Part shown: piece after piece, positions 1 to 64,000 of the stretch
Layout: each line of letters begins with the position of its first letter
How positions within the stretch are numbered: the first letter of the stretch is position 1
From: Bacteroidales bacterium
GTDB lineage: Bacteria; Bacteroidota; Bacteroidia; Bacteroidales; Salinivirgaceae
Direction of reading: 5' to 3'
Assembly (NCBI GenBank): GCA_012519055.1
Contig: JAAYQU010000010.1
Location: 1-64,000 of the forward strand
DNA: 64,000 nucleotides
The notes under the pieces: generated by a model
The model's database searches: none
Told to the model about the DNA's origin: nothing
The model's input: only the letters and a program-made list of their open reading frames with translations
Made by a program: the position numbers and the translations under genes

Positions 1-534
1 TATTGTATGATTCTTGATGAAAACTATACTCTTGCGATAGCGTATCTTAATGAAAAACTAAACTCAGATGACAATACAGAGCGCATTTTTGCAGCCATAG
101 ACCTTGCATATATTGACCAATTAATTGAGAACAGCAACAGCGGTAAATCTGCTCAAGATCAGAATTATACCAATATAGCAAAATATATTGATTATAAAGA
201 TGAGATGTTAAGGAAGTTAAGCAGTAGTGCAAACAACATACAAGAGGATATTTTACAAGTTGGACTTGGCTCTGATAATATGATAATTAGCCCAAATCCA
301 ACGCGATTAACACTGAATGTCCGTTACACTACAGATTTAGAATACTCTAACGTTCAAATAAAAATCTTTGATTTGTTAGGTACAGAGTGTCTATATAAAC
401 AAATTAATAATGTAGAGAAGGGAACACACGATTTTACGCTTAACACTTCTGAATTTAGCTCAGGTATTTATATTGTCCGTTTATACGTTAACGGCACTGC
501 TTGTTGTTCACAGAAATTGATAATTAGTGAATAG
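1..534 (+). CDS. C-terminal part of a T9SS cargo protein (5' end outside window)
   Basis: The frame is open from the first base of the window, so this is the C-terminal 177 residues of a longer protein. The last ~80 residues form a type A T9SS sorting domain: it begins with an ISPNP motif, continues with a 'KIFDLLG' strand and a 'SSGIYIVRL' turn, and ends in 'QKLIISE'. In this family the domain directs export through the type IX system and is removed or replaced by a surface anchor. The ~90 residues before it show no domain I recognise. An ATG at 7 exists but I do not take it as the start, because no signal peptide follows it. Function of the passenger part is unknown. Confidence 0.8.
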   Translation, partial: YCMILDENYTLAIAYLNEKLNSDDNTERIFAAIDLAYIDQLIENSNSGKSAQDQNYTNIAKYIDYKDEMLRKLSSSANNIQEDILQVGLGSDNMIISPNPTRLTLNVRYTTDLEYSNVQIKIFDLLGTECLYKQINNVEKGTHDFTLNTSEFSSGIYIVRLYVNGTACCSQKLIISE

Positions 535-550
535 GATATTAATACTGTCA

Positions 551-596
551 CTTCGATAAACTCAGTGACCGTTCGCGGTGGCTGAGTTTATCGAAG
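551..596. repeat. REP-like long hairpin 1
   Basis: Two perfect 15-base arms (CTTCGATAAACTCAG at 551-565 and its reverse complement at 582-596) enclose a second small stem, ACCG/CGGT, capped by TTCG. The whole element is 46 bases. Arms built on CTTCGA...CTCAG resemble dispersed palindromes that I recall from many Bacteroidota genomes. It lies 17 bases after the stop of the upstream gene and could also act on transcript ends. Confidence 0.7.
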
Positions 597-630
597 CCAC
601 ATTTAAGAAACTTAAAAACACAATTGTATG

Positions 631-680
631 TTTCGACGATTGTTGGGCTTGTATTTTGACAGGCTCAATAATCTTCGAAA
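631..680. repeat. REP-like long hairpin 2
   Basis: Arms at 631-652 and 659-680 pair over 22 positions with one mismatch and three G-T wobbles, around a 6-base loop. The outer arm ends are TTTCGA/TCGAAA and the inner part contains a GACAGGCTCA-type sequence, so it looks related to the hairpin at 551-596. The wobble-type differences suggest that the folded RNA or single-stranded form matters. Confidence 0.6.
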
Positions 681-786
681 TATTAACTCAACAACCGAAA
701 CAAAGTAAAATAATAACTTTTTGATAATCAGCATTTTTTTTGGCTGATAGTAATATCTTAGAAAACAAACTAAAGTTTTGAAACCC

Positions 787-2337
787 ATGAATAAAACCAA
801 ACACATAATAGTCAGCCTACTTGCTCTGGCAATTAGCACAGCTACCTTGGCACAAGCAGTAGGCGAAAAGTTTAAGTTTCAGACCAATTACTACCTCGTC
901 ACAAGCCTCGATCCTCCAACGGTAGCAGTAACCTGTCAATATAGTGGCTATCCATCATACTGGGATTATTCTGAAGAACCATACGGAGAGGTAGTTATAC
1001 GTAGCTCTGTAACCTATAAAAATACAGTATTTACAGTTACAGCTATTGGAAATTATGCTTTCCATGGTTGTAGTCGTATAACATCTATTCTTATTCCTGA
1101 ATCGGTAATATCATTTGGTTTTTGTTCTTTCAAAAATTGTAGCAGTTTAATATCAATTAATATCCCTGACTCATTGACTTTTTTAGGAAGCTATACTTTT
1201 GGTAACTGTACAAGTTTAACGTCAATTGTTATTCCGGATAAGGTAACTTTTATAGGAAGTTATACCTTTTTCCAATGTTACAATTTAACATCTGTTGTTA
1301 TTCCTGAATCTGTAAAATCAATTGATGAGGCTGCATTTGGCTATTGTGTTAGTTTAACCTCAATTACACTTCCTGAATCTGTCACTACACTTAAAGAATT
1401 TGCTTTTGCCCATTGTTTCAATTTAACATCGATTAATATTCCCGAATCCGTTGTTTCAATAGGAAATCATGCTTTTCGCCTTAGTGAAAGTTTAACGTCA
1501 ATTACTATTCCTAAATCTGTAACCTCAATCGGTATGGGTGCTTTTGCTTTTTCAGGCTTAACTTCGGTTGATTTTCAGGCATCTATAACTACAGTTACCG
1601 ATTATGCTTTTGCAGGTTGTAAGAGTTTAACCTCAATTACTATCCCTGAAACTGTTAAAGCGATTGGAATAGAGGCGTTTTGCCAATGCAGTAATTTAAA
1701 GTATGTTACAATTCCTGAATCGGTAACTACAATTAGGAACTATGCTTTTAGCGATTGTACTAGCTTGGTATCAGTGAATTTTCCAGAATCCATTAAATCA
1801 ATTGCAGATGAGGTGTTTTATGGTTGCAGTAGCTTAAAATCAATTACCATTCCTGCCTCTATTAAATCAATAGGCAATCTTGCCTTTTACAATTGTTCTG
1901 GCTTAACTTCTATTACTTCTTACGTAACAGACCCGAGCTCAGTAATACTAAAAAGAGATGTCTTTTATGGAGTTCCTAAAGGCACAGAGCCTAATGCGTG
2001 TGTGCTAAATGTGCCAGAAGGTAGTATAACACTCTACGAAAATGCTAACCAGTGGCAAGACTTTTTCCCAAATATATTTGTAGGTGTTGAGGATACTCCG
2101 CAAACCTCAATTGTTATCTATCCAAATCCAGCAAGCGACTTGCTCAATATAAAAAGCGATACGCCAATCTATGGTTTTGAGCTTTACGATGCTCTTGGCA
2201 GGTTAGTGTTAAACAAAACCGAAATGTTTAATAATGAGAGCGTTATAGATGTGTCTTCACTTACACGCGGTCTCTATTTTATTAAACTACACACCATAAA
2301 TAGTGTTGCTGAACATAAAGTTTTGATTGAAAATTAA
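787..2337 (+). CDS. BspA-like leucine-rich repeat protein with T9SS sorting domain
   Basis: A secreted surface protein of 516 residues. It starts with a signal peptide (MNKTKHIIVSLLALAISTA, ending at an Ala-Gln junction). From about residue 75 to 380 it has some 13-14 tandem repeats of ~23 residues of the form 'LTSITIPESVTSIGxxAFxxC', the LRR_5/BspA (Treponema pallidum LRR) type. The last ~75 residues are a type A T9SS sorting domain ('IYPNPASDLLNI', 'LYDALGRLV', 'LTRGLYFIKL'). Such repeats commonly mediate adhesion or protein binding; the ligand is not evident. I chose the ATG at 787 over a TTG at 778 because the signal peptide begins cleanly there. Confidence 0.88.
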   Translation: MNKTKHIIVSLLALAISTATLAQAVGEKFKFQTNYYLVTSLDPPTVAVTCQYSGYPSYWDYSEEPYGEVVIRSSVTYKNTVFTVTAIGNYAFHGCSRITSILIPESVISFGFCSFKNCSSLISINIPDSLTFLGSYTFGNCTSLTSIVIPDKVTFIGSYTFFQCYNLTSVVIPESVKSIDEAAFGYCVSLTSITLPESVTTLKEFAFAHCFNLTSINIPESVVSIGNHAFRLSESLTSITIPKSVTSIGMGAFAFSGLTSVDFQASITTVTDYAFAGCKSLTSITIPETVKAIGIEAFCQCSNLKYVTIPESVTTIRNYAFSDCTSLVSVNFPESIKSIADEVFYGCSSLKSITIPASIKSIGNLAFYNCSGLTSITSYVTDPSSVILKRDVFYGVPKGTEPNACVLNVPEGSITLYENANQWQDFFPNIFVGVEDTPQTSIVIYPNPASDLLNIKSDTPIYGFELYDALGRLVLNKTEMFNNESVIDVSSLTRGLYFIKLHTINSVAEHKVLIEN

Positions 2338-2368
2338 TTGCAGGTGCCATTTGATTTAGCTGATAATG

Positions 2369-2740
2369 CTAATCTTCGTCATCATCTTCGTCGTCAAACT
2401 CTATAGGCTCATCATATTCTGAGTCATCTATATCATCATCGTCATCAAACTCGCTATATTTCTCTTCGTATGTCTCTTTTACCTCGTCTTTCAAAATGCC
2501 ATCATCATCAAAGTCATCATCGTCTTCAACAATTTGCATGGCTTCGGTTTTTGTCATTTTAACCAAATAGTAACACTCCTCAGCTTCAAATGGTAAAGCA
2601 CTAACCAATTTACCTTCACGGTCAGTATATGTAACAAGGTTTTGTGTATAGCCTTCTGGATACGCAAGTTTAATTTGCTCTTTTATATCCTCAGGAAGTT
2701 TTTCGTAATCTTTTAAAATGCGTGGTTTATTCCCGTTCAT
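2369..2740 (-). CDS. Small protein with hyperacidic C-terminal tail
   Basis: A 123-residue cytosolic-looking protein without signal peptide or membrane segment. The N-terminal ~75 residues ('PRILKDYEKLPEDIKEQIK', 'GKLVSALPFEAEECYYLVKM') look folded; the last ~50 residues are dominated by Asp and Glu, with several runs of four or five acidic residues. Proteins of this layout occur widely in Bacteroidales with no assigned function as far as I know. The ATG at 2740 is preferred to a TTG at 2755. The tail could mimic nucleic acid or bind cations or basic proteins, which is inference only. Confidence 0.7.
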   Translation of the reverse strand: MNGNKPRILKDYEKLPEDIKEQIKLAYPEGYTQNLVTYTDREGKLVSALPFEAEECYYLVKMTKTEAMQIVEDDDDFDDDGILKDEVKETYEEKYSEFDDDDDIDDSEYDEPIEFDDEDDDED

Positions 2741-2755
2741 AGCATTTAATATCAA

Positions 2756-3142
2756 TAAATAGTATTTGTGTTAATAAATTAAAGTATTCAATAGCTATCT
2801 GCCGCCAAATATCAATATTTTTTTTCTAATAAAACAAATCTACAATTAAAGAAAACACATTTGTATGTATTTTTATAATGGTTAATGCTGATGTTACAAG
2901 TAGATAGCCCAAAAGAGCAATAATAAAGTTAGGACTATTGTATGTGTCCAAACTGTATAAATCCAGAAACTGCGAATTAACAGTTTTTTTTAATAACAAT
3001 TAGATTTAATTACACTTGTTTGTTACCTTTGGACCGTTATCATCGAAAAGAAATGAATTATTACAGCCCAAGCCAGACGCGCAAAGGATTGATTGTGAGG
3101 AATGTAAGGGCGACATGTCTTTAGATAAAACTTTTTAGAAGT
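2756..3142. other. Intergenic region without recognisable gene
   Basis: A 387-base AT-rich spacer between two divergent genes. I see no tRNA, no convincing small ORF and no strong hairpin. It should hold the promoters of both flanking genes; the clearest candidate is the TACCTTTG box at 3024-3031. Confidence 0.6.
3024..3031 (+). promoter_or_regulatory. Candidate Bacteroidota -7 element (TACCTTTG)
   Basis: TACCTTTG fits the Bacteroidota primary-sigma -7 consensus TAnnTTTG exactly. About 20 bases upstream only a weak TTAG stands where TTTG is expected. It would give a leader of ~105 bases for the O-antigen-ligase-like gene. Confidence 0.4.
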
Positions 3143-4396
3143 ATGAGAGCCCTGAGAGAGAAATTTCAAGAAGTGTTAAATAATGGACCCATTGGCATTT
3201 ATCTGATGACTTTTATTATTCCCATTAGCTCAAAGCCTCTGGGAATAGTCGCTGCAATTATTTTTCTTGAAGCATTGGTACGCAAACAGCTTTCAAAAAA
3301 GAAAAATATTCTGAAACAACTTACCTGGAGAAATCCCGGATTGTGGGTTTTTGCTTTTTATTGTTTGCACGTAATAGGGCTTATTTATACGAAAAACTTA
3401 GAGTTTGGTTATATTGACTTAGGCATAAAAGCATCATTTGCAATTTTCCCCTTGATTTTTCTTTTCTATCAACCAGTTATCAAATGGAAATGGTTTGTTA
3501 ATATTTTTATTGCAGGAGCTATTGTTTCAATTATTATAAATTTTTGCATTTCATCTGTTGTTTGTATTCAGGAGTCTAATCTTTTAGTGTTTACAGGTAC
3601 AAAGTTAGCAAACTTAATGCATCGTGGTTATTGGTCAATTTATCTATTAATAGCCGTATACTTTCTTCTTAATAAGGCATTAAACTCACAAATTAAAAAA
3701 AGAAGAAGTGAGTATTTGTTACTTGCTCTATTTATTACTGTTTTCATCGTTTTATCTCTATCCAGAGCAGGATTGGTTGTTTTTTCTATTATGCTTTTAT
3801 GGTTTATTATCAAACTATATAAGCGCCTAAAAAAGTGGATATTTATAGTCGTAACTGCTTCCATTGTTCTAGGATCTTTTTCTGTTTATCAGTTCTTTTC
3901 TCCATTAAAAAGAAGAGTAGATGCAATGTTTATGGAAATACAAAAGCCAAGAGAGGAATACAATATGCACAAATCAGGGAACGTAGTGGCTAGATTTTTA
4001 ACATGGGAGAGTTCGATTCAAATTATTAAAGAAAATTTTTGGTTTGGAGTTGGAACAGGTGACGTGAAAGACGAGCTTAGGCAACAATATTCTGACAGCG
4101 GTTATTTTGCACTTGAAAAATATAATCTAAATAGTCACAATCAATTTTTAAACTCTCATGTTGCCTTAGGAGTTTTCGCCCCACTATTTTTGCTTATGGC
4201 TCTGTTTGTAAACTTACTGAAAAAACGTCCTTTTGATAAGTACTATAGCTGGCGATTTGGAGTAATAATAATACTCTTTTTATCTCTGCTAACCGAATCC
4301 ACGCTTGAAGCGCAGGCTGGCATTATGCCTTATGCTTTTTTACTCTGCTTTTTTTACAGTTCAAGGGTTGAGGAGGAGATAACAGAGCATTCATAG
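3143..4396 (+). CDS. O-antigen ligase / Wzy-like polymerase family membrane protein
   Basis: A 417-residue integral membrane protein with roughly ten hydrophobic segments. It resembles the O-antigen ligase (Wzy_C, WaaL-like) family, whose members transfer or polymerise undecaprenyl-linked glycans at the periplasmic face. Family features visible here are the 'LSRAGLVVF' membrane segment at about residue 195, a large loop before residue 340, and 'NSHNQFLNSHVALG', which carries the conserved HNxxL-type His. Length is normal. It stands alone: no other glycan-assembly genes are adjacent, so substrate and exact role (ligase or polymerase) cannot be told. It converges on mfd with a 34-base gap. Confidence 0.8.
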   Translation: MRALREKFQEVLNNGPIGIYLMTFIIPISSKPLGIVAAIIFLEALVRKQLSKKKNILKQLTWRNPGLWVFAFYCLHVIGLIYTKNLEFGYIDLGIKASFAIFPLIFLFYQPVIKWKWFVNIFIAGAIVSIIINFCISSVVCIQESNLLVFTGTKLANLMHRGYWSIYLLIAVYFLLNKALNSQIKKRRSEYLLLALFITVFIVLSLSRAGLVVFSIMLLWFIIKLYKRLKKWIFIVVTASIVLGSFSVYQFFSPLKRRVDAMFMEIQKPREEYNMHKSGNVVARFLTWESSIQIIKENFWFGVGTGDVKDELRQQYSDSGYFALEKYNLNSHNQFLNSHVALGVFAPLFLLMALFVNLLKKRPFDKYYSWRFGVIIILFLSLLTESTLEAQAGIMPYAFLLCFFYSSRVEEEITEHS

Positions 4397-4430
4397 TTTA
4401 CTGAAGCTCAGCCTGTTTAATTGACAATTG

Positions 4431-7400
4431 CTAATTGATTAAAAACATCTCAAGCAGCTTGTTTGCTGCCGAAACCGATTTTATTTTTTCAACAACAAGT
4501 CTAAGTTTCCCGCCGTGTTCCTGCAAACGAGCTAAATTTGGCTCCCTTTGCAGAACCAAAAGCATATTTTGGAATATTTTGCTGTCGAAAAAGTCCGATT
4601 CTTGGTCGCTAATAAAATAACAGATCATTTTTTGCTGTTTTATTACAATCTTTTCAAATCCAAGCGTAACGGCTTTACGGCGAAGTTTCACAACATTTAT
4701 TAACTCTTCCGTCTCTTTTGGAATTTTACCAAATCGGTCGATAAGCATTGTTGAGAATTGTTGCAATTCCTCATCTGTTGTTATATTATCTAGCTGTTTG
4801 TAAAGCTTAATTCTTTCTGCAATGTTGCTGATATAACTATCCGGGAATAAAACCTCTAAATCGGTATCAATTTGACAATCTTTTGTTGTTTCAATAGTTG
4901 AGACTTGTTCGTTGTTAGGACGATTGCCAAGCAGGTTTTTAAACTCCTGCTCTTTAAGTTCCAAAACAGCTTCCTGTAAAACGGTTTGGTAGGTTTCGTA
5001 GCCAAGCTGTGATATAAAACCGCTCTGTTCTCCACCCAACAGATTTCCCGCACCACGTATATCCAAATCTTGTAAAGCGATATTTAGCCCACTACCCAAT
5101 TCAGAAAAAGATTCAATAGCCTGTAAACGTCTTCTCGACTCTGCTGGCAAAAGCTGTAGCGGCGGAGTTAAAAGATAACAAAACGCTTTTCTGTTTGAGC
5201 GACCAACCCTTCCTCTCAGCTGGTGCAAGTCCGATAGTCCAAAATTATGTGCATCGTTGATAATCATTGTGTTTGCATTCGGAATATCTAAACCCGACTC
5301 GATTATGGTGGTCGCAATCAAAACGTCATATTTCTCGTCAATAAACTCGAGCATGATTTTTTCTAATTGCCGACCCTCCATTTGTCCGTGAGCGTGAACT
5401 ACTCTTGCTTTTGGGCAAATCTCCTTTACAATTCTTTCAATTTCAACGATGTTTTGAATTCTATTATGTACAAAAAAGACCTGTCCGCCTCTATTAATTT
5501 CATAATCAATAGCCTCCATAATAATATTGGTGTCGAAAGTGTGTACCTCTGTTGTAATGGGAAGTCGGTTAGGAGGAGGAGTTTTTATAATTGACAAGTC
5601 GCGGGCACCCATAAGCGAAAACTGTAGTGTACGAGGAATAGGTGTAGCTGTTAAAGTAAGTGTGTCTACATTAACTTTCATGGCTCGGAGTTTCTCTTTT
5701 GTTTTTACACCGAATTTTTGTTCCTCGTCAATTATTAACAGTCCTAAGTCTTTGAATTGTACGTCATTGGAAACTAGTCTGTGCGTGCCTATAATAATAT
5801 CGACCAAACCATTTTTCAAGTCATGCAAAACAGCCTTTACCTCTTTAGTGCTTCTCATTCTTGAAACATATTCAATTCGTACCGGGAAGTCTTTTAACCT
5901 TTCGGTAAAGGTTTTCATATGTTGAAAAGCCAAAATGGTTGTTGGCACAAGTACTGCAGTCTGTTTGTTGTCGCAGGCAGCCTTAAAAGCGGCTCTTATT
6001 GCCACTTCGGTTTTACCAAATCCAACATCACCGCAGACTAATCTGTCCATTGGTGACGAACTCTCCATATCAGCTTTAACAGCTTTGGTTGCCAGCTCTT
6101 GGTCTGGAGTATCTTCGTAAATAAAACTCGCTTCAAGTTGCTGGTTTAGATAAGAGTCAGCCGAAAATGAATATCCCGGTTGTTGCAAACGTTCGGCATA
6201 GAGGCTAATAAGCTCGCGAGCAATATCTTTTATCTTACTTTTAGCATTGCTTTTTGTGTTTTGCCATAGTGCAGAACCCAATTTGTGGATCTTCGGAGGA
6301 ATGGCATCTTTACCTTTGTATTTGCTAATTTTATGTAACGCATGAATATTGACATACAACGTATCGTTATCGCGGTATACCAATTTTATAACCTCTTGAA
6401 TTTTCCCGTTGACCTCAATTTTTTCAAGCCCACCAAAATATCCCACACCATGGTCGATATGTACAACATAGTCGCCCGGATGTAAAGAGGTAATATCATC
6501 TAAAGTAAGGGCATCCTTACGCGTAAATCCAAGCTTAACTCTGTATTTGTGGTATCTGTCGAAAATTTGATGATCGGTAAAAACACAAATTTTTAAATCG
6601 TGATCGATAAAGCCCTTGTGTACAGTGCCTAAAGTTGTGTGAAAACTTAAGGTGTTATCAATTTGATTTAAAATAGCGTTAATTCTATCAATCTGTTTTT
6701 GCTGTTCAGATACAATTAATACTTCGTAATTCAACTTGTTGTATTCAGTAATAGTCTGCTGTAGAAGCTCAAAATTTTTTGAAAAATTCGGTTGCGGTTC
6801 GACTTGAAATGTAAAAGGAGTATCCGAGTCTATATTCCTAATATTGTGGATTATTGGGAAATGTTCTAAGTTTTTTAGCAACTCGTCAGCATTTGTAACA
6901 ATGTTTTTTATATCAATTTCAAGTTCATTTTCTTTTTCAATCGATGTCTCCCACAAAAATTTAAGTTTACTTTCTGTAAATCTGTAATCGTCATAAACAA
7001 TAACTGTGTTTTCGCGTAATATGTGTGATATTGGAACTCTGTTTCCTTCGTTTTTGTTTATGCCCAGGTTAGGAATTATGCTCATGCTATCAGTCTGATA
7101 TTCAGACGTCTGGGTCTCAATATCGAAAACGCGGATACTGTCAACCGTATCACCCATAAAATCAATGCGATAGGGGGAGATGTTTGAAAATGAAAAAATG
7201 TCAACAATACCACCTCGAACTGCAAACTGACCAGGTTCATATACGAAATCTACATATGTAAAATTATATGTTAGAAGTAAATCGGTTAAAAAGTCGGGTG
7301 ACAGGTTTTCACCTTTATGCAATGAGATTGTATTAGAGACGATATCGTCTCTAGAAACAGAGGTTTCAATAAGTGACTCGGGATATGTTACAATAAAAAG

Positions 7401-7766
7401 AGGCTCTCTTTTTGTATCAACAATTATTCTAATACTTTCACCACGTATGAGCGCCGATTCCGGGTCGTGTTGCCCATAAATAGCGGCACGTTTAAAGTCA
7501 GAGACAAGTAAGCAACAATTTTCATCGCCAAGTACTGATTGCGCTTCGTTGTGCAAGTATGCTGCCTCTTCGCGGTCGTTGGCAACGACAAAAATATCAG
7601 ATTTAGATTTTTTGAAAAGAGCGAAGAGAAAAAAACTGAAAGCCGATTCGTTCAGTCCTGATAATGAAATGGTACCTGTTTTGGAAAATCTTTTTAATAA
7701 TGGGTCAACATTTTTATGTCTCAGGTACTTTTCAAATAATGAGGAAAGATTGAAATGTGAGGTCAT
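4431..7766 (-). CDS. mfd: Transcription-repair coupling factor Mfd
   Basis: An 1111-residue SF2 translocase that removes RNA polymerase stalled at DNA lesions and recruits UvrA. Domain order is complete: the UvrB-like N-terminal module, the RNA-polymerase-interacting CarD-like domain ('LHPGDYVVHIDHGVGYFGG', about residue 430), the helicase core with Walker A 'GDVGFGKTEVA', Walker B 'LLIIDEEQKFG', motif III 'LTLTATPIPRTL' and motif VI 'QLRGRVGRS', then the C-terminal TRCF domain. The ATG at 7766 is preferred over a TTG one codon earlier. The stop codon lies inside a short CAATTGCTAATTG repeat found at other gene ends here. Confidence 0.97.
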   Translation of the reverse strand: MTSHFNLSSLFEKYLRHKNVDPLLKRFSKTGTISLSGLNESAFSFFLFALFKKSKSDIFVVANDREEAAYLHNEAQSVLGDENCCLLVSDFKRAAIYGQHDPESALIRGESIRIIVDTKREPLFIVTYPESLIETSVSRDDIVSNTISLHKGENLSPDFLTDLLLTYNFTYVDFVYEPGQFAVRGGIVDIFSFSNISPYRIDFMGDTVDSIRVFDIETQTSEYQTDSMSIIPNLGINKNEGNRVPISHILRENTVIVYDDYRFTESKLKFLWETSIEKENELEIDIKNIVTNADELLKNLEHFPIIHNIRNIDSDTPFTFQVEPQPNFSKNFELLQQTITEYNKLNYEVLIVSEQQKQIDRINAILNQIDNTLSFHTTLGTVHKGFIDHDLKICVFTDHQIFDRYHKYRVKLGFTRKDALTLDDITSLHPGDYVVHIDHGVGYFGGLEKIEVNGKIQEVIKLVYRDNDTLYVNIHALHKISKYKGKDAIPPKIHKLGSALWQNTKSNAKSKIKDIARELISLYAERLQQPGYSFSADSYLNQQLEASFIYEDTPDQELATKAVKADMESSSPMDRLVCGDVGFGKTEVAIRAAFKAACDNKQTAVLVPTTILAFQHMKTFTERLKDFPVRIEYVSRMRSTKEVKAVLHDLKNGLVDIIIGTHRLVSNDVQFKDLGLLIIDEEQKFGVKTKEKLRAMKVNVDTLTLTATPIPRTLQFSLMGARDLSIIKTPPPNRLPITTEVHTFDTNIIMEAIDYEINRGGQVFFVHNRIQNIVEIERIVKEICPKARVVHAHGQMEGRQLEKIMLEFIDEKYDVLIATTIIESGLDIPNANTMIINDAHNFGLSDLHQLRGRVGRSNRKAFCYLLTPPLQLLPAESRRRLQAIESFSELGSGLNIALQDLDIRGAGNLLGGEQSGFISQLGYETYQTVLQEAVLELKEQEFKNLLGNRPNNEQVSTIETTKDCQIDTDLEVLFPDSYISNIAERIKLYKQLDNITTDEELQQFSTMLIDRFGKIPKETEELINVVKLRRKAVTLGFEKIVIKQQKMICYFISDQESDFFDSKIFQNMLLVLQREPNLARLQEHGGKLRLVVEKIKSVSAANKLLEMFLIN

Positions 7767-7790
7767 CAATTAATTTCTGTTGTTGCTGAT

Positions 7791-7827
7791 TTTTTAAAAA
7801 AGCCCTATGATGGCTAATCACAGGGCT
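7791..7827 (-). terminator. Intrinsic terminator after the SiaC-like gene
   Basis: AGCCCT (7801-7806) pairs with AGGGCT (7822-7827), extended inward by four more pairs after one mismatch. On the minus strand it is followed by a run of T (7796-7800). It ends the SiaC-like transcript before mfd. Confidence 0.8.
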
Positions 7828-7851
7828 AGGTTAAAATTTTTATTAAAGACT

Positions 7852-8244
7852 TTAATCGAAAGGGTTTGCCACTTCGATAAGTTTAATTGGCACTTTTTTA
7901 AGCATTGAATAAATTTCACCCTCTGATCGAATGTCATCGTCGTCGGCATTGTAATACCACTCAATTTCGATAGGAAGATCGGACTTGTAATCCTCTTCAA
8001 GCTTTGTAAGAATTACCGAAATCATTTTGGCAGATGCTGAATTTAGATAATCCAACTTGAACTTGAAAACGATCGGATCGCCTTTTACTTTGCCCATATT
8101 TTCATCAACCCACTTGATAATGGGGTCATATGTTTTGACAACATTTTCAGGTAAAGACATACCGGAAATCTCAAAATGATTTTCGACCGGGTCTAATATT
8201 ACTCTTGGAGTTTTTGGGGTGGCTTCAATTATTAATGCTTCCAT
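7852..8244 (-). CDS. SiaC-like regulatory phosphoprotein (DUF1987)
   Basis: A 130-residue soluble protein matching the DUF1987/SiaC family. Visible hallmarks are the N-terminal 'TPKTPRVILDP', the 'FEISGMSLPENV' segment and 'LDYLNSASAKMI' with the Ser/Thr-containing loop that is phosphorylated in SiaC. In Pseudomonas SiaC is phosphorylated by SiaB, dephosphorylated by SiaA, and activates the diguanylate cyclase SiaD. No SiaA, SiaB or SiaD partner lies nearby; the next gene is mfd, separated by a terminator. The role in this organism is therefore open. The ATG at 8244 is the only good start. Confidence 0.8.
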   Translation of the reverse strand: MEALIIEATPKTPRVILDPVENHFEISGMSLPENVVKTYDPIIKWVDENMGKVKGDPIVFKFKLDYLNSASAKMISVILTKLEEDYKSDLPIEIEWYYNADDDDIRSEGEIYSMLKKVPIKLIEVANPFD

Positions 8245-8437
8245 AGTTAGTAAAAGAGAATTAGATCTCCAAAGATAATATTTTTATGATAAAAACAACC
8301 GTTTTTTTTAACTATTATACAATTTCAACAATTATTTTCGTTTTTAGTATGTTATTATTATCTGTTTTAATATTACTTTCGGCATTTTATTGTTAAATAA
8401 TAAATTTACGATTGAATAAATATACAACCGCTCATTG

Positions 8438-9151
8438 ATGCATGTAGTAATTGATATAGGAAACACAACAACAAAAGTAGGATATTTCAAAGATAGCGAG
8501 CTGATTGATAAAAAAACAGTCGAAACCAAAGATGTATGTTACGACGACTTGTTTAGTACTCACACTAATGCTGCTATTATTGCTTCCTCAGGGAAATTAT
8601 TAACAGGAATAGATAATTATATGACAGATAAAAATATACCGTTTCATGTTCTGTCATATAAAACAAAATTACCCATAAAAATTGATTATAAAACACCAGA
8701 GACTTTGGGGTTAGACAGAATAGCAGGTTCGGTTGGTGCAACAGTTCTTTTCCCCAATAAACCTAGTCTGATTATTGATATTGGAACAGCGGTTACTTAT
8801 GATTTAGTTGTAAACAACTGTTTTAAGGGCGGAAATATATCTCCAGGACTTAAATTAAGATATCTATCTTTAAACGAACATACAGAGAAACTACCTTTAG
8901 TAAGCGCTGTTGATAATCAACAATTATATGGGAAATCAACAGTAGAGGCAATAGAAAATGGTGTTTTTAATGGACTAAAATATGAGATAGAAACCACTAT
9001 AAAGCACTTTAGTGAAATTTATAGCGGTCTTAACATAATAATAACAGGAGGAGACGCACATTTTTTTGTCAATATAATAAAAACAGCGATATTTGTAGAA
9101 CCAAATTTAGTACTCATAGGGTTAAACCACATACTTTTATACAATGTATAG
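8438..9151 (+). CDS. coaX: Type III pantothenate kinase
   Basis: Phosphorylates pantothenate in the first step of coenzyme A synthesis. The 237-residue protein has the ASKHA-fold motifs of the CoaX family: the phosphate loop DIGNTTTK (residues 6-13), GLDR (91-94) with the catalytic Asp, and DIGTAVTYD (114-122). Length is typical. The ATG at 8438 puts the phosphate loop at the expected distance; a TTG one codon upstream is less likely. Its end overlaps the next gene by 8 bases, so it is translationally coupled to the envelope cluster, an arrangement I recall from other Bacteroidales. Confidence 0.93.
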   Translation: MHVVIDIGNTTTKVGYFKDSELIDKKTVETKDVCYDDLFSTHTNAAIIASSGKLLTGIDNYMTDKNIPFHVLSYKTKLPIKIDYKTPETLGLDRIAGSVGATVLFPNKPSLIIDIGTAVTYDLVVNNCFKGGNISPGLKLRYLSLNEHTEKLPLVSAVDNQQLYGKSTVEAIENGVFNGLKYEIETTIKHFSEIYSGLNIIITGGDAHFFVNIIKTAIFVEPNLVLIGLNHILLYNV

Positions 9152-10412
9152 ATATTTGATATTTCTTATTATAACAACAATAGTTTCTCATTCAGTATTA
9201 TCCCAAATACAGACAGAAAGTCCATATTCAAAACTTGGTTTTGGTCTAATGGAAAATGAAGGGAATATTGTAAATAGTGGTATGGGAGGTTCTTCGGTTA
9301 CTTTGTATAAAAGAAATGCGTTAAATATTTCCAATCCTGCAGCAATTAGTTCAATTGACACGTTGTCTTTTGTGATGGAGTTTGGAATAAAATCAAATTT
9401 TTCTCATTTGTCTGCGACAGGATTGTCAAAAAACTCATTCTCTAGCAACTTGAATTATTTTGCTTTTGGCTTCAGAGGGTCTAAACGTTGGTCGGCAAGT
9501 CTCGGTTTAATGCCTATCTCTTCTCGTGGCTATGAGATTGTTGATCGTAAAACAATTGCAGGTGTGGGTAATGAAGAAAAATATTATATAGGTTCAGGCG
9601 GTATTAACAAATTGTATTTAATTAATAGTTTTGACATTTTTAAAGATTTTTCTGTTGGAGTATCTGCAGAATACTTATTCGGAAAACTTGAAGAAACGAA
9701 CACATTAATGTTTCCGGAATTGATGTCCGCAAGTCATTTGCAGGAAGGGTTGAAACAACAGATAAGTGATTTTAATGTGTCGTTCGGGTTGCATTACAGA
9801 CTGGATAAAACAGAACAAGAGCGATACGATTTTGGTTTGTCGTTTACACCTAAATCTAAAATAAAAGGAAAAGAGACATACTTAAAAGGAATTACAAATG
9901 GTGAAAACATTTGGTCAGCAGATGACAATGTTTTTTCAGACACAATGATATTTTACAACGATAAGACTGTACAGATTGAGAAACCAATGTCTTTTACAGT
10001 CGGACTCGGTAAAACATCTCTTAATGAATATTCAGCATCAATTGACTATACCTTTGCAAATTGGTTGTCGACAAATTTTGAAAACACAAAGAACTCACAT
10101 CGCTTGGCTTTAGGATATTCATTTATACCACAATGGAATTCAGCTGTTAGCTATGCAAAACGATCAACTTATCGTTTTGGAGCATTTTTAGAAAGTACCA
10201 ACATTTCGATATCTGATACCGAAATCTTAAACTTTGGAATAGCTGCTGGTGTTGGGTTACCAATAAGGCGAGGTCTTTACAATGTTGACATTGACCTGCA
10301 GTTAGGACAAATGGGAACAAATAAAAACGATCAGATAAAAGATCATTATATAAGACTTAATTTAAAACTAAGATTCAGTGAAATGTGGTTTTATAAACCT
10401 AAATATGATTAA
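9144..10412 (+). CDS. Outer-membrane beta-barrel protein of unknown function
   Basis: A 422-residue protein with a signal peptide (MYRYLIFLIITTIVSHSVLS, then Gln). The start of the mature part, 'SPYSKLGFG' and 'NISNPAAISSID', together with alternating-residue strands and the ending 'YIRLNLKLRFSEMW', indicates an outer-membrane barrel of the broad FadL/OmpP1-like type seen in Bacteroidota. It overlaps coaX by 8 bases and is followed by a TPR protein and LptC, so a link to envelope assembly or LPS transport is plausible but is inference. No substrate can be named. Confidence 0.7.
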   Translation: MYRYLIFLIITTIVSHSVLSQIQTESPYSKLGFGLMENEGNIVNSGMGGSSVTLYKRNALNISNPAAISSIDTLSFVMEFGIKSNFSHLSATGLSKNSFSSNLNYFAFGFRGSKRWSASLGLMPISSRGYEIVDRKTIAGVGNEEKYYIGSGGINKLYLINSFDIFKDFSVGVSAEYLFGKLEETNTLMFPELMSASHLQEGLKQQISDFNVSFGLHYRLDKTEQERYDFGLSFTPKSKIKGKETYLKGITNGENIWSADDNVFSDTMIFYNDKTVQIEKPMSFTVGLGKTSLNEYSASIDYTFANWLSTNFENTKNSHRLALGYSFIPQWNSAVSYAKRSTYRFGAFLESTNISISDTEILNFGIAAGVGLPIRRGLYNVDIDLQLGQMGTNKNDQIKDHYIRLNLKLRFSEMWFYKPKYD

Positions 10413-10447
10413 TAATTAAACAGTGTTAAACCTAAAATGTAAAAATC

Positions 10448-11794
10448 ATGATTTATAAAAGAATTTTAGCTGTACTAACAATCTCTTTAACGTTATTTAA
10501 TGTCACCGTATTTGCACAAAAAGGAGTTGAAGACGGTTCTAAGTATGGCAAAGGAGAAGACAGTATTCGAGCATTGCAAAACTTATCAATGTATCAACAG
10601 TACATTAAACAAAGGGCTTATAAAGAAGCCGTTATTCCCTGGCGAGTAATTTTTATCGAAGCCCCTCGATGTAGTTACAATATGTATTTACACGGTGTAA
10701 CTATTTATAAGACACTTTTTAACGAAACACAAGATCCGGAGCTTAGAAAGGCTTATGTTGATACCATTATGTTGATTTATGATCAACGAAGTCAATATTT
10801 TGGAAAACGAGGAGAGGTGCTTGCAAGAAAAGCGTTAGATATGCGCGAACTTGACGAAACTAGATCAGAAGAGGCATACAACTTTATTGTCGAGGCTATA
10901 AAGCTCGATGGAAATGACGTTCCAGATTTTGCTATAAACACCTTTATGCAGATTTCATTATCAAGATATCTGAAAGAAGAAATCGACAGAGACCAGATGA
11001 TTAATAACTTTGCTACTTCTGTCGACATAATGGAACATAAGATTAAGCACTCAAAAGATGAAAAAGAACGGGAGACTAACCAGCAAATTCTAAACAACGC
11101 TAATTTGATTTTTTCTAACAGTGGTGCCGCTGATTGTGAAACATTGACCCCTGTGTTAGAAAGGAAGTATACAAGCAATCCTGATGACATTGGTAATCTT
11201 AATACCATCGTAAATCTTCTTAGAACAGTAGGATGTGAAGACACTGAACTCTTTGCAAAAGCAGCCGAAAAATTATACGAGCTCGAACCATCAGCTTCAT
11301 CAGCATATAATTTAGGAAAGTTCTTTTTGGCAAAAAAAGAGTTTAATAAAACCATATCGTATTATGAACAGGCAATTAATTTAGAAGAAAGCGATGTAAC
11401 AAAAGCTCAATATTATTCAGAATTAGCTTTAATTTATTTTGTAGCTGAAAAAAGTCCGTCAGAAACTAGAAACATAGCCAATAAAGCACTTCAGATAAAT
11501 CCAAACGATGGTAAAACAATTATGTTAATCGGCAGATTATATGTACAATATAATAGAAGTATCAGTGAAGTAGAATTTGAACAAAATACAGCTTATTGGG
11601 CAGCGGTTGATAAATTTATACAGGCAAAAAGAGTTGACCCAACCGTTACGGAAGAAGCAGATAAATTAATATACACATACTCAGCATATTTCCCAACTTT
11701 AGAAAATGCTTTTTTCCACGATTTATCCGAAGGTCAAGAATATGTAGTTCCAGGTTGGATAAACGAGAGAACACGCGTACGACTTAGAAAGTGA
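10448..11794 (+). CDS. Exported TPR-repeat protein
   Basis: A 448-residue protein with a signal peptide (MIYKRILAVLTISLTLFNV, cleavage near Ala-Gln). The second half contains tetratricopeptide-like repeats, for example 'SASSAYNLGKFFLAKKEF' at about 280 and 'AQYYSELALIYFV' and 'DGKTIMLIGRLYVQY' after it. TPR proteins are scaffolds; this one probably acts in the periplasm. Its stop overlaps the start of lptC by 4 bases (GTGATAA), which argues for coupled synthesis. I recall this gene being conserved next to lptC in related genomes, but no function is established to my knowledge. Confidence 0.75.
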   Translation: MIYKRILAVLTISLTLFNVTVFAQKGVEDGSKYGKGEDSIRALQNLSMYQQYIKQRAYKEAVIPWRVIFIEAPRCSYNMYLHGVTIYKTLFNETQDPELRKAYVDTIMLIYDQRSQYFGKRGEVLARKALDMRELDETRSEEAYNFIVEAIKLDGNDVPDFAINTFMQISLSRYLKEEIDRDQMINNFATSVDIMEHKIKHSKDEKERETNQQILNNANLIFSNSGAADCETLTPVLERKYTSNPDDIGNLNTIVNLLRTVGCEDTELFAKAAEKLYELEPSASSAYNLGKFFLAKKEFNKTISYYEQAINLEESDVTKAQYYSELALIYFVAEKSPSETRNIANKALQINPNDGKTIMLIGRLYVQYNRSISEVEFEQNTAYWAAVDKFIQAKRVDPTVTEEADKLIYTYSAYFPTLENAFFHDLSEGQEYVVPGWINERTRVRLRK

Positions 11795-12426
11795 TAAATA
11801 GATTATTATATCGAAACAAATCAAGTAGGATGGCTACTATCTTAGTGGCTATCCTATTTCTGTTTAATGCCTGTGCTGAAGGAATCCACGATAACAGAAC
11901 TATTCCCGACATTGTGAATTACCCCGGATTGTCGGCAAATAAAGTAGAGTTGTTGCATAGTCAATACGGCAAAGTAAAACTAAAAGTTATAACTCAAACG
12001 GTAAACGTATTTAGCTATCAGGAAGAACCCAAAACCGAATTCCCTGATGGTATAGTTGTTGAGTTCTTTGATGACAGTATGAATGTGACATCATATTTAT
12101 CTGCAAATAGAGCTGTATATTATGAGAATGATAATAGGTGGGAAGCAATGGGTGATGTAGAGGCAAAGAACATTGAAGGAACATTGTTTAACACAGAATA
12201 CATTGAGTGGGATGAAAAAAACGAAGTGATAAAGAGTGATAGATTTATAAAAGTTACCGAAAAAGACGCTATTATTATTGGACGGGGCTTTAGAGCCAAG
12301 CAAGATTTTACTGACTGGGAAATTTTCAATATTTCAGGAGATTTTAGTATCAATAAAAGTGAGTTTAATTCAGATGATGATGTTGAAACAGACACATTAA
12401 TGGAAATTTATCCCGACATAAAATAA
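11791..12426 (+). CDS. lptC: LPS export ABC transporter periplasmic protein LptC
   Basis: Part of the Lpt bridge that moves lipopolysaccharide from the inner to the outer membrane. The 211-residue protein shows an N-terminal hydrophobic segment with a lipobox-like 'LFNAC' and then an OstA/LptC beta-jellyroll pattern ('FPDGIVVEFFDD', 'YLSANRAVYYEND', 'WEAMGDVEAKN', 'GTLFNTEYIEWDEK'). I keep the GTG at 11791 because it gives a basic n-region and overlaps the previous stop; an ATG at 11830 would lack basic residues. LptA, LptB and LptF/G are not in the window. Confidence 0.87.
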   Translation: MINRLLYRNKSSRMATILVAILFLFNACAEGIHDNRTIPDIVNYPGLSANKVELLHSQYGKVKLKVITQTVNVFSYQEEPKTEFPDGIVVEFFDDSMNVTSYLSANRAVYYENDNRWEAMGDVEAKNIEGTLFNTEYIEWDEKNEVIKSDRFIKVTEKDAIIIGRGFRAKQDFTDWEIFNISGDFSINKSEFNSDDDVETDTLMEIYPDIK

Positions 12427-12447
12427 ACTAAATTAGTTGACGACAAG

Positions 12448-12478
12448 TTTTAATAGAAAGTTTATTCTATTACCTTTG
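12448..12478 (+). promoter_or_regulatory. Candidate promoter of the CNNM/CBS gene
   Basis: TACCTTTG at 12471-12478 matches TAnnTTTG, and TTTT at 12448-12451 lies about 20 bases upstream where TTTG is expected. It sits 19 bases before the ATG at 12498, so the leader would be very short. Confidence 0.4.
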
Positions 12479-12497
12479 TAACAACCGATAAAAAAAG

Positions 12498-13760
12498 ATG
12501 AATATCACATACGTTATAATTGTATTGATAACAATAACATTCTCTGCCTTCTTCTCGGGAATGGAGATAGCTTATTTATCATCAAGTAAGCTTAAAATAG
12601 AGATTGAGCGAAAAAAGAACAGATATCTATCGGCAATAATGGGTGTTTTTGTTAAAAATCCAGCGCAATATATTTCAACAATGCTTATTGGAAATAATAT
12701 TGCCCTTGTCGTATATGGAATTTTTATAGCTTTAATATTAGAACCATATATTGCAATGTTTGTTTCCGGAGATTGGTTGATAATGTTTACTCAAACAATT
12801 ATATCCACCATTATTATATTAATAACAGGTGAATTTACACCCAAAATTTTATTTCGAATAAATCCAAATAGGGTTTTGAGATTTTTTGCAGTTCCCGGAA
12901 TGTTTTTTTACATTATATTTTATCCTATTGCAAAAATTACTACATACATCTCTAATTTCTTTTTAAGAATAATAACAAGGGGAGAATCAACAACTACAGA
13001 AACAACGCTGGCTTTTGATAGATATGATTTAAGCGATTTGCTCACGCAACATCAATCAATAACAAACAATCCAACCACATCAAAGCAAAATGTTAAAATG
13101 TTTCGTAACGTTCTTGATTTTCACGACATTACCACGCGTGAGTGCATAGTTCCTCGTAATGAAATTGTTGCTATTGATATTTCTGATTCAATATCTAACC
13201 TTACTAGCAAATTTGCAGAAACAGGATATTCAAGAATTCTTGTGTATGAGAACAATATTGACAACATCATAGGATACGTTCACACAATCGATATGTTCTC
13301 AATGCCAGAAAGCATAAAAAGTATTGTGCACCCTGTATTAATTGTTCCCGAGACAATGCCAGCCAATAAATTGTTGAAAAAATTAATTAAGCAAAGAAAA
13401 AGTATAGCACTGGTAGTCGATGAGTTTGGAGGAACCGATGGAGTAGTTACCCTTGAAGATGTTCTTGAAGAGATAATTGGAGAAATTGAAGATGAACATG
13501 ATACAAATCAGTATGAAGATAAAAAAATTGATGATAATAAATATCTCCTATCCGGAAGATTAGAAATTGATATGTTAAATGAGAAATACAGGTTAGGTTT
13601 CGAAGAAAGCGATCAATACGAAACACTTGCAGGATATATTTTGTATCATCATAGAAATATACCTAAACAAAATCAAATAATTACTATACAAAACTATAAA
13701 TTCAAGATTGTGCGGGCTTCAGGCACACAAATTATTACCGTCGAATTAACAGTTTTGTAA
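12498..13760 (+). CDS. CNNM/CBS-domain membrane protein (HlyC/CorC family)
   Basis: A 420-residue protein with an N-terminal CNNM (DUF21) membrane domain of three to four segments (residues ~1-160, beginning with 'FSAFFSGMEIAYLSSS'), two CBS domains ('IVPRNEIVAIDI', 'YSRILVYENNIDNIIGYVH', 'IALVVDEFGGTDGVVTLED') and a C-terminal CorC_HlyC transporter-associated domain. Family members are linked to magnesium or other cation efflux. It is a paralogue of the GldE-like protein at 41463, but its neighbours lptC and ppiD mark it as the ordinary housekeeping copy. Confidence 0.88.
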   Translation: MNITYVIIVLITITFSAFFSGMEIAYLSSSKLKIEIERKKNRYLSAIMGVFVKNPAQYISTMLIGNNIALVVYGIFIALILEPYIAMFVSGDWLIMFTQTIISTIIILITGEFTPKILFRINPNRVLRFFAVPGMFFYIIFYPIAKITTYISNFFLRIITRGESTTTETTLAFDRYDLSDLLTQHQSITNNPTTSKQNVKMFRNVLDFHDITTRECIVPRNEIVAIDISDSISNLTSKFAETGYSRILVYENNIDNIIGYVHTIDMFSMPESIKSIVHPVLIVPETMPANKLLKKLIKQRKSIALVVDEFGGTDGVVTLEDVLEEIIGEIEDEHDTNQYEDKKIDDNKYLLSGRLEIDMLNEKYRLGFEESDQYETLAGYILYHHRNIPKQNQIITIQNYKFKIVRASGTQIITVELTVL

Positions 13761-13785
13761 AAAGAAGTTACAAAAATCTCTCTCT

Positions 13786-13817
13786 TTTGCACAAATCAAT
13801 CATTTTTATTACTTTCG
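13786..13817 (+). promoter_or_regulatory. Candidate promoter of ppiD
   Basis: TTTG at 13786-13789, a 20-base spacer, then TACTTTCG at 13810-13817, one base from TAnnTTTG. Spacing fits the Bacteroidota -33/-7 promoter. Predicted leader is ~35 bases. Confidence 0.45.
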
Positions 13818-13857
13818 TGCCCTCAAATAATATGTATAACTTTATTAATTTAACAAT

Positions 13858-15972
13858 ATGCCAGCATTAGAAAAAATACGTAGTCGTTCGGGATTACTGA
13901 TTGCCGTGGTGGGAGTAGCTTTACTCGCTTTTATTCTTGGAGACTTCTTCTCAAGCAGAAACGCGTACAGAGGACAGCCCGATATAGCCGAAGTTAATGG
14001 CGAAAAAATTTATTACGTAGAATATCAACAGCGAATTGATGAAGCCGTTGAAAACATGAAACAACATTTGGGACAAACCTCATTGGACGACAGGACCTAC
14101 GCCCAGATTCAAGATCAAGTTTGGGACCAACTTGTTAGCAAGTTGATTATGAATAACGAATTAGAGAAACTTGGTTTGACAGTTTCAAGTGAAGAGCTGT
14201 TAGATATGGTTAAGGGTAATAATGTACATCCTGAAGTTCAGAGCGTTCCCATATTTCAAGACCCGGAGACAGGAATCTTTGATCCTTCACGTGTAGTCCT
14301 GTTTCTTCAAAACTTAGATGCAGACAATACGGGACGTTCACGTCAAGCATGGATGTCATTTGAAGAATATTTGCTACAACAACGCGAAAACGACAAATAT
14401 TTTTCAGCAATCAATAAGGGAATATATGTAACTGATTTACAAGCAAAAAACGCATCTGTTGAAAAATCAGCTAAAGTAGATTTGAAAGCGGTTTTTGTAC
14501 CATATACCTCTATTAACGACTCACTTGTAACTGTTACAGATAAGGAGTTGAAAGATTACTATAAAGACCATAAAGAACAATATAAGCAGGATTTGTCGAT
14601 AGATCTTGAGTATGTACTTTTCCCTGTTGAAGCAACTGACACCGATATTGAAGCAATAGTTGAAGAGCTGCAAGATATTCAAGAAGAGTTTGCAATGGTA
14701 CAAGACAATCAAAGCTACGTTAATGCTAACTCTGATGGTTCATACGACGGCAAATTCTATCGTAAAAACGAATACAGTAATACTTTTGTTGACTCTGTTA
14801 TGTTTAGCCTACAAGTCGGAGAAATGTATGGTCCATACATAGAAGACAATAAGTATAAATTAACAAAGCTTGCAGCAAAAGAGATGCAGCCCGACTCTAT
14901 ACAAACGGCAGCAGTAATTCTTATCCCCAAAAGACAAGAAGATGTTGAGGTAATGAGAAATCAGGCTGATAGTATAGTTGATCTAATTAATAAAGGTGCA
15001 AAAATTTCAGATTTTGCCAGCTTTAGTGAAAGTCAAGAAAGCGTTAAACCCGAGTGGGTTAATGTTGAAAATATGCCATATGGACAATCTCTATTATCCG
15101 TTAAAACAGGAAATGCAGTTGTTGAATTATCGCCTGAGGGATTTTATGTTATTCAAGTTGTTGCACGCGGAAAAGAGGAGTTGAAAATTCAATTAGCAAC
15201 TCTTGAGCGTACAATCAGTGCTAGTGATAATACAAGAACTTCAATATATCAAAAAGCAAACAGCTTCGCTTCTACGATTCGTACCGCAGATGATTTTAAT
15301 ACAAAAGTTGAGGAGCATGGGCTTGTAAAAAGAGTTGCAGGCATGTTGAATGAAAATTCACGTGAAATCAGAGGTCTGGATAATGCAAGAACTTTAATAC
15401 GTGAAGCATTCTTCGCAACCGAAGGAACTCTTGTAACACATCGAAATAATAATTCTCCGATATTTGAATTGGGAGATAATTATGTTATAGCTTTCTTGAA
15501 AAAACGAAATGAGAAGGGTTATACACCCATTGATGATTTAAGACCGACCATAGAAAATAATGTAAAAAAACAAAAGAAAGCTAAAACAATAATTGCAAAT
15601 TTTGAAAGCGCATTGAAAGAAGCAAATAATAGTGTAGAACAGCTTGCTGAAAAAATGGAGGCAGAAATCAAAGAGGTAAACTCTCTCACATTTTCAGCAT
15701 TCAATGTACCTGGTGGAGTTGGAATTGAACCAAAAATAAATGGTATAGCATTTACAATGGATAAAGAACAACTGTCGGAACCTATTGAAGGGAATAACGG
15801 AGTTTATGTCATCTCTGTTGTTGAAAAACATGAGCTTGCAACTGATGAAATGAGTTACGATGTAGAGAAACATAATATACGAATGACGTTGCAATCAAGG
15901 GCAAGTTCCGAAATTTCAAGAATATTGAAAGACGTATCAAAAATTGAAGATCACAGATTGCTGTTTCAATAG
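13858..15972 (+). CDS. PpiD-like periplasmic peptidyl-prolyl isomerase/foldase
   Basis: A 704-residue inner-membrane-anchored chaperone. One membrane segment (residues ~13-30, 'GLLIAVVGVALLAFILGDFF') is followed by a SurA_N-type chaperone region ('DIAEVNGEKIYYVEYQQRID'), a large helical part, and a parvulin-like region around residues 345-440. It probably helps outer-membrane and secreted proteins fold after Sec export, which suits a cell with many barrels and T9SS cargo. Length matches Bacteroidota homologues. A strong terminator follows 23 bases after the stop. Confidence 0.87.
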   Translation: MPALEKIRSRSGLLIAVVGVALLAFILGDFFSSRNAYRGQPDIAEVNGEKIYYVEYQQRIDEAVENMKQHLGQTSLDDRTYAQIQDQVWDQLVSKLIMNNELEKLGLTVSSEELLDMVKGNNVHPEVQSVPIFQDPETGIFDPSRVVLFLQNLDADNTGRSRQAWMSFEEYLLQQRENDKYFSAINKGIYVTDLQAKNASVEKSAKVDLKAVFVPYTSINDSLVTVTDKELKDYYKDHKEQYKQDLSIDLEYVLFPVEATDTDIEAIVEELQDIQEEFAMVQDNQSYVNANSDGSYDGKFYRKNEYSNTFVDSVMFSLQVGEMYGPYIEDNKYKLTKLAAKEMQPDSIQTAAVILIPKRQEDVEVMRNQADSIVDLINKGAKISDFASFSESQESVKPEWVNVENMPYGQSLLSVKTGNAVVELSPEGFYVIQVVARGKEELKIQLATLERTISASDNTRTSIYQKANSFASTIRTADDFNTKVEEHGLVKRVAGMLNENSREIRGLDNARTLIREAFFATEGTLVTHRNNNSPIFELGDNYVIAFLKKRNEKGYTPIDDLRPTIENNVKKQKKAKTIIANFESALKEANNSVEQLAEKMEAEIKEVNSLTFSAFNVPGGVGIEPKINGIAFTMDKEQLSEPIEGNNGVYVISVVEKHELATDEMSYDVEKHNIRMTLQSRASSEISRILKDVSKIEDHRLLFQ

Positions 15973-15995
15973 ATTGAGTTAAAAATTTATAAAGT

Positions 15996-16026
15996 AGAGA
16001 CGTCACATTGTGGCGTCTCTTTTTCT
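15996..16026 (+). terminator. Terminator of the ppiD transcript (also a GTAGAGAC-type repeat)
   Basis: AGAGACG (15996-16002) pairs with CGTCTCT (16014-16020), with an inner CACA/TGTG stem and a 3-base loop, followed by TTTTTC. The outer stem is the same as in palindromes near 28546, 44735 and 50367, so terminator and dispersed repeat coincide. Confidence 0.85.
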
Positions 16027-16046
16027 TAATTTTTATTAAGGGAAGG

Positions 16047-16135
16047 GGATTGAGAGAAGACGGAGCATGCTCCTCTACTTTTACCTTTCAACTTTTACCT
16101 CAATTGCACATTGTTCATTGCTAATTGCTAATTGC
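16047..16135. repeat. Degenerate palindrome plus CAATTG...GCTAATTG repeat
   Basis: A decayed copy of the GGAGCATGCTCC palindrome (16055-16076) leads into an ACTTTTACCTTTCAACTT-type stretch and then, at 16101-16135, CAATTGCACATTGTTCATTG and two GCTAATT units. The last part runs to the stop of the minus-strand lipoprotein at 16138. Matching blocks occur at 50407-50423, 57199-57232 (inverted) and 61034-61085. Confidence 0.7.
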
Positions 16136-16137
16136 TT

Positions 16138-16575
16138 TCAATTAGTGATCCACAAAGTGTTTAATGTTTGATTATAATAAGTCTGGTACTCTGTTAGATA
16201 AAAATAAGCAGGACCCTTATTTACCGAGCCATCAATTAAACTAAACCGTGACCCGCACTCTTGACACTCTAACAATATAGCACTGTTGGGACTATCTGTT
16301 AACCGAACCCACTCGTTGTGGGTTTTTGACGTACACATGCGATCATAAGCTTTGAACTCGTTTTGAGAAAGACGATATACTACAATACCAAGTCCACTTC
16401 CTCCCCCTGTGATAAAAACATGTGTACCTATAATAAACGAGTTAAATTCGGCTTTATTCAAATCAAGCTGGATGTCCACAGGTCCATATGGAACGGGAGT
16501 TTTTTCATTTTTACAACTTACAAAAACAAAAAGTGACAAAAAAATAAAATATCTTATTATCTTTGACGGCAACAT
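16138..16575 (-). CDS. Lipoprotein with variant Rieske-like domain
   Basis: A 145-residue lipoprotein: hydrophobic leader and lipobox ending at Cys21 ('FVFVSC'). The C-terminal half carries the second Rieske motif almost perfectly, 'CQECGSRFSLIDGSVNKGPA' (from Cys104), but the usual His of C-x-x-H is Cys107. The first motif is also changed: instead of C-x-H there is Cys81 followed by His86. So ligands could be three Cys and one His, or the cluster may be lost. True Rieske proteins carry electrons through a [2Fe-2S] centre; whether this one does is unknown. It converges on ppiD and is divergent from the small gene at 16656. Confidence 0.72.
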   Translation of the reverse strand: MLPSKIIRYFIFLSLFVFVSCKNEKTPVPYGPVDIQLDLNKAEFNSFIIGTHVFITGGGSGLGIVVYRLSQNEFKAYDRMCTSKTHNEWVRLTDSPNSAILLECQECGSRFSLIDGSVNKGPAYFYLTEYQTYYNQTLNTLWITN

Positions 16576-16655
16576 TGTAATACACGATTTGATAAACTAT
16601 ACGTACAAAAGTATGTAGAATGTTTCGTTTTTCAAAAATATAAAGTAACAATAAA

Positions 16656-17027
16656 TTGTATTGCAAAATTAAGCCATTGTTATGTGTAGTTTTTTTGCAT
16701 TTGTTTGTCAATGGGTTTGGACAGCAACAATATTCAATTGATAAGCGTTCTTTGAAAAGGAGTGGCAGACTATCAGCAAAAGAATATTTGTACTACAGAA
16801 AAATAGCAAAAGTAGAAAAAAAGCAGGCTTCCAAAATGAAGATAATGGATAAAAAAACGGATAAGCTTGCAAAAAAATATGCCAAAACAAAACAGACAAA
16901 AAAAGTACAAAAGAGAATGAAAGAATCACGGAAAATGGCTGATAAGTTTAACAAGGGGAAGCCACAAGTCAGTGATTATCTAATGTTTAAATATAAAATG
17001 AAGAGACTATATGGACGAGATTTTTGA
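16656..17027 (+). CDS. Small Lys-rich exported protein, unknown
   Basis: A 123-residue protein with a short hydrophobic leader ('CVVFLHLFVNGFG', then Gln) and a very basic, helical mature part rich in Lys, Arg and Met ('DKRSLKRSGRLSAKEYLYY', 'VQKRMKESRKMADKF'). No family is recognised. The only in-frame start after the upstream stop is the TTG at 16656, so start choice rests on the leader. It overlaps the following gene by 17 bases, which suggests coupling. Confidence 0.55.
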   Translation: MYCKIKPLLCVVFLHLFVNGFGQQQYSIDKRSLKRSGRLSAKEYLYYRKIAKVEKKQASKMKIMDKKTDKLAKKYAKTKQTKKVQKRMKESRKMADKFNKGKPQVSDYLMFKYKMKRLYGRDF

Positions 17028-17400
17028 AATATTAGTTTATGTGGTTCTTATTGTGATTGTAATAGCTGTTAATGTTGGAAAAGCAGTTAAAAGAAAATCT
17101 GTAATTGCGGAGAGTGTTCCCCCTACTGATGCAGATGGCGGACCTATATTTACTGATGTTTTAAGTGAAGAAGCAAATGATTTTTCCGTAGAAAAAAATA
17201 ATATAACCGAAATAGAGGATCAAAAGTCTCAATCAGACTACAATTTATCATCAATTTTAATTCATAGAGAAACACGTAGGAAAGAACAGATTTTAAAAAA
17301 TACGAAAAATGAAAACAGTCAAGAAAAAGAACGTGTTAGACCTAATATGTTTAAAAAAGCGATAATATATTCGGCAATAATTAAGAGACCATATGATTGA
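17011..17400 (+). CDS. Single-span membrane protein, unknown
   Basis: A 129-residue protein with one N-terminal membrane helix ('IFEILVYVVLIVIVIAVNVG', residues ~4-23), a following basic KAVKRK and a polar, charged C-terminal region that is probably disordered and cytosolic by the positive-inside rule. The ending 'FKKAIIYSAIIKRPYD' is amphipathic. No domain is recognised. It overlaps the preceding Lys-rich protein gene, so the two are likely made together. The next gene, a TonB receptor, has its own candidate promoter. Confidence 0.6.
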   Translation: MDEIFEILVYVVLIVIVIAVNVGKAVKRKSVIAESVPPTDADGGPIFTDVLSEEANDFSVEKNNITEIEDQKSQSDYNLSSILIHRETRRKEQILKNTKNENSQEKERVRPNMFKKAIIYSAIIKRPYD

Positions 17401-17435
17401 AATATTAACAAAATATTAACTTTTTATGCAATTTT

Positions 17436-17468
17436 ATTGCGAAAGTAAAAAGAGAATATCTATATTTA
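17436..17468 (+). promoter_or_regulatory. Candidate promoter of the TonB receptor unit
   Basis: ATTG at 17436-17439 and TATATTTA at 17461-17468 are 21 bases apart and resemble TTTG/TAnnTTTG with one change each. Predicted leader to the ATG at 17510 is ~35 bases. Confidence 0.35.
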
Positions 17469-17509
17469 CCGATTTAAAAAAAGGAATATTTATTCAAAAA
17501 TAGGCGATT

Positions 17510-20500
17510 ATGTTTAGAAAATTACTCTTTGTTGTGAGTTCTGTTCTACTAGTTGGAACAGTTTGCGCACAATCGTCTGGGACGGTTAGAGCGCGTGTTT
17601 TCGATGCAGATACCAAAGAGCCTGTTCCATTTGCCAACGTCGTTGTTGAGCAGGATGGAACTCAGATCACTGGTGGAACATCGGATTTTGACGGAATTTG
17701 TCTGATAAAGCCTGTGCCGGCTGGACGTTTTACGTTAAGGGCATCGTCTGTAGGCTATTCAACTGCACAGATTAATGCTGTGTTAGTTGTTGCAGACCAA
17801 ATTCGGTTTATTGATATTGAATTAGTACCGTCATCACACAGACTTGATGAAGTTATTGTTGTCGATTACAAAGTCCCTTTGATATCGAAAGACAACACCC
17901 AATCGGGAGGTACTGTAACATCAGAAGACATTGGCAAGATGCAAGGCCGTTCGGCAGATGCAGTTGCCGCAACTGTTGGCGGCGTTTACGCTGAAGACGG
18001 TGAGGTAGTATCAGTACGTGGTGCTCGTACAGAAGCAACAGTTTACTACGTTGACGGCGTTAAAGTTCGTGGATCCAGCAGTTTGCCCAAAAGTGCAATT
18101 GAGCAGGTTTCAGTTGTTACCGGAGGTCTATCTGCTAAATATGGGGATGCTACCGGTGGTGTAATTTCCATTGTCACAAGAGGCCCAAGCAGACACTTCT
18201 ACGGAAGTTTTGAAGGACACACCTCAACCTTTTTAACCAAATATGGGGATCACATGGCGGCAATCAACCTTAGTGGTCCGCTTATCAACAAAAAGAGTGT
18301 AGATCCAAACAATCCAGAACGAATAATTAAAGAACCTATAGTTGGTTTTCTTTTAGCGGGAGAGGTTGGTGCAATAGCAGACCCAAGACCTTTTGCTGTT
18401 CGTCAATATGTAATGAAAGATGAGTTTCTTGATTCAATAAAACGATATCCGTTTGTTGGGGTGGGAGGTTCAACACAATTAAGGGCTAGTTATTTTGGAG
18501 CCGAAGCATACGAACAGATCAAAAGACGCCGTAATGTTAATAGCTTTAAGGCAATGGCAACAGCTAAACTAGACTACAAGCCATTTGAAAGCGGTCAGTT
18601 TACTGTTGGTGGAACATTTGACTACAATAGATATAAAGGTGACGTTTATGAATTCTCTTTTGCAAACTCTGATAATAATCCATTAGAAAAATCAATGACT
18701 CTTAGAGGTTATGTAAGATTTAACCAACGTTTTCGCACCCAACAGACTGAGGGAGAAGAGAGTTTAATCAGCAATATCAACTATTCGTTACAGCTTGACG
18801 TAACACAATACAAAAACGAGATTGGACATGCTGAATATATGGATGACCTGTTTAAATATGGTTATTACGGACGTATGATGTTCCGTGATATACCAACATT
18901 CGAATATGGTTACGACCCTATAGCAAATAGAATAGGATATCTTCAAGATGCTTTCCTTTATACTCTCGACACAATTTACGCAACTGATATAAATCCTCTG
19001 TTAGCCGTTTACAACCAAAGATATTATGAAAACTATAACCCCGCAAATAATATAACATTTATGCCTACCGAGGTTGACCTGTTAGTGGGAGGAGGATATC
19101 TTAATGGTTCCGTACCAAGCTCGTTAACCTTCGCTACATTTGGAGGGTCAATGGGTATTTCCATGCCGGGAACAGTTTACAATAGATATAGAAAAATTGA
19201 TAATTTTCAAATTCGTGCAACAGGATCTCTATCATTGGATATCAAAGGACACGAGATTTCTGCAGGTTTTGAATATGAAAAGAGAACGGACAGAGGTTAT
19301 ACCACTGCACCAATTCGTTTGTGGTTCTTAGCGCGTTCGCTGACCAATAAGCATATTTCGCAATTGGATTTCAATAATCCAATGCCACAATTTTTAACAG
19401 TTAATGGCGTACAGGTAACCGACCCGTATGGAAATCCGATTTTTACAGACACCATATTGTATCCCAGATTAAGATCTGGAGAAACACAATCTATGTTTGA
19501 CCTTAGATTTAGGTTGTCACAGGGATTAGATCCTAGAGGAACTACCTGGTTAAATATTGACGGGTACGATCCCTCGGATTTAAGTATAGAGTTTTTTAGC
19601 CCTGATGAACTTTTTGGTGGAGGAAGTTCATTAGTCTCATACTACGGATTTGATTATACCGGTAACAAAACAAGAGGAAAATTAAACTTTAATGACTTTT
19701 TTACCAAAACCTTTACTGATGAATTGGGCAACAGACACTATTCCAGAGAGATAGCGCCTTACGAGCCCATTTATATGGCAGGTTATATTCAGGATAAATT
19801 TGCTTTCAATGACTTGGTGTTCAACATAGGTTTAAGAGTCGACTATTTTGATGCGAATCAAAAAGTTTTGAAAGACCCATATCTCTTTTTCGAATCGCAC
19901 ACTGTAGGAGAAACTTTCTCGCAATCTAAGTATCCCTGGATGTATGACGATAATGGTAATTTGAAAATTCCATCGCATATTCCTACAGGTTCAACAATTT
20001 ATGTTAACAGCTCTACTGATCCCACCGATATAACAGGGTTCCGTGATGGAAGATCATGGTATAATTCTGAGGGTACTCCTGTTCTAAGTAGCGCAGCAAT
20101 TGGAGAGATACATCCTTTCTTGGTTGATGGAGCTCAGGTCGGTTCGCAAAGCTTTTTAAACTCGTTTACTGACTATAAGCCAGAAATAACACCAATGCCT
20201 CGTATTGCATTTAGTTTCCCAATATCTGATGAGGCTCTTTTCTATGCTCACTACGACGTGCTTACAAAACGCCCATCTGTGGGACAAATTAGTTATTTGA
20301 ACTATCTGTTTATTATGGATCAGGAGAAAAGTGTTATCGCAAATCCAGACACAAGACCTGAAAAAACCATAGCGTATGAGTTAGGTTTCCAACAAAAGGT
20401 ATCAGAAACATCCTCAATTAAGCTATCAGCTTTCTATCGCGAGATGCGCGATATGATTCAGCTTATGAGCTACGCAGGTGCCTATCCGGTTAACTATCTA

Positions 20501-21223
20501 ACTTACGGAAACCTTGACTTTGGTACTGTAAAAGGTTTTACTGCAGCGTACGATTTACGCCGGACAGGTAACGTCTCTTTAAGAGCATCATATACATTAC
20601 AGTTCGCTAAAGGTACAGGTTCAGATGCTACTACTGCGTATAACCTAATTATAAAAGGTTTCCCAAATTTAAGGACTATATATCCGCTGGATTTTGACTC
20701 AAGACATCAAATTAGTGCTGTAATTGACTATAGATTCTCGGATGGTCAAGATTATAATGGTCCTAAAGTCTGGGGTAGGGATATATTTGCTAATGCAGGA
20801 GTAAACATAACATTTATGGCTGGTAGTGGAACTCCGTACTCAATGCGCGAGATGGGTACAAATTATTTAATAGGTAAATTGAACGGAAACAATCTACCCT
20901 GGACATCTACCATAAACTTGCGTGTTGATAAAGATTTTGATATAAAGATAGGTACAGATAGTGAAGGGAAAGATAAAAAAGGTATCTTGAATGTCTATTT
21001 AGACGTATCAAACCTTTTAAATACACTTAACATAGCCTCTGTATATTCAACAACAGGTAACCCTGATGATAATGGATATCTGACTTTTGGTCAAAACCAG
21101 ACAGCTATAAGTCAAATGCCATCAGAAAGGGCATATAGGGAAGTATATTCAATATTGATTAACAGCCCGTATAATTATAGATTACCTCGAACCGCGAGAA
21201 TTGGGGTATTATTTTCATTCTAA
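17510..21223 (+). CDS. TonB-dependent receptor with carboxypeptidase-regulatory-like domain
   Basis: A 1237-residue outer-membrane receptor. Order: signal peptide (residues 1-20, ends 'GTVCA'), a CarboxypepD_reg-like Ig domain (~23-110, 'VRARVFDADTKEPVPFANV'), a plug domain (~125-225, with 'VVSVRGARTEATVYYVDG' and 'GGLSAKYGDATGGVISIVT'), then a large 22-strand type barrel ending in 'RTARIGVLFSF' with the terminal Phe typical of barrel proteins. It imports or binds a ligand with TonB energy. There is no SusD partner; instead it is followed after 28 bases by a huge secreted protein and then a PorV-like barrel. Confidence 0.92.
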   Translation: MFRKLLFVVSSVLLVGTVCAQSSGTVRARVFDADTKEPVPFANVVVEQDGTQITGGTSDFDGICLIKPVPAGRFTLRASSVGYSTAQINAVLVVADQIRFIDIELVPSSHRLDEVIVVDYKVPLISKDNTQSGGTVTSEDIGKMQGRSADAVAATVGGVYAEDGEVVSVRGARTEATVYYVDGVKVRGSSSLPKSAIEQVSVVTGGLSAKYGDATGGVISIVTRGPSRHFYGSFEGHTSTFLTKYGDHMAAINLSGPLINKKSVDPNNPERIIKEPIVGFLLAGEVGAIADPRPFAVRQYVMKDEFLDSIKRYPFVGVGGSTQLRASYFGAEAYEQIKRRRNVNSFKAMATAKLDYKPFESGQFTVGGTFDYNRYKGDVYEFSFANSDNNPLEKSMTLRGYVRFNQRFRTQQTEGEESLISNINYSLQLDVTQYKNEIGHAEYMDDLFKYGYYGRMMFRDIPTFEYGYDPIANRIGYLQDAFLYTLDTIYATDINPLLAVYNQRYYENYNPANNITFMPTEVDLLVGGGYLNGSVPSSLTFATFGGSMGISMPGTVYNRYRKIDNFQIRATGSLSLDIKGHEISAGFEYEKRTDRGYTTAPIRLWFLARSLTNKHISQLDFNNPMPQFLTVNGVQVTDPYGNPIFTDTILYPRLRSGETQSMFDLRFRLSQGLDPRGTTWLNIDGYDPSDLSIEFFSPDELFGGGSSLVSYYGFDYTGNKTRGKLNFNDFFTKTFTDELGNRHYSREIAPYEPIYMAGYIQDKFAFNDLVFNIGLRVDYFDANQKVLKDPYLFFESHTVGETFSQSKYPWMYDDNGNLKIPSHIPTGSTIYVNSSTDPTDITGFRDGRSWYNSEGTPVLSSAAIGEIHPFLVDGAQVGSQSFLNSFTDYKPEITPMPRIAFSFPISDEALFYAHYDVLTKRPSVGQISYLNYLFIMDQEKSVIANPDTRPEKTIAYELGFQQKVSETSSIKLSAFYREMRDMIQLMSYAGAYPVNYLTYGNLDFGTVKGFTAAYDLRRTGNVSLRASYTLQFAKGTGSDATTAYNLIIKGFPNLRTIYPLDFDSRHQISAVIDYRFSDGQDYNGPKVWGRDIFANAGVNITFMAGSGTPYSMREMGTNYLIGKLNGNNLPWTSTINLRVDKDFDIKIGTDSEGKDKKGILNVYLDVSNLLNTLNIASVYSTTGNPDDNGYLTFGQNQTAISQMPSERAYREVYSILINSPYNYRLPRTARIGVLFSF

Positions 21224-21251
21224 TAGCGTAATAAAGTAAAACTATATAGCA

Positions 21252-24200
21252 ATGATAGACTTAAGAAGAATTATAATATTTTTGACATGTACAGTTTTCG
21301 CCACAGCTGTACATGCAGCATTGCCGACGAGTCACACCAGTTCAGGAGCTCCCAAGGGGGTGAAGAATGTAACTTCGGGTTGTACTCGCGGAGGAACAAA
21401 GCTCTTCGTTGATTTGAACAACGTTAAAGCCGTTATTAAAACACACGGCGGTATGTGGCAGGATGGTAATGCAAGCTACGAGGTGCCAAAAGGTAGTGGT
21501 AAGCATTCTGTTTTTGCAGGTGGAATTTGGGTTGCCGGAGTTGACGTTAATGGTCAATTGCGTGTTGCAGCCAGAATTTTCGACTACGATGGTCAAGATG
21601 ACTATTGGCCCGGTCCACTAATCTCCAAAGGAGATAATATGTCAAACGTTACGGTTGATGTATGTATCCAATATGATAAAATTTGGAAAGTTGACCGTGA
21701 TATGGTTTCTCAATTTATCTCCTGGTACAATTTGCCAGCAGAAGAAAGAGAAAAGGAGTTCCCGGGATATTCACCCCCATTGGTGTTACAGGAATGGCCG
21801 GGTAATGGTCCTGACTTTGGAACAGAAGGTGAAGAGTATGACCGTTATTTAGCACCATACGCCGATGTTGACGGTAATGGTCGCTACAATATTGACGGTG
21901 GAGACTATCCAAACTACGAGTTCCAGGCAACGAGCAGATGTAAATTTGTCCCTGAACGTAGAGCCGATAGTTTAAACAACTCTTCGGTTACTCTCTATGG
22001 AGATCAGACTTTATGGTGGGTATATAACGATAAAGGTAATATACATACCCAGTCGAAAGGGGCTGCAATTGGAATGGAGATCAGAGCACAGGCATTTGCG
22101 TTTTCATCAAATGATGAGCTTAACAATATGACATTCTACAACTATCAGTTAATTAACCGTTCAACATACTCATTGAATAACGCTTTCTTTGGTGTATGGG
22201 TGGATGCTGACTTAGGTGATCCAACAGATGACTTAGTTGGTTGTGACATTAACAGAGGATTGAGTTTTGCATATAATGGCGGTCCTGATGGTAACGGAAG
22301 TGGTAATACCTATGGAAAGAACCCTCCGGCAGTTGGATTTGACTTTTTTGAAGGACCATACCAGGATCCAAACGATATGGATGACGTTTCAAACTGGCCC
22401 GGTCTTGGAGAAGTAGAACCGGATTGTCAAAATGGTTATATTGACTCTCTTGACGTTGACGGAGAAATAGTCGGTCGTATAAAAGTTAGTAATTTCGATA
22501 TTTTCAATGGTAATATTAACGGATTGAACTTTGGAGACCGTATTGTTGATAACGAGCGTTGGGGAATGAGACGTTTTGTTTATTTCATCAACGGAGGTCC
22601 TGATGGAATGGATGACCCCGATGAGGCTATGGACTATTACAACTATTTGAGAGGAATCTGGAAAGATGGTGAGACAATGACATATGGAGGAAATGGTAAA
22701 GGAGGAACATTGCCAGCTAACTTTTTATTCCCTTGGAAATCTGATAAATGTAACTGGGGAACCGGTGGTATCGATCCTAATGATGATGAAGGTTGGAGAC
22801 AAGAAGCTCCTTCAGATGGTAGATTGTTGCAATCGGCAGGACCATTTGTCCTTAGACCCGGTGCTACTAACTATATTACAATAGGTGTGCCATGGGCTCG
22901 TACTTCATCAGAAGACCCATTGCATTCAGTTGAGTTGTTGAAATTGGCTGATGATAAATGTCAAAAACTGTTTGAGAACTGTTTTAGAATGATTGAAGGT
23001 CCTCATGCTCCTGAATTAACAGCAGTCGAGTTAGATAGGAAATTTATCATGCACTTGGATAATCCTCCAGCTTCAAACAACTATTTGGAGAAATATAAAG
23101 AGACAGACCCATTTATTACGCATAACTTTTCTGACAGGGATTATGTATTTGAGGGATATCAGGTGTTCCAGCTAAAACACAAAGATATTACGGTAAATCA
23201 AATTTATGATGAGAATGTATCTAAACTTGTTTATCAATGTGATATCGAAAACAATGCCTCTATGTTGGTAAATTACACATGGGATCCCCATGCAAATGCT
23301 AACTCTTTTCAGGTTATGGTTAATGGCGCCAATAGCGGTATTAAGCACACTTTTGAGGTTACCCGCGACGAATTTACAAAAGAGCAGTTGGTAAACTATA
23401 AGAAGTATTATTATATCGCCATTTCGTATGCTTATAATAACTACAAAACATACAATCAAAACCTGCCAGAGACATTTGATGGTCAGAAGACTCCTTATCT
23501 GGCAAGTCGTAAGAGTACTGTTGGTGAAATCAAAAAATATGAGTTCGTGCCAAGGCCTGGAGACATTGGTATGGCTGGAATGTTGAATTCTGATTATGGT
23601 GATATACCTCCTATGAGCTATTTGTCAGGACGAGGTAACTCAATGAATCGTCTGCAACTATCTGATGAAACAATAGATGAGATTATGAATAGTGCAAATA
23701 GTCCAACACCGTGGAAAGCTGAAGTTAGAAAATATGCTAAAAACGGAGGTCCTGCACGTGTAATAGTTATTGATCCTTTGAACGTTAAACCCGGAAATTT
23801 CGACTTGTTCTTAGAACCAGATTCAGTTAACACGGGCGGTGTTCCTTTTGTAGATTATATTCTTGTGGCAGGAGTAGCTCAAAACACAGATAACAACGGG
23901 CTAATTTTGGGAACTAAGTGGACTTTAGTTCACAATGGTGTTGACACACTACATGGTCCGGTTTGGATGCGACATGGGTACGAATATATATTACCTGAGT
24001 ATGGTATTGCTATAGACTTATACCAAAGTCAGTATCCTGTTACTGTTGTTAGCTCAATGAGAAATTTGAAACGAATTAAGAACGGTTTCTTGGGAGCTTC
24101 AATAACTTATAATAACCCGGCAATGCCATGGTATAATGGTCTTGCAGATGCAGAAGGTCCGGTATATTATAACTGGATTCGTTCTGGAACATTCGATGCA

Positions 24201-25493
24201 AAACCGTTTGAAGACGTACCTGGTGATGCTGAACAAGATTACGAAAAAGTACTAGGAGGAACCTGGGCGCCATATAAATTTGTATCATCAAGTGAATATG
24301 GTCCGGGAAACCCTGACAAAAAACCACAAACAATCAATTACAACCAGTACAGACTTCCGAGTATTGAGTTTGTAATCACTAAAGATACTTCAAAATGGAC
24401 ACGCTGTATCGTGATTGAAACATGTGAGAATACATACGATAATAATGGCATTGTTGTATATCCAAACCCTATTTCTGAGGGAGGAGCTACCAAGTTCATG
24501 CTTCGTCATGCACCATCGTTAAATAAACTTGGCGTCGCAGCTGATTCTATGACAATGGACCCATCCGACAATCCTTCTGATCCTAACTTTATATCAGCTT
24601 ACGGTATGAGTTGGTTCCCCGGATACGCTATTGACGTTGAAACAGGAGAGAGATTAAATATAGCATTTGGAGAAGATTCATATTTAGTTGGACAAAAGGG
24701 TCGAGATATGATATGGAACCCCACAAACAGTTTCAGTTCAATTGATGGAATCCCACAATTTGGAGGAAAACACTTTATTTATGTCTTTGGTACAGGATAC
24801 GCCAATATTATAGACGGATCTTTGAAAATAAGGAATTTCCCACGATATGACGAGGGTCGTTTGTTGTTTAGTTTGTTCCATAAAAGATCGAACGAAGCAA
24901 CAATCAATAATGCTAAAAACCGTATTGCACAGGCTATGCTTAATGTTTCCTGGGTAAATATACCCATGATATCAAGACGATATCAGTGGGAATCATATTC
25001 TCAAATGCCTGATAATGACGTTAGGATAAGCATAGGTATAGGTAATCCTTATCATAGAAATATAGGTGTTTATCAGGATCCTATACATGATGCAATTAAT
25101 AAAGGTTACCCGTACTTCTCTTTTTCTTTAGATGAATTGGCTCCTAAGAAATTTACAGAAAAACAGGCTGATGAAAGCTTAGAAAGAATAGGAGTTGTAC
25201 CTAATCCTTATTTCGCTCATAATGCATATGAAGTTACACAATTAGACAACATTGTTAAAATAATTAATTTACCACCGACCTGTTCAATCAAAATATTCAA
25301 CTTGTCAGGAACTTTAATTAGAAGCTTCGAGAAATCAAGTGAGCAAACATGGATTGATTGGAATTTAACAAATACATCAGATGTGCCAATTTCTGGAGGT
25401 GCATATATTATACATGTGTCAGTGCCAAACGTAGGCGAAAAAATTATCAAATGGTTTGGAGTGCTTCGTCCTGCTGACCTATCGAATTTTTAG
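21252..25493 (+). CDS. Very large secreted protein with non-standard T9SS/FlgD-like C-terminal domain
   Basis: A 1413-residue exported protein (leader 'IIIFLTCTVFATAVHA'). The body is rich in Gly, Asp, Asn, Trp and Tyr with repeated 'GGPDG' and 'DPNDMDD' stretches, like an extracellular, calcium-binding surface protein; no enzymatic domain is recognised. The last ~95 residues ('RIGVVPNPYFAHNAYE', 'IKIFNLSGTLIRSFE', 'WNLTNTSDVPISGGAYIIH') have the layout of T9SS/FlgD-type Ig sorting domains but differ from type A. A second 'VYPNPISEGGATKF' motif lies near residue 1070. It sits between a TonB receptor (28 bases upstream) and a PorV-like gene (27 bases downstream). Confidence 0.8.
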   Translation: MIDLRRIIIFLTCTVFATAVHAALPTSHTSSGAPKGVKNVTSGCTRGGTKLFVDLNNVKAVIKTHGGMWQDGNASYEVPKGSGKHSVFAGGIWVAGVDVNGQLRVAARIFDYDGQDDYWPGPLISKGDNMSNVTVDVCIQYDKIWKVDRDMVSQFISWYNLPAEEREKEFPGYSPPLVLQEWPGNGPDFGTEGEEYDRYLAPYADVDGNGRYNIDGGDYPNYEFQATSRCKFVPERRADSLNNSSVTLYGDQTLWWVYNDKGNIHTQSKGAAIGMEIRAQAFAFSSNDELNNMTFYNYQLINRSTYSLNNAFFGVWVDADLGDPTDDLVGCDINRGLSFAYNGGPDGNGSGNTYGKNPPAVGFDFFEGPYQDPNDMDDVSNWPGLGEVEPDCQNGYIDSLDVDGEIVGRIKVSNFDIFNGNINGLNFGDRIVDNERWGMRRFVYFINGGPDGMDDPDEAMDYYNYLRGIWKDGETMTYGGNGKGGTLPANFLFPWKSDKCNWGTGGIDPNDDEGWRQEAPSDGRLLQSAGPFVLRPGATNYITIGVPWARTSSEDPLHSVELLKLADDKCQKLFENCFRMIEGPHAPELTAVELDRKFIMHLDNPPASNNYLEKYKETDPFITHNFSDRDYVFEGYQVFQLKHKDITVNQIYDENVSKLVYQCDIENNASMLVNYTWDPHANANSFQVMVNGANSGIKHTFEVTRDEFTKEQLVNYKKYYYIAISYAYNNYKTYNQNLPETFDGQKTPYLASRKSTVGEIKKYEFVPRPGDIGMAGMLNSDYGDIPPMSYLSGRGNSMNRLQLSDETIDEIMNSANSPTPWKAEVRKYAKNGGPARVIVIDPLNVKPGNFDLFLEPDSVNTGGVPFVDYILVAGVAQNTDNNGLILGTKWTLVHNGVDTLHGPVWMRHGYEYILPEYGIAIDLYQSQYPVTVVSSMRNLKRIKNGFLGASITYNNPAMPWYNGLADAEGPVYYNWIRSGTFDAKPFEDVPGDAEQDYEKVLGGTWAPYKFVSSSEYGPGNPDKKPQTINYNQYRLPSIEFVITKDTSKWTRCIVIETCENTYDNNGIVVYPNPISEGGATKFMLRHAPSLNKLGVAADSMTMDPSDNPSDPNFISAYGMSWFPGYAIDVETGERLNIAFGEDSYLVGQKGRDMIWNPTNSFSSIDGIPQFGGKHFIYVFGTGYANIIDGSLKIRNFPRYDEGRLLFSLFHKRSNEATINNAKNRIAQAMLNVSWVNIPMISRRYQWESYSQMPDNDVRISIGIGNPYHRNIGVYQDPIHDAINKGYPYFSFSLDELAPKKFTEKQADESLERIGVVPNPYFAHNAYEVTQLDNIVKIINLPPTCSIKIFNLSGTLIRSFEKSSEQTWIDWNLTNTSDVPISGGAYIIHVSVPNVGEKIIKWFGVLRPADLSNF

Positions 25494-25520
25494 AAGTTAA
25501 TTGAAAAAAATGAGACAATT

Positions 25521-26564
25521 ATGAGAAGGTTAATATTTATAGCAAGTTTGTTCGTTTCACTTCTATTGGCAGGTAATTTACATGCCGGGAATGAACAGAG
25601 AGCTGGTGAAGCTGGGGCAGTGCAGCTCCTGATAAACCCATGGGCAGGATCAGCCGGCTGGAACAATTCTAACATGTCTTCTATAACAGGTTTAGAAGCC
25701 TTGTATCTAAATGTTGCGGGGACAGCTTTTGTTAATAAGTTCGACTTAGGTTTTACTCATACTAATTACTTAAGTGGAGCAGATATTAACATTAATAACT
25801 TTGGTTTTACCTCAAAAGTCGGGGAAGCCGGAGCGCTGACAGCTGCAGTTAGTTTAATGTCTTTCGGTGACATTAAGCGTACCACAGTTGAACACCCTGA
25901 TGGAACAGGTAATACTTTCAGTCCTAAGTTTAGTGTTATTTCAGCTGCATACTCACGTCAGTTTTCTAACGCAATTTACGGTGGAGCCGTAATAAAGCTT
26001 ATAAACGAATCCATCGATAATGTAAAAGCTACAGGAGTAGCAATTGACGCAGGTATCCAATACATAACAGGAGAAAGAGATAACTTCCGTTTTGGAGTTT
26101 CTATGCAGAATGTTGGACCTACAATGAAATATTCAGGTAATGGCTTGTCACTTAGAGGATACACCCTCGATGAATTAAACATGACGTTTGATTATCAATC
26201 AGCGGAATTAGAGTTGCCATCACTAATACGTATCGGGTTATCAAATGATTTTCTATTAATGGAGGGTCATAACCTTACTGTGGCAGGAACATTTACAAGT
26301 AACTCTTTTACGCGCGACCAGTATTCTGTCGGAGTAGAGTATAATATATTTGATTATGTGCTTGTTAGAGGAGGATACTGTTACGAGAAAGATGGATTTG
26401 ATAGTGCAAAAAGGCAGACTGTGTTTACAGGTTTAAGCGCAGGTGCTACTGTTCAAATCCCTCTTAATAAAGAAAGAGAAACAAATCTGAAAATAGATTA
26501 TTCATATCGTGATACTAATCCGTTTGGTGGAGTCCACTCAGTCGGTGTACGTGTGACGTTATAA
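25521..26564 (+). CDS. PorV/PorQ-family outer-membrane barrel
   Basis: A 347-residue protein with a signal peptide (to 'GNLHAG') and the PorV/PorQ (DUF3308) pattern: 'GAVQLLINPWAGSAGWNNS' near the mature N-terminus, 'GLEALYLNVAGTAF' and barrel strands to the final 'VGVRVTL'. PorV shuttles T9SS cargo from the translocon to the surface attachment complex, while PorQ relatives act in sortase-like processing. The position right after a secreted protein with a sorting-like C-terminus suggests a dedicated carrier. It may instead be the general PorV of the cell; the porU gene that usually accompanies PorV is not here. Confidence 0.83.
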   Translation: MRRLIFIASLFVSLLLAGNLHAGNEQRAGEAGAVQLLINPWAGSAGWNNSNMSSITGLEALYLNVAGTAFVNKFDLGFTHTNYLSGADININNFGFTSKVGEAGALTAAVSLMSFGDIKRTTVEHPDGTGNTFSPKFSVISAAYSRQFSNAIYGGAVIKLINESIDNVKATGVAIDAGIQYITGERDNFRFGVSMQNVGPTMKYSGNGLSLRGYTLDELNMTFDYQSAELELPSLIRIGLSNDFLLMEGHNLTVAGTFTSNSFTRDQYSVGVEYNIFDYVLVRGGYCYEKDGFDSAKRQTVFTGLSAGATVQIPLNKERETNLKIDYSYRDTNPFGGVHSVGVRVTL

Positions 26565-26574
26565 AAAATAATTG

Positions 26575-26582
26575 TATATTTG
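26575..26582 (+). promoter_or_regulatory. Candidate -7 element of greA (TATATTTG)
   Basis: TATATTTG is an exact TAnnTTTG match, 11 bases after the PorV-like stop. No clear TTTG is found 19-20 bases upstream. Transcription from it would start before the hairpin at 26593-26613 and place that hairpin in the greA leader. Confidence 0.4.
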
Positions 26583-26592
26583 TAGTGAAAGG

Positions 26593-26625
26593 GATCCCGT
26601 ATTGTGCGGGATTCTTTTCTTTTTA
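26593..26625 (+). terminator. Intrinsic terminator before greA
   Basis: ATCCCG (26594-26599) pairs with CGGGAT (26607-26612), loop of 7 bases, followed by TTCTTTTCTTTTT. It should end the TonB/secreted/PorV transcript and may double as an attenuator of greA. Confidence 0.8.
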
Positions 26626-26652
26626 TTCCATTATAATTTAAAAATTCGCTAT

Positions 26653-27132
26653 ATGTCAAAAGTAAACTACATGACTGAGGAAGGTCTTAAAAAGTTAAAG
26701 ACTGAATTGGAAGAATTAATCAATGTAGAGCGAAATAGAATCTCAAAACAGATAGCCGAAGCACGTGACAAGGGCGATCTATCTGAAAATGCTGAATATG
26801 ATGCAGCAAAGGAAGCTCAAGGTTTATTGGAATTAAAAATTTCTCAGATTGAAGAGAAGATTCGTAATGCAAAAGTTATAAAGTCTGATCAGATAGATAT
26901 TTCTAAAGTACAGATACTTACTAAAGTTAAACTCAAAAATCTTAAAACAAACTCAGTCATGGAATACTCTATAGTTCCTGATGGAGAGGCTGATTTAAAG
27001 CAAAATAAAATCAGTATTTCTACACCTATTGCAAAAGGACTAATAGGCAAAGTTGTTGGAGATATTGCTGAAATTACTGTGCCGGCTGGGAAAATACAAT
27101 TCGAGATACTAAATATCAGTTTATTAGACTAA
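26653..27132 (+). CDS. greA: Transcription elongation factor GreA
   Basis: Rescues backtracked RNA polymerase by stimulating cleavage of the 3' end of the transcript. The 159-residue protein has the N-terminal coiled coil with the acidic tip ('EARDKGDLSENAEYDAAKEA') needed for cleavage and the C-terminal FKBP-like domain ('TPIAKGLIGKVVGDIAEIT'). I place the start at the ATG at 26653 (MSKVNYMTEEG); a longer frame reaching back to 26572 would run through the terminator hairpin and has no homology. HIT follows 14 bases later. Confidence 0.95.
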   Translation: MSKVNYMTEEGLKKLKTELEELINVERNRISKQIAEARDKGDLSENAEYDAAKEAQGLLELKISQIEEKIRNAKVIKSDQIDISKVQILTKVKLKNLKTNSVMEYSIVPDGEADLKQNKISISTPIAKGLIGKVVGDIAEITVPAGKIQFEILNISLLD

Positions 27133-27146
27133 CTAAACCTAAAAAA

Positions 27147-27539
27147 ATGGCTTCGATATTCACAAAAATTATCAATCGAGAAATACCTGCTTATATAATT
27201 GCAGAAAACTCAAAATTTATAGCTTTCCTCGATGCATTCCCGATTAAAGAAGGACATACTTTAATTGTACCAAAACGAGAAATCGACGATTATTTTGATC
27301 TAACTGATTCAGAAATTTCAGAAATGGCAATTTTTGCTAAACATGTTGCAAAGGCAATTGAGAAATCATTTACTTGCAAAAAAGTTTCAGTAGGAGTGTT
27401 CGGGCTAGAAGTACCACACGCTCATATGCACCTTATTCCTATCAACAGTATGGATGATTGCGATTTCAAAAACCCAAAACTTAAGATTTCTCCCGACAGA
27501 ATGAAGGAGATACAAGAGTTGATTGCAAAAAACTTATAA
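27147..27539 (+). CDS. HIT family nucleotide hydrolase
   Basis: A 130-residue histidine-triad protein of the HINT branch, which hydrolyses adenosine phosphoramidates and related nucleotide conjugates. The triad His91-x-His93-x-His95 ('PHAHMHLIP') is intact, and the N-terminal 'IFTKIINREIPAYIIAE' and 'FLDAFPIKEGHTLIVPK' are typical. It lies 14 bases after greA, probably in one transcript, a pairing I recall in Bacteroidota. Confidence 0.93.
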   Translation: MASIFTKIINREIPAYIIAENSKFIAFLDAFPIKEGHTLIVPKREIDDYFDLTDSEISEMAIFAKHVAKAIEKSFTCKKVSVGVFGLEVPHAHMHLIPINSMDDCDFKNPKLKISPDRMKEIQELIAKNL

Positions 27540-27633
27540 ATAGTTATTTTTTAACTTTTTAATGTTTTTGAATCCAATTACAATTACTAAATTGCCGTTA
27601 GTTATATATTTCTCATAAAAAAGCGATAAAATT

Positions 27634-28536
27634 ATGCGATTATTGTCGGTTAAAATATTTATTTTCGGCGTACTACTGCCTTTTTGCAGTTATGGACAAA
27701 ATATTAATCCCGATTATTATAAATTCGGAGCTAAAGCTTCTGTTATCCCACAAGAATTATGTGGCTTTAATAGCCTGAATAAAACATATGTGTTTGGGAT
27801 TTCTGATCCTGGTTTAGATAGCACGTCAGCAATATGTCAAGCAACAAAAAGAGCCATTGCTTTAGCTGCTCTTATGCAAAACGTAGAAGTTAAAAATTAT
27901 ACAACAGGATACTCCTCAGAAGTATATCGAGGAAACACCAGTACATATCAATCTATGGTCGAGCTGCATGTAAACAGCAGTAAAATTCCAAATATAGTTG
28001 TTACTGACACGCAGTTTACCGTCTACAATGAAGCAATTATTTATGCTAAAATCAATTCCTCGACAGACACTGTCTTGTATGATTTCTTATTCAACAAATT
28101 TAATATCGAATACCAATGGGGTGGTTATAGCGAATATAGCGAACAGATTGAGATAACCATTGACGACCATAAAAGTCCATCAGAAACACTTGTGTATACA
28201 AGATATGCCTCTGTAGAGGAGGTTTATACTTCTTCTAACGAGGAAATTTATTCATTCCCTATTACTCGCTATCAGTATATACAGCTGGGAGATTCAATTG
28301 CACAGATATATCGATTTGGGTTATGGATAAATATAATGCGCGAACTGAATGTTAAACTAGGTGAGTATAGTAAGATATACAGTGAACAGATACGCAAAAT
28401 GAGTGAGCTGCACAAAACCTCCGATAATATAGATGAAGGAGTTTCAAAAAATGTTCTTTCGTTTGATATTAAGGACCTATATTTTAGAGGGAACCAAGTA
28501 GAATTAGAGTTAAACATTAATGCAATTAACGATTGA
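27634..28536 (+). CDS. Exported protein of unknown function, LPP20-like region
   Basis: A 300-residue protein with a signal peptide ('IFIFGVLLPFCSYG', then Gln). Around residue 65 'ICQATKRAIALAALMQNVE' resembles the Ala-rich helix of LPP20-type domains, followed by strands up to about residue 150. The rest is not recognised. There is no lipobox. It faces the minus-strand DAHP synthase gene across a perfect palindrome. Confidence 0.65.
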   Translation: MRLLSVKIFIFGVLLPFCSYGQNINPDYYKFGAKASVIPQELCGFNSLNKTYVFGISDPGLDSTSAICQATKRAIALAALMQNVEVKNYTTGYSSEVYRGNTSTYQSMVELHVNSSKIPNIVVTDTQFTVYNEAIIYAKINSSTDTVLYDFLFNKFNIEYQWGGYSEYSEQIEITIDDHKSPSETLVYTRYASVEEVYTSSNEEIYSFPITRYQYIQLGDSIAQIYRFGLWINIMRELNVKLGEYSKIYSEQIRKMSELHKTSDNIDEGVSKNVLSFDIKDLYFRGNQVELELNINAIND

Positions 28537-28545
28537 GTGGAAAGT

Positions 28546-28573
28546 GTAGAGACGGAGCATGCTCCGTCTCTAC
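28546..28573. repeat. Perfect 28-base palindrome between convergent genes
   Basis: GTAGAGACGGAGCA is followed at once by its exact reverse complement. It lies 9 bases after the stop of the gene at 27634 and 41 bases from the stop of the minus-strand gene. Copies or variants occur at 15996, 44735, 50367 and 61034. It may act as a bidirectional terminator, although no long T-run follows. Confidence 0.85.
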
Positions 28574-28613
28574 GTTAAAATCTAACCCACGTTATACCCA
28601 ATTTTGTAAATAT

Positions 28614-29699
28614 TCATTGCCCTTTGTTAATTGAATTCCCCGAGTTCATTATTTTATTTTGAGTTGCGATTGATTCTTTATGGATTAATTGTAGTATTCG
28701 CATCATAAAGTCAGGGTCAATACCAAGGTCTGCGGCATAAATTATTCTCGATTCGATGATATTTCGCCATCTTTTAATCTGAAATGGTGCCAAGTTTTGT
28801 TGTTTTTTATACTCTCCCATTTTTTTAGAAATATCAAGCCTTTTTTTCAATAGCTCTATAAGTTGCTGGTCTATTGAATCAACTTGTAGTCTCATTCTTT
28901 CTAATTGGTCAATATTTACATGTCCCGATTGGGTGCGTATTTTAAGCTTATCAATTATTGAAGCAAAATCAGTCGGAGTAATTTGCTGAGTTGCGTCCGT
29001 TTTAGCTATCTTAGGATTAGGATGAACTTCTATCATTAATCCGTCCATCATGATATCGAAAGCATATTGAGCTATTTCAAAAATTAAAGCACTGTTGCCG
29101 GCGATATGTGAAGGGTCACAAATTATCTTTAATTCGGGCATTCTGGTTTTTAGTTCAATAGGAATTTCCCACTTTGGAATGTTCCTATACAAGGTTGGTT
29201 CAAAAGGGTAAAATCCTCTGTGAACAGCTGCAATTTTAGTTATTCCTGCACGTTCGAATCGTTCTATTGCTCCTATCCACAATTCTAAATCGGGATTAGA
29301 TGGATTTTTTACAAAAACAGGGATATCGACACCTGTCAGAGCCTCAGCAATTTCGTGTATTGAGAACGGGTTTCCCGTAGTCCTTGCGCCTATCCAAATC
29401 ATGTCAATGCCGGCTTTCAAAACTTTCTCAACATGTTTTGCTGTTGCCACCTCTGTTATTACCGGCAAATCATATCTGTTTTTAATTTCTACAAGCCATT
29501 CTAGCCCCTTTGTTCCTGTTCCTTCGTATTGTCCGGGCCGAGTCCTTGGCTTCCAAATTCCCGCCCTAAATGCGTCTATTTTGCCCGTTCTCACTAAACT
29601 GGAAGCGCACGAGTTTAATTGCTCGCGACTTTCGGCACTACACGGACCGGCAATAATAAACGGCGTTGTATTAGGTTGCCAAAGTTTTATGTTGTTCAT
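28614..29699 (-). CDS. Bifunctional DAHP synthase / chorismate mutase
   Basis: Makes 3-deoxy-D-arabino-heptulosonate 7-phosphate at the head of the shikimate pathway and converts chorismate to prephenate. The N-terminal ~260 residues are a KDO8P/AroAIb-type DAHP synthase ('PFIIAGPCSAESREQL', 'FRAGIWKPRTRPGQYEG', 'KNPSNPDLELW', 'CDPSHIAGN'); the last ~90 are an AroQ-type chorismate mutase ('RLQVDSIDQQLIELLKKR', 'KKMGEYKK'). This fusion is common in Bacteroidota and lets the mutase domain take part in feedback control. It follows folA by 47 bases. Confidence 0.93.
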   Translation of the reverse strand: MNNIKLWQPNTTPFIIAGPCSAESREQLNSCASSLVRTGKIDAFRAGIWKPRTRPGQYEGTGTKGLEWLVEIKNRYDLPVITEVATAKHVEKVLKAGIDMIWIGARTTGNPFSIHEIAEALTGVDIPVFVKNPSNPDLELWIGAIERFERAGITKIAAVHRGFYPFEPTLYRNIPKWEIPIELKTRMPELKIICDPSHIAGNSALIFEIAQYAFDIMMDGLMIEVHPNPKIAKTDATQQITPTDFASIIDKLKIRTQSGHVNIDQLERMRLQVDSIDQQLIELLKKRLDISKKMGEYKKQQNLAPFQIKRWRNIIESRIIYAADLGIDPDFMMRILQLIHKESIATQNKIMNSGNSINKGQ

Positions 29700-29746
29700 G
29701 TTTTTGTAAATCTTTCAAAATTAAGGCTTTGTGCAAACAATTCCCT

Positions 29747-30262
29747 TTACAGCTTTCTTAAGTTTGACCTCTTTTTTTCTTCGTAAACAAGGAAAGAGAA
29801 ATCGTATTGATTCTTTTCAGATTTACTGTGTCTCTCCTCAGAAATTAACGTCCAATTGTCAAGATTTAAGGAGTCTAAACGAGTATCTGTTACGAAAGTC
29901 GAGTGGACTCGTGTAAGGTATAATTTGCTAGCCAAAGGCATAAACATATTGTAAATCTGAGCACCACCAATAACAAAAACTTCTTCAAAAGTAAGGCAAT
30001 GTTCGATAAGCGTTTCAAATGTGCTAACAACTTTTGCACCTTTAGCAACGTAATTTGCATTTCGGGAAAGAACTATATTTCCCCTTTTAGGAAGTGGTTT
30101 TATTGGTAGTGATTCCCACGTTTTACGCCCCATTAACACAGCCTTGTCTTTACCAGAAGTGATACGTTTGAAGTTTTTCAAATCATCACTTATATGCCAG
30201 GGTAATTTATTATTAATTCCTATGCCGTTAAGTTCGTCGACTGCTACTATTATTGAAAACAT
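29747..30262 (-). CDS. folA: Dihydrofolate reductase
   Basis: Reduces dihydrofolate to tetrahydrofolate with NADPH, regenerating the cofactor consumed by ThyA. The 171-residue protein has 'GIGINNKLPWHISDDLKNFK' with Trp22 and the catalytic Asp27, and 'VLMGRKTWESLP' for cofactor binding, then 'EVFVIGGAQIYNMFMP'. It lies 15 bases after thyA, so the pair is one operon. Confidence 0.95.
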   Translation of the reverse strand: MFSIIVAVDELNGIGINNKLPWHISDDLKNFKRITSGKDKAVLMGRKTWESLPIKPLPKRGNIVLSRNANYVAKGAKVVSTFETLIEHCLTFEEVFVIGGAQIYNMFMPLASKLYLTRVHSTFVTDTRLDSLNLDNWTLISEERHSKSEKNQYDFSFLVYEEKKRSNLRKL

Positions 30263-30277
30263 TGTAATATCTGTTTG

Positions 30278-31072
30278 TTAAACTGAAACTTCCCCCTTGA
30301 TATGAGGGTGTGCATTATAATTGATTAGTTCAAAATCGGAATAAGAGAAATCAAATATTGACTTTATATCCTTGTTAATCAGCATTTGTGGTAAAGCCAT
30401 TGGTTTTCGCGACAATTGAAGCTTTACCTGCTCAATATGGTTCTGATAAATATGGGCATCGCCAAATGTATGGACAAAGTCGCCGGGCTGTAGGTTAACG
30501 ACTTGTGCAATCATCATTGTTAGCAGTGCGTAGCTTGCTAAATTAAATGGCACGCCCAAGAAAAGATCGGCACTTCGTTGGTACAACTGGCAGGAGAGTT
30601 TGCCATCTGCGACATAAAACTGAAACAGAATATGGCATGGTGGCAATGCCATTTGGTCTATTTGTCCAACGTTCCATGCAGAAACTATATGTCGTCGGGA
30701 ATCTGGAGAATTTTTTAAGCTGTGTATTAACTCACTTATTTGGTCAACGTGTCCACCATCGGGCTTGGGCCACGAACGCCATTGATAACCGTAAATTGGT
30801 CCAAGCTCCCCGTTTTCGTCTGCCCATTCATTCCAAATTCTTACACCGTTATCTTGGAGATATTTAGCATTGGTTGAGCCTTGCAGAAACCATAAAAGTT
30901 CGTAAATAATGCTTTTTAAGTGCAGTTTTTTTGTGGTAAGCAACGGAAACCCATCTTGAAGAGAACAGCGGTACTGATATCCAAAAACAGATATTGTACC
31001 AGTGCCGGTTCTGTCTTTTTTTACTGTTCCTTTGTCAATGGTGTGTTGCAATAAGTCTAAATATTGTTTCAC
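30278..31072 (-). CDS. thyA: Thymidylate synthase
   Basis: Methylates dUMP to dTMP with methylene-tetrahydrofolate. The 264 residues match the classical short ThyA length; the nucleophile is Cys146 in '[14 protein letters not shown]', with '[11 protein letters not shown]' and '[17 protein letters not shown]' also intact. The start is a GTG at 31072; no upstream ATG is in frame close by. It heads the thyA-folA operon. Confidence 0.96.
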
Positions 31073-31247
31073 GATAAATAATTTCTGAAATTCGTTTGTA
31101 AAATCTTTACGAAAATAAAATTTATTGGTGGGATAAAAGAATTTTTATGGTTAAACTTTTATAATTCATAACACCTAAGTTTAAAAGTTGTTTAGTATAA
31201 CATGACTGATATCTTTATAAATCTGTAATTTAGCTGACGTAAACCAG

Positions 31248-31280
31248 TAAAAAAAGGGCTGTTATTTCATTAACAGCCCT
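31248..31280 (-). terminator. Intrinsic terminator of the M16 peptidase gene
   Basis: Ten-base arms AGGGCTGTTA (31255-31264) and TAACAGCCCT (31271-31280) with a 6-base loop. On the minus strand the stem is followed by a T-run (31248-31255). It lies 21 bases past the stop at 31302. Confidence 0.88.
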
Positions 31281-31301
31281 GTAACTTTAAAATTCAAAAT
31301 G

Positions 31302-34187
31302 TTATTTATTGTATAGTTTCTTCTCTTTTATCTCAACAACCTTTCCGTATTTAGCCAATTCTTTCATATCAATCTGTTTTTTGTCTCCAACAATCATATA
31401 AACCATTGGCTTGTCTTTTACTTCGTTGATATAGAAGTTGTTGATAGTCTCCCAAGTTAAATTTTTATATCCCTCTAACTTTGTGATCATAGGGTCTTCC
31501 TTGTATCCTAAAAGTTTCCAGTTTTCGACAGAGTAAGCAAGATCTCTGAAACCAGGTCTTTTGGTTTGTGAGGAGAGGTCAAGATAGTTACGAATCATAT
31601 CTGTACGTTCTGGCTTTTGGGGCATATCTCTGATTAGTGAAGTAAACACCTCCATTGCGGTTAACGTTTTGTCAGATTGTGTGCCAACATATCCGTAAAA
31701 ATCGTATGGTTTCCCTACTTCTTTCGGAAGGCTAAAACTTCCACCTGCGGCATAAGACAATGAACGATATTCTCTTATTTCCTGAAGAATTAGCCCATTG
31801 AATCCGCCGCCAATGTATTCATTATATGCTTCAATTTCTACTGCTTTCTCGGGTGAGAACGAATTGCCAGCAAAGTAGAAGAACATTTTGCTTTGACGTG
31901 ATTTAGGCTTATTGACGAAAAACACAGTGTTTTCAGAATATGATTTTCTTGGCTTGTCCAATTCATTTTTATCTATCAGTGGTTTCTCATGCATAGGTAT
32001 ATGTTTTATAATCATATCGGAAACGTCCTTCGCAGATGTTTTGCCAGTGAAACGAAATTGGACATTGTAGGTTGTTGCCTTTTTAAAAGCATCAACAACT
32101 TTCGTTGCTTGTAGTTTTTTTAGCTCTTTGCTTGATAATCTGTCAATGTAACTTGATTTATTTTCATATAATCCGTAGTTATATAGTGCGTTTGCAACAG
32201 CGTCGGGTTCAGAACGTTCCACTTTACGGACAGCCAACTCACTATCAATTATGGTTTTCAGCTTTGATTGCTCCAATGTTGGTTTGTCTATTAGCATCCC
32301 AATTAGTTCAAGTGTCCTGTCAAGGTTTTCTTCGTCACCTTTAATGTCGATGTAAGTCGATGTTCTTGATGACCATGAGTTAAATGTTGTACCTATTTTT
32401 GCAAACTCGTTTTTTAAATCGTTAAGTGATAGATCGCCTGCTCCGCAATATTTAACAGCTTGACCTGCGTACGATAAAAGAGGGATTTCTGCTTCTCCAA
32501 CTTTGTATTCAATCATTAATGTAAATATATCGTTTATGTGATTTTCTACTTTTAATAATTCTACGCCATTAGAAACAGATATACGTTCAATATCTTTATC
32601 AAAATCAATAGTATTAAATGTGGGTTCTAATGATTCTATCTTGTCCAAGTGTTGTGCGTATTGGCTGCGTTCATTTGTATTGGTTGATAGTGGCTTAAAT
32701 CCGGGCTTCTCGATTTTCTCTTTCTTTGGGAAACCCATTTTTGAATTGAATGAAAGATAGTTTTCGCCAAATATTTCGGAAGCCATATTGGTAATATCCT
32801 CTTTGGTCAAACTTTTTACGATGTCTGGATATTTATATAAATTGCTGATTGCTCTTCCTGATGTAAAATAGTTGTTGTACTCTAAAGCTCTATTGGAATT
32901 GTTCTCCATGTTGCTAACAAAGGAGATATATTCGTTTTTTTTGATACTTTCAAGTGTTTCATCGTCAAATTCTCCTTTTTTTATTTTTTCAATCTCTTCG
33001 AGTATGATTTTTTCAGCCTCTTCTAACTTTTGACCCACTAACTTTGGTATATAAAGTACTAATATCGCCCCATGATCCTGAAAAGGCAAATTAAGTGCAT
33101 ATGCCCCTAATAACTTTCCATCGTCTGAAAGTTTGTCTAATAGACCCGTAGAGTAGCTATTGTTTAGCAGATTTGTCATTATTTCCGCTTTAACATAATT
33201 ATCATCTTTCCCTGATGGTGCTCTAAATCCAAGTATTCCCATTTTGATTGGTGTTAGTTTGGCTTCGTGAAATTCACGACCGTTGAATGGGGATTCTGCC
33301 CAAACTTTTGGTTCTGGGACTTCGCCACGTTCCCATTTTCCGAATTTCTCTTCAATAATGGGGATTATCTCTTCTGAATTAAAATCGCCTACAAGAATTA
33401 GCGCCATATTGTTTGGGACATAATAGGTTTTGAAAAAATCATACATCTTTGTTAGCGATGGGTTTTTCAGATCTTCGATAGTACCTATTAGCGTTTGTTG
33501 ACCGTAAGGGTGATTTTTGAAAAAATGCTTTTGGAACTCTTCAAAAAGTTTGGTTTGGAACTGATCGTTATAGAGGTTCTTCTCTTCGTAAACAACCTCT
33601 AATTCTGCTTGAAACCCACGAAAAACAGGTTCAGTAAAGCGGTGCGCATATAAGTCTAACCACTTTAATATTTGATTAGATGGAAATGTATTGTAATAAA
33701 CAGTGTAGTCGGGTCCAGTTCCGGCATTGAGATTAGTGCCACCCATTTCGTTAATCAGGTTGCTAAGTTCGTTGGGTATAGCGTATTCGTTCGCTTTTAT
33801 AGACTCTTCGTTGATTTTGGCTTGAATCTCTTTGCGTTCATTTTCGTTGGTGGTTTTTCCTAATTGGTCGTATAGCTCGAATATACGGTCAATGTGAGGT
33901 TTTTCCTTTTCCCAATCTATAGTCCCCAAGGTTGTTGTGCCTTTAAAAAGCATATGCTCTTGATAGTGAGCCATTCCGGTTGCATCGGCAGGGTCGTTTT
34001 TCCCACCTGCTTTTACCGTAATCAACCCAAAGACTTCGGGCTTGTCGTGGTTTTCATCTAAAATTACTGTAAGTCCGTTTTCAAGAGTGTATTCGCGGAC
34101 GTTGTTGTCTGTTTGCGCATTAGCAATATTTATTGCAAAAAGTGGCAACAGGAGTAATAAAATAAGTAACTGTTTCTGTAATTTCAT
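31302..34187 (-). CDS. M16 family zinc metallopeptidase (insulinase type, two-domain)
   Basis: A 961-residue exported peptidase. After a signal peptide (LLILLLLLPLFAINIANA, then Gln) the N-terminal half has the inverted zinc motif HYQEH (His74, Glu77, His78) and, about 75 residues on, 'EVVYEEKNLYND' with the third ligand. The second half repeats the fold without the zinc motif, as usual for processing-peptidase-like pairs fused in one chain. It probably degrades peptides in the periplasm or at the surface. The frame continues upstream to 34367, but the signal peptide marks the ATG at 34187 as the start. Confidence 0.92.
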   Translation of the reverse strand: MKLQKQLLILLLLLPLFAINIANAQTDNNVREYTLENGLTVILDENHDKPEVFGLITVKAGGKNDPADATGMAHYQEHMLFKGTTTLGTIDWEKEKPHIDRIFELYDQLGKTTNENERKEIQAKINEESIKANEYAIPNELSNLINEMGGTNLNAGTGPDYTVYYNTFPSNQILKWLDLYAHRFTEPVFRGFQAELEVVYEEKNLYNDQFQTKLFEEFQKHFFKNHPYGQQTLIGTIEDLKNPSLTKMYDFFKTYYVPNNMALILVGDFNSEEIIPIIEEKFGKWERGEVPEPKVWAESPFNGREFHEAKLTPIKMGILGFRAPSGKDDNYVKAEIMTNLLNNSYSTGLLDKLSDDGKLLGAYALNLPFQDHGAILVLYIPKLVGQKLEEAEKIILEEIEKIKKGEFDDETLESIKKNEYISFVSNMENNSNRALEYNNYFTSGRAISNLYKYPDIVKSLTKEDITNMASEIFGENYLSFNSKMGFPKKEKIEKPGFKPLSTNTNERSQYAQHLDKIESLEPTFNTIDFDKDIERISVSNGVELLKVENHINDIFTLMIEYKVGEAEIPLLSYAGQAVKYCGAGDLSLNDLKNEFAKIGTTFNSWSSRTSTYIDIKGDEENLDRTLELIGMLIDKPTLEQSKLKTIIDSELAVRKVERSEPDAVANALYNYGLYENKSSYIDRLSSKELKKLQATKVVDAFKKATTYNVQFRFTGKTSAKDVSDMIIKHIPMHEKPLIDKNELDKPRKSYSENTVFFVNKPKSRQSKMFFYFAGNSFSPEKAVEIEAYNEYIGGGFNGLILQEIREYRSLSYAAGGSFSLPKEVGKPYDFYGYVGTQSDKTLTAMEVFTSLIRDMPQKPERTDMIRNYLDLSSQTKRPGFRDLAYSVENWKLLGYKEDPMITKLEGYKNLTWETINNFYINEVKDKPMVYMIVGDKKQIDMKELAKYGKVVEIKEKKLYNK

Positions 34188-34530
34188 AGTAATATATTTA
34201 GTTATGTAAAATTTAAATTGTTTGCTGAACTTTTTTGTCTTATCACTATAAGACAAAAATAACTCAAAAATGTTACAAAATTGTGTAAAAAAACGCTTAA
34301 GGTGCAAATTAATTGTCTTTGATTCAATCGAAACAGAAAGCCACGTTTGTTTTTTATGACAATACAAGTTAGCGAAGTTTTCAATGGATAAATATAAATT
34401 TGTTGTTATTACAAATGGGCGGTGAAATCCGAGATTTTTTACCGCATATTTTGCGGTGCATTTTAATAACAGTATATTTATAGACCAAACTGTCTAAAAA
34501 CAAAAGTTTAGTACTTAATAATAAAAACTA
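34188..34530. other. Divergent intergenic region
   Basis: A 343-base spacer between two divergent genes. It contains a small hairpin ACCGCA/TGCGGT (34441-34457) flanked by T-runs and a candidate minus-strand -7 box at 34254-34261 (TATTTTTG on that strand). I see no gene or tRNA. Confidence 0.5.
34254..34261 (-). promoter_or_regulatory. Candidate -7 element of the M16 peptidase gene
   Basis: Reads TATTTTTG on the minus strand, an exact TAnnTTTG match, 67 bases before the ATG at 34187. The expected TTTG about 20 bases further upstream is not clear. Confidence 0.35.
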
Positions 34531-36423
34531 ATGAAACTTTTTACAAAATCTCGTTTTAAAACCTGTTTAGATTGTCCTGCAAAATTATATTATCAGGATA
34601 GAGATACTCAATATGACAATAGTAAAAAAGAAGATAGCTTTCTTGAAGCTCTTGCAGAGGGCGGCTATCAGGTGGGAGAACTCGCAAAACTATATTATCC
34701 GGGTGGTCATAATATTGCGGACAGAGGCTATGACGTTCCGTTAGAGAAAACCAATGAATTATTAAAAAATGAAAACGTAGTAATTTTTGAGGCAGCAATT
34801 AAATACAAAAACTTTTTTATCAGAGTCGATATTCTTGAGAAAAAAGGCAATATAATAAACTTAATCGAGGTTAAATCAAAATCTTTTAACGGAGAGAAAC
34901 CAGATTTTAAACTTGAAGATCCATACATTCAAGATGTTGCTTTTCAAACTTTTGTAATGAAAAAGGCTTTTCCACACTGGCAAATTGATTCCTTTTTGAT
35001 GTTAGCCGACAAGTCAAAAGCTGCAACTGTTAATGGGTTAAATCAAATGTTTAGACTTATCAAAGAGAGTGCTGAACGTACAAGCGTTTTGCTAAATAGC
35101 GAAATGATTAAGAAGCATGGAATAGGTGAGCCTGTTTTGTCAAAAATCAATGTAAGTGATAAGGTTTACAAGATATTAACTGAGCCAGATAAAGATAATC
35201 TTAGTTTTGAAGAAAAAGTTACTCATTGGGCAGACTTGCATTCCAAAGGACAACAAATCGACTCGGAACTTTCTCACATGTGCTTTAGTTGCGAATTTCA
35301 AAGCGAGGATTTATCAAAATCGGGGTTTAAAGAGTGTTGGTCGAAGCATTACAGTTGGAGCGATGAAGAGTACACCAAACCAAAAATGTCCGAAATATGG
35401 AATAATAGAAAGAAAAAATCAATGTTTGATAAAGGAGTTTTTTTCTTAGATCAGGTTGAAAAGGAGGATATAGGAGATTTTGACCAAACTTCAATCGCAT
35501 TGTCTGTAGGAGAGAGACAATGGCTGCAAGTAGAAAAATATAAAACCAAAGATAATACTCCTTTTATCGAAGAAGAAGGTTTAAGAAATCAAATGCAATC
35601 TTTTAATTATCCATTACATTTTATTGATTTTGAGACTTGTATGGTTGCAATTCCTTTTTACAAAGGTCAAAGACCATACGAGCAGATTGCTTTTCAGTTC
35701 TCTCATCACATTATGCACAAGAGTGGCAAAGTAGAACATAAAACTGAATTTATTGAAATTGAAAGAGGTAAGTTTCCCAACTTTGATTTTGTAAGAGCTT
35801 TAAAAAAAGCACTCGAAAATGATAACGGAACAATTTTTAGATATGCAGCACATGAAAAAACAGTATTGAACCAAATTCTAAAGCAAATTGAGGATACTAA
35901 CGCAGAGAACTTGCCGGATAAAGAAGAGTTAAAAAAGTTTATTATATCAATAACAGGCGATAGAGAGGAACGAGCAATGGTTGATATGCTGAAGTTGGTA
36001 AAGGATTTTTATTATCATCCAAGAATGAAAGGATCGAACTCTATTAAAGCCGTTTTGCCAGCAGTAATGGAATCTGATTATGTGAAAGACAAATATTCAC
36101 AGCCGATAGGCAAAATAAACGTTACAAGTATAAACTTTTCTGATAATATGACTTGGTGTCAACTTGATGATAATGGACAAGTTATAGACCCATATAAATT
36201 ATTAAGTCCTGTATTTAACGATATTATTATTTCTGACTACGATTCCGGTGAAACTGTCGCAGACGGAGGAGCCGCAATGACAGCATTTGCAAGAATACAG
36301 TTTGCCGAAATGCCCGATGGTCAAAGAAACTCAACAATTGAGTCTCTAAAAAGATATTGCGAACTTGACACTCTTGCAATGGTAATAATTTATGATTATT
36401 TTAGAAAACTAACAGGGGTGTAA
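34531..36423 (+). CDS. DUF2779 protein: Cas4-like Fe-S nuclease fused to a DEDD exonuclease-like domain
   Basis: A 630-residue soluble protein of the DUF2779 family. The first ~270 residues look like a RecB/Cas4-type PD-(D/E)xK nuclease: Asp100, then Glu113-Val-Lys115 ('LIEVKSKS'), with Cys12 and Cys15 at the front and Cys251, Cys254, Cys269 at the back, an arrangement suited to a [4Fe-4S] cluster as in Cas4 and AddB. The C-terminal part starts with 'HFIDFET' (Asp366, Glu368) and ends with 'RYCELDTLAMV' (Tyr609, Asp613), which fits a DnaQ-like DEDDy 3'-5' exonuclease. It stands alone between unrelated genes. A DNA repair or defence role is inference; all likely catalytic residues are present. 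Confidence 0.75.
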   Translation: MKLFTKSRFKTCLDCPAKLYYQDRDTQYDNSKKEDSFLEALAEGGYQVGELAKLYYPGGHNIADRGYDVPLEKTNELLKNENVVIFEAAIKYKNFFIRVDILEKKGNIINLIEVKSKSFNGEKPDFKLEDPYIQDVAFQTFVMKKAFPHWQIDSFLMLADKSKAATVNGLNQMFRLIKESAERTSVLLNSEMIKKHGIGEPVLSKINVSDKVYKILTEPDKDNLSFEEKVTHWADLHSKGQQIDSELSHMCFSCEFQSEDLSKSGFKECWSKHYSWSDEEYTKPKMSEIWNNRKKKSMFDKGVFFLDQVEKEDIGDFDQTSIALSVGERQWLQVEKYKTKDNTPFIEEEGLRNQMQSFNYPLHFIDFETCMVAIPFYKGQRPYEQIAFQFSHHIMHKSGKVEHKTEFIEIERGKFPNFDFVRALKKALENDNGTIFRYAAHEKTVLNQILKQIEDTNAENLPDKEELKKFIISITGDREERAMVDMLKLVKDFYYHPRMKGSNSIKAVLPAVMESDYVKDKYSQPIGKINVTSINFSDNMTWCQLDDNGQVIDPYKLLSPVFNDIIISDYDSGETVADGGAAMTAFARIQFAEMPDGQRNSTIESLKRYCELDTLAMVIIYDYFRKLTGV

Positions 36424-36475
36424 ATATCCCTTTTTGCCTTGATACATTAACAGGAAGTAACGTTAGATTACAAAT

Positions 36476-36516
36476 AAAGCCAACCAAATCATATGATTTA
36501 GTTGGCTTTGATTTTT
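36476..36516. terminator. Strong, probably bidirectional terminator
   Basis: A 15-position stem with one mismatch (36476-36490 with 36495-36509, AAAGCCAAC pairing GTTGGCTTT) and an ATAT loop, followed on the plus strand by GATTTTTT. It lies between the convergent DUF2779 and mutB genes. Confidence 0.88.
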
Positions 36517-36531
36517 TGTGTTTCTAAATTA

Positions 36532-38679
36532 TTATTCAGCCATTAAAAGCTCAAGAATTTTTATAGCTGCATCGGAGATACGTGTTCCCGGACCAAATAC
36601 AGCCATAGCGCCTGCTTTGTAGAGATCTTCGTAGTCTTGATGTGGAATAACTCCGCCTACAATTACCATTATATCCTCACGTCCAAGGCGTTTTAGCTCA
36701 TTCACAACAGCCGGAACTAAGGTTTTGTGACCTGCGGCTAACGATGATACTCCAATAACGTGAACATCATTATCGACTGCATCTTTAGCGGCTTCTTCGG
36801 GTGTTTGGAATAGTGGACCTATGTCAACGTCGAAACCGATGTCGGCATAGCCCGTTGCTACAACTTTGGCACCACGGTCGTGACCATCTTGTCCGAGCTT
36901 AGCAACCATTATACGTGGTTGACGACCCTCTTTCTTAGCAAACTCTTCGCACAATGCCTTTGCGCGTGCATATTCGTCATCTTCTTTAGACTCCGAAGCA
37001 TATACTCCTGATATTGAACGTATCACAGCTTTATATCTCCCTACAATTTTTTCACAAGCGTCAGAAATCTCGCCAAGCGAAGCACGTTTTTGTGCAGCAA
37101 TAACCGACAACTCTAACAAGTTGCCTTCGCCCGTTTCAACGCATTTTGTTATAGCGTTTAAGGCGGCTTGAACCTCTTGTTCGTTTCTATTTTTACGTAA
37201 CTCTTTTAATCTATTTATTTGTGCAAGTCGTACCATAGTGTTATCTATCTCGAGAATATCTATTGGGTCTTCTTTTTCAAGACGATATTTGTTTACTCCC
37301 ACGATAGTATCTTTTTCACTGTCGATACGAGCCTGCTTGCGTGCTGCGGCTTCTTCGATACGCATTTTGGGTATTCCCGTTTCGATTGCTTTTGCCATAC
37401 CGCCCATGCTCTCGATCTCTTCGATAAGTGCCCAGCCACGATCTACTAACTCTTTTGTAAGTGCCTCAACATAATACGAACCAGCCCATGGGTCAACTAC
37501 GCGACAAATTTGGGTTTCGTCCTGTATATATATTTGAGTGTTTCTTGCAATACGTGCGCTAAAGTCAGTTGGCAGTGCAATAGCCTCGTCTAATGCGTTG
37601 GTGTGGAGTGACTGTGTGTGTCCCAAAGCCGCTGCCATTGCTTCGATACAAGTACGCGTGATATTATTAAACGGGTCTTGTTCGGTCAATGACCAACCTG
37701 ATGTTTGCGAGTGTGTACGCAATGCCATTGATTTCACATTTTGTGGATCAAATTTCTTCACAATCTTTGCCCATAACATACGTGCAGCGCGCATTTTTGC
37801 AATTTCCATGAAGTGGTTCATTCCTATAGCCCAGAAGAACGAAAGACGTGGCGCAAATTGGTCAACAGACATACCTGTTTTTAGTCCTGTGCGCAGATAG
37901 TCCAATCCGTCTGCTAAGGTGTATGCCATTTCGATATCGGCGGTTGCGCCGGCTTCTTGCATATGATATCCCGATATTGATATACTGTTGAATTTGGGCA
38001 TATTCTTGGCTGTATATTCAAAAATATCAGCAATAATGCGCATTGAGAATTCTGGTGGGTAAATGTAAGTATTACGAACCATGAACTCCTTCAAAATATC
38101 GTTTTGAATTGTTCCTGCAAGTTCCTCCAATTTTGCACCCTGTTCCAATGCTGTGACGATGTAGAACGCCATAATCGGCAGTACTGCTCCGTTCATGGTC
38201 ATTGAAACCGACATTTTATTCAATGGAATTTGGTCAAACAAAATCTTCATATCCAGGATTGAGTCTATTGCAACGCCTGCTTTACCGACGTCTCCGACAA
38301 CTCTTGGGTGGTCAGAGTCGTAGCCACGGTGTGTGGCAAGGTCGAATGCTACTGAAAGTCCTTTTTGACCCGATGCCAAGTTACGGCGATAGAATGCGTT
38401 AGACTCTTCGGCGGTCGAGAAGCCTGCATATTGGCGAATTGTCCATGGTCGCATGGCATACATAGCAGAATATGGTCCACGTAAATATGGAGGGATACCT
38501 GCTGCGTAGCTTAAATGCTCCATGCCCTTTAAATCATCTTTGCTATAAACAGATTTCACAGCAATTTTTTCTGCTGTAATCCAGTCTTTGGCTATTTTTT
38601 GAGCCTCCTCCCAAGCTTTGCCTGTAGGGTTTTCGGCTTTTATTTTTGAAAAATCTATATCGGTGAATTTTGGTCTCAT
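36532..38679 (-). CDS. mutB: Methylmalonyl-CoA mutase, large (catalytic) subunit
   Basis: Interconverts succinyl-CoA and methylmalonyl-CoA with adenosylcobalamin, in propionate formation or use. The 715-residue protein has the TIM-barrel substrate domain ('[18 protein letters not shown]', '[18 protein letters not shown]', '[10 protein letters not shown]') and the C-terminal B12 domain with the base-off motif Asp598-Gly-His600-Asp-Arg-Gly603. It follows mutA by 21 bases. No MeaB-type GTPase or epimerase gene is in the window. Confidence 0.97.
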
Positions 38680-38700
38680 AACTATAGTTTTAAGAGTTTG

Positions 38701-40584
38701 TTATTTTAAAATTCCAAGTTCCTTTTGGAAACCTGTAAGCGATTCAAGTACGTTCGAGCGTACATGAATGAAGTTATTAATACCTTTCGATTTCAACTCC
38801 TCAACGCTATCTTTTGGAAAACCTGCAACCACCAAAATGGTTTTTTTATCCAATAACTCTAATGCTTGTGGAGCAATGGTTGCATACTCATCGTCTGAGC
38901 TACAAAGAACAACGATGTCAGCTTTTGCCTCTTTTGCAGCTTTAACACCATCGGCGATTGTGTCGAAATTGGGATTGTCTTTTACCGCAAATCCTGCTAC
39001 AGCAAAGAAGTTTTGCGAGAATTGCGAACGTGCATTGCTAAATGCCACAGGACCATAAGTCAACATAAATGCCAGAGGTCTTCTGTTTTTCTTAGCATAC
39101 ACGTCAGTGCGGTAACGAAGTTGCTCAAACTCTTGCGCTCCTCTGTAGCGAATAATTCCGGGAACTTCTGCATCGGGTTTTGTTAAATCCGTGGGTTTTA
39201 GTGCATCGGGATTTATATGCTCTTTTTCTTCTTTGAAATTTGGGAACTGGTTTGTTCCGAGAAGATTTTCTTGTCGGTTGGCAACAGCTTGTCTGCGTGC
39301 TTTGGCTCCTTCATTTAGAATGTTTTGTACAAACTGCTCACGGAATGCTGCTAAATAACCGCCTTTGTTTTCGATTTCAACAAAAAGTTTCCACGCTTTC
39401 TCGGCAATCTTATGTGTGATAGTTTCTAAGTAATATGAACCTGCTGCTGGGTCGATAATTTTGTCGAAATATGACTCTTCTTTTAAGATAATTTGTTGGT
39501 TACGTGCAATTCGTTCCGATAGTTCGTTTGAATCTTCGTAAATAGTGTTGAACGGGTCAATAACCATTGATTGTACACCGCCCAACGCAGCCGACATCGC
39601 TTCGGTTGTTGTTCGTAGGACGTTTGTGTGGGGGTCGTAAATGGTTTTGTTCCATTCTGATGTTTGCGCATGAATGTACATTTTAGAATCTGCTTTCGCT
39701 GCGCCGTACTGTTGCATTACTTGTGACCATAGAAGACGTGCTGCACGGAATTTTGCTATTTCAAAGAAATAATTTCCTCCGATATCAAAGTGAAATTTCA
39801 TTTTATTATTGATTTCGGCAGCGGTCAATCCCAATTTCGATAGTTGCGCAATATATTCGCTACCTACAGCCAACGCAAAAGCCAGCTCCTGAACTGTTGT
39901 TGCACCGGCGTTGCTATAGTGAATGCCGCTTACAGTAATGGTTCTCAACTGATTGTACGATGCAAACAGTTTTGTTATTTTTTCGCATTTAGAGAATGCG
40001 TCTTGCTGTGTTGTACAGAATTTTCCTTTTAGTGTAAATCTGCCAATTGGGTCGTAATTAATTGAGCCGATGAGTTTTGACGGGTCGATTTTGTGTTTCT
40101 TCAAAACTTGTAATAGTGCTTCTGAGAAATCAACAATGCCGACAACTCCTGCAAAATTAAGCTCTATGGCTTCTACGCAAATTCCCTCTATCAATGTTTC
40201 GATATCGTTAGCCGTGGGTGTTTTATCCGTGTGGAATTCGAAGCAAATTGATGTTACTCCTTTGTTTAAAATATCAAGAGCTTTTTTGTTTGCTTTTTTG
40301 ACGTCGCAAGCGCAAATATTTTGGCTTATGTGCCAATCATTATTTTTGATTTTGTTGCCACGTACGTAAGGGAATTCCCCGGGATTGTTGTCTAAATGGC
40401 TTAACCCTGACAGATCTTGTGCGGTGTAAAAAGGCTGAACATCAATGCCTTCGCGAGTTTTCCAAACAAGTTTTTTGTCAAAATCGGCACCTTTTAGGTC
40501 AGCCACTATTCTCTCTTTCCAAGCCTCGGGGCTTACTGGTGGAAATTCATCAAACAATCGGTTACTTTTTTTCTGTTCTGACAT
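38701..40584 (-). CDS. mutA: Methylmalonyl-CoA mutase, small subunit
   Basis: Structural partner of MutB in the heterodimeric enzyme. The 627-residue protein is homologous along its length ('ISQNICACDVKKANKKAL', 'TVSGIHYSNAGATTVQEL', 'SEWNKTIYDPHTNVLRTT') but lacks the DxHxxG cobalamin motif in its C-terminal domain, as expected for the small subunit. First gene of the mutA-mutB operon; a candidate -7 box TAATTTTG (minus strand, 40611-40618) lies 27 bases upstream. Confidence 0.95.
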   Translation of the reverse strand: MSEQKKSNRLFDEFPPVSPEAWKERIVADLKGADFDKKLVWKTREGIDVQPFYTAQDLSGLSHLDNNPGEFPYVRGNKIKNNDWHISQNICACDVKKANKKALDILNKGVTSICFEFHTDKTPTANDIETLIEGICVEAIELNFAGVVGIVDFSEALLQVLKKHKIDPSKLIGSINYDPIGRFTLKGKFCTTQQDAFSKCEKITKLFASYNQLRTITVSGIHYSNAGATTVQELAFALAVGSEYIAQLSKLGLTAAEINNKMKFHFDIGGNYFFEIAKFRAARLLWSQVMQQYGAAKADSKMYIHAQTSEWNKTIYDPHTNVLRTTTEAMSAALGGVQSMVIDPFNTIYEDSNELSERIARNQQIILKEESYFDKIIDPAAGSYYLETITHKIAEKAWKLFVEIENKGGYLAAFREQFVQNILNEGAKARRQAVANRQENLLGTNQFPNFKEEKEHINPDALKPTDLTKPDAEVPGIIRYRGAQEFEQLRYRTDVYAKKNRRPLAFMLTYGPVAFSNARSQFSQNFFAVAGFAVKDNPNFDTIADGVKAAKEAKADIVVLCSSDDEYATIAPQALELLDKKTILVVAGFPKDSVEELKSKGINNFIHVRSNVLESLTGFQKELGILK

Positions 40585-40610
40585 AATAGACTGTTTTTTT
40601 AATTTAACTG

Positions 40611-40618
40611 CAAAATTA
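40611..40618 (-). promoter_or_regulatory. Candidate -7 element of mutA
   Basis: Reads TAATTTTG on the minus strand, an exact TAnnTTTG match. The leader would be ~20 bases. The upstream -33 box is not clear. Confidence 0.33.
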
Positions 40619-40914
40619 CCAAGTTTTTGTATTAATCGGGACAGTTTTAGAAGTGAAATTTTTAACGTATTGTGCGAATGAGTGTTGCCGAAATATAATC
40701 GACCCTATTCGCACGCAAAACATTTAATAAAAACGCGTGTTTAACTGTTTGTATAACTGTGTTTTACTGTATATGCAACAGTCGTTATAATGATTTGCAT
40801 AATTGATTAATACAAATTAACCGAAGTTAACACCAAATTTCTGAATTATACCATTTTCTTGTGATAAAAATATTTATTTTGTCATTTGAAATTAGATAAT
40901 ATAAAAATATGGTG

Positions 40915-40922
40915 TATTTTTG
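40915..40922 (+). promoter_or_regulatory. Candidate -7 element of ssb
   Basis: TATTTTTG fits TAnnTTTG and lies 38 bases before the ssb ATG. A TTTG at 40885-40888 is 26 bases upstream, longer than the usual spacing. Confidence 0.35.
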
Positions 40923-40960
40923 AGAAGTTTAATTATTAACCACAAAAATAGAAAAACATT

Positions 40961-41389
40961 ATGTCATTAAACAAAGTATTTTTATTAGGACGAGTAGGTA
41001 AAGACCCTGATATCAGACACTTCGAGACTAACAGCGTAGCTAATTTCCCTTTAGCGACCAACGAAAGATATAGAGATAAAACAGGCACACTACAAGAGAG
41101 AACCGATTGGCATAACATAGTAGTAGGCGGCAAGTTGGCTAAAGTTGTAGAGGATTATGTTAAAAAAGGAACCCAAATTATGATTGAAGGGAAAATTCGT
41201 ACCCGTAAGTATGAATCGCAAGGTCAAGACAGATACATTACCGAAATCATAACAGAAAGATTCGAATTGTTAGGTCGTCCACAAGGAGGAGACAACAGAA
41301 CGCAACAAGGACTTCAAGATTCTGCAGATTCTTTTAGTTCTGATGAAACTGTTGATAATGGAGATATAGGAGACGATCTTCCGTTCTAA
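40961..41389 (+). CDS. ssb: Single-stranded DNA-binding protein
   Basis: Coats single-stranded DNA in replication and repair. The 142-residue protein has the OB fold ('LNKVFLLGRVGKDPDIRHF', 'ERTDWHNIVVGGKLAKVVE', 'KGTQIMIEGKIRTRKYE'), a short acidic linker and the partner-binding tip DDLPF at the C-terminus. The order ssb-gldE-gldD is that of gliding Bacteroidota. A terminator separates it from gldE. Confidence 0.97.
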   Translation: MSLNKVFLLGRVGKDPDIRHFETNSVANFPLATNERYRDKTGTLQERTDWHNIVVGGKLAKVVEDYVKKGTQIMIEGKIRTRKYESQGQDRYITEIITERFELLGRPQGGDNRTQQGLQDSADSFSSDETVDNGDIGDDLPF

Positions 41390-41402
41390 TATAATTATTG
41401 GG

Positions 41403-41441
41403 TGATTAGTCCCAAAGCTATTTAGGGATTAATCATTTTTT
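41403..41441 (+). terminator. Terminator between ssb and gldE
   Basis: TGATTAGTCCC (41403-41413) pairs over 11 positions with GGGATTAATCA (41425-41435), including one G-T wobble, followed by TTTTTT. gldE begins only 22 bases later, so its expression must depend on readthrough or on a promoter within this element. Confidence 0.85.
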
Positions 41442-41462
41442 GTTGAACTAAATTGAATTATT

Positions 41463-42770
41463 TTGGATACTGAACCGTACCCGCAGGCAGTGAGTTTGAT
41501 AAAGGAAGGGTGTTTTAATTTTGAGTTTTTTATAGGTGTTTTTGTTTTGCTGATATTGATAACAATGTCAGGCTTAATTTCAGGATCTGAAGCGGCATTC
41601 TTTTCGCTTGCGCCCTCAGATATTGAACAAATAAAGAAGAAAAAAACAAGAAAAACTGAGGCGCTAATTAAATTGCTTCAGAAACCTAAAAGTTTATTAG
41701 GTACTATTCTTATTAGCAACAACCTAGTAAATATTGCAATAGTAATTTTAGGCTCCTATTTGACGAATAAGGTTTTTGATTTTAGCAATTATCCAGTAGT
41801 GGGATTCCTTGTACAAATAGTTGGAATAACATTTATAATCTTGCTTTTTGGTGAAATTGTTCCAAAGGTAATAGCCACAAATAAAAGCAATTTAGTGGCT
41901 CAAAATATGGCTATCCCAATATCTGTGGCTTCGGTTATTTTAAAACCTTTTAGTGCTCTTTTAGTAAAAGGAAGTACAATTATAGACAGAAGGATAAAAC
42001 AAAACGAATCAATTTCTGCCGATGAGTTATCCGAAGCCATTGAGCTTACATCGAATGTTACCACTGAAGAGGAGGACATTCTAAAAGGCATAGTTGAGTT
42101 TACGTCAATCGAGGCGAGCGAAATAATGGTTCCTCGTGTTGATATAGTTATGGTTGATATAAAGACCGACTTTAAAAGCTTGCTACAAATAATAACAAAG
42201 TCGGGCTATTCCAGAATACCAGTTTATAACAATTCAATAGACAGTATTAAAGGTATTTTATACATAAAAGACCTGTTGCCACACTTGAATAAGCCAGAAA
42301 CTTTCGGTTGGCAGTCGATGATTAGACCACCATACTTTGTGCCTGAAAATAAACGTGTGAACGATCTGCTTGAGGAGTTGCGAGAAAAACATATCCATAT
42401 GGCAGTGGTTGTTGATGAGTACGGCGGAACATCGGGCATTGTTACGCTCGAAGATGTTATCGAAGAGATTATTGGCGAAATAAGTGACGAGTTTGACGAA
42501 TTGGAAATCAATTACACTCGCGTAAATGATAACACATACTTGTTTGACGGCAAAGTCTCTATTAATGATTTTTGTCGTGTTGTCGGATGCGATGGAGATA
42601 CCTTCAGCGATGTTAATGCCGACACCCTGGCAGGATTAATTTTAAATGAAACAGGAGAGATGCCTAAGCAATACGATATTATTAAAATTGGGCGCTTCGT
42701 GTTTAAAATTGAATCGGTTGATAGTAGAAGAATTAAAAAGGTAGAGGTAAAAGTTGAGCAATCTGAGTAA
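41463..42770 (+). CDS. gldE: GldE-like CNNM/CBS membrane protein
   Basis: A 435-residue CNNM-CBS-CorC_HlyC protein. Membrane domain at residues ~20-150 ('TMSGLISGSEAAFFSLAPS'), CBS pair ('IMVPRVDIVMVD', 'YSRIPVYNNSIDSIKGILY', 'MAVVVDEYGGTSGIVTLED') and a C-terminal CorC_HlyC domain. In Flavobacterium GldE is partly redundant with GldD and linked to gliding/T9SS function. The identity rests on its place between ssb and gldD, since the sequence alone resembles many cation-efflux paralogues. Start is TTG at 41463 (LDTEPYP); the only other options after the upstream stop are two ATT codons. It ends 3 bases before gldD. Confidence 0.85.
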   Translation: MDTEPYPQAVSLIKEGCFNFEFFIGVFVLLILITMSGLISGSEAAFFSLAPSDIEQIKKKKTRKTEALIKLLQKPKSLLGTILISNNLVNIAIVILGSYLTNKVFDFSNYPVVGFLVQIVGITFIILLFGEIVPKVIATNKSNLVAQNMAIPISVASVILKPFSALLVKGSTIIDRRIKQNESISADELSEAIELTSNVTTEEEDILKGIVEFTSIEASEIMVPRVDIVMVDIKTDFKSLLQIITKSGYSRIPVYNNSIDSIKGILYIKDLLPHLNKPETFGWQSMIRPPYFVPENKRVNDLLEELREKHIHMAVVVDEYGGTSGIVTLEDVIEEIIGEISDEFDELEINYTRVNDNTYLFDGKVSINDFCRVVGCDGDTFSDVNADTLAGLILNETGEMPKQYDIIKIGRFVFKIESVDSRRIKKVEVKVEQSE

Positions 42771-42773
42771 GTT

Positions 42774-43370
42774 ATGTTGGTAAAATCTGCGTTAAGGAGT
42801 AATATCTGTCGATTATTGACAGTTGTGATGCTTGTAACTTTACTATCAATGTTTTCGTGTCGTGAAAAATATACGCCTCGCCCAATGGGCTATCTGCGTT
42901 TTCAGTTCCCCGAGCACACATATCAACCCGTGTCGTATAGCTTTTTATCTTTTGAGAAGCCCGATTATATGGTTTATACCGAAAAGAGATCTCCAAAGGG
43001 TGAGCATTGGTTTAATTTATCATATCCTCATTACGGTATTGAGATTCACTACAGCTACAAACCCGTAAAAGGTAATCTTAAACAACTTACTGAAGACGTT
43101 CATTATTTTGTATATAAGCACACAATAAAATCGTCAGGGATTGATGAGTTTTTAATTCTTTATCCTGAAAAACGGGTTTATGGAATTTTATATCGTATAC
43201 GCGGCGATGTTGCCTCAAATATTCAATTTGTGGTTACCGACTCGACTAAGCACTTTCTACGGGGTTCGCTTTATATAAATAGTCGTCCAAACGAAGATTC
43301 TCTTGCTCCAATCATCGATTTTGCGAAGCATGATATTGAGCATATGTTAAAAACATTACAATGGAATTGA
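42774..43370 (+). CDS. gldD: Gliding motility lipoprotein GldD
   Basis: A 198-residue lipoprotein: hydrophobic leader and lipobox 'LLSMFSC', then the GldD hallmark 'YTPRPMGYLRFQFPEHTYQP' and 'GIEIHYSYKPV'. GldD is needed for gliding and T9SS secretion in Flavobacterium, with unknown biochemistry. In non-gliding Bacteroidota it is kept with the T9SS. It sits 3 bases after gldE and one base before the phosphopantetheinyl transferase gene, so the four genes from gldE on form an operon. Confidence 0.9.
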   Translation: MLVKSALRSNICRLLTVVMLVTLLSMFSCREKYTPRPMGYLRFQFPEHTYQPVSYSFLSFEKPDYMVYTEKRSPKGEHWFNLSYPHYGIEIHYSYKPVKGNLKQLTEDVHYFVYKHTIKSSGIDEFLILYPEKRVYGILYRIRGDVASNIQFVVTDSTKHFLRGSLYINSRPNEDSLAPIIDFAKHDIEHMLKTLQWN

Positions 43371-43371
43371 C

Positions 43372-44004
43372 ATGCCTCTATTCGCAAAACGTCAGCTTGA
43401 ACACTACACCATAGCTATTTGGAATGTTACCGAAGATCTATCTTTTTTTACCGAAAAGACAGACTTCTCGGCGAACGATAAATCTTATTATCAATGTGTA
43501 AATAACGAAAGGCGCAAAAGAGAGTGGGTGGTGGTAAGATATCTTTTACAAAATGTTATCGGCACAGACGATGAAATTCGCTATGACGAGAATGGCAGAC
43601 CCAAAATCAAATCGCATCATATAAGTATATCACATTCAGGCACTATGGTGGTTGTTATAGTCTCAAAGTATAGGTGTGCTGTTGATATTGAGGTGGTTAG
43701 CTCACGTGTATCCAAAGTTGCCCACAGGGTTTTTTCCGACAGTGAGCTTAGCTTTGCGCAAACAGACGAGGAGTTAACAGTCCTGTGGTGTGTAAAAGAA
43801 GCTGTCTTTAAACTTTATGGTAGCGGAGAGGTTGATTTTAAGAGAGATATAAAAATAGAGCCAATAAAAGATTTTATGTCGGGTGTGATATCGTGCCGAT
43901 TTTTGAAAAAAAATGTGTTACTTAACAACTTGAACTTAGAAACAATCGGGAACTTTAAAATGGTTTGGATTGTTGACAATTTAAATGTTTGCCATGATTT
44001 TTAA
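43372..44004 (+). CDS. 4'-phosphopantetheinyl transferase superfamily protein
   Basis: Transfers the phosphopantetheine arm of CoA to carrier proteins. The 210-residue Sfp-type protein has 'HHISISHSGTMVVV', the metal site Asp105-Ile-Glu107 ('AVDIEV') and 'WCVKEAVFKLYG' (Trp139, Lys142, Glu143, Lys147). The target is unknown; no polyketide or non-ribosomal peptide genes are in the window, so it may serve fatty-acid ACP. It overlaps the next gene by 20 bases. Confidence 0.88.
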   Translation: MPLFAKRQLEHYTIAIWNVTEDLSFFTEKTDFSANDKSYYQCVNNERRKREWVVVRYLLQNVIGTDDEIRYDENGRPKIKSHHISISHSGTMVVVIVSKYRCAVDIEVVSSRVSKVAHRVFSDSELSFAQTDEELTVLWCVKEAVFKLYGSGEVDFKRDIKIEPIKDFMSGVISCRFLKKNVLLNNLNLETIGNFKMVWIVDNLNVCHDF

Positions 44005-44698
44005 CAAACTCTTTGAACGCAAAAAAAACATAGCTCTTTTAGTTGACCCAGATAAGGTTGATATTGACTCGATTAAGCTATTGTCTGAGCCTGATATAAA
44101 AAACAAACTCTCGGCAGTCTTCGTTGGTGGAAGTTTAGTTTTTAATGAAACAAAACAGATAACAAAGCAAATTAAGGAGATTTCAGGGTTGCCAACAGTT
44201 CTGTTTCCGGGCAGTTTGTTACAAATAAATCCAGAGGTTGATGCAATTCTATTCCTTTCGTTAATATCGGGGCGAAATCCAGAGTTTTTAATTGGTCAGC
44301 ATGTTGTGGCTGCGCCTTTAATAAAAAGGTACGGAATTGAGACAATTCCAACAGGCTATATGCTGTTTGATTGTGGCAATATTAATTCGGTGAGATATAT
44401 GAGTAACACCTTGCCAATTCCCAATGATAAACCGGATATTGCTGTTGCCACGGCACTTGCCGGAGAGATGCTTGGATTAAAAGCTCTCTACTTAGAGGCT
44501 GGTTCGGGTGCAAGCTCTCCTGTGTCTATTGAAATTATTAGAGCGGTTAGAGATGCGGTAACTATTCCGTTAATTGTTGGTGGTGGTTTGCGCAGTGTAA
44601 ATCAGATAAATTCTGTATTTGAAGCAGGCGCCAATTTAGTTGTAATAGGCACGGTTTTTGAACAAAATCGTGAGTTTTTGAGTGAGTTGGAGGTGTAG
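43985..44698 (+). CDS. PcrB / geranylgeranylglyceryl phosphate synthase family protein
   Basis: A TIM-barrel prenyltransferase that joins a polyprenyl diphosphate to glycerol-1-phosphate in archaea and, in some bacteria, makes heptaprenylglyceryl phosphate. The 237 residues show 'IALLVDPDKVD', 'AVFVGGSLVFNE', 'TVLFPGSLLQINPEVDAILF', 'LYLEAGSGASSPV' and 'IPLIVGGGLRSVNQI', so the phosphate and Mg sites look complete. Bacteroidota members exist but their lipid product is, to my knowledge, little characterised. Two ATGs (43985 and 43994) are possible starts, both within the upstream gene. Confidence 0.87.
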   Translation: MFAMIFNKLFERKKNIALLVDPDKVDIDSIKLLSEPDIKNKLSAVFVGGSLVFNETKQITKQIKEISGLPTVLFPGSLLQINPEVDAILFLSLISGRNPEFLIGQHVVAAPLIKRYGIETIPTGYMLFDCGNINSVRYMSNTLPIPNDKPDIAVATALAGEMLGLKALYLEAGSGASSPVSIEIIRAVRDAVTIPLIVGGGLRSVNQINSVFEAGANLVVIGTVFEQNREFLSELEV

Positions 44699-44702
44699 TT
44701 TG

Positions 44703-44762
44703 AACCATTAAGAAATTAAGAGATATTAAGAAAAAGAGACGCCATGGTATGACGTCTCTACA
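44703..44762. repeat. Dispersed 3'-end repeat with GAGACG palindrome (copy C)
   Basis: An AACCATTAAGAAATTAAG / AGATATTAAGAAA lead is followed by AGAGACG (44735-44741) and its complement CGTCTCT (44753-44759). The same lead and stem occur at 50334-50392 with few differences. It lies between two convergent genes and could terminate both. Confidence 0.8.
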
Positions 44763-44768
44763 TGGCTT

Positions 44769-46694
44769 TTATTGTTTAATTATTCTATACTCGCCATTTC
44801 CGCTTGCGGTGTGGATAATTAAAAAGTAAACACCGTTGTTTAACGATGATATATCAACTGTAGCGTTAGAAACGTTTTCGTTGCTTAAAGCTATTCTACC
44901 GAGAACATCAAACATTTCTACCTTGCTTATCTCCTCCGGACACTCAATGGTTAAGTTGTCTTTAGCCGGATTGGGATATACTTTTATTTTACCAATCATG
45001 TTTTCGTTGATGCCGGTAATAGATGTACATGCGGGTTCAGATGTGCCTTCTTTGTAAACTACTTTTACGCAATATTCGTTTGTTCCGCCCGGGACATAAG
45101 TGTCCATAAAAGCTGTTTCTGTAAGTCCGCTTGCTATTTCAGCACCATTTCTGGTAACAGTGTAAGTGTAATCGCCTAAAGGTGCGCCGCTATATGCTGT
45201 CACATCATCTATTAGAATGATATTTCTGTCATAAGAGTCGTGGTGTCGGAAAGCGACGTGTTTAGTTCCTATCGGAAGTTCTATTACGCGTTTGAACCAG
45301 ACTACTGTTTTGTCATAAGAATTTTTATCCTGTTCTGTGTTATCTTTTTCCGGCACTGGGGTTTCATCGAAAATTGCTACGAAATCTTCGGGATTGGTTC
45401 CTGTCTTGGAAACCATTAAGCTATAATGATCAGGGTATTGGGTTCTAGTTGCAACGTAATATTTAATTCGTGTAGCTCCATCTATTGGTGGTGTAACTAA
45501 GTATGTGTCTGGGTCGATAGGCCATACTGCCCATGAGTAAGAACCCATTGCTCCTGGTCCATCGTGCCATGTTGTAATCCATTCTATATAATTTAAATCA
45601 ATAGTAACCCATCTGTCTCCGTCCTCATCGGGTGTTGCGTGAACAATCCATCCCGGTGGTTGTGTCTCTTCACCGTTTGGATAGCCTTCGAAACTCTCTT
45701 GAAGTATGATTTCTCCATCACTTGCTTCTGGTGCATTCCATGATAATTTCACATTGGAACCTTCTGCAATACCTTGAATGTTTGTTGCAGGATAGAATAT
45801 TGTTGTACCTCCTATTGTAACAATTTCTGCGCATGCTGGTACTGATGTACATTCCGAGTAAACTGCTTTTACGCAGTAACTGTATGTGCCGGCGGATAAA
45901 TCGTTGTCTGTATAGGTGGTCTCTGTAGCTCCTGTTGCAATTTCGTTTCCATTTCTGGTAATTGTATAAGTGCGTGGGTTTTCATTTGCCGGAGGGTTCC
46001 ATGTAATAGTTATATTCGATTCGTTTACTGTAGTTTGAACGTTTGTAACAGGTATGCACGGAGCTCCGTCCTTGGGTGATATTACTGTACGAATATTAAA
46101 GTTACCACTAAGGCTTATAGCTGTTATTTCATTCCAGCCATCTTCCTCGAAATAAATCCATGCACCTTTTCCTGCAACCGTAGTGTTTGCATCTTTTCCT
46201 ACAGGGAAGCCTCCTGTGGTTACGACTTCATATCCCACCCAGTAGTCGCCTGATTCAAGTAGCAAGGGATTTGTAAGTGTGTGAGTGTTCCACCCCTCTT
46301 GTGGAGCAGAAGTAGGTTCGCTTACTAATAATTCTCCGGCTGTTGTATTGGTTCCGTTTCCGTAGATTTTGATGGTGGTGTTTGTTGCTTCTGTACCTCT
46401 GATGTAAAATTGGACTTTGGTAATTTCGAAAGCGTTATAGTAATCAGCTAATTCATCGTTAGTTAGCCTTACAGCAGCAGTAAATGTTGCAACGCTATCC
46501 GTTCCAACGCCACCGACATTTACACCGTCATAATGTATAATAACTTCTCCATCTCTAATAGGTGCTGTTTGTGATGATGTTGCCTTACCTACGGCCGTTT
46601 TAGGACTAACTCGTATGTCCTCCAATCTATTTTGCGCTTTAATGTTACAAAGCATGGCAAAAACTAATACTAATAAAAGATTAAATTTTTTCAT
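44769..46694 (-). CDS. Secreted fibronectin-type-III/adhesin-like protein with T9SS sorting domain
   Basis: A 641-residue T9SS cargo. Signal peptide (MKKFNLLLVLVFAMLCN, cleavage near Ala-Gln), a beta-sandwich region (~50-205), an FnIII domain (~212-295, 'NITITWNPPANENPRTYTI'), part of a second FnIII ('SNVKLSWNAPEASDG') interrupted by a MAM-like or 'choice-of-anchor' domain (~325-505, 'GEIILQESFEGYPNGEET', 'HVAFRHHDSYDRNIILIDDV'), the rest of the FnIII, and a type A sorting domain ('VYPNPAKDNLTIECP', 'MFDVLGRIALS', 'LNNGVYFLII'). This resembles the adhesin modules of gingipain-type proteins without a peptidase. Likely a surface binding protein. Confidence 0.88.
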   Translation of the reverse strand: MKKFNLLLVLVFAMLCNIKAQNRLEDIRVSPKTAVGKATSSQTAPIRDGEVIIHYDGVNVGGVGTDSVATFTAAVRLTNDELADYYNAFEITKVQFYIRGTEATNTTIKIYGNGTNTTAGELLVSEPTSAPQEGWNTHTLTNPLLLESGDYWVGYEVVTTGGFPVGKDANTTVAGKGAWIYFEEDGWNEITAISLSGNFNIRTVISPKDGAPCIPVTNVQTTVNESNITITWNPPANENPRTYTITRNGNEIATGATETTYTDNDLSAGTYSYCVKAVYSECTSVPACAEIVTIGGTTIFYPATNIQGIAEGSNVKLSWNAPEASDGEIILQESFEGYPNGEETQPPGWIVHATPDEDGDRWVTIDLNYIEWITTWHDGPGAMGSYSWAVWPIDPDTYLVTPPIDGATRIKYYVATRTQYPDHYSLMVSKTGTNPEDFVAIFDETPVPEKDNTEQDKNSYDKTVVWFKRVIELPIGTKHVAFRHHDSYDRNIILIDDVTAYSGAPLGDYTYTVTRNGAEIASGLTETAFMDTYVPGGTNEYCVKVVYKEGTSEPACTSITGINENMIGKIKVYPNPAKDNLTIECPEEISKVEMFDVLGRIALSNENVSNATVDISSLNNGVYFLIIHTASGNGEYRIIKQ

Positions 46695-46948
46695 AATGTT
46701 TTTTATTTTGATGTATTAAATCCCTTGGATAAGGGAATTTATTGCATAAATAGTTTTATAGTTTTTTAAAAGTATATTTTTTATAATGATTCAAGATACG
46801 AATTTAATTTCTAAGTTACAAAATTTATTTTGTTTTGTGAATAGTTTTCAAAATTCGTGTAAAGTTGTGATGTTCGAGGTCATTTCAAAGGTCATTTTGA
46901 AGGACGAATATTAAGAAATACAAGATTGGATTTTCAAAATCATTGGCT

Positions 46949-49282
46949 CTAATTTGTAAATGAATAGGGTTTTTCATAAGAAGCAGATTTTCTGTTTGGT
47001 TTGTTGCTCATTTCAAAGAGTATTTCGCCACCTTTGAGAATCTCGGAATGTGTTATAAAATGCTTTTCATATTTTTTACCGTTAAGCTTTATGGCTTTCA
47101 CATAAACGTTTTTATCGGAAAGGTTTACAGTTTTAACAGTGAATGTTTTTCCGTTTTCCAAATAAATAGTTGCCTCTTTTGTTTTGGGAGAGCTGATTAC
47201 ATACTGGTCTGAGCCCGGGCAAACAGGGTAAAATCCTAATGCTGAAAAGATGTACCAGGCAGACATCTGTCCACAATCATCGTTACCTGACAGTCCGTCT
47301 ATTCTGTTTTTATACATCTGACGCATAATTTCGTGAAGACGGTGTTCCGATTTCCACGGCTCGTTTGTCCATTTGTACAAATAGGCTACATGGTGGCTTG
47401 GCTCGTTTCCGTGCACATAATTGCCCATTAGACCCTCTTCGTTAATATCTTCGGTTTTTTCGAAATATTTAGCAGGAAGGTCCATCGTGAAAAGCGAATC
47501 TAAGCGACTAACGAATTGTTTTTCGCCACCCATTTCGTGTATCAATCCATTTACATCGTGTGGTACAAAAAAGGAGTAATTCCACGAATTTCCCTCGATA
47601 AAACCCTGTCCGTGAGTGTCCAACAGGTCAAAATCCTCTTTAAACGTTCCATCTTTGAGTCTCGGACGAGCAAAGTGCAAGGAGGAGTCGAAGATATTAC
47701 GGTAACTTAACGCTCGGCGAGCATACTCTTGGCTGATTTCACTGTTGTTTAAACGGTTTGCCAACTCGTGGATAGTCCAATCGTCATAGCTGTATTCCAA
47801 TGTAATAGAGGCTGCCGACGAGCTTCTTTCAAAAGGCACATATCCATATTTTTTGTAATCGCCTGTGCCGTCGAAATAGTCAATGTTGGAGCTGTTTACG
47901 CAAGCTTTTAATGCTAATTTTTTATCAATATCTAATCCCTTAGCAATTGCGTCTGAAACAACCGAAACGGAATGATAGCCAATCATACACCAGTTTTCAT
48001 TTCCCATGTGCGACCAAACGGGCAACGCCTTATGTACACTTTGTTTATAGTGATTTAACATAGAGTTGACAAACTGAGTGCTTCGTGCAGGTTTTATCAG
48101 ATTCATCAATGGGTGTTGCGCACGAAACGTATCCCAAACCGAGAAAACTGTGTAGTTGGTTTGTCCGTTCTCGGCTTGATGAATGTTGTGGTCTATGCCA
48201 CGATAGCGTCCGTCAATATCTTGATAAACAGAGGGGTTTATCATGGTATGATAGAGTGCTGTATAAAAAATATATTTTGTCTCTTCGTCTGCTTCAAATT
48301 TGATGCAGCTAAGCTCTTTTTCCCATTTCTGTTGCGTTTCGTTACGAATATCGTCGAACGATTTTCCGGCAGTTTCAGCTTCAAGGCTTTTCATTGCACC
48401 TATGCAATCCACAGGGGAGAGTGCCACTTGAATTTCGAGGGGTTTGCCGTCTGAAAAATCGAAGTTGAAATAGGCTGTCAGATGTTTTCCGAACATTTCG
48501 GGGAAGTTTTTGGTCATATCAAATTTTCGCCAAAAACCGTTATATAGAACTTTTTCGTTGTTACGACAACCATAGTTTTGGATAGGTTTTGAAAACTTCA
48601 GGGCAAAATGTGTGTAATTCATTCTTGACCATCCGCGCGTGATACGGTAACCTGTAAGGGTGTATTCATCTTCGACACGTAGGTTTGCCATTAGAACTTT
48701 GCCGTCGTAATTGTAAATTCCGTAATCCAAATCAATGATGATATGTCCTGTTTTTGTGTTTTGCGGGAAAGTGTAGCGATGTACGCCTACACGTTCAGTC
48801 GCAGTCATTTCTGCAAGAATATTATAGTCTTGTAAAAGAACGGAGTAGTAACCAGCTTGGGCGTTCTCATTATCGTGACTAAATCGTGAACGGTAGCCAC
48901 TCTCGGGGTTTTCTTCGGTTCCCATATCTAATTTTACTTCGCCAGTCATCGGCATAATCAGGATATCGCCTAAATCGGAGTGTCCTGTTCCGTTGAAATG
49001 GGTGTGACTGAACCCTATAATGGTTTTGTCATCATATTGATAACCAGCACAATATTTATATGCGTCGGGCTGATAAACACCGTCAATATTGTGAGGAATC
49101 ATTTCCGTATCGGGGCTTAATTGAACCAAGCCGAAAGGAGCACAAGCTCCCGGAAAAGTGTGTCCCATGCTTTTAGTGCCAACCATGGGGTTTACGTAAT
49201 TTACGAACTTTAAATCTTGACTAAATAAGTGATTTTGAGACATCAATAGTAGTATAAGCAATAAATAGGATATTTTATTCAT
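46949..49282 (-). CDS. GH92 family glycoside hydrolase (putative alpha-mannosidase)
   Basis: A 777-residue exported enzyme (leader 'ISYLLLILLLMSQNHLFS', then Gln). GH92 members are calcium-dependent exo-alpha-mannosidases acting on N-glycans and yeast mannan. Family motifs: 'NPMVGTKSMGHTFPGACAPF', 'IIGFSHTHFNGTGHSDLGD', 'NENWCMIGYHSVSVVSDA' and 'GLSGNDDCGQMSAWYIFSAL'. Length is normal. No SusC/D pair is adjacent, so it is not in a classic polysaccharide utilisation locus; it probably trims host or fungal glycans, or recycles the cell's own glycoproteins. Confidence 0.94.
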   Translation of the reverse strand: MNKISYLLLILLLMSQNHLFSQDLKFVNYVNPMVGTKSMGHTFPGACAPFGLVQLSPDTEMIPHNIDGVYQPDAYKYCAGYQYDDKTIIGFSHTHFNGTGHSDLGDILIMPMTGEVKLDMGTEENPESGYRSRFSHDNENAQAGYYSVLLQDYNILAEMTATERVGVHRYTFPQNTKTGHIIIDLDYGIYNYDGKVLMANLRVEDEYTLTGYRITRGWSRMNYTHFALKFSKPIQNYGCRNNEKVLYNGFWRKFDMTKNFPEMFGKHLTAYFNFDFSDGKPLEIQVALSPVDCIGAMKSLEAETAGKSFDDIRNETQQKWEKELSCIKFEADEETKYIFYTALYHTMINPSVYQDIDGRYRGIDHNIHQAENGQTNYTVFSVWDTFRAQHPLMNLIKPARSTQFVNSMLNHYKQSVHKALPVWSHMGNENWCMIGYHSVSVVSDAIAKGLDIDKKLALKACVNSSNIDYFDGTGDYKKYGYVPFERSSSAASITLEYSYDDWTIHELANRLNNSEISQEYARRALSYRNIFDSSLHFARPRLKDGTFKEDFDLLDTHGQGFIEGNSWNYSFFVPHDVNGLIHEMGGEKQFVSRLDSLFTMDLPAKYFEKTEDINEEGLMGNYVHGNEPSHHVAYLYKWTNEPWKSEHRLHEIMRQMYKNRIDGLSGNDDCGQMSAWYIFSALGFYPVCPGSDQYVISSPKTKEATIYLENGKTFTVKTVNLSDKNVYVKAIKLNGKKYEKHFITHSEILKGGEILFEMSNKPNRKSASYEKPYSFTN

Positions 49283-49609
49283 GTTTTTGTTATAAGTGAG
49301 TAAAGTTTGATTCCAAATAGAAAAACTTACTGATAATTCTGCTATAATTCCGAATCATAAAGTTACTGAAATTTGTGTAAAACGGAACAGTTTTAAAATA
49401 AATAAGGGTTGAAATTTGCACTTTAACCCCTATTTTAATAGACACTACAAAACACCTTATGATATATCCTACTTCATTAATACAGTTGCTATGACAACAG
49501 CGACAGATGCTTCTAACATTGTGGTAATAGTACTTCATTCAGGCTTTTCAAGTCGAAGATATCCGTCAAGTTTGCTTTGATTTGTGTTCAAAATATATTG
49601 TTTCCCAAA
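49283..49609. other. Intergenic region without recognisable gene
   Basis: A 327-base spacer between two minus-strand genes. A small open frame (49290-49538, minus) has no leader, no recognisable motif and an odd composition, so I do not call it. No hairpin or RNA gene stands out. Confidence 0.5.
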
Positions 49610-50140
49610 TCATAAGATATAAAAACCCATGTGCAAAGAAAATGTCATATTGTTTATCTGAGACGGGAAATATTCTTTAATGTTGTTTTGCATATATCCC
49701 ACTCCTAAACCCCAATGAAAATCTGATAGATGAATTTTTAGCAAAAGATCCATATAACAGTTTTCAAATTTAAAAAAGTTTGAAAAGGCATTCACACCTA
49801 CTAGTTCTGCACCTAACATCAGGTTTTCGCTCTCATTTTTATAAAAACAATATCCTAAACCGAGCATTGCGCCAGAATAGCCCTTACTGTAGCTAAAAAT
49901 TGCTTTTTTATCTATTAGTTTATTGTAATATGTAACGTTGTATCCGAGGGAAAAGTCAAATTTGTTGAAACGGTAATTGACAAATAAGTTAGTGTATAGT
50001 CCATTTGATACACTACCTGATTTTAGGCTTGTAAAACCACCATAATTTCCTCCCATTCCCAATGAAGGTTCAGTATTCTCTTGTGCCGACAGTGCTATAG
50101 AACTAAGCGTCATCAATAATACAAAAATCTTAGTTTTCAT
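49610..50140 (-). CDS. Small outer-membrane beta-barrel-like protein
   Basis: A 176-residue protein with a signal peptide (MKTKIFVLLMTLSSIALSA, then Gln) and strands rich in Gly, Tyr and Phe ('LGMGGNYGGFTSLKSG', 'LYTNLFVNYRFNKFDFSLGY', 'FHWGLGVGYMQNN', ending 'MTFSLHMGFYIL'). This fits an eight-stranded barrel. No family is recognised. The ATG at 50140 is preferred to upstream starts because the leader begins there. Confidence 0.65.
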   Translation of the reverse strand: MKTKIFVLLMTLSSIALSAQENTEPSLGMGGNYGGFTSLKSGSVSNGLYTNLFVNYRFNKFDFSLGYNVTYYNKLIDKKAIFSYSKGYSGAMLGLGYCFYKNESENLMLGAELVGVNAFSNFFKFENCYMDLLLKIHLSDFHWGLGVGYMQNNIKEYFPSQINNMTFSLHMGFYIL

Positions 50141-50333
50141 AATTTTAGCTGTTTTTAATGTTATTAGATTTTTCATTATACTTAAACTGACGTTGATTAT
50201 GTGCAAGTATATGCCTTTTAAAAGTATAAAGGGATACCATTTGTCCTCTTTAACAAATAAATAACATGGTTTTGCAGATTGCGTTATTGTGGATAATACC
50301 GATTGGACTATTTTAAAATTACAATTGGTATTA

Positions 50334-50423
50334 AACCATTAAGAAGTTAAGAGATATTAAGAAAAAAGAGACGGAGCATGCTCCGTCTCTACAACATCCT
50401 AACACTCAATTGTTCATTGCTAA
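50334..50423. repeat. Dispersed 3'-end repeat with perfect 24-base palindrome (copy D)
   Basis: AACCATTAAGAAGTTAAG / AGATATTAAG lead, then AGAGACGGAGCA and its exact complement (50367-50390), then CAATTGTTCATTGCTAA (50407-50423). The end covers the TAG stop of the minus-strand gene at 50420. All three modules recur elsewhere in the window. Confidence 0.82.
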
Positions 50424-53400
50424 AGTGCCCAGAGAGCATAAATATTAATCACTTTCGACTCATATTCATTGAGATATAAAAACTTCTCTATAACACTTCT
50501 TTGTTCTGGTGTCAGAGATTTTAACCAAGTGTCAGTGTATTTTGGATCTATAGAAAAGAGCATTCGTATAAGCTCTTTATGCTCATCTGGTGCGTTTGCT
50601 ATTTCGGGAATTAGTTTTGATTTGTTCTCTAATTTCTTAGCTAAATAGCTGCTTAACTCGTTCTTTAAATCGGTGCGATTGTAGCGTCTTAGTACTTCCA
50701 TAATATCTTGTAATAAGAAATATGCAAGTTGTTCTTCTCGTACATAACCGTTCTCAATTAAAGGATCGGGTTGTAAAACGAAATTGATTTCTTGAATAGC
50801 GTTTATAGCAGCCAGACGCGCTATGCTATCAGCAGCTGTAATATCGCCTGTTTCGTAATATGTTCTGATAGCATTGCGTGAGAAATAATCAATGGGCAGT
50901 CTTTCTATCGGAAGAACCTCAAATGAACGTTTCATAACTTCAACAGCCTTATCTTTTTCTCCCTCTTTAAGAAGTTGATCGGCGAGAGCAGTAAATTTGT
51001 CCCGAAGAGAGACTGTGCGTAGTGATCTGATTTCAGTCCACTCGTAATAAACATCCATGTTGTTTAAGTTCCTGTACATGAATTTGTTCATTAGGTTGTC
51101 GTACAAGATATCGGTGTTGATACTTCCGTCTCCGCCAGTTTCGTTTTTGATTGGGACAAATCGGTATGCAAATCCCTCATTTTGAGAATATTGTCTTAAT
51201 AATTCAGTAAATACTCCGGCACCGGCAGTCGATGTGGTATAGATAGGACGTTCCCAGTCGTTGTTTGCAAAAAGATCTAACATAGCTAAATCAGATTTAC
51301 CTATGACATTGTCTTTTATTTCAAACACAATGTTGTCAACGATTTTAGCGGAATCTTTTGGTTGCACTGTTCCAGAGGCTAAAACTTTCTGTTTGTCAAC
51401 GGGAATTATAAGTCGTCTTGCCGGTAAATAGCTTTCTCCAGTTGTAAGTTTAGTACTCATATTGTCGTCTAAGACAAATTTCATTGCAAGTTTTGCAGGA
51501 AGTGGCGCTGATCCAATTAGATCCTGAACACGACTTGTTTCAGACTCTAATTGTCTGGCTTTCTGCTCATTAATCTTGTATTTAACTATAGCATCTCTTT
51601 GCGTCAACATGCGTGAAAGACCTATAAGCTGGGCTGGATATATTCTATCTCTATCTTCTTTAAGTTGATTCCATGTTGTGGATTCGCTTTTGGGAAAATC
51701 GCTTTTACTTAGTGTCGATACTAACAGATCATACAAATTGTTGTATGGTTCTTCTAACGATTTCTTTGAAGCCTCGTATTTTTCGTTAATATACAGCTCT
51801 TTACGGTCGAAAACATAAACCATGTCTCTCGTTCCCATGACATATTTTTCGGGCTCCATTGTAAATTTAACGGGTGTGCTTTCCCAGACTTGCCGTCTCA
51901 GTTGGTTTATGTACCAATCGGTACTTAAATATGGAAGACACAATACCCTTACATCAGTCCTAACACCTTCAACCTCTTGTATATACCATATTGGGAATGT
52001 GTCGTTATCGCCCATAGTAAAGATAATGGCGTTTTCGTCGCAGGAATTCAGGTAGTTGTATGCAAAATCGCGTGCCATGTAACGTCCTGATCTGTCGTGG
52101 TCGTCCCAGTTTTCAGCACCCATAATTATTGGAGCACCTAACATACAAACTGTCGTTGCAGCAACAGCTGACACTTTGCTGTTTATAACCTTTTGTAGTA
52201 GCTCGTACAGAGCCAAAACCGCCATCCCTATCCAAATTGTAAAGGCATAGAACGAGCCAGCATAGGCATAGTCTCGCTCACGTGGCTGTATCGGCGTTTG
52301 ATTCAGGTATATAACAATTGCAATTCCTGTTAAGACAAACAGAAGCATTACAACCCAAAAATCTTTTTTGTCTCTGAAGTATTGATATAGTAGCCCAACT
52401 ATCCCAAGAATCAGTGGTAAGAAATAGTATTTGTTGTTGGCTTTGTTTTCCCACGAGTCGGGTAGGAGTGACTGATCTCCAAGTCGGGCGTTGTCGATAA
52501 AAGGTATTCCGCTTATCCAGTTTCCATTTGCCAACTCTCCGTGTCCTTGAATATCGTTCTGGCGACCGGCAAAGTTCCACATAAAGTATCGGAAGTACAT
52601 AAAGCCAAGCTGATAGTTAATTAAAAACTTAACGTTTTCTCCAAAAGTTGGTTTTATTCTCGTTTCAGGTTCTTGTCCGTAGTTTATTGTGATAGGAGTA
52701 CCCTTTATATTTGCCCAACGTTTATACTCTTCAATGTGTGTTTCGTTAGCTGAGAACATACGTGGGAAAAGCATATAAAATCTATCATCGTATTTAATGT
52801 TCATACCATTGTCGAACGGAACATATTTGCCATCTTTTGGTCGGTATGATATTTTTGGAGTGCTACTTAACGCCGGTGCAGAATAGACATGACCGTAGAA
52901 TAGTGGTCTGTCGCCGTACTGCTCGCGGTTTAGATACGACAGCAGACTGAACATATTTTCCGGATTGTTTTGGTCCATCGGGGGATTTGCATTTGAACGT
53001 ATAACGGTCATTGCATAAGAGCCGTATCCTAAGATTATAAGCGAAACGCCGAGTAGTACGGTGTTTAGTACAACTTTTTTCTTTTTGTAGGTTCGGTGTA
53101 TTCCCCAAATAAGTCCGCCAATCAGCAATATTGCAAATATCGCCATACCTGTTCCATAAGGCATTCCTAAACCGTTGATAAAGCCAAGTTCAAACCATGA
53201 TGCTATTTTTACAGTATATGGAATTATGCCGTACATTATTGCTCCAAGGATAACAACGGATACTAATAGTGCGCCAATAACTCCTTTGGTGCTGGGTTCG
53301 TATTTTTTGAAATAATATACCATAACAATTGCGGGAATTGCCAACAGGTTTAAAAGGTGGACACCTATTGAAAGCCCCATGAGATATGCGATTAGGAGAA

Positions 53401-53923
53401 GCCATTTGTTTGCCGACGGTTCGTTGGCAACATTCTCCCATTTTAAAATTGCCCAAAAGACGACTGCTGTAAAGAGTGACGATAGAGCGTAAACCTCTCC
53501 TTCAACAGCCGAAAACCAGAATGTATCAGAAAAAGTGTATGCAAGCGCACCTGTTAGACCTGCTCCCATGATAGCCAATGTTTTACCAACTGTTTCGCTG
53601 TTATCGGGGTCTATCAGTTTCTTGGCTAAGTGTGTGATTGTCCAGAAGAGGAACATAATTGTAAAGGCACTTGCCAGTCCGCTCATTATGTTAACCATTG
53701 TGGCAACATCTGCGGGAGTGGGGGCGAACATTGAAAATAGTCGTCCCATCATTAGAAACAGTGGGCTTCCTGGTGGGTGGCAAACTTCCATTCGATAAGC
53801 CGAGCCAATAAACTCGCCACAATCCCAAAAGCTTGTTGTGTAAGGTATTGTGCTTAGATACACAAAGGCAGAGATGGCAAATGTCAGCCAGCCGCCTATC
53901 AAATTCATTTTTCTGTAGTTCAT
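50420..53923 (-). CDS. DUF2723 membrane protein (O-mannosyltransferase-like)
   Basis: An 1167-residue membrane protein of the DUF2723/TMEM260 family. The first ~300 residues hold 8-10 membrane segments with the family signature 'TTSFWDCGEFIGSAYRMEV' and 'CHPPGSPLFLMMGRLFSMFA'; Asp/Glu here match the catalytic acid of GT-C type transferases. More segments lie around 500-620, and the C-terminal half is soluble and helical. In Bacteroidota such proteins are thought to take part in protein O-glycosylation, and human TMEM260 is an O-mannosyltransferase. The ATG at 53923 is preferred to a TTG at 53995. Confidence 0.85.
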   Translation of the reverse strand: MNYRKMNLIGGWLTFAISAFVYLSTIPYTTSFWDCGEFIGSAYRMEVCHPPGSPLFLMMGRLFSMFAPTPADVATMVNIMSGLASAFTIMFLFWTITHLAKKLIDPDNSETVGKTLAIMGAGLTGALAYTFSDTFWFSAVEGEVYALSSLFTAVVFWAILKWENVANEPSANKWLLLIAYLMGLSIGVHLLNLLAIPAIVMVYYFKKYEPSTKGVIGALLVSVVILGAIMYGIIPYTVKIASWFELGFINGLGMPYGTGMAIFAILLIGGLIWGIHRTYKKKKVVLNTVLLGVSLIILGYGSYAMTVIRSNANPPMDQNNPENMFSLLSYLNREQYGDRPLFYGHVYSAPALSSTPKISYRPKDGKYVPFDNGMNIKYDDRFYMLFPRMFSANETHIEEYKRWANIKGTPITINYGQEPETRIKPTFGENVKFLINYQLGFMYFRYFMWNFAGRQNDIQGHGELANGNWISGIPFIDNARLGDQSLLPDSWENKANNKYYFLPLILGIVGLLYQYFRDKKDFWVVMLLFVLTGIAIVIYLNQTPIQPRERDYAYAGSFYAFTIWIGMAVLALYELLQKVINSKVSAVAATTVCMLGAPIIMGAENWDDHDRSGRYMARDFAYNYLNSCDENAIIFTMGDNDTFPIWYIQEVEGVRTDVRVLCLPYLSTDWYINQLRRQVWESTPVKFTMEPEKYVMGTRDMVYVFDRKELYINEKYEASKKSLEEPYNNLYDLLVSTLSKSDFPKSESTTWNQLKEDRDRIYPAQLIGLSRMLTQRDAIVKYKINEQKARQLESETSRVQDLIGSAPLPAKLAMKFVLDDNMSTKLTTGESYLPARRLIIPVDKQKVLASGTVQPKDSAKIVDNIVFEIKDNVIGKSDLAMLDLFANNDWERPIYTTSTAGAGVFTELLRQYSQNEGFAYRFVPIKNETGGDGSINTDILYDNLMNKFMYRNLNNMDVYYEWTEIRSLRTVSLRDKFTALADQLLKEGEKDKAVEVMKRSFEVLPIERLPIDYFSRNAIRTYYETGDITAADSIARLAAINAIQEINFVLQPDPLIENGYVREEQLAYFLLQDIMEVLRRYNRTDLKNELSSYLAKKLENKSKLIPEIANAPDEHKELIRMLFSIDPKYTDTWLKSLTPEQRSVIEKFLYLNEYESKVINIYALWAL

Positions 53924-54340
53924 TGTAATTAAGTGTTTTTGCAGTTCGCTACTAAATGGCAAAGCTACAAACTTTTTTAAATTTTTTATAGACAATTTGA
54001 CGAATTAAAAAATAGGTAGAATTGTAACATCTTACCAAAACTGTTAGTTAGGGAAATATATAGTGCGTTTTAGTAATATAAAATTGTGAAAATTAGCGTG
54101 TTATAAATAAAGTAAGTTGAATGGATATTAAGTTTGATTAAAGTTACTGTTGAATTTATTTAACTAAACTTTAACATAGGTGGATGTTTTTACGAACAGT
54201 AATCTATACTATATTGCAGTGCTCTATTACTATTTTGAAATTTTCACTTCAGTGGCTGCATTTGCAAATTTTGGACTCGATTCTAAAACATAATTTTCGG
54301 AACATTATCATTTTTTACGGCTTTGTTAATTTAGAGTGTT
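53924..54340. other. Intergenic region without recognisable gene
   Basis: A 417-base AT-rich spacer upstream of the DUF2723 gene and after the minus-strand gene at 54341. A 60-codon open frame on the plus strand (54184-54366) has no support. No hairpin or RNA gene recognised. Confidence 0.5.
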
Positions 54341-54871
54341 TTAGTTCAATGAACATGATTCTGTAAGTGTTGCGTTTATGTTGTCTGTGTCGTAAAAGAT
54401 TTTATATTGAAAATACTCATTTGGTTTTTCGTCACAAGAAACAGAAAATCTAAGTATAAAGTAATTAATCATCTCCATCGGGATTTTGTTGTTATCTTCA
54501 ACAGATTTAAGAAAGTTCATTTGCGAGTCTAACATCTTAATTTGATCTATCATCTTATATCCATGTTTTTTTCTGTATTTTTTCTCATAAATAATTTTCA
54601 TGTCTTCTGTGTAACAACATTGATACGGCATATTACTGCTGGTAAAAACTATTTCAAACGAATATGAACATATCAATAAGCTATCATCTGTTTTATTGCA
54701 CTCGGTAATGATATTCTCTTTTATTTCGGAAAACTGTTTGTCGTTCCATATTTGGGTAAAAATTTCGAATTGGATAGTGTCAAGTTGCTCATGTATGTCA
54801 TCGCAATACATTTGAGAATGGGCGAGTTTTGCAGAACAAATTATTATGAGAGATATAATTATTCTTTTCAC
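54341..54871 (-). CDS. Exported protein of unknown function
   Basis: A 176-residue protein with a signal peptide ('IIISLIIICSAKLAHS', then Gln) and a Cys-containing alpha/beta mature part ('MYCDDIHEQLDTIQFEIF', 'YQCCYTEDMKIIYEKKYRKK'). Six or so Cys suggest disulphides. The start is a GTG at 54871. It follows the lipoprotein at 54892 by 20 bases, so the two are probably cotranscribed. No family recognised. Confidence 0.6.
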   Translation of the reverse strand: MKRIIISLIIICSAKLAHSQMYCDDIHEQLDTIQFEIFTQIWNDKQFSEIKENIITECNKTDDSLLICSYSFEIVFTSSNMPYQCCYTEDMKIIYEKKYRKKHGYKMIDQIKMLDSQMNFLKSVEDNNKIPMEMINYFILRFSVSCDEKPNEYFQYKIFYDTDNINATLTESCSLN

Positions 54872-54891
54872 TTTTAATACTTTTATTTATC

Positions 54892-55428
54892 CTATGGTAT
54901 AACATTGTTCGTACTATCTGGCTTAGGAGCAAATGCTCTGAAGTGGAAAACTTCATTTAGCACCAATGTCTCATCTGTTTTCGGTCGTATTGCCTTTGTA
55001 ATTACAAAGGTGGTATCGTTTTGTATCTCGCCTATACTTAAATAAGCAGGCATTCCTCCTCCTGATGATGGATACCACTTTTCATATCGTATCTCATTAT
55101 CAATTATTTGAAAAATTCCCCAACACGATTTATGATTTTTAATCGTGTTAAGAAACGTTTCAGATGTAAATAAATCGGCTTCTAGCTCGTCAAACCCTAC
55201 TGAGCCAGGTCTTCCGCCACCACCGTAAAGTAGTAGCCCGTTTCTGTAAAAAAATAGTGTAGATATCACTGAGTTATTTAAATCCATCACATAATAGTAT
55301 CCATCAATTCTTAGCTGGTTTCCGATGTAGGGCTCTTTTTTTAGAGTCAGCTTATCATCTGCCAATATATCTCTTATACAGCTGCTTGAGTAAAGCAATA
55401 TTCCGATTAGTAGTAATATAAGTCTCAT
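54892..55428 (-). CDS. Lipoprotein of unknown function
   Basis: A 178-residue lipoprotein: MRLILLLIGILLYSSSC gives a lipobox ending at Cys17. The mature part is mainly beta ('GNQLRIDGYYYVMD', 'STLFFYRNGLLLYGGGG', 'IRYEKWYPSSGG'), a pattern of many small Bacteroidota lipoproteins. The ATG at 55428 is preferred to a TTG at 55443. First gene of a probable pair with the exported protein at 54341. Confidence 0.65.
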   Translation of the reverse strand: MRLILLLIGILLYSSSCIRDILADDKLTLKKEPYIGNQLRIDGYYYVMDLNNSVISTLFFYRNGLLLYGGGGRPGSVGFDELEADLFTSETFLNTIKNHKSCWGIFQIIDNEIRYEKWYPSSGGGMPAYLSIGEIQNDTTFVITKAIRPKTDETLVLNEVFHFRAFAPKPDSTNNVIP

Positions 55429-55563
55429 GATCGGTAGATTCAACTAATAAATGTAATTTATTTACTCACAAATTTAGCATAAAAAGTTGCGCCTACGAAT
55501 AATAATCTATACTTTTATTCATTTATTGTCAAGCAAAGTGGAGGACGGTTTGTAGAATTAACC

Positions 55564-56430
55564 ATGCCCAAAAAACGATTCAGAAAAATATACGTCGAGA
55601 TAACCAACGAGTGCAATCTCAGTTGTAGCTTCTGTTCAGTATCCGAACGGGAAAAGCTGTATATGTCGGTTGCCAATTTTGAGCTGATATTGCAAAAGAC
55701 GCATCAGTTTACCGACTATATTTATCTGCACGTTAAAGGTGAACCTCTTTTGCACCCGAACCTGAGCGATATACTCGATCTGTGCGCACAATACAAACTT
55801 AAAACAGTTTTGGTAACAAACGGAACTTTACTAAACAGCGCAAGCGATATTTTGATTTCAAAAACGGCTATTAAGCAGATTAACATATCGTTACACTGCT
55901 ATAGCGAGTTGCCGAAAAACCTGTCAAAAGAGCTTTACTTGCAAACCGTGTTCAGTTTTATAAGGTTAGCGCACAGAGAGACTGATATTGTAATATCGCT
56001 ACGATTTTGGAACCAATCTAATGACAGTAGAGAGACACATCTATCTAATACAGAGCTTTTTAGAGCCATTGAAACAGAGTTTAATTTAGATTTTAGCATT
56101 GCAGAAACGCTAAAACCCGCCGTAGGGTTGAAAATAAACGACAAGTTGTGGTTGAATTCCGATTTTGAGTTCCAGTGGGCTAATCTCTCTCTGCCTATTT
56201 TAGGAACCAAAGGAACTTGCTTAGGGCTACGTGACCAAATAGCAATATTAAGTGATGGCACGGTCGTTCCATGCTGCATTGATAGTGAGGGAGTTATTAA
56301 TTTGCAAAATATTTTTGAGCGCGACTTGCAGGAGATTATCAATTCCCCAAGAGCAACGGCTATTATTAACGGGTTTAGAAATTTTCAAAAAGTTGAGCCT
56401 CTTTGCCAAAGATGCAGGTTTTTTGATTAA
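55564..56430 (+). CDS. Radical SAM protein with SPASM-like C-terminus
   Basis: A 288-residue radical SAM enzyme. The [4Fe-4S] motif is Cys17-x3-Cys21-x2-Cys24 ('ECNLSCSFC'), followed by 'HVKGEPLLHPNLSDIL' and 'VLVTNGTLL' for SAM binding. The C-terminus has 'GTVVPCCIDSEGVINL' and 'EPLCQRCRF', a SPASM-like set of Cys for auxiliary clusters. SPASM enzymes often modify peptides, but no precursor peptide is seen nearby; the only close neighbour on this strand is hutD, 196 bases on. Substrate unknown. Confidence 0.85.
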   Translation: MPKKRFRKIYVEITNECNLSCSFCSVSEREKLYMSVANFELILQKTHQFTDYIYLHVKGEPLLHPNLSDILDLCAQYKLKTVLVTNGTLLNSASDILISKTAIKQINISLHCYSELPKNLSKELYLQTVFSFIRLAHRETDIVISLRFWNQSNDSRETHLSNTELFRAIETEFNLDFSIAETLKPAVGLKINDKLWLNSDFEFQWANLSLPILGTKGTCLGLRDQIAILSDGTVVPCCIDSEGVINLQNIFERDLQEIINSPRATAIINGFRNFQKVEPLCQRCRFFD

Positions 56431-56435
56431 TAATT

Positions 56436-56505
56436 ACGAGTTACGAGTTACGAGTTACGAATTATGAATTACGAATTACGAGTTACAAGTTACGAATGAA
56501 GAATT
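56436..56505. repeat. Tandem 7-base repeat (ACGAGTT/ACGAATT), ten units
   Basis: Ten contiguous 7-base units start 6 bases after the radical SAM stop: three ACGAGTT, then ACGAATT, ATGAATT, ACGAATT, ACGAGTT, ACAAGTT and two decayed units. Related GAGTTACGAGTTACG-type tracts are common between genes in Bacteroidota. Confidence 0.88.
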
Positions 56506-56537
56506 GTTAATTAGTTAGCTGATTATCATGTCAATAG

Positions 56538-56598
56538 CCATGACTTTTAAGTCGTGGAATGTGATTATGTGTGTGTTTAGTGGGCTTTAGCCCAAACA
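56538..56598. repeat. Two adjacent small hairpins
   Basis: CCATGACTT pairs with AAGTCGTGG (56538-56557, 2-base loop, one G-T wobble). Then TGTTT-agt-GGGCT pairs with AGCCC-AAACA (56574-56598). Both lie 30-90 bases before hutD and may be parts of dispersed palindromic repeats. Confidence 0.6.
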
Positions 56599-56626
56599 TG
56601 AAATAGAAATTAAATTATTCAAACAT

Positions 56627-57205
56627 ATGGAAATACTTGTAATACAGAAGCAATCACACAAAACAACAAACTGGTCGGGAGGAACCACCACAGAGCTTTT
56701 TATCTATCCAAAAGGAAGTGACTATCAAAAGCGAAACTTTCTGTTTCGTGTAAGCACGGCAACCATCGAGATTGAGGAGTCTCAGTTTACAAAACTTGCC
56801 GATGTAAATCGCGAGATAATGATTTTAGACGGAGAAATAGAGTTAATACACGAGGGGCGTTATTCCAAAACGTTAGGTAAGTTCGATACCGACACATTTT
56901 CCGGAGAGTGGGATACCCGAAGCATTGGCAAGGCTACGGATTTTAACCTAATGACAAAAGGTAACGTAAGAGGTCATATTAGACACTTGGGGTTAAGCGC
57001 AGAAAGTGCTCAAACAGTGAACTTTAGCACAAAAACACAGAAAGCTCTTTTTTACATCTATTCTGGCAAGTTACAAATATGTGACAAAATAGTAGATAGT
57101 GGCGATGTTCTATTTTTTGACACTCCGTCTAATCATGAAAACGTTGATATTAAGGCTGTCACGAAAGCGGATGTTATTGTTGTTGAACTCACCTTAATCA
57201 ATTAG
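56627..57205 (+). CDS. hutD: HutD/Ves family protein
   Basis: A 192-residue double-barrel cupin-like protein. HutD hallmarks are 'TTNWSGGTTTELFIYP', 'FLFRVSTATIEIEESQFTKL', 'REIMILDGEIELIHEG' and 'DFNLMTKGNVRGHI'. HutD accompanies histidine utilisation genes in Pseudomonas, where it may govern N-formylglutamate levels; Ves in E. coli is cold-induced. No other hut gene is in the window, so its role here is open. The TAG stop lies in an inverted copy of the CAATTG...CTAATTG repeat. Confidence 0.85.
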   Translation: MEILVIQKQSHKTTNWSGGTTTELFIYPKGSDYQKRNFLFRVSTATIEIEESQFTKLADVNREIMILDGEIELIHEGRYSKTLGKFDTDTFSGEWDTRSIGKATDFNLMTKGNVRGHIRHLGLSAESAQTVNFSTKTQKALFYIYSGKLQICDKIVDSGDVLFFDTPSNHENVDIKAVTKADVIVVELTLIN

Positions 57206-57232
57206 CAATTAGCAATGTGCAATGAACAATTG
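57199..57232. repeat. CAATTAGCAATTAGCAATG repeat (inverted copy)
   Basis: On the minus strand this reads CAATTGTTCATTGCACATTG and then GCTAATTGCTAATTG, matching the block at 16101-16135 in reverse order of one unit. It covers the hutD stop codon and lies 19 bases from the stop of the restriction enzyme. Confidence 0.75.
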
Positions 57233-57250
57233 AGTTAAAACTTTAAAGAT

Positions 57251-60199
57251 TTACCCCTTTTCTACTATTTCTATCTCCTCATCGGTTAAATCATATAGTT
57301 TATACACCATTTGGTCTATTTCGCGGTCGGTTGCAGAAATTTGTTCTGCGATAGTGGTAGCTTTCTCTTTTTCGGCGTGAAAGTAATCTTCCCACTCTGT
57401 CTCTTGTGCCAACGATAATTTAACTTTTCTTTTACGTAGTTCATTAAGGAACTCGTTGAACGAAAGTGTATGCCACTCTTGCAGCCGATTAGGTATTTTG
57501 TCAATCTCAAAACGGCGTTCAAGCATACGTGTAAATTTTTGCAATATTTCTTGCAGAGACTTGTTTAACGAAAGCATTTGGTCGGCTTTGTCGATAAAGG
57601 GTTGTTGGTCAATGTCTTTATATTTAAAAGGTGTTTTTTCACTTATAGGATTATAGAAGTGCATTGTTCTTATTGCCATTGCGAAGACAAAATGGAAAAC
57701 ATACCAGTTTATTAATTTAGAATTAATTATGCACCATGTGAATTTATTAGAAATCTCTAACTCTGTGCTTAGCTGATTTACAGTATTAGCTATAGTAGTA
57801 ACATTAATATGCTCCTTTGAGGGAATGCAAGCAGTTATTTTGATATGCTCAACAGGATACAATATGTGTGCAATAATATTTTGTACAATTAAAGTATTCT
57901 CCTTTATAAAAGCATTATCTGTTTGTACCCATTTTTTATCAATCTTGCCTTTGAATTTGTAAATTTCAAACCTATTAAATTCAGCACCTCCGATCATATT
58001 ATAATCTCCGTAGCTTGTTATGTGTTTTTGGTTAGGTACTCCTGCGATATTTTTGTAAGCTGAATTCAAAGAAGTACTTGAATTTAACATTTTTTTAGCA
58101 ATACTTAATGTCTTAGATGTTTCTCTTGCTGGTAAAAAATTGAAAATTTCTACATACTTGTTATCAACAAAATCTAACTCTTGTATTGTATTTTCAAATC
58201 TAAAGCCAGTTTTGTATTCCTTAGAATAACAATGAGATAAAGCAAAAATAACCTGTTCTAATAATACTTCATTCCATACTTTACCACAATCAATAACCAT
58301 ATACAAGTGTTTGTATATTTCATATCTGATTACATCCCAATTTGAAGCATACAATAAAGATTTAGGGACAATGTACGACAGAACCCCTTTCGTGTTAATT
58401 AAAGATTTCCCTATTTTAATAAATAAAATTGCTGTATCGTTTGATGCTATACCATATTTGTCCAAGTATCTTCTTTCCTTTTCTTCTAATTCTCTCCCTC
58501 TTACATACGGCGGATTTCCAATCACCACATCAAACCCTCCTTCAGCAAATACTTGTGGAAATTCGGCTTCCCAATTAAACGCTTTATCTCCTGCTACTTC
58601 GGGGTCGTCAATCAGTGAATTTCCACATTTAATATTGTCGTTAAGGTCGTTTAATTTTCTTTGCGGGCGTGCAGTGCGTAACCATAGAGAAAGTTTGGCA
58701 ATTTCAACACTCTCTTCGTTTAAGTCAACGCCAAAAAGGTTGTTTTCTAAAATACTAATTTCAATATCTCCAAACACAATAGAAGCGCCGGTAACTTTGG
58801 CAATAAGTTCATCTATATAGCGGTGTTCTTTGATAAGAAAGTCGAGCGCTTGATTCAGAAACGCTCCCGAACCACATGCGGGATCGCAGATTGTAAGTTT
58901 CAATAACCAAGCGCGATACAACTCTAACTTATTGAGTAGAGTTTTTTTAGTTGAAGTGTTTCTTTTTCTGTCTGTGATGTAATCTTCTTCTACAATGCCC
59001 AACTCCTGTTTTTTCTCGTCACACAATTTGCCAACTGTGTTTTCTACAATGTACTTGGTAATATATTTAGGAGTATAATATATTCCGTCTTTTTTGCGCT
59101 TTGTTTTGTTTTTATCAACCTCTTTTCCTTCGAGATTAGCTTTTATCTCCTCTATTTCGTTGAGTGAATGCTCAAAGATATGCCCCAAGATATTTACATC
59201 TACTTCGCTTGCATAGTCATAGTTGGATAGTTTTAACGTGTGTTCGTGTAACACAGCATCATCAATTATAATGGAATCGAGTATGGTGTCGGGTTTAAAT
59301 AGTCCGCCGTTGTATGCATAAACATCGTCATTTTTGCCTTTATGTCCAGTGTTCATATATTTGAAGTACAACTTAAATCGGTCGTATAGAGGTATATATG
59401 CATCTAACTCTTGCAACTGTTTCCATTGGTGCAAAATTTTTCGCATAGAATTGGGAGGTAGCAGGTTTCTGTCTTCGGCAAAGAAAATAAATAGAAAGCG
59501 GTCTAACAGTTTTTGAGACTTCTTGAAAAGCTCTAACTCGTCATGTTCGGGATTTAGTTTTACAATATTGCGAAATAGCTCTTGTTTAAATTGTGAATAA
59601 TCTTCGTACAACTTTTTAGTTATCTCATCTTCCTGACTGATAGAGGCTGTTTTTATTTTTTTTGGTAAATCGTCGGCGATATTTTCATAAGCCAAGCATA
59701 ACCATAATATTTTGAATTGTTCTTCAGTAAGCGCGAAAAGATTAAACTCTATGTGCTCAATGGCATTATCGATATAGAAACGAAGTTTCTCGAAATTAGA
59801 GATGATAACATATGTACAATCGGGTTGATTGTTTTTATATCCGAATGCTTGGTCTTCAACTTTATCGAGGTCGATGGTGTTTGTTCCTTTCAACTCTATT
59901 ACAGCCTTTACTTTGTTGTTTATGAGGATTGCCCCATCGGCTTTTTTTGAATCTTTTACGTTTTTGAATTCAGTAGTTAAGTTAAAGTTCTCTTGTGGAT
60001 TGAGTTTATAACCAAGAACGTTTACAAAAAGATCGTTTAAAAACCCTCCTTGATATTGCTCCTCATTGCTTTGTCGAATATTCTCCTGTATTTCAGGGTT
60101 ATGAAATGTTTTTTTGAATACCTCATAATTTGTTAATATATTTTCACTATTAAGATTGCGGAGATATTTGTTTAATACAGTTTGTTGAAAAAAAGCCAT
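57251..60199 (-). CDS. Type IIG restriction-modification enzyme (Eco57I-like)
   Basis: A single chain of 982 residues combining cutting, modification and recognition. N-terminal PD-(D/E)xK nuclease: Asp88, Glu102-Leu-Lys104 ('KAVIELKGT'). Helical linker to ~365, then an N6-adenine methyltransferase: 'GIYYTPKYITKYIVENTV', motif I DPACGSGAF (439-447) and motif IV NPPY (562-565). The C-terminal ~350 residues look like a TaqI/Eco57I specificity domain. All key residues are present, so it should be active. No separate specificity or methyltransferase subunit is needed. The target site cannot be read from sequence. The minus-strand AlbA_2 gene lies 141 bases upstream. Confidence 0.92.
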   Translation of the reverse strand: MAFFQQTVLNKYLRNLNSENILTNYEVFKKTFHNPEIQENIRQSNEEQYQGGFLNDLFVNVLGYKLNPQENFNLTTEFKNVKDSKKADGAILINNKVKAVIELKGTNTIDLDKVEDQAFGYKNNQPDCTYVIISNFEKLRFYIDNAIEHIEFNLFALTEEQFKILWLCLAYENIADDLPKKIKTASISQEDEITKKLYEDYSQFKQELFRNIVKLNPEHDELELFKKSQKLLDRFLFIFFAEDRNLLPPNSMRKILHQWKQLQELDAYIPLYDRFKLYFKYMNTGHKGKNDDVYAYNGGLFKPDTILDSIIIDDAVLHEHTLKLSNYDYASEVDVNILGHIFEHSLNEIEEIKANLEGKEVDKNKTKRKKDGIYYTPKYITKYIVENTVGKLCDEKKQELGIVEEDYITDRKRNTSTKKTLLNKLELYRAWLLKLTICDPACGSGAFLNQALDFLIKEHRYIDELIAKVTGASIVFGDIEISILENNLFGVDLNEESVEIAKLSLWLRTARPQRKLNDLNDNIKCGNSLIDDPEVAGDKAFNWEAEFPQVFAEGGFDVVIGNPPYVRGRELEEKERRYLDKYGIASNDTAILFIKIGKSLINTKGVLSYIVPKSLLYASNWDVIRYEIYKHLYMVIDCGKVWNEVLLEQVIFALSHCYSKEYKTGFRFENTIQELDFVDNKYVEIFNFLPARETSKTLSIAKKMLNSSTSLNSAYKNIAGVPNQKHITSYGDYNMIGGAEFNRFEIYKFKGKIDKKWVQTDNAFIKENTLIVQNIIAHILYPVEHIKITACIPSKEHINVTTIANTVNQLSTELEISNKFTWCIINSKLINWYVFHFVFAMAIRTMHFYNPISEKTPFKYKDIDQQPFIDKADQMLSLNKSLQEILQKFTRMLERRFEIDKIPNRLQEWHTLSFNEFLNELRKRKVKLSLAQETEWEDYFHAEKEKATTIAEQISATDREIDQMVYKLYDLTDEEIEIVEKG

Positions 60200-60340
60200 T
60201 GGTTCGAATTATAATTGTTTATGCAAACCTACGAAAACATTTGCTAATATAGAGAGTTAAAGGTTATTTTTCATGCGCGTTTGTCCGATTATGATCTTCA
60301 TTTATAGGGCATGACAATCAAAAAAAGTGTTTGCTTTATG

Positions 60341-60988
60341 TTAACTTTCATTGTTCGTTCGTTTTAGCGAATATACCGTTTTCGTGTCAACATTCTCATA
60401 ATCAATCAGGTCAATGGTTAACAAATCGACAATAATATCTTCAGCATGTTTTAGGTTAATCGAGGCTTTTCGACAAAATTTAGATATAGTTATATGCTCG
60501 TGCTCTTTTAGATAGTCAATTAAAATATTGTGCTCCCTTTCTAACTCTATAAACATGCCGAGAGGCGATTTTTTCTTTCTCCACGATTTAACTAACAATT
60601 TATTTGCCAATATATTATTATCATTTTGTCGAATATAAACCGTCCACTTTCCGTTTTCGTTTGGAGCAGAATAGGGTTTGTTGTTTCCCTTTTCAACAAT
60701 CACTTCAACTACGGTCTTTCCCTCAACTATCCATGTTTTTGCCTTACATCTGATTTTTGGACGTGTGTACATTTGCATAGCGGCATCTATCATATGTAGC
60801 TCCTCTTCGCTTCGCACGCCGGCAATAACGCCGTTGTCTTTTACGCCTATTAGGAGACGTCCGCCATCTGTGTTAGCAAATGCAGTTAGCGAGCGAGCAA
60901 TCTTTTTCGCATCTGTAATAGCAAACTTAAAATCTTGCTGCTGGTGCTCTCCCTCTTCTATTAGCTTATGTATGTAGTGTTTTTTCAC
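60341..60988 (-). CDS. AlbA_2 (Schlafen-type) domain protein
   Basis: A 215-residue protein with an N-terminal AlbA_2 domain ('EGEHQQQDFKFAITDAKKIA', 'LTAFANTDGGRLLIGVKDNG'), often annotated as an ATP- or nucleic-acid-binding divergent AAA_4 domain, and a C-terminal winged-helix-like part (~155-215, 'EHEHITISKFCRKASINL'). Such proteins are transcriptional regulators or defence factors. It lies on the same strand just upstream of the restriction enzyme, so control of that enzyme or a joint defence role is possible but is inference. Start is a GTG at 60988. Confidence 0.8.
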   Translation of the reverse strand: MKKHYIHKLIEEGEHQQQDFKFAITDAKKIARSLTAFANTDGGRLLIGVKDNGVIAGVRSEEELHMIDAAMQMYTRPKIRCKAKTWIVEGKTVVEVIVEKGNNKPYSAPNENGKWTVYIRQNDNNILANKLLVKSWRKKKSPLGMFIELEREHNILIDYLKEHEHITISKFCRKASINLKHAEDIIVDLLTIDLIDYENVDTKTVYSLKRTNNES

Positions 60989-61033
60989 GTGTTTTTTAAT
61001 TGTTGATAGCCACGTCTGCTCATTCGTTTAATA

Positions 61034-61085
61034 AGAGACAGGGCATGCCCTGTCTCTACTTGCAACTTTTACCTTTTACCTTTTA
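61034..61085. repeat. Perfect 24-base palindrome plus ACTTTTACCTTTT tract (copy E)
   Basis: AGAGACAGGGCA is followed by its exact complement (61034-61057). Relative to copies B and D the arm has changed from CGGAG to CAGGG, and the other arm has changed to match. The following ACTTTTACCTTTTACC tract contains the stop codon of the U32 gene at 61076. Confidence 0.82.
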
Positions 61086-62896
61086 ACTCTATTGATATTC
61101 ATCTGACACTTATTGCAATCAAATTCCAATTTGTATTTTCGCTCTTTGTGCGTTAAAAATAGTGGAAATTTTGGTAAATCCTGTTTGTTAGTTTTTTTTA
61201 GGCACATTCCAAGTTCAAACATAATGCAATATTTAGTTGTCATAACCGTATATTCGTCACTTTTGGGTTTCTCTACCTCAAAAGCATTTTCAACTACAGA
61301 AACGCCCCGTTTTTTATAAAATTGTTGCGCAAGACTGTTTGAGACGTTTTCTTGATAATCGACAGCTGATTTATAGAAATTAGATACTTTAATTTGTGTT
61401 ACATCTCGATTTTCGAGATGCAACGAGCGAATTTTATTCTCCAAATCAGTTGTTATTTCGCGCCTAATGCTGTTTATTGCCGATATGGGCACATGCGGAA
61501 CCGTATCGCCCTCTATTTCAATAGACTGCAAAACAAAACATGTGTCGCCAAGTTTAGAGAGCTGAGTTTGCCACGCCTCTCGCGCTTTGGCTTGATTTTG
61601 AGCAACTTCGGTAAATGCAATCTCCTTTTCTACTTCAACATCGCCCGATTTTGCTATGACCGTAATTTTTTGCGCTGTGAAATTAACCTTTATATCACAG
61701 GGAATTTTTCTGCCATTGTTCGACTTCTCAACCTGTTTAATAAATTCGTGGTCACGGTTTCTGTATATTTCGGTGCCTGTTTTTATTCCCTCGATATTTT
61801 GGGGCAGATAACCTTTCTCCGATTTTCCTACTATTTGCGTTCCCAACAGTTCACCTTGATATTGGAAGCATATTCCATCGCCATTTACAAGTACGATGTT
61901 GGAATTAATTGAGAACCAGTTGTTTCCGTATTTAGTAACCTTGCCAATATATTTCCCCATCGATTTTGGGGAGATTTCATTTATCAACCCCTCGGTTCTG
62001 CCTTTGTAGAAGTAGGTTGAACTTCCGCGGTTAAAACTCTTTTCAGGGTCGGGGCTAAAACCTATTGTGCAGATACCTTTTGAAGCTCTTTGATAATCAG
62101 GGTTTTTGCTGATAAAACTGTTCAGCAAATTGCTGTAATGTGCAGTTATGTTTTTTACGTATATTGAATCTTTAAGTCTCCCCTCGATTTTAAATGAGGA
62201 TATCCCCGCTTTTATTAAATCGCTCAGAATAAGGCTTGTATCCAAGTCGCTTAAAGAGAGCAGGTGACTGTTTTTCCTGATAACTTTCCCCTCTGAATCG
62301 ATTAAATTGTACGCAAAACGACACGGTTGTGCGCAATTACCCCTGTTGGCACTACGATTGCTCATATCGTAACTCATATAGCAATTGCCACTATATGAGA
62401 CACATAGAGCCCCGTGGATAAAGGCTTCTAACTCTAAGGAGGTGTTGTTTTTAATTTCGGCAATCTCGGTCAGACTAAGCTCGCGTGCTAAAATCACCCT
62501 CGAAATACCTGTATTTTCCCAAAATTTAATACGCTCAAAAGTTGCGTTGTTCGCTTGCGTACTCATATGAAAGCAGATAGGGGGCAAATCCATTTCCAAA
62601 ATTCCTGTATCTTGGATAATTATGGCATCGACACCTAAGTTCCATAAATCTATTAGTATGTCTCTTATCTGTTTTTCTTCATTGTCAAAAAAAATTGTAT
62701 TAACGGTTACATATACCTTAACATTAAATAGATGAGCATATTTAATTACCTTTTCGATATCGGCGAAATTGTTTGTTGCCTGTTCGCGAGCACCAAATTT
62801 TGTAGCACCCATATAGATAGCGTCAGCTCCATGATTTATGGCATCAATGGCTGTTGCTGCGTTTCGTGCAGGTGCTAATAGCTCGAGTTTTTTCAT
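61076..62896 (-). CDS. U32 family peptidase-like protein (RlhA/YegQ type)
   Basis: A 606-residue protein of the U32 family, which includes the E. coli 23S rRNA C2501 hydroxylation factor RlhA and tRNA hydroxylation factors TrhP. N-terminal barrel: 'LELLAPARNAATAIDAINHG', 'ADAIYMGATKFGAREQATN', 'VTVNTIFFDNEEKQI'. The signature 'EAFIHGALCVSYSGNCYMS' and 'SANRGNCAQPCRFAY' holds the Cys likely to bind an Fe-S cluster. The C-terminal extension ('KYCIMFELGMCLKK', 'FDCNKCQMNI') adds more Cys. Most likely RNA modification with prephenate as donor rather than proteolysis; which RNA is unknown. Confidence 0.88.
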   Translation of the reverse strand: MKKLELLAPARNAATAIDAINHGADAIYMGATKFGAREQATNNFADIEKVIKYAHLFNVKVYVTVNTIFFDNEEKQIRDILIDLWNLGVDAIIIQDTGILEMDLPPICFHMSTQANNATFERIKFWENTGISRVILARELSLTEIAEIKNNTSLELEAFIHGALCVSYSGNCYMSYDMSNRSANRGNCAQPCRFAYNLIDSEGKVIRKNSHLLSLSDLDTSLILSDLIKAGISSFKIEGRLKDSIYVKNITAHYSNLLNSFISKNPDYQRASKGICTIGFSPDPEKSFNRGSSTYFYKGRTEGLINEISPKSMGKYIGKVTKYGNNWFSINSNIVLVNGDGICFQYQGELLGTQIVGKSEKGYLPQNIEGIKTGTEIYRNRDHEFIKQVEKSNNGRKIPCDIKVNFTAQKITVIAKSGDVEVEKEIAFTEVAQNQAKAREAWQTQLSKLGDTCFVLQSIEIEGDTVPHVPISAINSIRREITTDLENKIRSLHLENRDVTQIKVSNFYKSAVDYQENVSNSLAQQFYKKRGVSVVENAFEVEKPKSDEYTVMTTKYCIMFELGMCLKKTNKQDLPKFPLFLTHKERKYKLEFDCNKCQMNINRVKR

Positions 62897-62938
62897 TAGT
62901 TAGTTGTTTTTGAAAACGTCTGACTTAAAAAATTTTTT

Positions 62939-64000
62939 CTACTCCTCCTTTTCGTCAATAAAAAGAATCATTGGCTTGATATTGTGGCTCTTAATATATT
63001 TGCCGGTATATCTTTTGGGTTGCTTTGCAGATATCTGTTCTAATAATTTTATGAAATCAATTTTTTGAGCACCTGTAGTAAGAGAGTCTAAAGTTAGTGT
63101 TGAATCTGTTTCTATATTGTTAGAATATTGGACAAATGTGTATATCTCATGTTCTTTGTTTTCACTAAAATTGTGTTCAGGAATATCAATATCATTGGTT
63201 ATTATGGCAACAGTTCCTTCGATATTAAGATTATTATTGACAGACGATAAAAATGATAAATTAAACCATGTTGATTTATTCGTTGTATCAGAATTCGTTG
63301 GTAGCCAATAGTTCCCATCTTTCCAAGTTATGCCCCTTCCGTTAAAACATAGAACAACGTTTTTGTAATTTTTTTCTTCTATAAGTTCATTTAAATCGAA
63401 TAGCAGCAGACGTTCCAATGATTTTTTTGTTGTGTTTTTAAATTTACTTATATCAACGTTTGAACAACTTTCTAAGAACTCAACAAGGTTAATACACATA
63501 CTATCTGAATTATACATCCCGTCAAATGAAAGTACAAGTATATCTTTTATTGGCAAAATTGTTTTTTCAATGTCCTCGGCGTAGGCTATATTAAATGTCT
63601 TAACAGACTGATTGTTAAACATATCAGTTACTTCAACTATAATCTTATTGTCGGCAGGTATTGTAATAAGCGTATCAATAAAAACGGTTCTTTTATCAAT
63701 GCCACTGTAAAGCTGTATGCTGTTGATTAAGACAGAGTTAATATAACTATTGTCGGCAACAAGAAGCTTGATATTAATATCATTTTTATCGGTTTTAATC
63801 CACGATGTTTCGAGAGAATCAATTTTAGGTTTAAGTATAACAATTTCAGGTGCAATAGAGTCGTATAACGTTAATGTATAGTACGATATGCTGTTGTTAT
63901 CATATATATCTACGGTTGATATGTAAACTGTATCGTTAGATGGATATGGTATTTTGGCATCGAAAGTTCTTGTATCGCTATTTAGAGCATTAATATCGTT
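62939..64000 (-). CDS. C-terminal part of an Ig-repeat protein with degenerate caspase-like domain (5' end outside window)
   Basis: The frame is open to the last base of the window, so at least 353 residues are present and the N-terminus is missing. The visible front part reads as Ig-like repeats ('NDTVYISTVDIYDN', 'YDSIAPEIVILKP', 'DNKIIVEVTDMFNNQSV'). The last ~200 residues resemble a C14 caspase fold: 'KNVVLCFNGRG' stands where the catalytic GHG occurs, followed by 'GNYWLPTNSDT', the usual YLlP-D loop, and 'GTVAIITNDID' where the D-x-C nucleophile is expected. Both catalytic residues appear lost, so it would be a pseudo-enzyme. An internal ATG at 63622 is not the true start. Confidence 0.68.
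   Translation of the reverse strand, partial: NDINALNSDTRTFDAKIPYPSNDTVYISTVDIYDNNSISYYTLTLYDSIAPEIVILKPKIDSLETSWIKTDKNDINIKLLVADNSYINSVLINSIQLYSGIDKRTVFIDTLITIPADNKIIVEVTDMFNNQSVKTFNIAYAEDIEKTILPIKDILVLSFDGMYNSDSMCINLVEFLESCSNVDISKFKNTTKKSLERLLLFDLNELIEEKNYKNVVLCFNGRGITWKDGNYWLPTNSDTTNKSTWFNLSFLSSVNNNLNIEGTVAIITNDIDIPEHNFSENKEHEIYTFVQYSNNIETDSTLTLDSLTTGAQKIDFIKLLEQISAKQPKRYTGKYIKSHNIKPMILFIDEKEE

Follow-up and report, generated by a model that had tools for sequence, protein, structure and literature searches.

A predicted two-domain nuclease of the DUF2779 family in a Bacteroidales bacterium and the defence-type surroundings of its relatives

What role could be served by a single chain that joins two types of nuclease and whose family extends across many phyla and plasmids? 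The question is raised by one gene in a stretch of 64,000 nucleotides from a Bacteroidales bacterium (the window, contig JAAYQU010000010.1). The DUF2779 protein encoded there is read here as a mobile DNA-degrading nuclease, most likely serving defence against invading DNA, a reading to which we give about an even chance. The features of the locus are as follows.

34531..36423, plus strand: DUF2779 (PF11074) two-domain nuclease gene, 630 aa (open reading frame, Pfam 3.8e-29, AF2 model)
34531..35385, plus strand: N-terminal Cas4/EXO5-like PD-(D/E)xK domain, residues 1-285, with D100, E113, K115 and Q139 (domain model, VIA, conservation)
34573..34575, plus strand: Cys15, first predicted [4Fe-4S] ligand (Cys in 129/129 members with a letter there)
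35281..35337, plus strand: stretch with Cys251, Cys254 and Cys269, three further predicted cluster ligands (130/130 each)
35602..36420, plus strand: C-terminal DEDDy-type 3'-5' exonuclease domain, predicted, residues 358-630, with D366, E368, E442, Y609 and D613; D485 is invariant too (VIA, conservation)
36476..36509, no strand assigned: terminator-like 15-pair stem between the DUF2779 gene and the convergent mutB (pattern scan only)

The window protein matched PF11074 over residues 363-504 (101.9 bits against a gathering cut-off of 23.3) and is thus a full member of the family; no other family passed its cut-off in Pfam or NCBIfam. It was the only DUF2779 match in the genome. An AlphaFold2 model of the full protein, built with 49 relatives, reached a mean pLDDT of 91.1 and a pTM of 0.88, and the gene that a first-pass annotation had placed at 34531-36423 is therefore backed by reading frame, family match and a confident model. 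With the full model, Foldseek returned no match at E<=0.001; the fold comparisons below come mostly from VIA-align, a second pass over Foldseek candidates. Neither the single protein nor an 18-row profile matched a PDB sequence.

In the full model, residues 1-281 were superposed on the Cas4 part (residues 8-214) of the Cas4/Cas1 chain 7mi4_A (VIA Z 12.3, 5.2 A). Modelled alone (residues 1-285, pLDDT 93.2), the N-terminal domain found Cas4 8d3l_J in Foldseek at 2.1e-5. Its best VIA matches were all Cas4 chains (Z 11.6, 11.3, 10.9 and 10.0 at 4.0-5.2 A), including 7mi4_A (Z 11.6, 5.2 A, 201 residues) and 8d3l_J (Z 10.9, 4.5 A, 189 residues). Below Cas4 followed SSO0001 (9.9), RecE (9.6), EXO5 and AdnA (both 9.5) and MGME1 (9.3), down to AddB (7.7). 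By profile, the window protein gave no PF01930 match at E<=1, and the genome-wide search for this family returned only a sub-threshold match on contig C13. A distant DUF2779 member of 930 aa (L105), on the other hand, matched Pfam Cas_Cas4 with 28.6 bits against a cut-off of 22.7. In this protein (L105:3809-6601), the first ~450 residues matched no Pfam family at 1e-4 and were followed by the Cas4 match at 544-666 and DUF2779 at 740-860.

The C-terminal half (residues 358-630) was superposed on the exonuclease domains of B-family DNA polymerases with VIA Z scores of 12.2-13.6. The best of these matches was 5iud_A (Z 13.6, 2.6 A, 175 residues), and the archaeal PolB 5mdn_A was also found (Z 13.0, 3.1 A). 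The motif II acid, which the first-pass annotation had missed, is E442, located in the first turn of helix 441-455 of the model and invariant in 131/131 members; this position in the helix is where motif II belongs. In the available text of a 2014 survey of RNase H-like proteins, only D or E is given for the helix alpha-2 position of 3'-5' exonucleases (PMC3985635). The DEDDy signature (DxE on strand 1, an acid on helix 2, YxxxD near the end) is thus complete, and 3'-5' activity is predicted from sequence and model. The proposed fusion of a Cas4-like domain with an exonuclease is supported by the folds of both halves and by the Cas4 profile match in L105; similarity of the N-terminal half to Cas4 is present in the best fold matches, though the window protein itself is unmatched by the Cas4 profile.

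Conservation was followed in an alignment of 48 members (the window, 7 plasmid loci and 40 genome loci) that was later widened to 131. Copies of other loci (L172, L185), a gene in two overlapping pieces (L209) and a locus with no full family reading frame (L211) were dropped. Three incomplete members were kept: L190 (split, without the N-terminal columns), L133 (late start, no C15) and L060 (short C-terminus). The set includes near-copies, L176 and L177 being identical. Among the 130 members that have a letter at these positions, one of them the window protein, the proposed PD-(D/E)xK residues D100, E113 and K115 were conserved in 127, 123 and 126, respectively. In the exonuclease domain, D366 and E368 were kept in 131/131, Y609 in 129/130 (L131 has N) and D613 in 130/130, and D485 was invariant. 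Both sets of proposed catalytic residues therefore hold, and both active sites are complete in the window copy. In the Comamonas plasmid copy (L060:11989-13566), the C-terminus was truncated right before an integrase gene, with loss of Y609 and D613.

For the cysteines, the first-pass annotation had proposed a 2+3 set. Positions C15, C251, C254 and C269 were Cys wherever they exist among the 131 members, and C12 was Cys in 4/129 only, which rules out the 2+3 arrangement and leaves a 1+3 set; four of the five proposed cysteines are thus invariant and one falls away. The 1+3 pattern is that of Cas4 and also of AddB and EXO5. The four conserved cysteines would hold a [4Fe-4S] cluster.

Seven members of the 131 showed an altered PD-(D/E)xK site, all with the cysteines and the exonuclease site intact. 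In L078, L081 and L083 the D, E and K were all changed, in L097-L099 the E was replaced by K or R, and in L100 both E and K were affected. The first three have a common locus order, ssb-gldE-murB-DUF2779-M48 peptidase-purB, in which murB and M48 were assigned by Pfam on L078 alone and ssb, gldE and purB are presumed names. All 19 DUF2779 matches (17 genomes) of the corresponding Bacteroidota family, f24, were then considered. Of these copies, 13/19 were found at the core locus (purB seen in 12/13), and 13/13 lacked D, E and K but retained all four cysteines as well as the exonuclease residues. The remaining 6 copies were intact (L071, L072, L084, L085, L235, L242); two genomes, G171 and G203, have one core and one intact copy each. 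In the core copies, therefore, the exonuclease and the presumed cluster were retained when the cut was lost.

The window copy is flanked on the left by an M16-type peptidase gene (31302-34367, minus strand) and on the right by methylmalonyl-CoA mutase-type genes (mutA, mutB; 36532-40584, minus strand), all named by eye from sequence, so that the DUF2779 gene stands alone, with no adjoining defence gene. The term 'stand-alone' used for it in the first-pass annotation is thus apt for the window copy and does not carry over to its many relatives that adjoin WYL and defence genes. A position away from CRISPR, RecBCD and AddAB genes is also supported as far as tested, since the genome has a sole Cas1 match, on contig C6, and two PDDEXK_1 (AddB/RecB-type) matches, one each on C16 and C13, with the window on C10. 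The genome's own WYL gene is likewise on a contig other than C10. In the region 34200-36700, terminator-like sites numbered 3 against a shuffle mean of 1.1. Promoter-like sites were no commoner than expected by chance (10 against 10.2). The GC content is 0.338 in the gene and 0.364 in the window, a gap too small for a claim of foreign origin. Rfam gave no match in the window at gathering thresholds. Additionally, a Schlafen AlbA_2 protein of 215 aa (PF04326, 3e-21) is encoded at 60341-60988 on the minus strand, ~24 kb from the DUF2779 gene.

Among five genomes of the same genus or family, mutA and mutB were adjacent in each (mutA in two pieces in G300); DUF2779 was not beside them in any of the five, and the gene after mutB varied. 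The best relatives of the M16 peptidase were located elsewhere, so no clean empty site can be drawn. DUF2779 was absent from the two genomes of the same genus, which are 92% and 96% complete. In same-family G299, a 43-residue C-terminal piece with 53% identity was found within an open frame of 111 aa (G299:C196:2475-2603, L037), possibly a decayed copy.

Across the phylum, DUF2779 was matched in 43 of 296 genomes drawn, and a protein search found it in 9 of 60 relatives and in 25 of 198 genomes of the order, the window's genome counted each time. Full-length long forms in the order, besides the window's, numbered three (G339, G372, G464). Single-protein scans of public genome contigs and viral contigs found none, but a search with alignment A1 did find relatives in both; in public genomes at least 508 stretches encode relatives, of which the best 80 were used. 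Furthermore, 32 plasmid records matched, 17 of them over >=80% of the protein, and seven loci (one a fragment) came from the viral collection. Phage records gave no match.

A tree was built from 78 long forms; the 11 phylum labels on 77 of its rows required 16 changes, against a least possible 10 and a shuffled mean of 39.7. The phylum labels were clustered yet not clean, as in a Rhizobium MAG row within a Bacteroidota clade (99*); the tree was made by a quick method, and MAG contamination and paralogues can look like transfer. The window protein groups with its nearest relative, L125 of Perlabentimonas gracilis (97*). In L176, L177 and L204, labelled Colwellia and Pseudoalteromonas, ~13 kb around the gene is common (L176/L177 99.9%, L176/L204 96.8%), although the contigs of L176 and L177 bear the labels of two different families. 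We read this block, from sequence, as a shared island, with mislabelled assemblies as the alternative. It begins beside his-type genes, named by eye. Judged by their sequences, DUF2779 relatives seem to pass between distant bacteria.

The recurrent partner of these relatives was a WYL regulator. A cluster holding WYL was found in 13 of 48 loci (its L068 member WYL by Pfam) and a WYL-containing similarity cluster in 19 of 86 loci of the named-genome set, including L172, which duplicates L068; both clusters were joined by similarity, with only some members scanned for WYL. By Pfam, 11 of 132 adjacent genes in the named-genome set were WYL. Within 5 kb of the long form, WYL was present in 8 of 20 genomes against 0.094 expected from their own WYL density (35 WYL genes). 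The P value of this test is not independent, as some of its loci are where the association was first seen; the named-genome set is more independent in this respect. The test covers the 20 genomes that carry a long form outside the core locus, without G097 and G254, whose copies are long by frame and short-type by similarity. In 12 of the 20, even a distance of up to 10 kb from the long form brought in no WYL gene. Among WYL regulators, those of the BrxR family are reported to adjoin phage defence systems in 48% of cases, or about half, according to the available part of their description (PMC9122601).

Neighbours were selected for family scanning as informative-looking, and several of them gave no family. 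The families found included a patatin with a DncV-like synthase (CBASS-like) by L068 and L070, ThiF by L068, Eco57I by L070 and L072, a PLD-SNF2 helicase by L072, SIR2 by L084, SLFN_AlbA_2 by L059 and type I restriction by L060 (annotation and its cluster). By L125, the neighbours were McrBC, an NT5C nucleotidase (by Pfam), AAA, WYL and PDDEXK_4. Toxin-type Fic and HipA genes had three members each. A nucleotidase-like cluster occurred in 4/86 loci, a dGTPase PADLOC model in 3/132 adjacent genes (among the matches listed) and HD domains in L154. In the accessible text on an Arcobacter plasmid, a dGTPase lies near SbcCD and DUF2779 (PMC6690266). Such nucleotidase and dGTPase-like neighbours would fit DNA breakdown. 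Some short forms also have conserved neighbours (e.g. L086, L088, L090, L092, L097-L099).

PADLOC models were applied at 20 loci, L066-L085, with core loci L078, L081 and L083 included, to the closest two genes on either side with a length of >=100 aa. This set, A3, comprised 77 of the 154 neighbours found, the other 77 (L086-L105) lying outside it. WYL models matched five members, type I methylase two and specificity two (best 25 of 191 families). The control, A4, comprised 107 genes in 20 fixed-coordinate regions of 14 genomes, eight of which are also test genomes; no family had more than one member among the best 25 of 110, with Cas1, Csx1 and PDC-S19 each present. A further set, A5, comprised 132 of 157 neighbours, without L177 and L199-L210; L172 and L185, which duplicate L068 and L066, had been removed. 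The comparison is qualitative, since only the best 25 families of 191 (A3), 110 (A4) and 256 (A5) are covered and distinct members are not countable, and weak, since the control regions hold defence genes too.

With respect to known systems, the window protein agrees with Cas4 (PF01930/DUF83) in fold, PD-(D/E)xK motifs and 1+3 cysteines, but it does not lie with cas1 and has a second nuclease domain. As it has no PF01930 match and the only Cas1 match is on another contig, Cas4 proper was rejected. It has the nuclease fold of EXO5, AddB, AdnA, MGME1 and RecE (Z 7.7 to 9.6) but, unlike AddB and AdnA, no helicase part; the Pfam scan gave no helicase family, which sets aside an AddB/RecB helicase-nuclease. 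EXO5 and MGME1 are not known to have a DEDDy domain. PolB exonuclease domains have the fold, DxE and YxxxD in common with it, whereas the motif II acid in the window protein is Glu (E442) and a polymerase is absent. Residues 575-627 match the end of the UU173 model (NF045869) at 31 bits against a cut-off of 225, so that membership was rejected. As a known PADLOC anti-phage system it was rejected as well, with 0 families matched at E<=1. COG2251/PF13482 RecB-family nucleases likewise combine a DUF83-type nuclease with an RNase H-like exonuclease, often with AAA domains, as far as the accessible text goes (PMC3985635). Their exonuclease is of another family, and membership was rejected because the window protein has no PF13482 match at E<=1. 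One record annotation carries the name 'TM0106 family', which we take to denote COG2251/PF13482.

The fusion architecture is not new. In its available sections, the 2014 paper lists DUF2779 as family F.17 of the RNase H-like superfamily, 'presumably' a 3'-5' exonuclease, and states the co-occurrence of DUF83 (Cas4-type) with DUF2779; those sections hold no cysteine, neighbourhood or activity data on DUF2779 (PMC3985635). The accessible text of a Cas4 phylogenomics paper is without 'RNase H' or 'DnaQ' (PMC5704561). Searches on a Cas4 + DEDD exonuclease fusion and on WYL/Cas4-like/defense island gave no title or abstract start on DUF2779 among the matches listed, and those on COG2251, RecB with TM0106 and RecB/RNase H/Schlafen gave nothing further on it. 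The earlier remark that DUF2779 has no described biochemistry agrees with the literature searched, in which none was found and outside of which most subscription-journal papers fall. New here are the exact cysteine set, the finding that relatives occur in WYL and defence-island surroundings and the recurrent loss of the Cas4-type site while all else is kept.

Enzymes of the Cas4 and EXO5 types act on ssDNA ends, which they pass or cut, and DEDDy domains take off nucleotides at the 3' side. By analogy, the N-terminal domain, held by a [4Fe-4S] cluster on C15, C251, C254 and C269, would grip an ssDNA end or flap, which the PD-(D/E)xK site could then cut. The C-terminal PolB-type domain would use two metal ions to trim nucleotides from the 3' end. 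In combination, the domains may process both strands of a DNA end with no helicase of their own, unwinding being supplied by host or neighbouring enzymes. Most likely, the protein is an end-degrading nuclease for defence, otherwise for repair; cluster binding, a substrate of DNA and not RNA, the polarity and the part played in defence are all probable properties that we infer.

The defence reading draws on the fold matches of both halves and the completeness of both active sites, and on the patchy occurrence, the cross-phylum tree labels, the ~13-kb shared block and the plasmid and viral-collection loci. It draws further on the WYL enrichment and the defence-type neighbours of relatives (L059, L060, L068, L070, L072, L084, L125). 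Against it stand the window copy, which has no defence neighbour, PADLOC model or phage record, the 12 genomes of 20 without nearby WYL and the weak PADLOC comparison. The 13 f24 core copies among housekeeping genes are closer to a cellular role, as is a transposon mutant of Mycoplasma bovis with its insertion in a DUF2779 gene, which the available text lists among six mutants with deficient growth, the others including holA, dnaB and recD (PMC7373297). These same two observations favour a housekeeping nuclease that processes ends in DNA repair or recombination, like EXO5, MGME1 or an AddB without helicase, and that occurs with defence genes only as islands collect accessory genes. Such a role is tenable, if short of an even chance: RecE, EXO5, AdnA and MGME1 are among the nearest folds after Cas4, some short forms have conserved neighbours and SbcCD lies directly upstream in L208, but the patchy distribution, with absence from both same-genus genomes, and the strong WYL enrichment argue against it.

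Compatible with either role is the idea that the Cas4-like half serves chiefly to clamp DNA and that the exonuclease alone matters. The 13/13 core copies and L097-L100, which lost E113 or more and kept the rest, would fit this, but E113 is kept in 123/130 members, the window included, in a set with only 3 of the 13 core copies; cutting thus appears to be under selection in most members, and we consider the clamp unlikely. An RNA-processing or RNA-degrading enzyme is very improbable. The DEDD class, which includes RNase D, RNase T and oligoribonuclease, often acts on RNA, and the Fic and HipA neighbours point weakly in this direction, but the best exonuclease-domain matches listed are from DNA polymerases, and the fused Cas4-type domain has relatives that act mostly on DNA. 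Returning to the defence reading, a bolder form can be stated, tentative and as a whole rather doubtful. The long forms would be a widespread, unrecognised, WYL-regulated anti-phage or anti-plasmid nuclease exchanged between defence islands of many phyla, with the 3'-5' exonuclease indispensable and the Fe-S Cas4-like half a DNA-end sensor; one Bacteroidota lineage would have domesticated a fixed-locus, exonuclease-only form with a Cas4 domain catalytically dead but cluster-bearing. Direct and cheap tests of a non-CRISPR Cas4-like domain and of the defence role can build on the invariant cysteines, on the association with WYL and on the fact that one active site, but not the other, has been lost in nature.

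Further arrangements were observed. On one viral-collection contig (L208:2466-6970), SbcD and SbcC were identified by Pfam directly upstream of DUF2779, and L209 looks alike; downstream are McrC-like and ADP-ribosylglycohydrolase-like genes, named by eye and cluster. In L210 (455-1978), ADP-ribosyltransferase-like and macrodomain-like genes, named by eye, were observed upstream of a WYL-cluster gene and DUF2779.
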